Below, one piece after another: positions 1-40,387 of a stretch of DNA of 40,387 nt. How positions within the stretch are numbered: the stretch's first letter is position 1; each line of letters starts with the position of its first letter. The notes under the pieces are model-generated. The model searched no databases and was not told the DNA's origin. It worked only from the letters and a program-made list of their open reading frames with translations. The position numbers and the translations under genes were made by a program. Source of the DNA: Bacteroidota bacterium. Its GTDB lineage: Bacteria > Bacteroidota > Ignavibacteria > Kapaibacteriales > UBA2268. Where the stretch lies: NCBI GenBank assembly GCA_021824625.1, contig JAKAKE010000175.1, positions 1 through 40,387 on the forward strand, read 5' to 3'.

Positions 1-933
<933 letters not shown>

Positions 934-1137
934 ATGAAAATAAAAGTAATAATCCATCCGGCAGAAGAAGGCGGATATTGGGCTGAAGTACCTTCAATAC
1001 CGGGCTGTGCCACTCAAGCAAACAGTTATGAAGAATTAATACAAAATTTATATGAAGCAATTGAAGGGTGCTTGTCTGTTGATTTAAAGGACATTCAAAT
1101 TACAGCAAATACAAGAATTTTAGAATTAGCTGTATGA
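934..1137 (+). CDS. hicB: HicB-family antitoxin (first hicBA pair)
   Basis: This 67-aa protein has the HicB N-terminal partial RNase-H-like fold. The start MKIKVIIHPAEEGGYWAEVP, the segment PGCATQA and the helix EELIQNLYEAIEGCL are the usual HicB pattern (a beta hairpin with a Y-x-A-x-V/C-P motif, then a helix). There is no C-terminal ribbon-helix-helix or HTH DNA-binding domain, so this is the short HicB form. By family knowledge it binds and neutralises HicA. Its stop overlaps the hicA start by four bases (ATGA), which implies translational coupling. The order is antitoxin then toxin. Confidence 0.88.
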   Translation: MKIKVIIHPAEEGGYWAEVPSIPGCATQANSYEELIQNLYEAIEGCLSVDLKDIQITANTRILELAV

Positions 1138-1343
1138 AATCAATTAGCGGAATAGAATTCGCAAAAATACTTGAAAAACATGTATGGGAATTAGCACGTA
1201 TTCAAGGCAGTCATCACATCTATGTTAAAAAAGGCAATATTGATAGAATCTCAATTCCAATTCACAAAAATGAAGATTTAAAAATCGGCTTACTTAAACA
1301 TCTAATGAAAATTGCTAATCTTTCTGATAAAGATATAATCTAA
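1134..1343 (+). CDS. hicA: HicA-family mRNA interferase toxin
   Basis: This 69-aa protein has the HicA double-stranded-RNA-binding-like fold. The N-terminal helix (SGIEFAKILEKHVWELARI) leads into the strand with GSHHIY at residues 25-30, which holds the catalytic His position (H27 or H28). The C-terminus (ISIPIHKNEDLKIGLLKHLMKIANLS) matches the typical HicA tail. HicA toxins cut mRNA and tmRNA when not bound by HicB. The gene overlaps hicB by 4 bp and has no gap for its own promoter, so it is probably read from the hicB promoter. Nothing looks broken, so the pair is probably functional. Confidence 0.88.
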   Translation: MKSISGIEFAKILEKHVWELARIQGSHHIYVKKGNIDRISIPIHKNEDLKIGLLKHLMKIANLSDKDII

Positions 1344-1434
1344 ATTAAAATAAATCTGAAAATTTATTTTCAATTGTTTCTGCAAATAATATATATTGCA
1401 ATTCAATAAATTCTTAAATGACTAAGAGTGCAAA

Positions 1435-1608
1435 ATGGAAGATGATAGTGAATTCAAAATTGACCCCACAGGCTTTGACGAGATGATTAGACAGGCGATA
1501 GCCGAAGTAATTGCCGAAAAATTTATGAGCGGCGAGATGTATCTGAAAATTGTTGATGATTACAAGAAAAATGGAGATGATGTCGAATTAAAGAATAGTA
1601 AGGAATAA
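1435..1608 (+). CDS. Small acidic hypothetical protein (57 aa)
   Basis: An ATG at 1435 opens a 57-codon frame ending TAA at 1608. It starts MEDDSEFKIDPTGFDEMIRQ and continues with an amphipathic helix (AIAEVIAEKFMSGEMYLKI) and a charged tail. I do not recognise the family. The acidic, helix-rich make-up without a signal peptide or membrane segment suggests a small cytoplasmic partner protein. It lies 91 bp after hicA on the same strand and may be co-transcribed. The protein-like composition supports a real gene, but the length makes a chance ORF possible. Confidence 0.45.
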   Translation: MEDDSEFKIDPTGFDEMIRQAIAEVIAEKFMSGEMYLKIVDDYKKNGDDVELKNSKE

Positions 1609-1667
1609 TTATATATGACCTTATTTACCTTTTTTGACCTTAGTAATAGAAAAAAACAGATTAACCC

Positions 1668-1723
1668 AACCTTATTACCTTATAAAAGCAAGATATGGTA
1701 AACGGAAATAAGGTAATAAGGTT
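1668..1723 (+). promoter_or_regulatory. Perfect 16-bp inverted repeat upstream of purE
   Basis: The arm AACCTTATTACCTTAT (1668-1683) is exactly complementary to 1708-1723, with a 24-base loop. It ends 97 bp before the purE ATG. A further AAGGTTTTTAAAT-like stretch at about 1770-1785 repeats part of the arm. It could be a stem-loop in the purE leader, an operator, or a decayed palindromic repeat. There is no T tract directly after it, so a simple terminator is less likely. Confidence 0.55.
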
Positions 1724-1820
1724 TTGTTGTTTATGATAAGGATTTGTTACTAAGATTTTAAAGGATTCAATAAGGTTTTTAAATTGCATACTGAAATTTA
1801 TAAAAATTTGGTAAAAAAAT

Positions 1821-2324
1821 ATGGCAAAGAAAAATATTTTGGTTGGAATAATAATGGGAAGCGATTCCGACCTTCCTACAATGAAGCAAGCCGCTGATGT
1901 GTGCAAAGAGTTCGGAGTTTATTACGAAGTGAAGGTGATTTCAGCCCACCGCAATCCAATGGACGCAATAGAATACGGTGCTAATGCACATAAGAAAGGC
2001 ATGAAAGTTATTATTGCCGGTGCCGGTGGTGCGGCACATCTTCCGGGTGTTCTCGCCGGAAACACACCTCTGCCTGTCATTGGTGTGCCTATTGAGTCAA
2101 AATCCCTTAAAGGCTTGGATTCATTATTGTCAATCGTACAGATGCCCCCCGGTGTGCCGGTGGCAACCGTTGGAATCGGAGGAGGAAAAAATGCCGGATT
2201 GCTTGCTATTCAAATTATCGCTTCTTCGGAGGAATCATTGCTTAAGAAATATCTCAAATACAAAGAAAAGCTCGCCGCTGAATCACGGGCAAAGAATGAT
2301 AATCCCGAAGTGAGGAAAGCGTAA
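1821..2324 (+). CDS. purE: N5-carboxyaminoimidazole ribonucleotide mutase (class I PurE)
   Basis: PurE converts N5-CAIR to CAIR in purine synthesis. The 167-aa length is normal for the bacterial class I enzyme. Visible motifs are the phosphate-binding GSDSD at residues 13-17, SAHRNP at 41-46 with the catalytic His at 43, and [11 protein letters not shown] at about 66-76. [33 protein letters not shown] then leads into the closing helix. PurK is not next door, so purE stands alone here. The ATG at 1821 gives [10 protein letters not shown], a natural start, but I see no strong Shine-Dalgarno. Transcription may be shaped by the inverted repeat about 100 bp upstream. Confidence 0.97.
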
Positions 2325-2326
2325 CC

Positions 2327-2389
2327 AATTACAAATTACGAATTACGAATTACGAATTATGAATTACGAATTATGAATTACGAATTGTG
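2327..2389 (+). repeat. Heptamer tandem repeat, 9 units of AATTACG
   Basis: Immediately after the purE stop there are nine uninterrupted 7-base units: AATTACA, then AATTACG (three), AATTATG, AATTACG, AATTATG, AATTACG and AATTGTG. Variation is confined mostly to positions 5 to 7. It is one of four 7-base tandem arrays in this window. Confidence 0.9.
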
Positions 2390-2400
2390 GTTATACAATA

Positions 2401-2567
2401 ATCCCAAAATATTCATTAGAAACTATGAAATACCTAAGGACTAAAAACAGGCTTGTCATTCTGAGGAGTGAAACGACGAAGAATCTCTTACACGAATGAG
2501 ATGCTTCGACTTAACTCAGCATGACACTTACAAACTATTATAAATTTCCTAATGAATAATTTGGGAT
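2401..2567. mobile_element. 167-bp MITE-like element, copy 1
   Basis: The left end ATCCCAAAATATTCATTAG and the inverted right end ATCCCAAATTATTCATTAGG form terminal inverted repeats of about 22 bases. Inside is a second imperfect inverted repeat (about 2454-2526) that starts TGTCATTCTGAG and ends CTCAGCATGACA. The same 167-bp unit recurs at 32700-32866 and 37394-37560 with few differences. It encodes no protein. This copy fills the gap between the convergent purE and LRR genes, where the core hairpin could also end transcripts. The family is not one I can name. Confidence 0.85.
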
Positions 2568-2582
2568 AATAATTGATGAAGA

Positions 2583-3953
2583 TTAATACACAAACTTAGT
2601 TTGCCTGAGCAGTTGTTTGATTTTTTTCTTTTCGGTATCATTCACCGGGTTAAACCGAAGCTGAATAAGTTTTAGATTGCTAAGTCTGTCCAAATCAGGA
2701 GGCAGTTTCGAAATCCTGTTATTGTTTAATATAAGGTATTGCAGATTTTTCAAATAAGTAATTTCATAAGGTATGTAACTCAAAACATTGTTCTCGAGAT
2801 TCAGAACCTGAAGCTGCTGCAAATTTGAAACGTCCTGTGGAATTGCTCCTAACCTGTTATTTGACAAATTGAGATTCATTAACTTAGCAAGGGAACAAAT
2901 TTCTGAGCTGAATTGATTAAGCTCGTTCATTCCGGCATCGAGGTTTACAAGACTTGACATGTTCACAATTGCATAAGGAATTTGCTTTAGCTTATTTCCC
3001 CTTATATTCAGAGTAATAAGATTTGGGAGTAAAAATATTTCTTCCGGAAAACTTATGCTTTTATTAAAATTGAAATCGAGTGTCTGCAATTTCTTAAGAT
3101 TTGAAAAGCTCGGGTGTATATAGCTTATCGAATTATTATCCAATTTTAAATACATTAAGCTCCGGAGGCCTGATATTTCCGGTGGTAGAGTTGACAGGTT
3201 ATTTGAGCCTATATCGAGTGAGCGAAGCAAAGTCAGGTTGCTTATGGATTTTGGAATTTTTGAAATTTTATTTTCATTCAGGTTGAGAATTTTTAAAGCT
3301 TTCAGACTCTGAATTTTCACCGGGAGTTCAGTAATCTGATTGTGATTTAATATAAGAATTTCAAGTGATTTGATTTTAAACAACCTGTCGGGAATAGAGA
3401 TTAGATTATTATCTGACATGTTCAGGTGTTTAAGAAATTTGAGCAAATGAACATTCTCGGGTAATTCGGTTATGTTGTTTCCCGACAGTTTCAATGTGTT
3501 GAGTTTTCTTAGATAAACTGTTTCTTCGGGCAGTTCATCCAGTAAATTATTACTCAAATCAATAATCTCTAAATTTTTAAGGACAGAAATTTCCTTAGGA
3601 ATTGTTTTGAATTTATTATTAGAGAGATTAAGTATTTTCAGATTCTTCAGATTCCAAAGCTCACTCGGGATGGAGCTTATTTTATTGCCGCTCAGGTCGA
3701 GTATTTCAAGGTTTGTGAATGATGCTATTTGAAGTGGGATATCATACAGGTTGCTGTTACTCAGGTTAAGCCTTGTAATCCTTGAAGCATCTTTTTTAAG
3801 TTCATCCACCGAAGCATTAGATTTTGTATTAAGCGGCAATGGTTTGCCGGTCTTAATCTGAATTTCAAGACTTTCGGAATAAATTTTTTCCTGTGCAGAT
3901 GTTATACCGTACAGGCAAAAAATAATAATGATATATGATAAATTTAGTCTCAT
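2583..3953 (-). CDS. Secreted leucine-rich-repeat protein
   Basis: This 456-aa protein starts with a signal peptide (MRLNLSYIIIIFCLYGITSAQ, cleavage probably after SA). A short spacer is followed from about residue 55 to 440 by roughly 16-17 leucine-rich repeats of 23 residues, with the pattern L..L..L.LS.N.L..IP..I. The Asn ladder and the IP/LP turn are typical of the bacterial plant-type or 'SDS22-like' short LRRs. Such arrays form a solenoid for protein binding. There is no kinase, Roc or T9SS sorting domain, so the product is probably periplasmic or surface-attached by another route; partner unknown. The last repeat decays into a charged tail (TEKKKIKQLLRQTKFVY). It converges on purE, with a 167-bp element between them. 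Confidence 0.88.
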   Translation of the reverse strand: MRLNLSYIIIIFCLYGITSAQEKIYSESLEIQIKTGKPLPLNTKSNASVDELKKDASRITRLNLSNSNLYDIPLQIASFTNLEILDLSGNKISSIPSELWNLKNLKILNLSNNKFKTIPKEISVLKNLEIIDLSNNLLDELPEETVYLRKLNTLKLSGNNITELPENVHLLKFLKHLNMSDNNLISIPDRLFKIKSLEILILNHNQITELPVKIQSLKALKILNLNENKISKIPKSISNLTLLRSLDIGSNNLSTLPPEISGLRSLMYLKLDNNSISYIHPSFSNLKKLQTLDFNFNKSISFPEEIFLLPNLITLNIRGNKLKQIPYAIVNMSSLVNLDAGMNELNQFSSEICSLAKLMNLNLSNNRLGAIPQDVSNLQQLQVLNLENNVLSYIPYEITYLKNLQYLILNNNRISKLPPDLDRLSNLKLIQLRFNPVNDTEKKKIKQLLRQTKFVY

Positions 3954-4029
3954 CGAAAAAATATTTCATTCACCAAACCTTAAATAATACAGAAAATAAT
4001 TTGCTGTATTGACAAGCTAAGAGACTAAA

Positions 4030-5568
4030 TTACCTTTTAATTATTTTTCTTTTGTCAACGGTGAACTTTCTCTCGGCAAGCTTTGCAAGCTTAACAAATG
4101 GGAGACCTATGAGAAGATAAATACCTGCAACGAGAATGCCCATGCCGATATAATTGAAATATGTATTTGAAATTAGTTGATATTGTTTAGTCAATTCAAC
4201 CATAGTAATCACTGAAACAAGCGAAGAATCCTTGAGCAAAGAAATAAAATCATTTGTCATAGGCGGAATAACCAGCCTGATTGCCTGGGGCAGTATGACA
4301 TGCCTTAAAGCCTGGTTCCTTGTCATTCCAAGAGAAATAGCGGCTTCCATTTGTCCTCTCTGCACAGAGAAGAGCCCTGCCCTGTAATTCTCTGCTTCAT
4401 ACGCTCCGTAATTAAGGCCCAAACCTATGACACCGGCTAAGAAGGGTGAGATTAATATTCCCAGTTCCGGTAAAGCATAGAATATAAAATATAATTGAAT
4501 AAGTAAGGGAGTTCCTCTTATGGACTCAATAAAGATTACCGCCATTCCCGAAAATGGCTGTGGTGCATACACCCTCAAAAGTACAACGAACAAACCGACA
4601 GTAACGGCTACCAACATTGAAAGAATTGACAAACTTAAAGTAACTAAAGTTGCTTCGCCAAGCATGGGCATAAATCCAATATACCGCCTCAATTGGTCAA
4701 AAAAAGTAATATGCTTACCCTGTGATTCAAGATAGTCGTTATAATATATATGCGGTATGTTTGTTGCTTTATGGTCGTCCATGAAACCTGCCATCATGAA
4801 ATTCCACATATTCCAATGTTCGAGAATTTCCCTTAGCTTTCCGCTTTTCTTCATCCTATCAATTGACCTGTTAATCTGGTCGAGTAAAATTGTGTCCGAT
4901 TTTCTTGTAACAATTCCATAAGTAACTTCACCTATTGGCTGTCCGGCAAGTTTAAGTTGAGGATTCCATCCTGCATAATACTTTGCGACAGGCTCATCAA
5001 TAAGAACAGCATCGAGTCTGCCAAATTCAAGGTCCTTATAAGATTTAGCTTCGTCATCATAAGCACGAATATCAATTCCTCCTTGTACCTCAAGAATTTT
5101 TTGAGCAAGAGAGCCATCCAGAGTACCAACAACTTTTCCGACTAAATCGGACATTGTATTTATATCTTCCTGGTCACGCCTGACTACAATTTGCTCAAAG
5201 GTACTATAATAAGGAATTGAAAAATTAACAGCTCCCATTCTGTCTTCAGTTATCTCGATGCCGTTGATTGCGACATCATAGTCATTTCTTTCGAGCCCCG
5301 GTATTAAGCCGTCCCATTCGTTTTGCACATGTTTTGCTTTCCATCCCTGGTCCTTGGCTATTTCGTTTATAATATCAACTTCGAATCCTATCAGTTGGCT
5401 CATGTCTTTCGGATTCTGGAATACATAAGGGGCGCCGCTGGAGGCATCGGCTCCATATCTTAAAATTTTCTTACTCGGTTGTGCAGATAGAGTCAATGTC
5501 AGGCAGGCAATAACGGTTGCAGCTATCCAAAGTTTTATTATTCTGTTTTCAATGTTATACATAAGCAT
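4030..5568 (-). CDS. Amino-acid ABC transporter, substrate-binding and permease fusion
   Basis: One chain joins a periplasmic amino-acid binding domain (SBP_bac_3) to a HisM/GlnP-type permease. After a signal/anchor segment, residues of the type LRYGADASSGAPYVF and GFEVDIINEIAKDQGWK begin the binding domain. The permease half has the LPQAIRLVIPPMTNDFISLLKDSSL stretch, the EAA-loop partner of the ATPase. I chose ATG 5568 (512 aa), 4 bp after the upstream ATPase stop; an in-frame TTG at 5586 would add six residues and overlap that gene. By family it imports polar amino acids such as glutamine, but the substrate cannot be read from sequence. It is the second gene of a two-gene operon with the ATPase at 5573-6463. 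Confidence 0.93.
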   Translation of the reverse strand: MLMYNIENRIIKLWIAATVIACLTLTLSAQPSKKILRYGADASSGAPYVFQNPKDMSQLIGFEVDIINEIAKDQGWKAKHVQNEWDGLIPGLERNDYDVAINGIEITEDRMGAVNFSIPYYSTFEQIVVRRDQEDINTMSDLVGKVVGTLDGSLAQKILEVQGGIDIRAYDDEAKSYKDLEFGRLDAVLIDEPVAKYYAGWNPQLKLAGQPIGEVTYGIVTRKSDTILLDQINRSIDRMKKSGKLREILEHWNMWNFMMAGFMDDHKATNIPHIYYNDYLESQGKHITFFDQLRRYIGFMPMLGEATLVTLSLSILSMLVAVTVGLFVVLLRVYAPQPFSGMAVIFIESIRGTPLLIQLYFIFYALPELGILISPFLAGVIGLGLNYGAYEAENYRAGLFSVQRGQMEAAISLGMTRNQALRHVILPQAIRLVIPPMTNDFISLLKDSSLVSVITMVELTKQYQLISNTYFNYIGMGILVAGIYLLIGLPFVKLAKLAERKFTVDKRKIIKR

Positions 5569-5572
5569 AATC

Positions 5573-6463
5573 TTAATCTTTGACAATACTTAAATACTGT
5601 TTGGTTCTCGGGTCCTTTGCATTTGAAAAGATTTCTTCAGGTGGGCCCGACTCAATTATTTTTCCGTCTTCCATATAAACAACCATATCGGATGCCGTTC
5701 GGGCAAAGTGCATGGCATGAGTTACGATTATCTGAGTCATACCTTCCTTATGGAGGTTTCTCATAACTTGCAGCACTTCCTCGACAAGCTCGGGGTCGAG
5801 AGCAGAAGTAGGCTCGTCGTAAAGCATTACATGTGGAGACATGGCAAGTGCCCGGGCGATTGCGACACGCTGTGCCTGCCCGCCTGAAAGCTGGTAAGGA
5901 TAGCGTTTCATAAAATCTTTCAAGCCGACTTTTTCGAGTAACTGTATTGCTCTCCGTATTGATTTTTCTTTTTCTTCGCCCTTAACGATAATCGGAGCCT
6001 TGGCTACGTTTTCCATTACCGTTAAATGAGGAAACAGGTTTAAATTCTGAAACAACATTCCAACTCTTGAACGAAGTATCTGGACTTTGATGTGGAAATC
6101 ATCATCTAATTCGGCTTCATCGTCAGTCGGCTTAAATGGTGTTCTAAAACCTTTTCTGATATTGCCGGATTTTTGTTTGATTGACTTTGATATCGCAGCT
6201 TCTGATTTTGCGCGTGTTAATGTTATACCTGCTATTCGTAGAGTACCTGAATCAAAAAATTCAAGACAGTTCAAACAGCGAAGCAAAGTTGTTTTACCAC
6301 AACCTGACCTGCCAATGATTGAGATAAGCTGTCCTTTTTTTACTTGCAGGTCTATACCTTTAAGAACATGTAATTTGGGGAAATGTTTGTGCAAATCCTT
6401 AATACTAATGATATCATCTCCGCTCTGGAGATAATTCATGTTATCATCAATAACAACCTTCAT
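5573..6463 (-). CDS. Amino-acid ABC transporter ATP-binding protein (GlnQ/HisP type) with an inserted linker
   Basis: This is the ATPase of the importer encoded just downstream. It has Walker A GRSGCGKT at residues 51-58, the Q-loop in GMLFQNLNLFPHLTV (Q139), signature LSGGQ at 192-196, Walker B VMLYDEP at about 212-218 and the switch His in IIVTHAM. Length is 296 aa, against about 240-250 for most GlnQ proteins. The excess comes from an N-terminal extension of about 18 residues and a basic-then-acidic insert of about 40 residues (about 84-125) between the Walker A subdomain and the Q-loop. All ATPase motifs are intact, so it should be active; the insert may be a regulatory or lineage-specific loop. 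Confidence 0.93.
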   Translation of the reverse strand: MKVVIDDNMNYLQSGDDIISIKDLHKHFPKLHVLKGIDLQVKKGQLISIIGRSGCGKTTLLRCLNCLEFFDSGTLRIAGITLTRAKSEAAISKSIKQKSGNIRKGFRTPFKPTDDEAELDDDFHIKVQILRSRVGMLFQNLNLFPHLTVMENVAKAPIIVKGEEKEKSIRRAIQLLEKVGLKDFMKRYPYQLSGGQAQRVAIARALAMSPHVMLYDEPTSALDPELVEEVLQVMRNLHKEGMTQIIVTHAMHFARTASDMVVYMEDGKIIESGPPEEIFSNAKDPRTKQYLSIVKD

Positions 6464-6799
6464 ACTTGATTAACACAAAAGATTAAATTATTTTCAAAAC
6501 TTAGCATATTAACAAAAATTAATTAATAAAATTTTCAGCAATAATAAAAGAAATAAATTTATCCATTGCTAATAAACAACACGAAAAATATTATTATCAA
6601 GATATTTAACTCATTCGGAGTAAGTTCTTAAAACTATTTATCGCATAGCGATTATATATCGGTAGAAAATGAATATCCGCTCCTATACTTATCCCGCAGG
6701 GATTATATATACATTGTACAACCCGGGCTTCTTACATAAATATTTAGTTTTAGTAAAATATCGTTATTATTATTTAATTTCCGATTTTTGCATACAATT
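6464..6799. other. Divergent intergenic region with two short trinucleotide-loop palindromes
   Basis: This AT-rich gap separates the minus-strand amino-acid importer from the plus-strand fetA-like gene and must hold both promoters. Two matching hairpins sit in it: ATCGC-ATA-GCGAT at 6640-6652 and ATCCC-GCA-GGGAT at 6691-6703, each followed by TATATAT. Nothing else was recognised. Confidence 0.6.
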
Positions 6800-7417
6800 A
6801 TGATTTCTTATCGAGACATATCGCTTAAATTTGAGGACAGGCAATTATTCGATGGATTTAGTTTCGAGATTGCCAAAGGGGGGAAGACTGCAATTAAAGG
6901 AAGGTCCGGAAGCGGCAAGACAACACTGCTCAATATGGCAATGGGATTTTTGAAACCTGATAACGGTAAAATTATAATTGATGGCATGGATGTTAATAGT
7001 TTGAATATTTCAGCAATCAGGAAACAAATTACCTGGCTTCCTCAAAGCACAAACGGTTTTGAATCTGGTAATGTATTATCATTGTTGAAATATCCATTCA
7101 CTTTTCATGCAAATAAGAAGATTAATCCAACTCATCAGGAAATTGAGTCATCTATATTGGCATTAAATCTTGAAAAAGATATTCTCAATCAGACTTTGGA
7201 TAAAGTTTCAGGTGGTGAGAAGCAGAGGCTGGGGCTGATTATTTGCAAGTTGCTAAAGAGAAAAATTATAATTCTGGATGAGCCGACATCCGCTCTGGAT
7301 AAGGAGTCCCTCAAAATGGTTGCCGATTTTATCATGACTGCCCAGGAACTGACTGTACTTTCTGCGTCACATGATGATGAATGGCTGAAATATTGCAATC
7401 AGATTATTGAGCTTTAA
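6800..7417 (+). CDS. fetA: ABC transporter ATP-binding protein, FetA (YbbL)-like
   Basis: This 205-aa ATPase carries Walker A GRSGSGKT (34-41), Q-loop Gln 82 (LPQSTNG), signature VSGGEKQ (136-142), Walker B KIIILDEP (155-162) and switch His 191 (SASHDDEW). I chose ATG 6800; an in-frame TTG at 6788 would add four residues (MHTI). The next gene is a FetB-type membrane protein, and this pairing defines the FetAB (YbbL-YbbM) iron-export system of E. coli. The gap to fetB (7418-7500) holds a small heptamer repeat. The substrate here is inferred from the pairing only. Confidence 0.85.
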   Translation: MISYRDISLKFEDRQLFDGFSFEIAKGGKTAIKGRSGSGKTTLLNMAMGFLKPDNGKIIIDGMDVNSLNISAIRKQITWLPQSTNGFESGNVLSLLKYPFTFHANKKINPTHQEIESSILALNLEKDILNQTLDKVSGGEKQRLGLIICKLLKRKIIILDEPTSALDKESLKMVADFIMTAQELTVLSASHDDEWLKYCNQIIEL

Positions 7418-7453
7418 ATTCAAGGTATTTGGTAATTAAAAATTTGAACATTG

Positions 7454-7487
7454 AAAATTCATTTAAAATTCAAAATTCAAAATTCAA
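7454..7487 (+). repeat. Short heptamer repeat (AAAATTC)
   Basis: Between the fetA-like stop and the fetB-like ATG there are three perfect tandem copies of AAAATTC (7465-7485) plus one more copy at 7454-7460 offset by four bases. A long ORF reads through it from a TTG at 7429, but that stretch is low-complexity and not part of the FetB family, so I treat it as non-coding. Confidence 0.65.
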
Positions 7488-7500
7488 GATTTTTAAGAAT

Positions 7501-8304
7501 ATGGGTGCAACCGACATAAGCTGGCTGAATTTATTCCTGGGGTCTTTAATCCTGCTGATTCCGGTTGCAGTTCTGCTGTATTATAAGACAGGGCTGACAA
7601 AGGCGATGCTAATTGCATTCGGAAGAATGGCTGTACAGCTCCTTCTTGTTGGTTTATACCTGAATTATATTTTCAAGCTTAATTCATTGCCCGTAAATTT
7701 CCTCTGGCTTCTGCTGATGATTCTGGCGGCATCATTGTCTATTATCAAGAGAAGCGAAATCAGAATAAGCAGTTTCTTTGTGCCTGTGTTGATGGGAGTT
7801 CTTGCGGATGTAACAGTAAATTTTCTTGTATTTATTTTCATCATTTCAGGAACTGAAAACTTTTTCAATGCGAGATATTTCATACCCATTTCGGGAATGA
7901 TAATCGGGAACTGCCTGAGCAGTGGAATAATTGGCATCAGGTCATTTTACGGCTCACTGTCGAAGAATGAAGAGAGATACAGATACAGCCTTATGTGCGG
8001 AGCAACGAGGAATGAGGCCCTTTTTCCATTCATGACAGCGGCAATGAAAGATGCTTTCAGCCCCACAATCGCCTCGACTGCAACAATTGGTTTAATCTGG
8101 CTTCCCGGCATGATGACCGGACAAATCCTCGGCGGTACAGACCCGATTATATCGATCAAATACCAGATTGTAATCATCATAGCTATTTTTGTTGGTAGTG
8201 TTCTTACCGTAGCTGTAAGCCTGAATCTGTCTAAACGCTTCGCTTTTGATGAATATGATTTATTGAGGAAGGATGTGAGTATTATAAAGAAAAACGGGAA
8301 TTAA
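7501..8304 (+). CDS. fetB: ABC transporter permease, FetB (YbbM, UPF0014)-like
   Basis: This 267-aa integral membrane protein has six or seven hydrophobic segments and the UPF0014/FetB hallmarks: an early helix ending TKAMLIAFGRMAVQLLLVGLYL, the central ISGMIIGNCLSSGIIGIRSFY, the loop YRYSLMCGATRNEALFPFM that docks the ATPase, and LIWLPGMMTGQILGGTDPI near the end. I start at ATG 7501 because this matches the normal family length (about 260 aa); the upstream TTG at 7429 would add 24 low-complexity residues. With the upstream ATPase it forms a predicted exporter, for iron in E. coli. Confidence 0.88.
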   Translation: MGATDISWLNLFLGSLILLIPVAVLLYYKTGLTKAMLIAFGRMAVQLLLVGLYLNYIFKLNSLPVNFLWLLLMILAASLSIIKRSEIRISSFFVPVLMGVLADVTVNFLVFIFIISGTENFFNARYFIPISGMIIGNCLSSGIIGIRSFYGSLSKNEERYRYSLMCGATRNEALFPFMTAAMKDAFSPTIASTATIGLIWLPGMMTGQILGGTDPIISIKYQIVIIIAIFVGSVLTVAVSLNLSKRFAFDEYDLLRKDVSIIKKNGN

Positions 8305-8316
8305 CTGATAAGTTAA

Positions 8317-8377
8317 TGCACAAGGTTTGTGCATAGATTCATATCTTTGCACAAATTATTCGATTTTTTGTGCAAAG
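8317..8377. repeat. Two stem-loops sharing a TGCACAA core after fetB
   Basis: TGCACAA (8317-8323) pairs with TTGTGCA (8327-8333). A larger hairpin follows: CTTTGCACAAA (8345-8355) with TTTGTGCAAAG (8367-8377). Both use the same TGCACAA/TTGTGCA core. They lie 12-70 bp after the fetB stop and may form a terminator or protect the transcript end; there is no clean T tract after either. Confidence 0.6.
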
Positions 8378-8446
8378 GTTATTGAAATAGAAAATCTTAA
8401 TTGGGATTATTATTTACAAAATGAAGTTATGTATCAAACATAAACT

Positions 8447-8478
8447 TTGTAGGGACACAGAATCCTGTGTCCCTACAA
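8447..8478. terminator. Perfect 14-bp hairpin between convergent genes
   Basis: TTGTAGGGACACAG (8447-8460) is exactly complementary to 8465-8478, with the 4-base loop AATC. It sits 16 bp from the stop of the minus-strand phosphoesterase gene and 143 bp after the plus-strand fetB stop. That position fits a bidirectional terminator, although the T-rich side is short. It may equally be a dispersed palindromic repeat. Confidence 0.55.
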
Positions 8479-8494
8479 TTTAAAAATATAATCA

Positions 8495-10375
8495 TCACTC
8501 GACAATCATCTTAACCGATTGTGTGTTCCTGCCGTTTGTTAATCTCACAAAATACAGACCTGATGATAAACCTGAAACATCCAACACTTTTTTCTGATAG
8601 CCGCTTTCAAGCGATTGATTGAATACTCCGGAAATTTCCTGTCCGTATAAGTTAAATATTTTCATCGAATAAATACCCGGTTCGCTAATATCAAATGATA
8701 CGACAGAATTACTTCTTGCTGGATTAGGATAAATGATTAAATTTTGATTATATCCTGTCATTTCTTCTACTCCGATTGTAGTGTCAATAAGAGCTTTTAC
8801 TCTTCCTTCCGAAACCGGAACTAAATCCTGTAATTCACTTGCATAATTCAAAACAGCTTTAAATTCTGATAACGAATCAATTACAACATAGTTCGGTAAA
8901 GGTGAACCAATTAAACCTGAAAATAATGTTGCAACAAATTCATTTGTCACAATTTTATAAATAGAGTCAAGTTTTATCGGTTCATTATTAACTTTTACCG
9001 ATTCTAATATTAGACGATCATCGGCATTATGATTGGCATAATACGAATACTCCAGTCCCGCACACTGCACAAATAATTCATCGTCAAGTTCAATACTTTT
9101 TAAAGATATCTGCAATCCTCCAAGCAATTGTATTCCCATCAGGTCGAAAGTGACAAGCTTGTAGTGCTGTATTTCACCATCATTGAAACCATATCCAATC
9201 ATCCTGAATATATCATTTGCTACAACCGGCCCTGTGTATAAGGGCTGTGCTGTAGAGCCACAAGGCTCAATTGCAATATCGGCTTCCGGTACATAATAGA
9301 GAAAAGCATCTGTCACAAAATTTCCAACAGGAGTATCTTTGAAACCCGCTTGCAATAAATTAATGTTGGTTTCCCAGAAATCATCTTCTGTGGCTGCAAT
9401 TTGCTGCGAGAAACAATTCATCCGGAAAGAATTATTGGCATCCTCTTCGAGACTGTCAATAAAATGTTTCATATCCGGGTCTTCTGCTATACTTTCATCA
9501 AGGTTTACATAATCATAATTTAGTGTTTTAACTACACTGTCCTCAAAAGTTAAATCAACTCTGCCCATCGTTCTGTAGAAAGCACCTGCCTGAACGTAGT
9601 AAGTTGTTTTTCCACTGTGGTCGAACATTTCAGGATTGGTGAAGAGTTTATGGTCATGCCCGCCAATAATCAGGTCTATACCTTCGATATTTTGAGCTAT
9701 ACGCCTGTCGTTATTATATCCCATGTGGGACAGACAAACAATAATATTGCAGTTCAATGATTTGAGAAATGCAACATTTGCTGCGGCGATTGAATCGACA
9801 TTCTCAATGATAATATCTGATTGGGTATAAAAATTTGTTTGTGGAGTAGTCATTCCGAATACACCAACATTAACAGTCCCGTTATCAACTCTCAAAACAC
9901 TACTGACTGTAGTGTCTAATCCGTAAATATTTTCGCTGGATAAATTTAGATTAGAACATAATACCGGAAACTTTCTCCATCCGAGATTAGCTGAAACATT
10001 TAATATGCTGTTTAAAAATACAGGCGTCATATCAAACTCATGATTACCCAATACCATTGCGTTAACACCGAGCATCTGCAATGCATTCAGCTCCCTTAAT
10101 CCATTTGTTGTATTGAACATAATATCACCGATAAAAGAATCACCCCCGTGCAACAACAAAGTCATACGGGATTGATCCTCTTGTCTTACCTGGTTAATGT
10201 AGGTAGCAGCTCTTGCAATACCTCCTTTTGTACCCTTGAGGTCAGGTGTTCTCGGGGCACCCGGACTAAGATTGTTGTGTGTGTCAGTTAAGAAAAGAAT
10301 CGTAACATCTTCGGAAAAAATCTTTGCTGAAAAAGCAAGTAATAAACATAAAACAAGTACAAAAACCTTTTTCAT
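8495..10375 (-). CDS. Secreted 5'-nucleotidase / metallophosphoesterase with T9SS sorting domain
   Basis: This 626-aa protein has a signal peptide (MKKVFVLVLCLLLAFSAKIFS) and a calcineurin-like phosphoesterase domain. Metal ligands follow the UshA pattern: DTH at residues 31-33, GGDS with Asp 79, GNHE at 110-113, SHMG with His 217 and GGHDH at 238-242. A 5'-nucleotidase C-terminal domain (about 335-520) follows. The last 75 or so residues are a T9SS type A sorting domain (IIYPNPARSNSVVSFDIS, then the IFNLYGQEI and SGLYFVRLTNG strands). It should therefore be exported and attached at the cell surface or released, where it may salvage phosphate from nucleotides. UshA-like specificity is inferred. 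Convergent with fetB. Confidence 0.92.
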   Translation of the reverse strand: MKKVFVLVLCLLLAFSAKIFSEDVTILFLTDTHNNLSPGAPRTPDLKGTKGGIARAATYINQVRQEDQSRMTLLLHGGDSFIGDIMFNTTNGLRELNALQMLGVNAMVLGNHEFDMTPVFLNSILNVSANLGWRKFPVLCSNLNLSSENIYGLDTTVSSVLRVDNGTVNVGVFGMTTPQTNFYTQSDIIIENVDSIAAANVAFLKSLNCNIIVCLSHMGYNNDRRIAQNIEGIDLIIGGHDHKLFTNPEMFDHSGKTTYYVQAGAFYRTMGRVDLTFEDSVVKTLNYDYVNLDESIAEDPDMKHFIDSLEEDANNSFRMNCFSQQIAATEDDFWETNINLLQAGFKDTPVGNFVTDAFLYYVPEADIAIEPCGSTAQPLYTGPVVANDIFRMIGYGFNDGEIQHYKLVTFDLMGIQLLGGLQISLKSIELDDELFVQCAGLEYSYYANHNADDRLILESVKVNNEPIKLDSIYKIVTNEFVATLFSGLIGSPLPNYVVIDSLSEFKAVLNYASELQDLVPVSEGRVKALIDTTIGVEEMTGYNQNLIIYPNPARSNSVVSFDISEPGIYSMKIFNLYGQEISGVFNQSLESGYQKKVLDVSGLSSGLYFVRLTNGRNTQSVKMIVE

Positions 10376-10483
10376 AACAAGCTCCTGATTTGTGAGAAAA
10401 TGAATGAACTATTATTTATATCAAACAACTCTTTTTTATCATTTAAAAGGAACGGCGATTTATATCAATTTTTTTAAATAGCC

Positions 10484-10600
10484 ACGACTTTTAAGTCGTT
10501 GCCCGGTTACACCGGCACCGAAGGATTTTAATCCCTAACCCATTTCAGTGACTAAAGTCGTCATATCTCCTTCCTAAATCCCCCAATCTAAAGATTGGGG
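10484..10600. repeat. Cluster of short two-base-loop palindromes
   Basis: In 120 bp between pgi and the phosphoesterase gene there are four tight hairpins with loops of two bases: ACGACTT-TT-AAGTCGT (10484-10499), GGATT-TT-AATCC (10523-10534), GACT-AA-AGTC (10550-10559) and the strong CCCCAATCT-AA-AGATTGGGG (10581-10600). The last lies 5 bp beyond the pgi stop and may also terminate pgi. They look like a short array of palindromes with unrelated stems. Confidence 0.7.
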
Positions 10601-10604
10601 TTAA

Positions 10605-12254
10605 TCATCTTCCGTTATTTTCCCTATAATAATTGAGCAATCCGTTTGTGGAACCGTCATGTGCCGATATATCATTATCAGAGCCGAGTTCGGCCAATAT
10701 CCTCTTTGCTAATTGCTTCCCTAATTCCACACCCCACTGGTCGAATGAGTTAATATTCCATATTGCACCCTGAACAAAAACCTTATGCTCATACATGGCA
10801 ATCAATGAACCTAATGTTTCGGGTGTCAGTTTCTTAATTAAAATCGTATTTGTAGGAATATTACCCGGAAATACTTTGTGATTGAGAATCTTTTCAAGTT
10901 CAGCACCTTTTAATCCACTCCCGGAAAGTTCTTCCCTGACTTCTTTTTCGGTTTTGCCTTTCATCATTGCTTCGGATTGTGCAAACATATTAGCAAGCAG
11001 AATGTCATGCTGATTTTGTTCATCGCATTGTGTTTCAATCGGGGCAATGAAATCCACAGGAATTAATTGAGTTCCCTGGTGTATTAATTGGAAAAAAGAG
11101 TGCTGCGCATTAGTTCCCGAAACTCCCCAGACAACAGGTCCGGTTGAATAATTAACAATATCTCCATCTTTGCTAACTCTCTTTCCGTTGCTTTCCATAT
11201 CAAGTTGTTGTAAAAATTCGGGGAATAATTTCAGATACTGATAGTAGGGTATAACTGCATGAGTCTTTACATTGAAGAAATCCACATACCAAATACCGAG
11301 CATAGCCATAATGACAGGTATATTCTCACTAAAGGGAGTTTTCCTGAAATGCACATCCATTTGATATGCACCCTGAAGCATTTTTTCAAAATTATCAAAT
11401 CCAATGTATAGTGCTATTGATAATCCGATTGCAGACCAAAGAGAATACCTGCCGCCTACCCAATCCCAGAACTCAAACATATTCTTTGGATTAATCCCGA
11501 ACTCACTGACTGCTTCAGTGTTGGTAGATAGTGCTGCAAAATGTAAAGCAACATCTTTGTCCTTCTTTCCCGTTAAGCTTAGGAACCACTTTTTAGCGGC
11601 GAGTGCATTTGTCATTGTCTCCTGTGTTGTGAATGTTTTGGAAGCAATAAGAAAAAGTGTAGTATCAGGATTAAGCTGTTTAAGAGTTTCTGCAATATCG
11701 CATCCGTCAACGTTGGAGATGAAATGGACTGACATCCCTGGTTTTGAGTAAGGTTTCAGTGCTTCGCATACCATAGCAGGACCAAGATGAGAACCGCCTA
11801 TGCCTATATTCACAATATGGGTGATGGGCATTCCTGTACAGCCTTTCCATTTTCCGCTGTGTACATCCCTGACGAAATTTTTCATCTTTTTCAGGACTGC
11901 ATTGACTTCCGGCATAACATCTTTGCCATCAAAAATAACTTCATCAATCGGGCGGTTTCGAAGTGCCGTATGAAGTACAGCCCTGCCTTCGGTAGTATTG
12001 ATTTTTTCACCTGTGAACATAGCTTCGATTTGTGCTTTCAGCTTTCTGTGTTCTGCAAGCTTAATCAGTAACTTAAATGCTATATTGTCAATCCTGTTTT
12101 TCGAGAAATCGAAAAGAATATCATTAAACTTAATATGATACTTCTTAAATCTATCTTTGTCCTTTTCGAAAAGAGTTCTCAGATGAACATTTGCAATTTT
12201 GTCATAATGCTCCTGAAGAGCTCCCCATTCATCTGTTTCAGTTAATGAAAACAT
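10605..12254 (-). CDS. pgi: Glucose-6-phosphate isomerase
   Basis: Pgi interconverts glucose-6-phosphate and fructose-6-phosphate in glycolysis and gluconeogenesis. The 549 aa equal the length of the E. coli enzyme. Visible signatures are IGIGGSHLGPAMV, the SKTFTTQETMTN phosphate-binding loop, DWVGGRYSLWSAIGLSIAL, and the catalytic Glu (QLDMESNGKRV), His (GTNAQHSFFQL) and Lys (WGVELGKQLAKRI). The ATG at 12254 is 10 bp from the stop of the upstream propeller gene, so pgi is probably the second gene of that operon, an odd pairing of a secreted protein with central metabolism. No defects seen. Confidence 0.97.
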   Translation of the reverse strand: MFSLTETDEWGALQEHYDKIANVHLRTLFEKDKDRFKKYHIKFNDILFDFSKNRIDNIAFKLLIKLAEHRKLKAQIEAMFTGEKINTTEGRAVLHTALRNRPIDEVIFDGKDVMPEVNAVLKKMKNFVRDVHSGKWKGCTGMPITHIVNIGIGGSHLGPAMVCEALKPYSKPGMSVHFISNVDGCDIAETLKQLNPDTTLFLIASKTFTTQETMTNALAAKKWFLSLTGKKDKDVALHFAALSTNTEAVSEFGINPKNMFEFWDWVGGRYSLWSAIGLSIALYIGFDNFEKMLQGAYQMDVHFRKTPFSENIPVIMAMLGIWYVDFFNVKTHAVIPYYQYLKLFPEFLQQLDMESNGKRVSKDGDIVNYSTGPVVWGVSGTNAQHSFFQLIHQGTQLIPVDFIAPIETQCDEQNQHDILLANMFAQSEAMMKGKTEKEVREELSGSGLKGAELEKILNHKVFPGNIPTNTILIKKLTPETLGSLIAMYEHKVFVQGAIWNINSFDQWGVELGKQLAKRILAELGSDNDISAHDGSTNGLLNYYRENNGR

Positions 12255-12264
12255 TATTAATTCC

Positions 12265-13554
12265 TCATTTACTCACAATAAGTTTAAAAACCAAGGACTG
12301 ATGAGCGTTCTCAACTTTTACAAAATAGGTGCCATTAGTAATATCTTGCGTATTAAGTTCGATAATTTTAATACCAGCTTCTAGAAAATTATTTAAAATT
12401 GGTTTAACAATTTCACCATTTATGCCTGAAATATAAATATTTGTAATTTCCGAAAACTTCTGCTTAAATTGAATTGTAGCAACCCCAGTTGTTGGGTTGG
12501 GGTAAATTATTTGTGGTGTAATTTCGCTATCTCCGGGGACAATTGATGACCCGAATTTAGCATTTCTTAAAGTCATACGACTACTACTACCTGAAACAAT
12601 AAATTGACTATCGTGGCTCACGTCAATACAATCTCTTGAACCCATACCATAATCATAAGTTTCTTTTCCGGTTTCAATACTCCAAATTTTTAATGCATCG
12701 GTTCCGGGACCATTAGAAGTAACCAAATATCTATCATCTGGAGAAAATTCAATCCCAGTTAAGCTGGGACCATTAATTGGGATTTTCCATAAAAGTTGCT
12801 TTGAGTTGAAATCATAAACTTCTACACCGGAATCAGGATCAGTCCTTTTAAATGCTATTTTTAAACAATCATGAGATAATCGGAAATATGCCATACCTTG
12901 AAAGGCATCAATACTATCTAATGTATTAAAATCAAAAATAGGATGATAAAGTCTATAATAATTATGACCGGGATTTGTTGTATCAGTATATAGTTTAAAT
13001 AATGTAAAAATTATTTTTGAATTATCACAACAAAAATTTATCTGACTAACTGAAAATTCTTCTAAATTTGATGGTTCTTGTGGAAACAATTTTGTTCTTA
13101 TTATTTTTTTTGTTGCCAAATCCCATTCCCTTATTCCTCTTTCAATATAAGCAACTAAATATTTTTCATCCTTTGAAATATCAGATGTACCAATTTTTAT
13201 CCCATCACTTTCAAGAGAATCAATTACCTCAAAAGTTCCAGTATCGAAAATTTCAAATTTTGTTTGTGCTTCGTTTAATCTTATAAAGTTTCTATCATTA
13301 TTAATAAAGAAAATTTCGTTATTTCCTATTATCCTTTTAAATTCCTGCCCAGTATTAGCATCAAAGAACAAGTCATAATCATAGCCATGTCCAACTATGA
13401 TTGAATCGGTAATAGAAAATTTCACCATGTAAAAGCCTAGAGTCTGATCTGTTTTTGTTGACCAAACCAAATCGGTGCTGTCTTGTGGCACCGGCTGTGC
13501 CTGAATTTGAATTATTGAAAACAATAAAGCAAATAACAATAATAAATTTTTCAT
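12265..13554 (-). CDS. Secreted beta-propeller (WD40-like) protein with T9SS sorting domain
   Basis: This 429-aa protein has a signal peptide (MKNLLLLFALLFSIIQIQAQ). Several repeats of about 40-45 residues end in a W/Y-x-hydrophobic strand, for example IREWDLATKKII, VEVYDFNSKQLLWKI and LKIWSIETGKETYDYG. They include FSPDDRYLVTSN and VSHDSQFIVSGS, classic WD40/YVTN strand sequences. From about residue 345 there is a T9SS type A domain (IIYPNPTTGVATIQF ... NGTYFVKVENAHQSLVFKLIVSK). The product is predicted to be secreted through the T9SS; a binding partner or enzyme activity cannot be read. It is followed 10 bp later by pgi. Codon use is more AT-rich than that of pgi. Confidence 0.85.
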   Translation of the reverse strand: MKNLLLLFALLFSIIQIQAQPVPQDSTDLVWSTKTDQTLGFYMVKFSITDSIIVGHGYDYDLFFDANTGQEFKRIIGNNEIFFINNDRNFIRLNEAQTKFEIFDTGTFEVIDSLESDGIKIGTSDISKDEKYLVAYIERGIREWDLATKKIIRTKLFPQEPSNLEEFSVSQINFCCDNSKIIFTLFKLYTDTTNPGHNYYRLYHPIFDFNTLDSIDAFQGMAYFRLSHDCLKIAFKRTDPDSGVEVYDFNSKQLLWKIPINGPSLTGIEFSPDDRYLVTSNGPGTDALKIWSIETGKETYDYGMGSRDCIDVSHDSQFIVSGSSSRMTLRNAKFGSSIVPGDSEITPQIIYPNPTTGVATIQFKQKFSEITNIYISGINGEIVKPILNNFLEAGIKIIELNTQDITNGTYFVKVENAHQSLVFKLIVSK

Positions 13555-13626
13555 TTTTTTTTCCGTTGAAAAGATTTATGTAAATTCATTTTAATCATTA
13601 TCATAAATTCAATTTCATTTTATGTT

Positions 13627-13729
13627 CAACTCCTATGGAGTTGTGTCCTTATAGTGAAGTTCTTCCTGTTACAGACATTTAACTCCTACGGAGTTACCCT
13701 CAAGTCTTAAAACAATCCCAGAGGGATTG
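13627..13729. repeat. Three short palindromes with 7-bp arms and 3-base loops
   Basis: CAACTCC-TAT-GGAGTTG (13627-13643), TAACTCC-TAC-GGAGTTA (13680-13696) and CAATCCC-AGA-GGGATTG (13713-13729) share one architecture: a 7-bp perfect stem, a 3-base loop and the pattern AAYYCC/GGRRTT. They lie between the spoT-like stop and the propeller start, and resemble the two at 6640-6703. Confidence 0.75.
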
Positions 13730-13740
13730 AACATTACTAT

Positions 13741-13788
13741 CCCAACTCCCAATTCCCAATTCCCATTTCCCAACTTCCATTTCCACTT
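13741..13788 (+). repeat. Heptamer tandem repeat (CCCAATT type)
   Basis: Read in 7-base steps from 13741 the sequence is CCCAACT, CCCAATT, CCCAATT, CCCATTT, CCCAACT, TCCATTT, then a partial CCACTT. It abuts the 3' end of the spoT-like gene. Unit length matches the other arrays in this window while the sequence differs. Confidence 0.8.
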
Positions 13789-13796
13789 CAGAATTG

Positions 13797-15614
13797 TTAA
13801 TTAATGTCATCTAATTTCTCTATTCCCCTGATTCCCTTCACCGTAAAAAGATTAGTGAATAGTGAATCTAAGTAACTTTTTTCCGGCAGATTCAAAGTGA
13901 ACAAACCTTCAAATTTAGAATTTTCAGTTGAAATATTTATTCTCTGTATATTTATTTGTCCGATTACTTTTGTTATGTCATGCAGCATCTGTGGCCTGTC
14001 GTCTGCTGTTATTCTAAGCTTTACGTCATACTTCGTATCAAGTTGAACCTGCTCAGGCACTATTTCGACAGGGTGTTCCCTGAAATATTGGTGAAGCTTT
14101 ACTATTGCTTTGTGCGTTACCACATAATTCTGCCATTCGGGACTTGGAATCGTGTTTGGCGAGGTCAGTAATTCAATTTGGTCATTGTTGTTCAGTTCAT
14201 AATCGAGATTCTTGATTTCACCGTTTACCTTTGCAGAAATACATTTGTTAGCAATTTCTTCGGACACGGCAAAAGCAAGGTCAATAGGACATGAACCTTT
14301 GGGAAGTATGTAAGAATCCCCGCCCTTGATATGAACGGCAATTTCATCAACATAAAGATTCATGCGAATCGAACCCCAGATTTTCTGAATTGCATCTTCA
14401 TCATCTCCAACGATAATATCCTGCATCCATTGAACCCATTCGGCAACATCCTTCCTTTCAAGGTTCAATGGTTTCTTATGTCTCAGAGTCGCAAAATCGG
14501 CGGCAATGCCTTCGACTGCGATTTTATCCATTTCCTCAGTCCTGATAATCACTTCAACCAATTTCCTGTGTGGGCCGAAATGAGTTGAATGTAGCGCCCG
14601 GTAAAGATTGATTTTAGGCCTTGCTATGAAATCGTCGAGCGAGCTGACCGGGCCGAATACGTTTGCTATTATCCCATAGGTCCTGTAGCACTGGCTGTAA
14701 TCATTCGTATTGAGTGTAATTACGATTGAGTAAAAATTATCAATGTCTTTAAGAGCTTTGCCTTCTTCAATCATTTTGTATATTTCATAGACGTGCTTAT
14801 GTTCGATAGTAACGACATTGCTGATTCTGTTTTCATCTAACTTCCGAGTAATCAGTTTAAGGAAATTCCTGATGTAATCAACAAATTGTTTTCCTTTCAA
14901 TTCAAGTGATTTCCTGATAATATCAAATGCATCAGGGTCAATGAAATAAAGCGAAAGGTCTTCGAGGTCACGCCGGATTTTAGTGAGTCCTAATCTCTGT
15001 GCAAAAGGTGTATAGAAATTCAGGGTTTCGTAGGCAATAGCTTTTCTTTTTTTTTCGCTGAGATGAGTGAGGGTTTTCATATTATCTAACCTGTCGGCAA
15101 GCTTGATGATGATAGCTCTCACATCTTCGACAAGTGCCAGGAATAGCTTGCTATAAGTAGCAGTCTTGTCCATCTGGCGTGTCTTTGTACCTTTGATTTT
15201 AGTCAACCCGTCAACGATGCGGGCAATCTCACTGCCGAATTTCTCTCTGATAAGCTCGGTTGTTACTTCTTCGACATCTTCAACAGTATCATGCAGCAAT
15301 GATGCAACAGTAGCCTCTGTTTCCCTTATTCCGAAATCTTTGAGCAGCATCAATGCAACTTTCAGTGGATGAGTGTAATAAGGCTCGCCGGATTCCCTCG
15401 GAACATTTTTATGATTATCACAACAGAAGTAAAATGCACGTGTAATCAATTCAATATCAGGTTTTTCGATGTATTTGATGCAATTCGTAAGGAGTATGTT
15501 CAGGTCATCGTTCAAGTCCCTGCCGAAAGGCTGAGTATCTTCAAGCGGCAAGGAATATACCTTTTCAATCGGAATTTCTTCCGGCTTTATTTTCTTTTTG
15601 TCAGGCATAATCAT
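13797..15614 (-). CDS. RelA/SpoT-family (p)ppGpp protein, hydrolase signature intact, synthetase eroded
   Basis: This 605-aa long RSH-type protein has HD hydrolase, synthetase, TGS and ACT regions in order. The hydrolase keeps EPYYTHP (76-82), HDTVED (108-113), KLADRLDN (171-178) and ETLNFYTPFAQRLG, so (p)ppGpp breakdown is expected. The synthetase region (about 265-375) is degenerate: the GR-x-KH-x-YSI entry motif reads EHKHVYEIY, the DxxAFRV motif reads IDNFYSIVI without its Arg, GYQSLHT reads LYRALHS, and the AAHW motif reads AADF. Asp292 and the EV-x-IRT glutamate (354) remain. TGS is at about 425-485 and a C-terminal ACT at 528-600. At 605 aa it is shorter than usual RSHs (about 700-740), the loss being between TGS and ACT. 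Likely a SpoT-like hydrolase. Confidence 0.9.
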   Translation of the reverse strand: MIMPDKKKIKPEEIPIEKVYSLPLEDTQPFGRDLNDDLNILLTNCIKYIEKPDIELITRAFYFCCDNHKNVPRESGEPYYTHPLKVALMLLKDFGIRETEATVASLLHDTVEDVEEVTTELIREKFGSEIARIVDGLTKIKGTKTRQMDKTATYSKLFLALVEDVRAIIIKLADRLDNMKTLTHLSEKKRKAIAYETLNFYTPFAQRLGLTKIRRDLEDLSLYFIDPDAFDIIRKSLELKGKQFVDYIRNFLKLITRKLDENRISNVVTIEHKHVYEIYKMIEEGKALKDIDNFYSIVITLNTNDYSQCYRTYGIIANVFGPVSSLDDFIARPKINLYRALHSTHFGPHRKLVEVIIRTEEMDKIAVEGIAADFATLRHKKPLNLERKDVAEWVQWMQDIIVGDDEDAIQKIWGSIRMNLYVDEIAVHIKGGDSYILPKGSCPIDLAFAVSEEIANKCISAKVNGEIKNLDYELNNNDQIELLTSPNTIPSPEWQNYVVTHKAIVKLHQYFREHPVEIVPEQVQLDTKYDVKLRITADDRPQMLHDITKVIGQINIQRINISTENSKFEGLFTLNLPEKSYLDSLFTNLFTVKGIRGIEKLDDIN

Positions 15615-15948
15615 TTCAAAATATGAGTTTCAATCCACTCCACAAATTTTAATATAAAATTAATTTGAACAGCCACTATCTTAAAGAGGCTGTGTGATAA
15701 TTCGTTTGCAATATAAAATAAAAATAGTTATCAAACGAGCATAGCAGCAAAAATTAAAAAAGAGGAAGTGACGGCATTTATCCAATCAGAAGACCGAAGA
15801 GATATGACGTCGAGACAGGCATCAGGCATGTTTCTACGCGGATAAAACCCGATTTGTGCTTCTGAACCCGCGCCATTACTTGAAAGTAGCGGCTATTCAT
15901 TAATAATTTTTCTATCTGCAAAAACATTGTTAATTTTGTATTCCGATT
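15615..15948. ncRNA. Unassigned intergenic block with a GC-richer, foldable core (candidate RNA)
   Basis: Upstream of the tRNAs, positions about 15765-15905 are richer in GC than the surrounding gaps. Pairings seen on the plus strand are TTTATCC (15777-15783) with GGATAAA (15840-15846), and TCAGAAG (15786-15792) with CTTCTGA (15859-15865). These two cross, as a pseudoknot would. Further pairs are CGCGG (15837-15841) with CCGCG (15868-15872), and TCGTTTG (15702-15708) with CAAACGA (15732-15738). No protein frame or known RNA signature (tmRNA, RNase P, SRP) could be recognised. It could be a small RNA, a leader of the minus-strand spoT-like gene, or nothing. Confidence 0.3.
15931..15938 (+). 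promoter_or_regulatory. Possible TAnnTTTG promoter element for the tRNAs
   Basis: TAATTTTG ends 10 bases before the tRNA-Ala 5' end and fits the Bacteroidota -7 consensus TAnnTTTG. A clear TTG at -33 is not visible. Confidence 0.45.
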
Positions 15949-16021
<73 letters not shown>

Positions 16022-16042
16022 CAAACGACCGTAAAACATAAT

Positions 16043-16115
16043 TGGCCCGTAGTGTAACTGGCAACACGTCTGACTCTGGATCAGAAGAGTTCAGGTTCGA
16101 CCCCTGACGGGCCAG
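16043..16115 (+). tRNA. tRNA-Gln (anticodon CTG)
   Basis: A 73-base cloverleaf: acceptor TGGCCCG with CGGGCCA, D arm GTGT/ACAC, anticodon stem TCTGA/TCAGA with loop CTCTGGA, and T arm TCAGG/CCTGA. The anticodon CTG reads CAG, and G73 follows. The U1-A72 first pair is typical of tRNA-Gln. It is 21 bp after tRNA-Ala and is probably co-transcribed with it. CCA is not encoded in full. Confidence 0.96.
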
Positions 16116-16120
16116 CATTG

Positions 16121-16151
16121 AAAAGCAGTGATTAATTACTGCTTTTTTTTT
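16121..16151 (+). terminator. Rho-independent terminator of the tRNA pair
   Basis: AAAAGCAGT (16121-16129) pairs with ACTGCTTTT (16138-16146) around an 8-base loop and runs into nine Ts. It starts 5 bp after the tRNA-Gln body. Confidence 0.85.
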
Positions 16152-16166
16152 GCAAATTTTATAAAT

Positions 16167-16240
16167 ACGTAAATTTTGTTGTTTTAATAGCCAAATTTAC
16201 GTAAATTTGGCTATTGATTTATCTAAATTAACGTAAATTT
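16167..16240. promoter_or_regulatory. Three ACGTAAATTT sites spaced exactly 32 bp, with a 30-bp perfect palindrome
   Basis: ACGTAAATTT occurs at 16167, 16199 and 16231, each start exactly 32 bp from the last. The middle copy is the right half of a perfect 30-bp palindrome at 16186-16215, centred on ACGT, with outer arms AATAGCC/GGCTATT. The third copy ends one base before the ATG of the DUF4143 ATPase. Thirty-two bp is about three helical turns, so bound proteins would line up on one face. This resembles an autoregulatory operator or a replication/partition-type iteron set, and could block ribosome access in RNA form. Confidence 0.75.
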
Positions 16241-16241
16241 T

Positions 16242-17372
16242 ATGATAGTTCAAAGAAATATAGCTAAAATAATATTAAAGAAGCTTGTTCCAAACAAGGT
16301 TATAGTCATTCTTGGTGCAAGGAGAACAGGAAAAACGGTCCTTTTACTGGAACTGCTAAAGAAGTTTAAAGAACCGCATATTCTCCTTAATGGAGAAGAT
16401 ATTATTACATACGAATTATTATCGAGAAAAAGTGTAGTTAATTATAAAAATTTACTGGGTGATGCCCGGCTTCTGATTATTGACGAAGCCCAAAAAATAA
16501 ATGAAATCGGGAAAATATTAAAACTTATGGTTGATGGTATTCCGGGATTGAAAATCATTGTAACCGGTTCTTCTGCTTTTGACATTTCGGGTAAACTCGG
16601 CGAACCGATGACAGGTAGAAAATTTACTTATAACCTGTATACGTTTTCAGAAAGTGAACTACTTCAAATCGAAAATAAAATCGAAAAAAGGGAAAACCTT
16701 AGAGAACGGCTCGTATTCGGTAATTATCCGGAATTGACATTTATGAAAAACAGAGCCGACAAGGAACAATATATAAGGGAAATGATAAATTCATATCTCT
16801 TGAAAGATATTTTATCTTACGAAAATATAAGGTCTTCATCCAAATTAATTGAACTTCTAAAGTTACTTTCTTATCAGGTTGGCAATGAAGTCTCGCTGAA
16901 TGAACTCAGCTTAAAATTATCTTTGAATAAGGGAACAGTTGAAAAGTATCTCGACCTGCTGACAAAAGTTTTTATTTTGCAAAAAATAACAGGATTTTCT
17001 CGTAATCTTAGAAAAGAAGTAAGTAAAAGCTCAAAGTGGTATTTCCTGGATAATGGCATCAGGAACGGTATTATAAATAATTTTGCTCAGCTCGGTCAAA
17101 GGGATGACATCGGTAAACTTTGGGAAAATTATATCATCAGCGAAAGAATCAAATACCAGAACGACAACCTGTATTACTACAACAATTACTTTTGGAGAAC
17201 TTACGACAAACAGGAAATTGACTGGATTGAAGAGAAAGACGGAAAGCTTACTGCGATTGAATTCAAATGGAAAGAACAAAAAGTGAAGGTTCCGTCAGGG
17301 TGGCAGAAAAATTATCCGGATTCCGGCTTCCGGGTTATTCATTCAGATAATTATTTCGACTGGCTTCTGTAA
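16242..17372 (+). CDS. AAA-family ATPase with DUF4143 (AAA_14 type)
   Basis: This 376-aa protein has an N-terminal P-loop domain: Walker A GARRTGKT at 25-32, Walker B LLIIDEAQ at 77-84 and sensor TGSS at 108-111, followed by GRKFTYNLYTFSESEL. A winged-helix-like middle follows (LNKGTVEKYLDLLTKVFILQKI). The C-terminal DUF4143 domain ends with the nuclease-like core EIDWIEEKDGKLTAIEFKWKE, where D, E and K could form a PD-(D/E)xK site. The family is common in archaea and bacteria, often multi-copy and laterally moved, with uncertain function. The start ATG 16242 directly abuts the third palindromic site, which suggests self-regulation. It stands alone between tRNAs and a minus-strand operon, a usual site for acquired genes. 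Confidence 0.9.
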   Translation: MIVQRNIAKIILKKLVPNKVIVILGARRTGKTVLLLELLKKFKEPHILLNGEDIITYELLSRKSVVNYKNLLGDARLLIIDEAQKINEIGKILKLMVDGIPGLKIIVTGSSAFDISGKLGEPMTGRKFTYNLYTFSESELLQIENKIEKRENLRERLVFGNYPELTFMKNRADKEQYIREMINSYLLKDILSYENIRSSSKLIELLKLLSYQVGNEVSLNELSLKLSLNKGTVEKYLDLLTKVFILQKITGFSRNLRKEVSKSSKWYFLDNGIRNGIINNFAQLGQRDDIGKLWENYIISERIKYQNDNLYYYNNYFWRTYDKQEIDWIEEKDGKLTAIEFKWKEQKVKVPSGWQKNYPDSGFRVIHSDNYFDWLL

Positions 17373-17393
17373 TATTGCTATTATTACGATTTA

Positions 17394-17434
17394 CCTCAAT
17401 TATTCACTATTAATTATTCACTATTCACTAACTT
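17394..17434 (+). repeat. Heptamer repeat (TTATTCA/CTATTCA type)
   Basis: In the 61-bp gap between the convergent DUF4143 and histidine-kinase genes, 7-base steps read TTATTCA, CTATTAA, TTATTCA, CTATTCA, CTAACTT. Only about five degenerate units are visible. Confidence 0.5.
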
Positions 17435-19032
17435 TATTTCCCGTTCCCATTACTTTTTTTCACACTTGCCACAGGTATAGCGAAAGCAAAAGTAGAGCCT
17501 TTGCCCAATGCACTTCTTACCCAGACTCTTCCATTGTGAGCCTCGACCAGCTTGCGGACTATCCATAAGCCTAAGCCGGATGACGGCTCGTTTGCAGTCG
17601 GTTTGGCGCTAAGCCTCGAGCCTCTCTGGAATGCTTTCTGAATATCAACCTCCGACAGTCCAAGCCCGTTATCGCTAATTTCGACGACAACATTATCTTC
17701 GGCATTGATTGATTTGATTCTGATTTCACCTCCGCTGTTCGAGAATTTTATCGCATTAGAAATAAGGTTATCAATTATTTCATCAACTTTCTGGTAGTCA
17801 AGCTCGATTTGAGGTATATCATTACCCAAGTCGAGGAGCATAGAAAGGTTCTTATTTTTTGAGGCAATTGTGTTTCTTCGGAATACATCGTTGATTATTT
17901 CATTTATGTCGTATTTTTCGAGATTGAGAGTTATAGCCGTTGATTCAAGAGAAAGAATGCGTGAAACCTCCTGCGACAGACTGACTATCTTGGTAGTTGT
18001 TTCAAATATGTCATCAATGATTTCCATTTGCTCTGTGGCAGTCAGGTCATAAGACCTGAGAAGTTCCACAAGGCTCTTAATCAGGGAAACAGGATTTTTT
18101 ATGTCATGAATGATGATTGCAAAAAGTTCATCTTTCTGTTTTTGGAGCTCTTCGAGTTCCTTCTTGCCTTTCGTAAGCTTTTCAGCTTTTTCTTCGAGGT
18201 CCTTGTTTTGTTTGTTCAATTCATAGCTTCTGCTTTGCAGAATATTAATTTGTGCGCGTAAAGCCTCTACTTCGTCCTTGAGGCTCTGATTTTCCATGAA
18301 AATCTCATCATATGCGGGCTTTTCCGCCGCCGGTGTTGGAGTTGCCATAACTTCTTCCTTTATAATTATTTTTTCATTTAGTTCTTCTTCAGGTTCAAAT
18401 AAAATATATGATTCTTCGGGTTTTCTTCTTTTTTTTCTGAATTTTATAATGATAATGATAAAACCGGTTAGAATTGGAACGACAATCAATGCGATGATGA
18501 TATTTGATTTATTAATAACAAATTTAGAGGGGTCTTCTTTTTTTTCTTTTAAATATTTATTCTCTTTGTGCAATTTTTCAATTTCATTTCTCAACGAGTC
18601 TTCTTTATTATTAACGTTGAATTTCAAGTATGCGGGATAGGAAGTCCATCGCTGAGAGAATGCATAAATAGTCAATTCGTATTTTCCTTCAGGCAAGCCG
18701 TAATAAAAGGCAACCCTGGTTCGTGAGGAACGTATGTTAATATCGTTTTCATTCTGAAGTTTTACGTTGAACAGGAATGGTTTTGTCGTATCTTTTGCTT
18801 CACAATGAAAAATGAATGTTATTGTATCTTTTTGTGAAATAACAATATCTTTCCACTTCTCATTGCTTATCGTGTCATTGTCGATAATTAAATAATCTAT
18901 TTTTGTTCTGAAATTTATATTATAAGTTTCACTTCCATAAAGCATGAGCACTAAAAGGATAAATATTGTCAGAAAGACAACATATCTCTTGTTATTTTGA
19001 TTCAATATTTTATTAATAATTTTCATTAACAT
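17434..19032 (-). CDS. Membrane sensor histidine kinase
   Basis: This 532-aa protein has an N-terminal membrane segment (about 16-33), an extracytoplasmic region of about 130 residues with beta-rich, Y_Y_Y-like sequence (ATPase-free sensor; GLPEGKYELTIYAFSQRW), a second membrane segment (about 177-197), and a long coiled coil (about 240-300). The HisKA dimerisation helix has the phospho-acceptor His 309 in IIIHDIKNPVSL. The HATPase domain shows the N box DNLISNAIKFS, G1 DNGLGLS and G2 GLGLWIVRKLVEAHNGRVWV. All kinase motifs are present. No response regulator is adjacent, so it is an orphan kinase here. The start codon immediately follows the stop of the HAD gene (TAAATG), so the two are translationally coupled. 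Confidence 0.93.
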   Translation of the reverse strand: MLMKIINKILNQNNKRYVVFLTIFILLVLMLYGSETYNINFRTKIDYLIIDNDTISNEKWKDIVISQKDTITFIFHCEAKDTTKPFLFNVKLQNENDINIRSSRTRVAFYYGLPEGKYELTIYAFSQRWTSYPAYLKFNVNNKEDSLRNEIEKLHKENKYLKEKKEDPSKFVINKSNIIIALIVVPILTGFIIIIIKFRKKRRKPEESYILFEPEEELNEKIIIKEEVMATPTPAAEKPAYDEIFMENQSLKDEVEALRAQINILQSRSYELNKQNKDLEEKAEKLTKGKKELEELQKQKDELFAIIIHDIKNPVSLIKSLVELLRSYDLTATEQMEIIDDIFETTTKIVSLSQEVSRILSLESTAITLNLEKYDINEIINDVFRRNTIASKNKNLSMLLDLGNDIPQIELDYQKVDEIIDNLISNAIKFSNSGGEIRIKSINAEDNVVVEISDNGLGLSEVDIQKAFQRGSRLSAKPTANEPSSGLGLWIVRKLVEAHNGRVWVRSALGKGSTFAFAIPVASVKKSNGNGK

Positions 19033-19767
19033 TTACTCGGCTTCAAACGCCTGCTTTCTCTTGATTTTTGCCTGATGACTGATTTTAAACTTTTTCTTTT
19101 TTACAATATCCCTCATTATTCTTAATATATCAAAAAAAGTTGAATAAGGATAATGAGGTATTTTTTTTTCATTACAATAAGCCGCAAGGTTTTTCTTAGC
19201 AAAAACTATGTCAGAATGTTCGGCTCCGCAATAATCCGAATAATCATCGCCGATATAAACAAGAACTGTATTATCATCTATGCTGTTTAACATAGAGTTT
19301 CTTTTGCATGAAGCACACATACATTCACATGATTCACTTGCATAAGGGTAAACAGGAACAGGAGGTGAGCCATTTTTGAAAACTAATTGATTGCAATATA
19401 CTTCGAGCCAATCCAGTCCGAGTTTATTCAGTACAGGATTGATATATGTATCAAAACCATCGCTTAGAATTGAAACAGGTATGTTATTTTCCCTGCAAAA
19501 TTCTGCAAAATCTTTGAAGTAAGAATCAACTTCTGACTGTCCGGCATATTGACTAATTAGTTCAGCATTTGTACCGGGATTAAGTTCGCGGCACACTGCC
19601 TGCCAGTAATCCTTTATATTTAACTTGCCTTCCCTTAGTTGGGAATGATATGGCTCGAACTTGCCAAAGACTTTGAATATTTCATCTCCAGTGTCTAATT
19701 TGGTTATTGTACCATCAAAATCAGAGAAAACGGCTAATTTAAGTTCTTTTGATTTATTCATAAGCAA
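19033..19767 (-). CDS. HAD-family (MtnX-like) phosphatase
   Basis: This 244-aa HAD-IB phosphatase shows motif I DFDGT (16-20), with Asp16 as nucleophile and Asp18 as acid/base. Motif II is in SILSDGFD. The acidic motif IV is YIGDDYSDYCGA. A Cys-rich segment in the middle (CECMCASCKR) matches the metal-binding or cap region seen in MtnX-like enzymes of the methionine salvage branch and related 2,3-diketo-5-methylthiopentyl-1-phosphate enolase-phosphatases. No other salvage genes are nearby, so the substrate is open. The C-terminus is rich in Lys (KKKKFKISHQAKIKRKQ). It is the first gene of the pair with the histidine kinase and is divergent from cdsA. Confidence 0.8.
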   Translation of the reverse strand: MLMNKSKELKLAVFSDFDGTITKLDTGDEIFKVFGKFEPYHSQLREGKLNIKDYWQAVCRELNPGTNAELISQYAGQSEVDSYFKDFAEFCRENNIPVSILSDGFDTYINPVLNKLGLDWLEVYCNQLVFKNGSPPVPVYPYASESCECMCASCKRNSMLNSIDDNTVLVYIGDDYSDYCGAEHSDIVFAKKNLAAYCNEKKIPHYPYSTFFDILRIMRDIVKKKKFKISHQAKIKRKQAFEAE

Positions 19768-19923
19768 ATAGTTCCGTTCCTAAAATTATATTGTTATTAT
19801 ATTCGGTAAATATAACAAGAAATTGACATATAAATTAAAACTATGTGAAAATTAACAACCCCCCAAACACCTTTGATAAGCGGGAATTTTAATTCGGTTA
19901 ATGAAATAAAGTGAAAATCTTTA

Positions 19924-19931
19924 TATTTTTG
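19924..19931 (+). promoter_or_regulatory. Possible TAnnTTTG element upstream of cdsA
   Basis: TATTTTTG at 19924-19931 lies 29 bases before the cdsA start and fits the Bacteroidota -7 consensus. The run of Ts makes a chance match possible, and no good -33 TTG is visible. Confidence 0.35.
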
Positions 19932-19959
19932 CAATTGAAGGTTTTATGGAGAAAAATAT

Positions 19960-20859
19960 TTGAACGAGCTTGTAAAGCGAATAATCGTTGCTTTTGTGGG
20001 AATACCTCTGGCACTTTTGATAATGTACCTTGGCGGATACCCTTTTCTAATTACGGTAGCCGTTATCAGTTCAATAGCTTTGTGGGAGTTTTATAAAATA
20101 GCCGAGAAGAAACACGCATACCCGAATAAAATTCCCGGAATCGTTGCCGGATTAGTTTTATTGTCCCTTTTTTATGTTAGAAATAACATTTCTGATTTTG
20201 TCTGGCTTCTTATTTTTCTTGCTTTATTCGCAATAATAATTTTTACACTTGAATTATTCAGGAATAAACCTAACGGATTTCTTAATGTATCAGCCACAAT
20301 TACAGGTGTCATTTACATATCGGCCTCTTTCTGCTGTTTGATTGGATTGAGAGAATTTTACAGATTATTTGACTCGCCAATCTTTGTTAATGATGTGACG
20401 GGAACTAATCAGAATATGGTGTTGTCTTCACTAACAAAGAGTATAAATGGTGGCTGGCTTGTAGCAAATATTTTTATTTCTGTGTGGGTGAGTGATTCTA
20501 CCGCATATTTTATAGGAGTAAAGTTCGGGAAAAATAAATTATTTCCGAGAATCAGCCCGAAGAAAAGCTGGGAAGGTGCAGTTGCAGGTTTTATCGGGGC
20601 AATCATAGGTTTTGCAGGAGCATCTGCATTACTTATTCCAAAGTTTCCAATGATTCACACAATCATAATAGGAGCTATCATTGGAATAATCGGACAAGTG
20701 GGTGATTTGGCAGAATCCCTATTGAAAAGAGATGTGGGAATTAAGGATAGTTCTGCAATATTACCGGGTCATGGTGGAGTGCTCGACAGGTTCGACAGCA
20801 TATTGTTCGTTGCTCCTGCTGTGTATTTATATTTATTATTGTTCCTTTTTTTGAGTTGA
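19960..20859 (+). CDS. cdsA: Phosphatidate cytidylyltransferase (CDP-diglyceride synthase)
   Basis: CdsA makes CDP-diacylglycerol from phosphatidate and CTP for phospholipid synthesis in the inner membrane. The 299-aa protein has about eight hydrophobic segments. The C-terminal signature SLLKRDVGIKDSSAIL, PGHGGVLDRFD (about 257-285) matches the family pattern K-R-x4-K-D-x2-x2-LP-x-HGG-x-x-DR-x-D exactly. The start is TTG 19960: GGAG at 19948-19951 lies 8 bases upstream, and the only nearby ATG (19946) is out of frame and stops after five codons. A T9SS protein gene follows after 83 bp on the same strand. Confidence 0.95.
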   Translation: MNELVKRIIVAFVGIPLALLIMYLGGYPFLITVAVISSIALWEFYKIAEKKHAYPNKIPGIVAGLVLLSLFYVRNNISDFVWLLIFLALFAIIIFTLELFRNKPNGFLNVSATITGVIYISASFCCLIGLREFYRLFDSPIFVNDVTGTNQNMVLSSLTKSINGGWLVANIFISVWVSDSTAYFIGVKFGKNKLFPRISPKKSWEGAVAGFIGAIIGFAGASALLIPKFPMIHTIIIGAIIGIIGQVGDLAESLLKRDVGIKDSSAILPGHGGVLDRFDSILFVAPAVYLYLLLFLFLS

Positions 20860-20942
20860 AATCAAATTAAATTTTTATAAATTGATTTTATTGTGAAGAA
20901 AATTTGATAAAAAAAATAAATTTCGATTATTCAGGAGGTTCT

Positions 20943-23102
20943 ATGCAAAAAACATTTACATCATTTATTAAACTAATCTTATTAGTTTTTTTACTATCGG
21001 TATTTTCTAACTCAAATATTTATTCATTGGATTCTAAGGATTTTGTTGTTTTTCTCACAGCAGATGTAACTAAAACTCCAATACCAAGTATTAAAATAAA
21101 CTGGAAAACCAATGGCTATGCAAAAAGATTCGATATTTACCGTAAAGTGAAAGAATCAACCTACTGGGGAAATTCAATAGCTCAACTCGACAGTACGGCT
21201 ACATCATTTACGGACACTAATGTTACTGTTGGGAATGCGTATGAATACCAGGTTCTTGCTTATTCACTATTACCTGTACAAAGTGATACTCTTAAATATT
21301 TCGCATCTGGGTATATTTATTCAGGTATTGAGGTTAAGCAAAAGGATTCTTATGGAACAGTACTTCTTCTCGTTGAAGAAAATCTTAGATTTTGGTTTCC
21401 TGACAAAATCACAAGACTTCAGGAGGACCTTATTGCCGAAGGCTGGAATGTTATAAAGAAAGAAGTTAAAAGGGGTGATTCAAGTTATACCGGCAGCCCG
21501 GTTGAAGTAAGAAATATAATAAAACAAGAGTATGCAAAGGATAACAACATAAATACTCTTTTCATACTTGGCAGAGTTCCGGTTCCTTATAGCGGCAATC
21601 TCAATCCTGACGGACATCCCGACCATCAGGGAGCCTGGCCCGCAGATGTTTACTATGGTGTGTTTGATGATTCTTATTGGACTGACTTGTCTATTAATAC
21701 TGATTATAACGGGACAAAACCGACAAGGAAAGAAAACGAAAATAAACCGGGGGATGGTAAATTTGACCAAACTTATTTAAGAGCAGGAGATGTTATTTTA
21801 GGAATCGGAAGGGTTGACTTTTACAATATGCCTGCATTTGCTAAGAATGAATATGACCTTCTCGAAGCTTATTTAGATAAAGACCATGAATTTAGGACAG
21901 GAAATATGCCTGTTGTTATGAGGGGGCTTGTTGATATTAATTTTCAACCTTCATATTCACCTACTAATGAAGGTGGACTCGAGATGGGTTTTGGGGCAAG
22001 CGGATGGAGAAACTTTGCTCCATTTTTCGGCAAAGACAGTATAAAAAATGTTGACTGGTTTACTACTTTGAAAAATGAAACGTATCTCTGGGCTTATGGC
22101 TGTGGTGGAGGTTCTTATCAAAGTGCCGGAGGAATCGGAAATACATCTCAGTTTGCAGACACAAATCAAAAGGATGCAATTTTTACAATGCTCTTCGGTT
22201 CATATTTTGGGGATTGGGACTCAAAGAATAACTTTCTTAGGGCAGGACTCTGCAGTAGTCCTTCTATTCTAACTTGTGCATGGGCCGGCAGGCCCCAATG
22301 GTATTTACATCATATGGCTCTCGGTGAACCAATCGGTTATTCAACAAAACTTTCACAAAATAATGGGTCAACTTATGTACCAAATATTTGCTATACTCCC
22401 TTATATCAAAATGGTGTTGCATATACGTACGGTAATCTTATGGTTCATACTGCACTGATGGGTGACCCGACTTTAAGAATGAATATGGGAACCGAAGCAT
22501 TTGCTGAAGCTATACCTACTCCAAAGAATCTATCTGTTATTCAGCCTGCCGGTGAACACATCGAGATTAGTTGGGAAAAACCGGATAATCAGGGTGGGTA
22601 TTTCTATAATGTTTATCTCTCGACAAGTGAAAATGGGCCATTCACAAAAATAAATGAAGATTTATTGCCTGACACAATCTTTACAGACCCTGAAATTCGT
22701 GATGGTATTGTATATTATATGGTCAGAGCTTTCAAGGTTCAGAATACGATGAGCGGCTCATTTTATAATTCGGGCAGAGGGATAATGAAGAGCATTCAGG
22801 CGACTGATGTTGATGAACTGATAAAGATTCAACATTCATTAGCACTCACTCCAAATCCTGCAACGACCAATTTAGATATTGTGCTTTCGCTTGAAAAAGA
22901 TGCAATTGTGTCTCTTGACATTTATGATATTAACGGTAACAGGGTTGTGAATTTATGTTCCCAATATTTAGCTGGAGGCACTCACAGCTTCGCATGGAAC
23001 CTGTTGAATAGCAGGTATCAGAAAGTAAGTCCCGGAGTGTATTTTGTGAAGCTGACCGGTATTGGAATATCTGATGCAGTGAAGTTGATTGTAATGCCGT
23101 AG
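20943..23102 (+). CDS. Gingipain (C25)-fold secreted protein with FnIII and T9SS domains, catalytic residues apparently missing
   Basis: This 719-aa protein starts at ATG 20943, behind a strong AGGAGG (20933-20938); the upstream in-frame TTG (20904) is not needed. A signal peptide (MQKTFTSFIKLILLVFLLSVFSNSNIYS) is followed by a fibronectin-III-like domain (about 30-110). A peptidase C25-like region comes next: FILGRVPVPYSG, PADVYYGVFDD, GIGRVDFYN and the closing MGDPTLRMN (about 506-514). Where active gingipains have YTGHG and a Cys in AC-x-NG, this protein reads YGCGGG (Cys387) and LFGSYFGDWD (417-425), so the usual His and Cys are absent. A second FnIII (about 525-620) and a T9SS type A domain (LALTPNPATTNLDIVL to the end) complete it. 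Probably a binding rather than a cutting protein. Confidence 0.82.
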   Translation: MQKTFTSFIKLILLVFLLSVFSNSNIYSLDSKDFVVFLTADVTKTPIPSIKINWKTNGYAKRFDIYRKVKESTYWGNSIAQLDSTATSFTDTNVTVGNAYEYQVLAYSLLPVQSDTLKYFASGYIYSGIEVKQKDSYGTVLLLVEENLRFWFPDKITRLQEDLIAEGWNVIKKEVKRGDSSYTGSPVEVRNIIKQEYAKDNNINTLFILGRVPVPYSGNLNPDGHPDHQGAWPADVYYGVFDDSYWTDLSINTDYNGTKPTRKENENKPGDGKFDQTYLRAGDVILGIGRVDFYNMPAFAKNEYDLLEAYLDKDHEFRTGNMPVVMRGLVDINFQPSYSPTNEGGLEMGFGASGWRNFAPFFGKDSIKNVDWFTTLKNETYLWAYGCGGGSYQSAGGIGNTSQFADTNQKDAIFTMLFGSYFGDWDSKNNFLRAGLCSSPSILTCAWAGRPQWYLHHMALGEPIGYSTKLSQNNGSTYVPNICYTPLYQNGVAYTYGNLMVHTALMGDPTLRMNMGTEAFAEAIPTPKNLSVIQPAGEHIEISWEKPDNQGGYFYNVYLSTSENGPFTKINEDLLPDTIFTDPEIRDGIVYYMVRAFKVQNTMSGSFYNSGRGIMKSIQATDVDELIKIQHSLALTPNPATTNLDIVLSLEKDAIVSLDIYDINGNRVVNLCSQYLAGGTHSFAWNLLNSRYQKVSPGVYFVKLTGIGISDAVKLIVMP

Positions 23103-23153
23103 AAGTGATAATTATTGTATTGACTAAGGTCAAGTAATACATATAGTGAACCG

Positions 23154-23173
23154 CCCCATTCGAAAGAATGGGG
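23154..23173. repeat. 8-bp hairpin with GAAA tetraloop
   Basis: CCCCATTC-GAAA-GAATGGGG is followed by TTAATC. The 10581-10600 palindrome has a different stem but the same 3' flank GGGGTTAATC. It lies 20 bp before the ATG chosen for the next gene. Confidence 0.75.
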
Positions 23174-23193
23174 TTAATCTGAACGGGAAATTT

Positions 23194-24198
23194 ATGGAAT
23201 CTAAACTTCATTTCTGGCTGTTTGAATCAGCAGACCCTTCGATCAGGTATGCTTCCATGCTCAATCTGATGGATGCCGATGAAAATTCTTTGATAGCTAA
23301 AGAATCGAGGAAAAAAATAATGACTTCAACCCTTGTTCAAAAAATTCTATCATCCCAAAATGATGATGGATACTGGGGAAAAAAGGAAGATTTTTACTTG
23401 CGTTCAAAGTATAAAGGCACTGTTTGGAATATGATTTTACTTTCGGAATTATATGCTGACGGTAATGATAGCAGAATAAAAAAAATGTGTGAATTTGTGC
23501 TGAATTATTCACAAAATAATGAGTCGGGGGGATTTGCTTACAAACCGGGTCCCGATGGTAACGGTTACGATAAATATGTGATACCATGCCTGACCGGTAA
23601 CATGCTTGCAGCTCTGATTCGCTTCGGCTATATGAATGATGAAAGAGTAAAAAAAGGCATTGACTGGATAATAAAATATCAAAGGTTTGACGACGGAGAA
23701 TCTGAACCGCAAAAGGATTACCCATATTGCAAGCTCGAAAAATGCTGGGGAAGTCATACCTGCTTTCTTGGTGTTGTAAAGAATTTAAATGTTCTCACCG
23801 AAATTCCTGAGAATCAGAGAAATGCTGATATAAAAGAGATGATAAGCCAAAGTGTTGAATTTATTTTAAAACACCATATTTATAAGAGAAGTCACAACCT
23901 CGATGAGATTTCCAATCTCAAGTGGACTGAGCTTGGATTTCCATTAATGTGGGATACAGATATTCTCGAGGTTCTGACAATTCTCGATAAGCTTGGAATA
24001 AGGGATGAGAGAATGAATTCTGCTATTGATTTAATAGTTACAAAAATGAAAAAAGACGGGACATGGATTATGGAAAAAAGTTTTAACGGCAAGATGCTTG
24101 TAAGAATTGAGCAGGTTGGCAAGCCAAGCCAGTGGATTACATTGAAGGCATTGGCTTTGCTAAAAAACCTGAATATTTTTTACCCGAATTATCATTAG
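23194..24198 (+). CDS. Alpha/alpha-toroid (prenyltransferase / squalene-cyclase-like) repeat protein
   Basis: I use ATG 23194 (334 aa); an in-frame GTG at 23146 would add 16 residues translated across a hairpin, which is unlikely. The sequence is a helical-repeat toroid: VQKILSSQNDDGYWGK, CEFVLNYSQNNESGGFAYKP and DLIVTKMKKDGTWIME are QW-like or GGF-type repeats of the prenyltransferase/terpene-cyclase fold. There is no DXDD or DCTAE cyclase motif, and no signal peptide or membrane segment. A conserved-looking CKLEKCWGSHTCFLGVVKNL segment has three Cys and one His, as in this orphan group, perhaps a metal or substrate site. Function unknown; cyclase activity is not claimed. Confidence 0.75.
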   Translation: MESKLHFWLFESADPSIRYASMLNLMDADENSLIAKESRKKIMTSTLVQKILSSQNDDGYWGKKEDFYLRSKYKGTVWNMILLSELYADGNDSRIKKMCEFVLNYSQNNESGGFAYKPGPDGNGYDKYVIPCLTGNMLAALIRFGYMNDERVKKGIDWIIKYQRFDDGESEPQKDYPYCKLEKCWGSHTCFLGVVKNLNVLTEIPENQRNADIKEMISQSVEFILKHHIYKRSHNLDEISNLKWTELGFPLMWDTDILEVLTILDKLGIRDERMNSAIDLIVTKMKKDGTWIMEKSFNGKMLVRIEQVGKPSQWITLKALALLKNLNIFYPNYH

Positions 24199-24270
24199 CA
24201 AATTTTAATAAAAATGTACAATTTCCCGAATCGTACAATTCCGGGTATTGCTGATTTATTATACATTATT

Positions 24271-24357
24271 TGTCATTCTGAACGAAGTGTAGCGTAGTGA
24301 GGAATCTAATTCTTTGATTACACTCACTTTAGATTCTTCGCTTCGCTCAGAATGACA
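24271..24357. repeat. 87-bp solo inverted repeat related to the core of the 167-bp element
   Basis: The sequence begins TGTCATTCTGAACGAAG and ends CTTCGCTCAGAATGACA, a long imperfect hairpin with GAATCTAA/TTAGATTC inside. The same outer motif is the core of the 167-bp elements, but the ATCCC ends are absent. The rest of the 24199-24521 gap holds a direct repeat GTACAATT(T)CC and a degraded half copy at about 24430-24477. Confidence 0.75.
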
Positions 24358-24521
24358 AGGATTTAATTGATTTATATTTTGACTTTTGTTATCGTTTTGG
24401 TATAATATGTGTGCTGGTGCGATATCCAAGAGATTCTTCTCTTCGTTCAGATTTGATTTATAACATAAAAGAATGACATCTATACCAAATCAGCAATGCC
24501 CAATTCTGATTTGTGGTTTGT

Positions 24522-25184
24522 TCAAAATTGAATGTCGAATTGTGTGGTAATTTTAATATTTGTTTCCTCCCCGTCAATTACTTTAACAGGAAAACCCGCA
24601 AATTCTACCAGTGCGGCGTCGTCAGTTGCATAAAAATTTTCTTCCATAGCTTTCTTATAAGCTGAAAAAATAATACCTTTCTTAAATCCCTGTGGTGTTT
24701 GAACAGCACAAAGAACAGAGCGGTCTAATGTTTTCTGTACCATGCCGTTTTCATCAATCTGCTTTATTGTTTCTTTTGGTTTAAGAGCGGGAATAACTGC
24801 ACCAAACTCATTAGATAGCAGGATTATTTTTCTGACAAGTTCAGGAGAGACAAAGGGCCTGACAGCATCATGAATTAATATTATATCATATACATTAGTT
24901 CCCAAAGTAATGAGGGCGTTGAAAACCGAATCCTGACGCTCCATACCGCCGGCAATAATTTTATTGACTTTATTCAAACCGTGAATAGAAATCATTTCAT
25001 TAGTGTAGTCCTCCCACGAGGGTGTGATTGCAACAATAACAGAAGTAACCTCATTAATTCTTTCAAAAAGTTTGAGAGTATGTATGAGAATGGGAATACT
25101 TTCGTATTCGCTGAATTGCTTAGGCATTGAGCCTCCGAAGCGGGTTCCGATTCCTGCCGCAGGAATGATTGCTGCACATTTCAT
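24522..25184 (-). CDS. ispD: 2-C-methyl-D-erythritol 4-phosphate cytidylyltransferase
   Basis: IspD joins MEP to CTP in the non-mevalonate isoprenoid pathway. The 220-aa protein has the N-terminal nucleotide loop PAAGIGTRFGGSMPKQF, with Arg15 and Lys22 as the catalytic basic residues, then AGGMERQDSVFNAL, the HDAVRPFVSPELV loop and RSVLCAVQTPQGFKKG. Length is usual. No defects seen. It is the downstream gene of an operon with the GWxTD protein, from which it is separated by two bases, so coupling is likely. The pathway implies isoprenoid (quinone and undecaprenyl) synthesis via MEP. Confidence 0.96.
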   Translation of the reverse strand: MKCAAIIPAAGIGTRFGGSMPKQFSEYESIPILIHTLKLFERINEVTSVIVAITPSWEDYTNEMISIHGLNKVNKIIAGGMERQDSVFNALITLGTNVYDIILIHDAVRPFVSPELVRKIILLSNEFGAVIPALKPKETIKQIDENGMVQKTLDRSVLCAVQTPQGFKKGIIFSAYKKAMEENFYATDDAALVEFAGFPVKVIDGEETNIKITTQFDIQF

Positions 25185-25186
25185 AA

Positions 25187-26497
25187 TTATTTGTATTTGT
25201 ACCTTTCTGAAACAGTTGGTGGCGAAGCCAACCGGTAATCACCAAATCCGGTATTATCAGCAAAAACAAATTGCCTGTTATTCAAATATGTCCATCTTTC
25301 ATATTTTCTGCCTATTGTTCCCGGAACTGAACGTTCAATCTGAAAAGGTTTTCCATAAACTATATATACCCAGCCCATATCAGTCAGCCAGCCTTCGTTA
25401 TACGACTTGAATTCTTTGTTTGCATAATCAATTCTTGTATAATATTCTTCGAAGGCTTCATTCCTTTCGGTATTTGGTGTCGGGTCTTGCTTATCCCAAA
25501 ATTCCCTGAATCTTTTTTGCTTTTCATCTTGTGTCGGTGCGGCTTCAATGAATTCAATCTCACTCGGCTGTGCAACATATCTAAGCTGCTTGACGGCTTT
25601 ATTTAAATCTGAAATGTTGAAGCCAAACATAGTTCTAAAGAATCCTAAAGACCTCTCGGCGGCGGCAAGATAATATTCTGTTTTAACAAGAGTATCATTC
25701 ACGGGTTTTAATGCTATAATTCTGAGATTGTAAGTACCCTGGCTTATAGATTCCCTGTAAGGTATTTTGAGATAAAGCTGTGTCTTACTCTTTCCGATAT
25801 ATTTTCTTATTTTTTTTGAATTAATCAGGATTTTGCCATCTTTATCAATGATTTGATAAACGAAATCAGCAGAGTCGCTGCCGGTATTGTTATATGATTC
25901 AAAAAAAGCAAAAAAACCATTTTTCAAATCACCGACATTGTCGGATATAAATGGAGTGATTGTGTATTTGCCATCATGCTCCTCGATAGATGATAGAATC
26001 ATTATTCCGCTTATTGAAAAGGGATATTCGGCAAAATTCAGAACAGTAACAGTTCTGGATTTTTCATAAGTATCATTTACGTAATTATCAATCAAAACAA
26101 CTTTGATTTCATAGTTGCCTTTGGCAAGTGACAATATTGTTTGAGTAAAATCAAATCCTCCGGTACCTCCCTGTGCAGAAAAGTAATCCTTCACTTTAAG
26201 AATTCTATGGATTCTTTTTTCTTCTTCGATACTTTTTGTGCTGTCTATCACTTTTATCACAAGGTCATATTGTGCCAAATAATTTTCACCGGATTTCATA
26301 AAGTTGATGGATTGATAAGGTACGACAACATAGACGTCAACTCTTGAAGCAGTATCACTTTCTCCTTTGAAACATATCACATCAAGATGGAAAGGGATTT
26401 CAACATTAGACGATTTAATATCCTGTGTATAGGCTAAAAATGAGAAAGCTATATACAATGCAAGACAGGTAAAAGTTAATCTTCTATTTAATTTCAT
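25187..26497 (-). CDS. Secreted GWxTD domain-containing protein
   Basis: Start ATG 26497 gives 436 aa with a clean signal peptide (MKLNRRLTFTCLALYIAFSFLAYTQ); an ATG 75 bases further upstream adds an implausible 25-residue lead. The middle is beta-rich (Ig-like; EIKVVLIDNYV, SISGIMILS, TYNLRIIALKPV). The C-terminal GWxTD domain shows EYYTRIDYANKEF, EGWLTDMGWVYIVYGKP and ERWTY. This domain is typical of Ignavibacteriota, Chlorobiota, Bacteroidota and Acidobacteriota proteins, and its function is unknown. It is probably periplasmic or in the outer membrane. It precedes ispD by 2 bp, which puts the two in one transcript. Confidence 0.9.
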   Translation of the reverse strand: MKLNRRLTFTCLALYIAFSFLAYTQDIKSSNVEIPFHLDVICFKGESDTASRVDVYVVVPYQSINFMKSGENYLAQYDLVIKVIDSTKSIEEEKRIHRILKVKDYFSAQGGTGGFDFTQTILSLAKGNYEIKVVLIDNYVNDTYEKSRTVTVLNFAEYPFSISGIMILSSIEEHDGKYTITPFISDNVGDLKNGFFAFFESYNNTGSDSADFVYQIIDKDGKILINSKKIRKYIGKSKTQLYLKIPYRESISQGTYNLRIIALKPVNDTLVKTEYYLAAAERSLGFFRTMFGFNISDLNKAVKQLRYVAQPSEIEFIEAAPTQDEKQKRFREFWDKQDPTPNTERNEAFEEYYTRIDYANKEFKSYNEGWLTDMGWVYIVYGKPFQIERSVPGTIGRKYERWTYLNNRQFVFADNTGFGDYRLASPPTVSERYKYK

Positions 26498-26678
26498 ATA
26501 ATATTCTTTACTAAATTTATTATTTTCATTTCTCAAAATAACGAATTGATGTGAATTTTGATATAATTTCAATAATATTAATTCAATAATTCAATTTTTT
26601 TTTTCAATACTAAGTCAATAAATTATTAAATTTAAAATTCTGAAAAATGAGAATGTTGAACAATTATAAAATAAATTT

Positions 26679-29438
26679 ATGATAACAAGAAAAAGAAATT
26701 TGACTTTGATGTTCATCTTAACAGCATTAATTGGAATAACCTGTCATGCGGATGGAAAAGGTAAAAGGCCGCTTACATTTACTGATGTGATGAAATTCAA
26801 GTCAATCACATCAACTGTTATTTCTGATGATGGCAGATTCGTAGCTTATACGTCAACACCCGACCGGGGTGACCCAAACATAACGGTTCAGTCAATAGCC
26901 TCCGATTCAATTCAGTTTATTATCCAAAGAGCAGAAAAACCTGTTATTTCTTCAAACAGCGACTGGGTTATTTATTCGATTCCACCTAAAGCATGGGAGT
27001 TGGAGAATGCTGATAAAGACAAACCAAAAAAGGGCCTGGGAATATTAAATACCGGTACCGGAAAAATTGTAAAAATTGACAATATTGAAAAATTTTTATT
27101 ATCAAATGACGGGAAATGGCTTGCATACAAGTATTTTGATATGAATCCTATGAAACCGGAACAATCCCAAAATAAAATATTGGGTACTGATTTAATACTG
27201 AGGCAATTGCAATCCGGCTCAGAGCTTACTTTTCCCGGTGTTACCGAATTTGAATTTGACAGCTTGTCGAAAAATCTCGGTTATATTGTTAATGCAGAAC
27301 CACCAAATAAGAATGGTGTATTTGCGATTGATTTAACCGGGGGATATTTACTTCCACAAAAGGTTACTACTCTTGACAGCGGGATGTTTTCAAATATTAA
27401 ATGGTCGAGCAAGCATAGCAATCTTGCATATATTTCTGCTGTTAGGAAGAAAGATGGCGAACCGGATTCCGGTTCAATTAATGTTTGGAATCCTTATTCA
27501 AAAACCAATTCTGTAATTATAAGTTCAGATAGTCTTTCAAAAGAATGGTTCATTCCTTTTAAGAATAATTTGCGCTGGACAAAAGACAATGGCAGGTTGT
27601 TTTTTGGTTTGAGACAAACAAAAGATTCTGCATTTAAGAAAAATGAAGTGAAATTTAATGATTCGACATTTTTCAATGTTGATACGATTTTGAAAAAAAC
27701 CGAATTAGACATATGGCATTGGAATGACCCCAGAATAAAGACAAATCAAAAAAAGTGGTATGAAAATAACAAGGACAGAACATATCTTGCAGTTTATCAT
27801 TTTGATAATAAAACCTATATCCCGTTAGCAGATGAAAATATACCTGATGTCGAATTTGCCGAGAATCCGTTTTATACGATTGGCTATAACGATAAACCAT
27901 ACCTTGTTGAATCAACATGGGAAGGTGACGTTCCTTCCGACCTTTATTCAATAAATTTAAGGACAGGAGACAGGAAAAAGCTTATTCCCAAACTTCATGA
28001 AAGTGCTTATATTTCTCCAACCGGCAGATATGTTCTCTATTTTAATGAAAAGACATGGTTCCTCTACGATAACAATCTCGACACGCTTGTAAATTTGACA
28101 GGTGAATTAAAATTTAATTTTTATGATGATGAATATGACCAACCATCAGAAGCACCCAGTTATGGAATTGCAGGATGGATGGAGAATGATGATGCCGTAT
28201 TGATTTATGACAAATATGATATTTGGCGGTTTTTTACGATATTGGGATACAGCTATATCAATCAAACAGCCGCTGACGGCAGGTTTAATGAACTGAAATT
28301 CAGGGTTGTGAATTTTGAACCAGACAGAGAATTTTATAAAAAAACTGATGTGCTTTGGGTGCAGGGTTTCCACCAAAAGCAAAAATACCAAGGGTTATAC
28401 CGTGTTACTTTTGATATGCTTGGCCTTGAAAAGCTTGCACAGGAGGACTGTAAATTAACATACATAGCCAAAGCGAAAAATTCACCCAACTTGATTTTTT
28501 CTAAACAAAAATATGATTTGTTCCCTGATTTATGGGCAACGGATTCACTATTTGTTGAAACAAAAAAAATCAGCGATGTCAATCCACAGATGAGAGACTT
28601 TCTATGGGGTAAGGCGGAGCTTATTGACTGGGTAAGCGGCTATGGCGATACCTTACAGGGATACTACATCAAACCGGAGGACTTTGCAGATGGAAAGAAG
28701 TATCCTGTCGTTGTTTATTATTATGAGAGATTGTCAAATGACTTCTATACATTCTACCCTGTCCGCAACAACCACAGGCCCTGCTATCCCCTATATTCCG
28801 GTGACGACTATGTGATTTTTGTTGCTGATATAAAATATAAAACAGGAAGTCCGGGTTATGATGCATTTAACTGTGTTGTGCCGGGAGTGAGAAAATTGAT
28901 TGATATGGGAATTGCCGATTCGACTGCAATCGGTTTGCAGGGACATTCTTGGGGAGGTTACCAGACAGCATTTCTTATTACTCAATCAAATCTTTTCGCC
29001 GCAGCTGCCGCCGGTGCACCTGTTGGCAATATGACGAGTGCTTATAGCGGTATCCGTCTTGAGTCCGGACTTGCGAGGCAGTTCCAATACGAACATCAGC
29101 AAAGCCGTATAGGGGGAAACCTCTGGGATTCACTCGATGCTTACATAAGAAATTCACCTGTGTTCCAGGCACAGAAAATTCAAACACCATTGTTAATTGA
29201 GTTCGGTGATATTGACAATGCGGTTCCCTGGCAGCAGGGAGTAGAGCTTTACCTTGCTATGAGACGTTTGAGCAAGAACTGCATTTTCCTTCAATACAGG
29301 AACGAGCCTCATATCCTGCAGAAGTATCAGAACAAGCTCGATTATGCAATCAGGATGAAAGAATTTTTCGATACTTATCTAAAGAAAAAGCCGGCTCCGG
29401 ATTGGATAATCAAGGGAATCGAGTATAAAGGAAATTGA
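26679..29438 (+). CDS. S9 family serine peptidase (prolyl oligopeptidase type)
   Basis: This 919-aa protein has a signal peptide (MITRKRNLTLMFILTALIGITCHA), a long N-terminal beta-propeller region and a C-terminal alpha/beta-hydrolase domain from about residue 660. The catalytic triad is visible: Ser757 in GHSWGG, Asp846 in FGDIDNAVP and His878 in NEPHILQ. Length is above the usual 650-780 aa, the extra being in the propeller half. Its likely role is cleavage of short, proline-containing or dipeptidyl peptides in the periplasm, inferred from the S9B/S9C relatives. It is not linked by operon to its neighbours; the 73-bp gap to the methyltransferase holds that gene's promoter. Confidence 0.93.
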   Translation: MITRKRNLTLMFILTALIGITCHADGKGKRPLTFTDVMKFKSITSTVISDDGRFVAYTSTPDRGDPNITVQSIASDSIQFIIQRAEKPVISSNSDWVIYSIPPKAWELENADKDKPKKGLGILNTGTGKIVKIDNIEKFLLSNDGKWLAYKYFDMNPMKPEQSQNKILGTDLILRQLQSGSELTFPGVTEFEFDSLSKNLGYIVNAEPPNKNGVFAIDLTGGYLLPQKVTTLDSGMFSNIKWSSKHSNLAYISAVRKKDGEPDSGSINVWNPYSKTNSVIISSDSLSKEWFIPFKNNLRWTKDNGRLFFGLRQTKDSAFKKNEVKFNDSTFFNVDTILKKTELDIWHWNDPRIKTNQKKWYENNKDRTYLAVYHFDNKTYIPLADENIPDVEFAENPFYTIGYNDKPYLVESTWEGDVPSDLYSINLRTGDRKKLIPKLHESAYISPTGRYVLYFNEKTWFLYDNNLDTLVNLTGELKFNFYDDEYDQPSEAPSYGIAGWMENDDAVLIYDKYDIWRFFTILGYSYINQTAADGRFNELKFRVVNFEPDREFYKKTDVLWVQGFHQKQKYQGLYRVTFDMLGLEKLAQEDCKLTYIAKAKNSPNLIFSKQKYDLFPDLWATDSLFVETKKISDVNPQMRDFLWGKAELIDWVSGYGDTLQGYYIKPEDFADGKKYPVVVYYYERLSNDFYTFYPVRNNHRPCYPLYSGDDYVIFVADIKYKTGSPGYDAFNCVVPGVRKLIDMGIADSTAIGLQGHSWGGYQTAFLITQSNLFAAAAAGAPVGNMTSAYSGIRLESGLARQFQYEHQQSRIGGNLWDSLDAYIRNSPVFQAQKIQTPLLIEFGDIDNAVPWQQGVELYLAMRRLSKNCIFLQYRNEPHILQKYQNKLDYAIRMKEFFDTYLKKKPAPDWIIKGIEYKGN

Positions 29439-29476
29439 GGAATATAAATCTTTATTCGATTTAAATTATTTTTAAT

Positions 29477-29484
29477 TACTTTTG
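29477..29484 (+). promoter_or_regulatory. Possible TAnnTTTG promoter element for the methyltransferase
   Basis: TACTTTTG lies 27 bases before the ATG and matches the Bacteroidota -7 consensus. An AAGGA at about 29502-29506 is a fair ribosome binding site. No clear -33 TTG seen. Confidence 0.45.
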
Positions 29485-29511
29485 CTAAGGATAAGTTAAC
29501 TAAGGAACAAA

Positions 29512-32500
29512 ATGAGTTCAAGAGAAGAATTAATTTTATTATATCTTAATAAAATTAAATCTGCAAATAAAGAATCAATTAAAAAGGAACACTTCAAAGA
29601 CCTCCTTAACAGATTATATTCTGATAATTATGACATACTTAAAATCGTTGATAAAATAAGTACAGGTGCAGAAACAACAATTTTAAACATACCGAGAAAA
29701 GACAAATATCATCGTGGGAGTGCAGATACATTATATAATAAAATTATCATTGAATTTGAAAATGATTTAAAAACTTCATTAAATCATGCAAAAGAGCAAT
29801 TATCAGGTTATTTATTAGGAAAATTTAATTCAGGTGAAGGTTATAATTTTACATTAATTGCATCAGATTTCATTAATTGGAAAATCTATTCTCCCGACAT
29901 AACTTGTCTTGAAAAACTTGACAGCATAAAAGAAGATGAACTTATTCTGAATGAAATCAAAAGTGTTTCTTTTACATTGAACGGTGATAATACAGATGAT
30001 TTTTACTTTTGGCTTGACAGGTTTTTATTTAAAACCGAAAGAGTAAAAGCAACACTTAAGGGTGTTGAAGAAGCATTCGGACATCAAAGTAATGTTTTTA
30101 TTGAATGTTTCCGGGAATTAAAAAAATGGTATAATGATGCAAAAAAGTTCGGAGAAGTTCAGGTTGCTTATGATGAATGGTCAAAGTTTTTAAGCATTGC
30201 TTATGGTTCTTATGAAGCAACCGATGAGAATTTTATGATTCACACATACCTGAGTGTTTTCTCTAAAATGCTTGCTTATTCTATAATAACAAATGATGAG
30301 TTGATTAATGATGATGAAATGAAAGACATCATCAGCGGTGAAATATTTAATAATAAGAATATTAACAATTTTGTCGAAAATGATTTCTTTTATTGGGTAA
30401 AAAACGAACGTATTTTTAAGCATTTAAAAAAAGTATTCCGAATAATCGCACAGGAAATCTCTGCTTTTGATTTTAAAAATGTAGATGAAGACGTGATGAA
30501 GGGGGTTTACCAGGAATTAATTGATTTGGACACAAGGCACGCATTAGGTGAATATTATACACCTGACTGGCTTTGCGAAAGAATCGTCAATGAATTTAAT
30601 TTTAAAAATGATGCTCAAATTCTTGACCCTGCATGCGGAAGCGGTTCATTTCTGAGAGCGGCAATCCACAGGATGAAACATTTACATCCCGTTAAGCCGA
30701 TTGATGAATTATGCAATCAGATTTATGGTATAGACATTCATCCTTTATCAGTACAAATATCAAAAACGACTGTCCTGATTGCGCTTGGTGAGGAGTTATT
30801 AAAAAATAAAAATCCGATTCACTTAAATATTATTTTGGCAAATACTCTTCTTGCGCCTGATGGAGTGAAAGACCTGTTCGGCGGGCAATTCAGCTTAACT
30901 ATTGATAATGAACAATATAAACTGAATACTCAAATACTTGATGATGTAAGGTTATTTGATGAGGCATTAGATATTTGTGAAAAGGTTGCTGAACAAACAC
31001 ATGGCAGTAAACAGGAAACAAAAGAATCTTTTGAAAAAACATTAAAGAAAATTTACATAAATGGGGGACTTACCCACCAAGTCATAGATAGCTATTATAA
31101 AATATACCTTGCTTTAAAAAAAGTAAAAGAATCAGGTAGAAACAGTATTTGGAAATTTATTATTCAAAACCTGTACAAACCATACTTCTTAGCCGGTAAA
31201 TTTGATTATGTAATCGGGAATCCTCCTTGGTTTACTTACAGTTCTATTAAAAATGAGGAATATCAGAATATTTTAAAACAGATTGCTGAAAAATATCGAG
31301 TAAAACCTGATAAAGTTGCAAACTTCCCTCATTTAGAAATAGCTGTTATATTTTTTGCTTATTGTTGTAGCTATTTTTTAAAAGATAATTGCAAACTCGC
31401 TTTTGTTTTACCACGCAGCATCTTTAGTGCTGACCACCATGATAACACGCGTTCCGGAAAAGCATCAGGTTTCCGATTAACTCAAATCTGGGATTTGAAA
31501 GATGTTTCGCCTTTGTTTAATGTGCCAAGCTGTGTTATGATAGTTGAAAAAGGCAACAACAATAAAAAACTTCCTGTAACCGGTTTGGATGGAGTTGTTT
31601 TTAACGGGAGATTAAAAACTCACAATTGCCATCTTCCGGAAGCATTGAATCACATCAGTGAAACAGAAGTAAAATGGTACTTTGTACAGCAAGGTACAGC
31701 AACAGCATTTTCTATGAGTAAGAAAAAGATTCAAAACAGGATAAATCCTTATAGAAGTAAATTCAAACAGGGTGCTACAATAGTACCTCGAACATTTTAT
31801 TTTGTCGAGCTTGCACAGATAACTCCACCTGATTTGGTTGACCGTATTGTTTATTTAAAGACAGCGGAATCAATAAAATCTGATACAAAAGAGCCATGGA
31901 AAAAATATACTTTTAAAGGCAGGATGGAAAGCCGATTCCTATTTAGAACTGCCCTTTCAAAAAGTATTCTTCCTTTTTCACTGTATAAACCTGACATGGT
32001 TGTACTTCCAATAATTATCGAAGAAGAACAGAAAAATTATAAAAAAATAAAACTTTGTTCCTCAGAAGAAATTCGACATGAAGGATGTCTTGAAGCTTCA
32101 GGTTGGTTTTTAAAAGCAGAAAGATATTGGGAGCTATTGAGAACAGAAAAATCCCAAAAAATGTTACTGACTGATCGGCTGGATTATCATAAAGGTTTAA
32201 CTGTCCAGAATATAAATGCTCCTTATTTAGTATTATATAATTCGTCTGCCAAGGATGCTAATGCTGTAGTGGTTAAAAGGAAGGATATTGACCTTGAATT
32301 AATAGTAGAAAGTATATCTTATGTGTATTTCACAAGAAATTTAAAAGAAGCTTTTTATTTAACCTCGATATTTAACTCATCAGTACTTAATGAAATGATA
32401 AAAGATTTTCAAGCAAGAGGTTTGTTTGGTCCAAGACATGTTCATAAAAAAATCCTCGATATTTATTTTCCTGAATTTGATAATACAAATAAAAAACATT

Positions 32501-32679
32501 TAAGATTAGCTGAACTCGGGGAAAAAGCTCATAAAAAAACTGATAAATATATAAAAGATAATCCACCCAAACAGGAATTAACAACCTTTCATCTTGGCAG
32601 ATTCAGATTATCAATTAAGAATCATCTCAAATCCGAATTAGATGAGATTGATAAAATAGTTCAATTTTTAATAAAATAG
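29512..32679 (+). CDS. Type IIG-like restriction-modification enzyme (N6-adenine methyltransferase)
   Basis: This 1055-aa single chain has the order of a type IIG enzyme. The N-terminal nuclease-like domain (about 40-130) has GSADTLYNKIIIEFEND with Asp72, Glu81 and Glu83; the usual PD-(D/E)xK lysine is Glu here. The helical linker and YYTPDWLCERI lead to motif I DPACGSGSFLRAAI (about 371-384) and motif IV NPPW (about 572). The C-terminal 350 residues fit a target-recognition domain. No separate specificity, helicase or nuclease gene is adjacent, so it would act alone. The AT-rich codon use and the mobile element 20 bp after the stop suggest acquisition. Nuclease activity is uncertain; methylation is likely. 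Confidence 0.85.
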   Translation: MSSREELILLYLNKIKSANKESIKKEHFKDLLNRLYSDNYDILKIVDKISTGAETTILNIPRKDKYHRGSADTLYNKIIIEFENDLKTSLNHAKEQLSGYLLGKFNSGEGYNFTLIASDFINWKIYSPDITCLEKLDSIKEDELILNEIKSVSFTLNGDNTDDFYFWLDRFLFKTERVKATLKGVEEAFGHQSNVFIECFRELKKWYNDAKKFGEVQVAYDEWSKFLSIAYGSYEATDENFMIHTYLSVFSKMLAYSIITNDELINDDEMKDIISGEIFNNKNINNFVENDFFYWVKNERIFKHLKKVFRIIAQEISAFDFKNVDEDVMKGVYQELIDLDTRHALGEYYTPDWLCERIVNEFNFKNDAQILDPACGSGSFLRAAIHRMKHLHPVKPIDELCNQIYGIDIHPLSVQISKTTVLIALGEELLKNKNPIHLNIILANTLLAPDGVKDLFGGQFSLTIDNEQYKLNTQILDDVRLFDEALDICEKVAEQTHGSKQETKESFEKTLKKIYINGGLTHQVIDSYYKIYLALKKVKESGRNSIWKFIIQNLYKPYFLAGKFDYVIGNPPWFTYSSIKNEEYQNILKQIAEKYRVKPDKVANFPHLEIAVIFFAYCCSYFLKDNCKLAFVLPRSIFSADHHDNTRSGKASGFRLTQIWDLKDVSPLFNVPSCVMIVEKGNNNKKLPVTGLDGVVFNGRLKTHNCHLPEALNHISETEVKWYFVQQGTATAFSMSKKKIQNRINPYRSKFKQGATIVPRTFYFVELAQITPPDLVDRIVYLKTAESIKSDTKEPWKKYTFKGRMESRFLFRTALSKSILPFSLYKPDMVVLPIIIEEEQKNYKKIKLCSSEEIRHEGCLEASGWFLKAERYWELLRTEKSQKMLLTDRLDYHKGLTVQNINAPYLVLYNSSAKDANAVVVKRKDIDLELIVESISYVYFTRNLKEAFYLTSIFNSSVLNEMIKDFQARGLFGPRHVHKKILDIYFPEFDNTNKKHLRLAELGEKAHKKTDKYIKDNPPKQELTTFHLGRFRLSIKNHLKSELDEIDKIVQFLIK

Positions 32680-32699
32680 TTTTCGGTATAAATCATATT

Positions 32700-32866
32700 A
32701 TCCCAAAATATTCATTAGAAACTATGAAATACCTATGGACTAAGAACAGGCTTGTCATTCTGAGGAGTGAAACGACGAAGAATCTCTTACAAAAATGAGA
32801 TGCTTCGACTTCGCTCAGCATGACAGTTACAAACTATTATTAATTTCCTAATGAATAATTTGGGAT
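32700..32866. mobile_element. 167-bp MITE-like element, copy 2 (its end encodes the activase C-terminus)
   Basis: Same length and ends as copy 1: ATCCCAAAATATTCATTAG on the left and the inverted repeat on the right. It lies between the convergent methyltransferase and activase genes. The right end overlaps the activase coding region by 27 bases (32840-32866), so the element supplies the last codons and the stop of that gene. Confidence 0.85.
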
Positions 32867-35800
32867 TATCTCTTCTTCAGCCTTCCTAACCAGAAGATGT
32901 ATCCTGTTATGCAGGTTCACCTGGCTGTTGCCTGCATCAATGTCGAGAAATTGAAGATTCAGGCCGGGATGTAAATTCTTAATTGATTTTTCAACCCCGC
33001 GTGCAACGATATGATTTGCTAAACATCCGAATGGCTGCATACAAAGTATATTATTGATTCCTTTTTCTGCAAATGTTAAAATTTCTCCTGAAATCATCCA
33101 CCCTTCACCGAAATAATGATTCGACATACTCATTATCTTTTCTGCTTTCTTTGCAATTTGCCTTACAGGGTGTCTTGCTGAAAAGAATTTAAAATTCTTC
33201 ATAACATTGTCAAACTGTTTGCATCTATAGTCAAAGTATTTTTCAAGTGGTATTGCAAGTTTTCTTGAAATAGTTTTTTTCTCAATTTTAAGTGTATGCT
33301 TATAATTGACATTTATGAGCCATTGAACAAACATATTAATCAGTGGAGGAAATATTACTTCAATCCCTTTCTTAGTAAGTTCTTCTGCAATTCTATGATT
33401 GCCCATCGGATTGTACTTGACATATACTTCACCGACAACACCGATTTTTGGTACTTTGATTCTTTCAATTTCAGTGTTATTGAATTCACTGACTGCAACT
33501 GATAAATGTTTCAGAATACTTTTTAAATCATTTTTTTCAATAAAGGGAGTAATTGTTGAATTATATTTTTCCGCTATTTTCCATGCATCACCCTTGTTTT
33601 TTTCTCTGGGAGCTATAGCATGATACATCTGCGAAATCGCATCACCAAATAAAATACTTGTAATCCCGAGCACAGTAAGTTTTTTCTTACTTAATTTAAA
33701 ACCGGGTTGATCATTTAGTTTATTTGCAAGTGTAATTCCAACGACAGGTACATCGGCGAAACCATTCTTAACGAGTGCTTTCTTAATTAATGAAAGATAA
33801 TTTGAGGCTCTGCACTGTCCGCCTGTTTGCGTTATTCCGACTGCTAATTCATTTGTGTCATACTTCCCTGATTTCAAGGCTTTTAAAATATCGCCTATAA
33901 CAAGAGTTGCCGGATAGCATATCTCATTATTCACGTATTTTAACCCAAGCTCCACTGAATCATGGTCTGAAGGCGGGAGAATTTCTGCTTTATAGCCCAT
34001 AGCAGCAAATGGACCCGTAAGATAAGCAGAATGAAAAGGTGAGAAATAGGGAATAAGAATTTTTCGCTTATTATCTTCTACTAAAAAAGGCTTTGTTGTT
34101 TTTCTTTTTATTTCAATTCCTTTCCTGTTACCATTAAATCCTCTAAGCTTCATTGATTCCACAAGCGAGCGTAGTCTTAATTTCATTGAACCCGTGCTTG
34201 TTAGTTCATCAATTCTGATGAGAGTGAAATTCTTTCCGTAAGATTCAATTATTTCTTTAGTCTCGTCAATTGCAATAGTATCGGGTCCGCATCCGAAATT
34301 ATTCAGTTGAACATACTCGACATCTTTCTGTTTGCCTGCCCATTTTGCAATTCTGTATATTCGGTTTGAATACGCCCATTGGGACAGCACACTTAAATCA
34401 TCCAATTTTTGATTTTCATCGAGAGGAATAGAATCTTCAGTCAAAACATCATATCCTAAATCACAAATCATTTCAGGTATATTATGATTAATAAGCTTAT
34501 CAATCTGATAGGGCCTGCCGGAAAGGAGTATCAATCCCCGTTTTTCAGTTCGTGCATTCCCGATTATTTCTTTGCCCTTAATAATTAATTGATTTTTAAA
34601 ATTCTCGTATTCCATTAATGCCAGACTGAAAGCCTTTTTGAATGTTCTTTTTTTAACATTAAACTGTTTCAGGTAATTGAAACATGCATCTTCAAGAAGT
34701 CCGGCATTTTTAAAATTAATATTCGGTGCATCGAATTTAACATTATGCTTTTTCTCAGGTTCTACTGAACTTCTGATTACATCAGGGTAACCGCTTATGA
34801 CCGGACAATTGTAGCAGTTGGATGTTTCGGGAAATTCATTTTTTTCGAATGTAACTATGGGGTAAAATATTCGGTCAATACCGGAATTTATGAGATTGAT
34901 AATATGTCCGTGAACAATCTTGGCGGGATAGCAAATATTATCCGACATAATTGTTCCACTACCCAAATCACTCATTTCATTTGATGATTTATCCGATAGT
35001 TTAATTTCAATTCCACATTCAACAAACAGTTTTGCCCAAAAAGGAAAATTTTCAAAAAAGTTGAGAACACGTGGTATTCCTAATTTTATTATTGGTTCCG
35101 ATTCGGGTTTTAATTTTCGGTTGAATAGTAATTCAAACTTGTAATCAGGCATATTAAAACCATTTTCTTTTTTTCTGCCTGTATTCGTATATATCTTCTC
35201 ACAACGGTTACCTGTGTTATAAACATTACCATTATCGAATTTCAGTTTACTTACTGTGCAGGTATTATCGCATCCCTTGCAGTGAATGAATTTTACATTA
35301 TAATTACCGGGTGTATCAAGATGAGCAAAAATTCTGAAAGAACCGATGAGATTTTCACCTGATTGAAATTTATCGAGAGCCGTTAATGCCGCACCATAAG
35401 CCCCCATCAGTTCCGAGATGTCGGGATTGACAACTTTTCTTCCAAGCACATTCTCAAATGCCTTCAGCACAGCGATATTTTTAAATGTGCCTCCCTGAAC
35501 GATAATATTTTCGCCAAGAACAGAATTATCAAAAATTTTCAGGACTTTATGCAGGCAATTGTTAATCACAGAATAAGCCAAACCTGCAGATATATCTTCG
35601 GCAGAAGCTCCCTCCCTGAATGACTGCTTCACTTTGGAATTCATAAAGACGGTACATCTTGAGCCAAGGTCGCAGGGCTTGGAAGAATTAACTGCAATAT
35701 CTGCAAATTTGTCAACTGTATAGTTCAGTGAATTTGCAAATGTCTCGATGAATGAACCGCAGCCGGATGAACATGCTTCATTGACTTCAATGTTGCTTAT

Positions 35801-37126
35801 TATCCCATCCTTGACAAAGATTGCTTTCATATCTTGTCCACCGATGTCAAGTATGAATGAAACATTTTCGTTGAATACTTTTGCGGCTCTGTAATGTGAA
35901 AGAGTTTCGACTATGCCGAAATCAAGGGCATAAGCGGCTTTTATAAGTTCCTCGCCATATCCTGTAACGGCACTTGATGTAATTTTAATATCCAATTCAT
36001 TTTTTTCAATTATTTTTTTCAGATTATTCATGCCTTCCCTAACAGTTCCAATCGGGTCGGCATTATTATTTTTATAGAAGTGATAGGCAATTTGTCCAAG
36101 TTCGTCAATTAATACAATCTTTGTTGTTGTAGAGCCAGAGTCTATTCCGAGAAAAGTATTTTTCCCGTTCAGTTCTTTAATAGAAATCCTTTTTGCTCTT
36201 GCAGATGATTTGATTTGCTTCCATTTGAAAAGCTCTACAGTGCTTGAAAACAAAGGCTGAATGCCATTGAGATATGTTCTCTTTGTTTTCTTGTCTTCGG
36301 TTAATTTATTGATTAGAGAATCCAAATTGCTGACATATCGGTCGGAAATATTTGCCAGAGCCGTTCCTGACGCGGCGAGAAGTTCAGGATTCCGCATTTG
36401 AATAATTTGATTTTCATCAAATCCAAACAATCTGCTTACGGTTTTTCTAAGTTCAGTTAGAAATGTTAGTGGTCCACCAGATAGAATAATCTTGGGATAA
36501 AAATCAGAACCATGAAGAAGAGAATTCTTGATTTGAATGGCAATCGCATGGAAAACAGAGGCGGCAATATCCTCTTTAGGTATTTCCCTGCTCAATAGGT
36601 TTTGTACATCTGTTTTAGCGAACACTCCACAACGGGAAGCAATAGGATGTATTTCCTTATACCCTTTTGCAAGTTCATTTAATTTTTCAAGAGAGATATT
36701 AAGCAGCGAAGCCATTTGGTCAATGAAAGCTCCGGTTCCTCCTGCGCAACTGCTGTTCATTCGGATGTCATGCCCAGACTTTTCATTGAAGAAAATGATT
36801 TTTGAGTCTTCGCCTCCAATGTCAATCAATGTCCTGGATTCAGGATAAAATCTTGAGGTATATTCAGCTGATGCAATAAGTTCCTGAACAAAAGTAATAC
36901 CGAGTTTTTCGGATAAACCCATACCTGCACTACCGGTAATGGCTATGCTCAATTCCTGATTTCCTATTTCACTTTTTGTATCTTTTAGAATATCAAGTAA
37001 TGTCCCTTTGATATTACCATAATGTCTTCGGTAATCAGAAAATACTGTATTGTTTTTATTATCGAGGACAACTACCTTTGAGGTAGTTGAACCAATATCT
37101 ATACCGGTTAATAATTTTTCAATCAT
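32840..37126 (-). CDS. Giant acyl-CoA dehydratase activase / HgdC-HgdB-like fusion protein
   Basis: This 1428-aa chain joins two ASKHA activator domains (BcrAD/BadFG type) to DUF2229 and a HgdB-like dehydratase domain. Domain one opens GIDIGSTTSK (8-17) with SSCAGGTGAF; domain two repeats with GIDSGSTTTK and ACSSGCGSF, and each has a second Cys (SRCGVF, SRCTVF) for the bridging [4Fe-4S] cluster. A CxxxC motif (GCDNTC, about 617-622) follows. In 2-hydroxyacyl-CoA dehydratase systems such proteins use ATP to drive a low-potential electron. No dehydratase subunit genes adjoin it, so the partner is unknown. The final residues IPNYSLGN and the stop come from the repeat element. The start ATG 37126 is in an AT-rich upstream region. 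Confidence 0.9.
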   Translation of the reverse strand: MIEKLLTGIDIGSTTSKVVVLDNKNNTVFSDYRRHYGNIKGTLLDILKDTKSEIGNQELSIAITGSAGMGLSEKLGITFVQELIASAEYTSRFYPESRTLIDIGGEDSKIIFFNEKSGHDIRMNSSCAGGTGAFIDQMASLLNISLEKLNELAKGYKEIHPIASRCGVFAKTDVQNLLSREIPKEDIAASVFHAIAIQIKNSLLHGSDFYPKIILSGGPLTFLTELRKTVSRLFGFDENQIIQMRNPELLAASGTALANISDRYVSNLDSLINKLTEDKKTKRTYLNGIQPLFSSTVELFKWKQIKSSARAKRISIKELNGKNTFLGIDSGSTTTKIVLIDELGQIAYHFYKNNNADPIGTVREGMNNLKKIIEKNELDIKITSSAVTGYGEELIKAAYALDFGIVETLSHYRAAKVFNENVSFILDIGGQDMKAIFVKDGIISNIEVNEACSSGCGSFIETFANSLNYTVDKFADIAVNSSKPCDLGSRCTVFMNSKVKQSFREGASAEDISAGLAYSVINNCLHKVLKIFDNSVLGENIIVQGGTFKNIAVLKAFENVLGRKVVNPDISELMGAYGAALTALDKFQSGENLIGSFRIFAHLDTPGNYNVKFIHCKGCDNTCTVSKLKFDNGNVYNTGNRCEKIYTNTGRKKENGFNMPDYKFELLFNRKLKPESEPIIKLGIPRVLNFFENFPFWAKLFVECGIEIKLSDKSSNEMSDLGSGTIMSDNICYPAKIVHGHIINLINSGIDRIFYPIVTFEKNEFPETSNCYNCPVISGYPDVIRSSVEPEKKHNVKFDAPNINFKNAGLLEDACFNYLKQFNVKKRTFKKAFSLALMEYENFKNQLIIKGKEIIGNARTEKRGLILLSGRPYQIDKLINHNIPEMICDLGYDVLTEDSIPLDENQKLDDLSVLSQWAYSNRIYRIAKWAGKQKDVEYVQLNNFGCGPDTIAIDETKEIIESYGKNFTLIRIDELTSTGSMKLRLRSLVESMKLRGFNGNRKGIEIKRKTTKPFLVEDNKRKILIPYFSPFHSAYLTGPFAAMGYKAEILPPSDHDSVELGLKYVNNEICYPATLVIGDILKALKSGKYDTNELAVGITQTGGQCRASNYLSLIKKALVKNGFADVPVVGITLANKLNDQPGFKLSKKKLTVLGITSILFGDAISQMYHAIAPREKNKGDAWKIAEKYNSTITPFIEKNDLKSILKHLSVAVSEFNNTEIERIKVPKIGVVGEVYVKYNPMGNHRIAEELTKKGIEVIFPPLINMFVQWLINVNYKHTLKIEKKTISRKLAIPLEKYFDYRCKQFDNVMKNFKFFSARHPVRQIAKKAEKIMSMSNHYFGEGWMISGEILTFAEKGINNILCMQPFGCLANHIVARGVEKSIKNLHPGLNLQFLDIDAGNSQVNLHNRIHLLVRKAEEEIIPNYSLGN

Positions 37127-37296
37127 TCAATCACCGAAAATAACGATGGAATCAAGTCCGATTATTTACAAAGTTCTTTAAAGAATAAATAATTCAGCAT
37201 TTCCGAATTTCGGGGCTATTAAATTAATACATTTTTTGATAAATAAGCCGAAAATTTAATTATATAAAAAAAACTTCTGAATAATTCACTATTTTC

Positions 37297-37374
37297 TGTC
37301 ATTCCGGGCGCAGCGAAGAATCTAATTCCTTCAAAATCAAAGCAAGAAGATTCTTCACTTCGTTCAGAATTACA
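37297..37374. repeat. 78-bp solo inverted repeat related to the element core
   Basis: Starts TGTCATTCCGGGCGCAGCG and ends CTTCGTTCAGAATTACA, with GAAGAATCTAA and AAGAAGATTCTTC inside. Like the 24271 repeat it lacks the ATCCC ends. It is 19 bp from copy 3, so two related repeats are adjacent here. Confidence 0.7.
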
Positions 37375-37393
37375 ATTTTTCAGAAGTTTCATA

Positions 37394-37560
37394 AACCCAA
37401 AATATTCATTAGAAACTATGAAATACCTAAGGACTAAGAACAGGCTTGTCATTCTGAGGAGTGAAACGACGAAGAATCTCTTACACGAATGAGATGCTTC
37501 GACTTCGCTAAGCATGAAACTTACAAACTATTATGAATTTCCTAATGAATAATTTGGGAT
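37394..37560. mobile_element. 167-bp MITE-like element, copy 3
   Basis: Again exactly 167 bp. The left end is slightly altered (AACCC instead of ATCCC), while the right end TTTGGGAT is intact. It lies 77 bp before the FliK-like gene, in a divergent gap, so unlike the other two it cannot simply be a terminator between convergent genes. The rest of 37127-37637 holds the solo hairpin and AT-rich sequence, with no gene. Confidence 0.82.
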
Positions 37561-37637
37561 AAAATAATATTACCAAATAATTATCTTATATGATGTTTGG
37601 TTTAGATTTTGTAGTTTTAATTTATTTGATATGAATT

Positions 37638-38918
37638 ATGGCTGATTATATAGGCATAGCGGAAGGAGAAGGCATAAAGCCGTTAAATCCTCATGAAAGG
37701 AAGGAGAAGGATTACCAAAGACTACCTTACAGCCAAAGGGAAAGAGAAATTAAGCTTAAGGTAGGCGAGGTTTTGCAGGCAACAATTCTCGAAGTCCTTT
37801 CTTCGCAGGAAGCCATTGTCCAGCTTCCAACAGGGACAGTTCATGCCTTTATTCACGGCAGGCTTAAAAAAGGGGATGTTGTTTTTCTTCGTGTCCACGA
37901 AATTTCACCTAATTTAATTCTAAGAATACATTCTGTATCCTACATTAAAAATGGAGTGGAGCTTTCCCTGATTGAAATCCTCAGAGTACTGGATTTGCCT
38001 GAATCTCAATTTTTCAGAGAAACTGCAAATTTTTTAAAGAAGCACAGAACCTACATTTTCCGTGACGAAGCCTTGCTCATTGAGAATTCATTTACAGCAA
38101 TTGAAGAATCAATCAGAAAAGATTATAATTCGGATGTGTTCTTTTCAGCAATAATTTTTATGCATGAAAACAAGTTACCCGTTGATTCAAGAATATTTCT
38201 AAAAATTGCACCTGTTCTGTCCGGCAATGATTTTGTCTTAAATTTATTGAAAGAACTTGAAAATTCTTATTCAAATCTGCCGGATTCATTAAAAATTAAA
38301 CTTGAATCATTCTTCCGCCTGATTAAATCAGAGTCAACACCTTTAAATAAACTTCTTGACGTTTTTCTAATTGGTTCAACAAACAGTGAAGAGCCTTCAT
38401 TTTATGAAAGTTTAATTGAAATATTATTAATCAAGGATGAAAATACGACAAAAGAAATTAGAAAAGTGAAAGACCTTGCAAAAAGATTGATTCAGGTGAT
38501 TGAGGGACAGCACTTTATCAATTCATTCGGAATAAATAATAATTCAGCATTGTATTTTTATTTACCATTTCCATATCAAAATTCATATTCGGCCTCCAAG
38601 TTCATAATTAAAAGCAGAACTGTTTCTAAGAAAACTGATAAGAGAATAATTAAATTTTCAATAATAACATCTACAAATAAACTTGGTGATGTTGTTACAT
38701 CCGCAGATTTAACTACAGGAGCGATTAATATAAACTTTTTGACAAGTTCAAAAGATTTGGCTAATTTATTCTCAAAACACATTGCTGAATTTAAAGAAAA
38801 ACTTAAATTAGGAGTTATGGATGTGAGTGTAACAGCAGATAAAGATGTTCAAGTAACAAGGCAAGGCACTATAGATGAAGGCAGGCAGCAGCCAACAAAT
38901 TTTTCAATAGTTGTTTAA
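37638..38918 (+). CDS. FliK-like protein (flagellar hook-length-control C-terminal domain type)
   Basis: This 426-aa cytoplasmic-type protein has no signal or membrane segment. Residues 40-100 (GEVLQATILEVLSSQEAIVQLPTG, GRLKKGDVVFLRVHEISPNLILRI) form a beta-barrel-like module seen at the N-terminus of FliK-related proteins. The middle (about 110-300) is helical. The C-terminal part (FYLPFPYQ, IIKFSIITSTNKLGDVVTSADLTTGAININFLTSS, then a helix and GVMDVSVTADK) resembles the FliK C-terminal domain, a beta-strand pair, long helix and final strand. No flagellar gene is in this window. The assignment is from pattern only. It is followed by the AI-2E gene after 18 bp, so the two are co-transcribed. 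Confidence 0.55.
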   Translation: MADYIGIAEGEGIKPLNPHERKEKDYQRLPYSQREREIKLKVGEVLQATILEVLSSQEAIVQLPTGTVHAFIHGRLKKGDVVFLRVHEISPNLILRIHSVSYIKNGVELSLIEILRVLDLPESQFFRETANFLKKHRTYIFRDEALLIENSFTAIEESIRKDYNSDVFFSAIIFMHENKLPVDSRIFLKIAPVLSGNDFVLNLLKELENSYSNLPDSLKIKLESFFRLIKSESTPLNKLLDVFLIGSTNSEEPSFYESLIEILLIKDENTTKEIRKVKDLAKRLIQVIEGQHFINSFGINNNSALYFYLPFPYQNSYSASKFIIKSRTVSKKTDKRIIKFSIITSTNKLGDVVTSADLTTGAININFLTSSKDLANLFSKHIAEFKEKLKLGVMDVSVTADKDVQVTRQGTIDEGRQQPTNFSIVV

Positions 38919-38936
38919 ATAAACAGTGAGAGAATT

Positions 38937-39992
38937 ATGGATTCGGCTATTAAGACAATCTTGCTAATCTTTCTTTTTGTATTGGTATTTTATCTGCTAT
39001 CGGTACTTTCCTCCATTCTTTTACCATTGATACTGGCATTTCTTTTGGCTGTAATGTTCCAGCCGCTAATATCATTGTTGAAAAAAATCAAGGTGCCTTC
39101 ATTCCTGATTCTGCCTGCTGTTTCTATTATCACCTTAGCATTTATTTTTCTGATTCTGAACATAATCTATCAGACTTCAACAGATATTGCGTCACAGAAA
39201 GATTATCTTGCATATAGATTCCAATCTAAGCTGGAGGGCTTTTTCAGTTGGATTCAATCTATTACTGGTGGAGCCGTTGACACAGATTTTCTCAATAAAC
39301 AAATAAATGAAATGCCGCAGAGTGTATGGTTTTCAAACACAGCCGGCAGCGCTGCAATGAGTATAAGCTCATTTACAGGTTCATTTGTCATGTTCGCTAT
39401 TTATTATATCGTCTTACTGTCTGGTATGTCGGGATATAAAAGATACGTGCGCTATGTAGGCGGGGACAAAAGCACTACGCTACTCGAAACATATGAGCAA
39501 CTACAAAAGTCAGTATTTTCTTATATGATACTAAAAACACTGATTAACATTGGTTCAGGTTTATTGGTAACCTTGATTTGCCTGATATTCGGAGTGAAGT
39601 TTGCAGTTTTCTGGGGTTTTATTACCTTCCTTGTGCTTTATATTCCATCTTTCGGTTCAATCATTGCAACAGTTTTTCCGGTTCTAATGGCAATAATCCA
39701 GTTTGATTCATTTAACAAGATTCTGTTTTTCTTCATTTTAATTTTTGTTGCGCTGTTTATTAATGGCAGTATTATAGAGCCGAAAATAATGGGAACAAGG
39801 CTGAGGCTCAACACAGTAACCGTAATATTCGGTTTAGTATTTTGGGGTTATCTTTGGGGAATACCCGGTATGATGCTCTCAGTGCCTTTAATGGTGATAT
39901 TGAAATTAATATTCGAGCATTTCCCGACATTAAGCATAGTAAGCAGACTGATGGGCTATCCCGAGAAGGAAGGGGAAAGGGTAAAAGCATAA
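38937..39992 (+). CDS. AI-2E family transporter (PerM/TqsA type)
   Basis: This 351-aa inner-membrane protein has about eight hydrophobic segments, three at the N-terminus and four or five after residue 140. Family features include LLPLILAFLLAVMFQPLISLLKK, VFWGFITFLVLYIPSFGSIIATVFPVLMA, INGSIIEPKIMGTRLRLNTVTVIFGLVFWGYLWGIPGMMLSVPLMVI and the closing Glu/Lys tail. These are the E-P-x-x-x-G and G-x-x-G-M signatures of the family. Relatives export autoinducer-2 or act as sodium/proton antiporters, so the substrate is open. GAGAG-like bases before the ATG act as a weak ribosome site. Confidence 0.92.
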   Translation: MDSAIKTILLIFLFVLVFYLLSVLSSILLPLILAFLLAVMFQPLISLLKKIKVPSFLILPAVSIITLAFIFLILNIIYQTSTDIASQKDYLAYRFQSKLEGFFSWIQSITGGAVDTDFLNKQINEMPQSVWFSNTAGSAAMSISSFTGSFVMFAIYYIVLLSGMSGYKRYVRYVGGDKSTTLLETYEQLQKSVFSYMILKTLINIGSGLLVTLICLIFGVKFAVFWGFITFLVLYIPSFGSIIATVFPVLMAIIQFDSFNKILFFFILIFVALFINGSIIEPKIMGTRLRLNTVTVIFGLVFWGYLWGIPGMMLSVPLMVILKLIFEHFPTLSIVSRLMGYPEKEGERVKA

Positions 39993-40079
39993 GAATTGCA
40001 TTTAATAATGTACCTGAAATAACATGTAAGATTGAATATCGTTTAAAGTCAATATTAAAATTTTATTTGGAATGTGATT

Positions 40080-40247
40080 GTGGCAAAATCCTTTTTTACT
40101 GCAGTTGTTCATCTTGAAGAGGATATATATGTTGCTGAATGCCCTGAAGTCGGAACTGTCAGTCAAGGTCCAACCATTGAAGAAGCAATAGATAATCTTA
40201 AGGAAGCAACTGAGTTGTATCTTGAAGAATTCTGGTTGAATAGTTAA
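40080..40247 (+). CDS. hicB: HicB-family antitoxin (second hicBA pair)
   Basis: A GTG-started 55-aa frame reads MAKSFFTAVVHLEEDIYVAECP, then EVGTVSQGPTIEEAIDNLKEATELYLEEF. The Y-x-A-x-C-P-E-x-G/T-x-S-Q-G pattern and the following helix are hallmark HicB. It is the short form without a DNA-binding domain. It is 87 bp after the AI-2E gene and is followed after 39 bp by a HicA-like start. It differs clearly from the HicB at 934-1137, so it is not a recent duplicate. Confidence 0.85.
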   Translation: MAKSFFTAVVHLEEDIYVAECPEVGTVSQGPTIEEAIDNLKEATELYLEEFWLNS

Positions 40248-40286
40248 ATTGAATAAATATAACTTTATTTTATCCGTTAATAAATA

Positions 40287-40387
40287 ATGACAAGTAGAGT
40301 TAAATTATTAAATAGGATTTTCAATAATCCGAAGAATATTCGTTTTAATGAATTGAATTCAATTTTACTTGATTTGGGTTATGAAAG
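40287..40387 (+). CDS. hicA: HicA-family toxin, N-terminal part (cut by window edge)
   Basis: The ATG at 40287 opens a frame without a stop to the window end: MTSRVKLLNRIFNN, PKNIRFNELNSILLDLGYE. The 'L-L-x-x-I-x-x-N-P-K-N-x-R-F-x-E-L-x-x-L-L-x-x-L-G-Y/F-E' pattern is that of HicA variants that have GSH further on. The catalytic His lies outside the window. Position right after a HicB supports the call. Confidence 0.7.
   Translation, partial: MTSRVKLLNRIFNNPKNIRFNELNSILLDLGYE

Follow-up and report, generated by a model that had tools for sequence, protein, structure and literature searches.

MITEs with the ends of an insertion sequence (IS) family are a kind of mobile DNA already known, of which the 163-bp element described here is a new example. 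MITECca01 of Cardinium, as presented in excerpts of PMC9769881, is an IS982-derived element of ~240 bp whose parental IS is in the same genome. Going by those excerpts, the 163-bp element is like it in being short and gene-less, with IS-family ends and many copies in one genome. They differ in parent family, probably IS1380 here as against IS982, and in that IS982 is present in Cardinium whereas no parent was found in the present case. Within the IS1380 family, members such as those of the ISPme1 and ISEcp1 modules mobilise adjacent DNA by misrecognising ends (excerpts of PMC9330008). As far as these excerpts go, such modules are also a case of IS1380 transposition taking in non-IS DNA, but they hold a complete IS together with genes next to it, whereas the 163-bp element has no IS and carries a palindrome only. 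Full-text searches of openly accessible literature, and the excerpts consulted, yielded no IS1380-derived MITE.

IS1380 insertion sequences proper (PF13701, NF033539) are 1.4–1.5 kb long and, in seven related genomes, have ends that start CCC and extend to CATTAG at base 17, as does the MITE; at 163 bp the MITE lacks their transposase gene. Another resemblance is to REP/BIME sequences with their RAYTs, which are interspersed intergenic hairpins, as is the inner repeat of the element. We know of no target duplication or transposon ends for REP/BIME palindromes, and, unlike in those systems, no Y1 gene adjoins the repeat here.

The window, the whole stretch of 40,387 nucleotides analysed, is contig 12 of a 3.58-Mb MAG (231 contigs, 96% complete). 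An earlier note on this DNA had described three 167-bp copies of a non-coding unit in it. The three copies are where the note placed them and their origin by chance is excluded. The repeat is real, but the element proper is 163 bp, CCC...GGG, in all three: the count of 167 took in two duplication bases per side, and the outermost bases of that longer version vary (AT or AA) because they are part of a 5-bp target duplication. The duplication is perfect at each window copy. This 163-bp repeat is very probably an IS1380-family MITE on which a transposase acted in trans. The copies and their parts are as follows.

2398..2402, no strand: target duplication ATAAT, left side of copy 1
2403..2565, plus strand: MITE copy 1, 163 bp, flanked by purE and a leucine-rich-repeat gene
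2455..2525, no strand: inner palindrome of copy 1, GTCATTCTGAG...CTCAGCATGAC
2566..2570, no strand: target duplication ATAAT, right side of copy 1
32697..32701, no strand: target duplication ATTAT, left side of copy 2
32702..32864, plus strand: MITE copy 2, 163 bp, flanked by an Eco57I-like methylase gene and a BcrAD/BadFG-DUF2229 activase gene
32754..32824, no strand: inner palindrome of copy 2
32865..32869, no strand: target duplication ATTAT, right side of copy 2
37391..37395, no strand: target duplication ATAAA, left side of copy 3
37396..37558, plus strand: MITE copy 3, 163 bp, flanked by the activase gene start and a gene at 37638
37448..37518, no strand: inner palindrome of copy 3
37559..37563, no strand: target duplication ATAAA, right side of copy 3

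Copies 2 and 3 are respectively 94% and 96% identical to copy 1 over 172 nt. The inverted ends, put earlier at about 22 bases, are a 17-bp terminal inverted repeat, CCCAAAWTATTCATTAG, whose left and right versions match at 16 of 17 positions in all three window copies; alignment of the copies with their flanks shows the 17-bp ends to be kept across the genome. The nested hairpin proposed for the unit stands. An inner inverted repeat occupies element positions 53–123 and the whole folds around it (z −6.7 for copy 1 folded as DNA and −6.5 for copy 2 folded as RNA, with 0 of 200 dinucleotide shuffles as good in either case), with the qualification that the inner hairpin belongs to a repeat family which the genome also has apart from the element. 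The lack of coding capacity also holds, in that no ORF of 100 aa can fit within 163 bp; a 102-aa stop-to-stop frame that overlaps copy 3 looks like chance. The activase ORF (BcrAD/BadFG-DUF2229; 32840–37126, minus strand) has its last codons and stop inside copy 2, at window 32840–32864. Directly before copy 1, at window 2324–2379, is a short AT-rich tandem repeat of TACGAAT-like units.

A search of the whole genome, proposed in the earlier note, gave at least 33 BLAST matches to copy 1 at E<=0.001 (scoring covered 40 of the 89 first-look candidates). Among loci L001–L022, 19 complete single copies were measured: 18 are 163 bp and one is 162 bp, with a mean distance to the consensus of 3.6 bases (2.2%) and a worst case of 11. 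One additional copy, C109, is tandemly expanded to 387 bp; it and C149 hold tandem forms of a ~118-bp inner unit. Counting the 387-bp copy, an exact 5-bp duplication is kept in 8 of 20 complete copies and absent from the other 12, where 2.35 would be expected with shuffled flanks (p 0.0007). A 3-bp target duplication (TWA) was considered and rejected, as 5 bp is the only length at which exact flank matches are conspicuous. The recent spread that had been suggested for the unit is only partly borne out, going by the distance to consensus and the fraction of duplications still exact. Its mobilisation by a trans-acting transposase is supported by the target duplications and by the constancy of its ends and length.

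Duplications were also counted in a congener of the window's genome, G003, whose elements are as in MHAY01, Ignavibacteria RIFOXYC2_FULL_35_21. At 19 of 20 places sampled there was at least one end pair, for 21 pairs in total (one an alternative pairing), and 17 of the 21 have an exact 5-bp duplication, against a shuffled mean of 4.7 and with none of 20,000 shuffles reaching that number. These elements are mosaics with a similar palindrome core and several left and right arms, and in some of them the loop holds another small palindrome.

How such a unit would have moved can be put in terms of its ends. A DDE transposase of IS1380 type, provided in trans, would act on the 17-bp ends; the element inserts into AT-rich 5-mers, mostly WTWAW, with duplication of 5 bp. 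The element is short, non-coding and multi-copy, with terminal inverted repeats, a duplication of fixed length and ends like those of autonomous IS1380 elements, none of them identical. The same genome has yielded no autonomous IS1380, whose presence is usual for a derived MITE and not required.

The link to IS1380 comes from the genomes of relatives. A pattern search for the ends, covering 54 family genomes, singled out G019 and G071, in which many ends lie near contig edges, as expected from a collapsed multicopy IS. In G071 (L217) a 395-aa frame is an IS1380 transposase (PF13701 4.5e-39; NF033539 1.9e-63, over cut-off), and its stop codon falls within the CCCGAATTATGCATTAG inverted repeat, at a distance of 6 bp from the element edge. 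Decayed IS1380 copies, each with one such end, are present in G060 (CCCAAATTATGCATTAG, PF13701 1e-20) and G012 (CCCAGATTAATCATTAG, PF13701 1e-12). When 395 genomes of the phylum were searched at the protein level, 21 had matches, and eight of the matching loci were scanned for ends. Both ends are present at four of the eight, spaced 1398–1481 bp: in G051 (CCCAGATTACGCATTAG; NF033539 1e-78), G277 (CCCAAAATTGTCATTAG; 2e-72 or so) and G409 (CCCAAATCGGTCATTAG; 1e-64), all over cut-off, and in G395 (CCCAGATTACGCATTAG on the better side; 6e-44, interrupted and under cut-off). The inverted repeats of three of these four were recovered also by a pattern-free search; the other four scanned loci (L239, L240, L241, L243) had no convincing end pair.

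IS1380 genes or fragments with such ends are therefore known from seven related genomes, an eighth (G019) being suggestive only. The MITE ends agree with the eight IS1380 ends compared at 13–16 of 17 bases, and in the genomes searched no IS was found with ends identical to those of the MITE. The transposase stop lies within the terminal inverted repeat in five of six IS1380 copies checked (L217, L226, L236, L237, L238), which means that the end sequence is also coding. In G019, contig ends lead from CCCAAATAATTCATTAG into frames that by eye look like transposase termini, but they match weakly (E 0.097) and PF13701 gives no match. The same 17 bases terminate short elements in G004, where elements of ~350–370 bp (e.g. 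L038:499-864, L045:1503-1854) have CCCAAATAATTCATTAG-type ends around several GATGTCCTACACC palindromes.

A 5-bp duplication is described for IS1247, of the IS1380 family (excerpts of PMC3281130). Both flanks could be read at three of the IS1380 copies here, and no duplication among them is exact: two are off by one base and one by two.

The CCC..CATTAG type of end belongs to part of the IS1380 family, as the copies in G028 and G030 do not have MITE-like ends. G028 is the strongest of five family genomes over the PF13701 cut-off and has no such end within 3 mismatches. In G030, also over that cut-off, three IS1380 N-terminal fragments (L227, L232, L234) share another end upstream, CCCCAATAATTCAC (also given as CCCCAATAATTCACAAATAAACAAAC), a distinct IS1380 end type. 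Fifteen further genomes (12 reached via short-element loci, together with G411, G004 and G019) gave any PF13701 match in four and one over cut-off in two, and none of eight PF13701 loci from them has a good end. Confidence in the IS1380 reading is slightly lowered by the two IS1380-bearing family genomes without the ends and by the G019 link, which is suggestive only.

The earlier note had looked to a transposase gene bounded by matching ends. Its most likely family is IS1380, to judge from the relatives; in the window's own genome (231 contigs, 96% complete) neither PF13701 nor the G071 (L217) protein has a match, and no copy of the transposase turned up. Short-read MAGs often lack multicopy IS, so this absence is weak evidence, and the transposase source may have been lost, left unbinned or resided in another cell. 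That an IS1380 transposase is the mover of the 163-bp unit is what we infer from the ends.

The mover could instead belong to a related DDE family (IS1634, or IS4/IS5-like), though this is unlikely. The three congeners G001–G003 have no IS1380 transposase, nor was an IS1380 enzyme found in the four genomes of the genus, and the ORF found in G003 is of IS1634 type: a 494-aa transposase of that family, over cut-off. That IS1634 copy, however, has other inverted ends, ATTAAACCATAACTTTTCC.., and nothing of CCC..CATTAG type at up to 4 mismatches, and it is IS1380 genes or fragments that such ends adjoin in the seven genomes. The IS1634-family ORF (C102, L230:1366-2847) is open and has its own inverted repeats near both ends.

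On the IS1380 reading the element would be a composite, with IS1380 ends around a 71-bp host-type palindrome; it is read in this way because palindromes of that kind are also scattered alone through the same genome. Half-sites of TGTCATTCTGAG type that lack the variant arm of the MITE number 85 in the genome, with 0 for a reversed-pattern control, so the inner palindrome occurs outside the MITE as well. It may have come into the element from the genome. The letters of the palindrome, used as a literature query, brought up no relevant paper. Stand-alone half-sites of this type are at two places within the window.

24272..24356, no strand: stand-alone inner-type palindrome without IS1380-type ends, left half at 5 mismatches, right half also recovered among the half-sites
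37298..37373, no strand: stand-alone inner-type palindrome without IS1380-type ends, beside copy 3

The abundance of the palindrome on its own, in a genome with seven Y1_Tnp matches, is what would be looked for if the repeat were an extragenic palindrome of REP/BIME type that a Y1 transposase (RAYT) had spread, its outer ends being incidental. This is very improbable. None of the seven Y1 loci is flanked by the palindrome, up to 1.5 kb a side, and 17-bp ends with 5-bp target duplications are, as far as we are aware, unlike what is expected of REP. The target duplications are the reason for disfavouring it, and they bear on the 163-bp unit only. Least probable of all is that the copies are retained functional structures, such as terminators or RNA elements, which ordinary recombination has duplicated: the copies do form strong hairpins, and 17 of the 19 measured, examined with their flanking DNA, are clear of any ORF of >=100 aa, but none of the three window copies matches Rfam at gathering score (the window gives two tRNAs only), the flanks are unrelated and bear 5-bp duplications, G003 included, and elsewhere similar ends enclose unrelated middles.

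Those other middles were met in a cross-phylum sample of at least 107 stretches from one scan, in which many records are MAGs and some taxon labels may be wrong. Ends of the form CCC[AG][AG]AWTATKCATTAG, with AT-rich 5-bp duplications, are in records that carry the labels Ignavibacteria, Bacteroidota, Gamma- and Betaproteobacteria and Campylobacteraceae. The middles between them are unrelated and often hairpin-rich. For 55 end pairs (these take in alternative pairings, a few spurious ones and those of the window's own genome) the interiors fold with a median z of −2.4, 21 of them below −3; random windows give −0.1, with 2 of 50 below −3. Grouped by their interiors, the 46 distinct elements whose duplications are exact form 14 clusters that are unlinked by BLASTN at E 1e-4. 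One enclosed sequence, GTTCGACAAGCTCACCACGAACGG, has 19 and 26 occurrences in the genomes of a gammaproteobacterial locus (L075) and a Sulfuricellaceae locus (L157), counted at up to 3 mismatches and with copies inside elements included; there are none in two other genomes compared, whose elements hold other middles. In KatS3mg027, five 8-kb loci have seven half-sites, of which six are enclosed by paired ends and the seventh lies just within a lone end at the edge of its locus, and no stand-alone palindrome copy, in what is a biased sample as the loci were chosen by their ends. Viral contigs gave three matches to the ends, none with a convincing partner, and the best of them (L065, 4 + 0 mismatches) is without duplication.

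A tentative generalisation, which we hold to be possible though on balance doubtful, is that IS1380 transposases, which are reported to accept wrong partner ends, repeatedly form mini-elements around the interspersed palindromes of the host. Capture of this sort would explain why similar ends with AT-rich duplications are found around unrelated middles across taxa. If it occurs, IS1380 ends would be a vehicle that spreads bacterial intergenic palindromes, and part of the bacterial interspersed palindromes would have a testable origin; the palindromes may have been captured by the elements or may have been spread by them. With the 163-bp repeat, a previously unnamed unit gains a likely parent family and IS1380 is indicated as a source of MITEs, and mini-elements in several phyla have one kind of ends in common.

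Variation among the copies of the window's genome is concentrated at element positions 110–125 (window 2512–2527, 32811–32826 and 37505–37520). Of 81 differences from the consensus in 29 copies or fragments, 39 are there, in a count that takes tandem units apart although they share one change. Per-site variation is ~8% at these positions versus 1% elsewhere, and 25 of the 29 have at least one change in them. In several contigs the contig end falls inside an element copy, and contigs that end within a copy hold 111–129 bp of it. Perhaps only copies with a middle variant assemble. That explanation predicts symmetry, whereas the excess is one-sided, and G003 copies are without such variation in that arm.

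A 92-bp element in G411 (L299:1426-1517), with an exact TTAAA duplication, is without the ~196-bp palindromic middle of its 246–288-bp relatives. By eye, the extra DNA of the relatives looks flanked by GCACCG direct repeats, and the difference may be either an insertion or a deletion. Helical phasing of element lengths (163–167, 174–177, 186–187, 196–198) was considered and rejected: with one length per interior cluster for the 14 clusters, n*R^2 is 2.9 at 10.5 bp and does not rise there above its values at neighbouring periods. Members of 163–167 bp occur in five of the 14 clusters.
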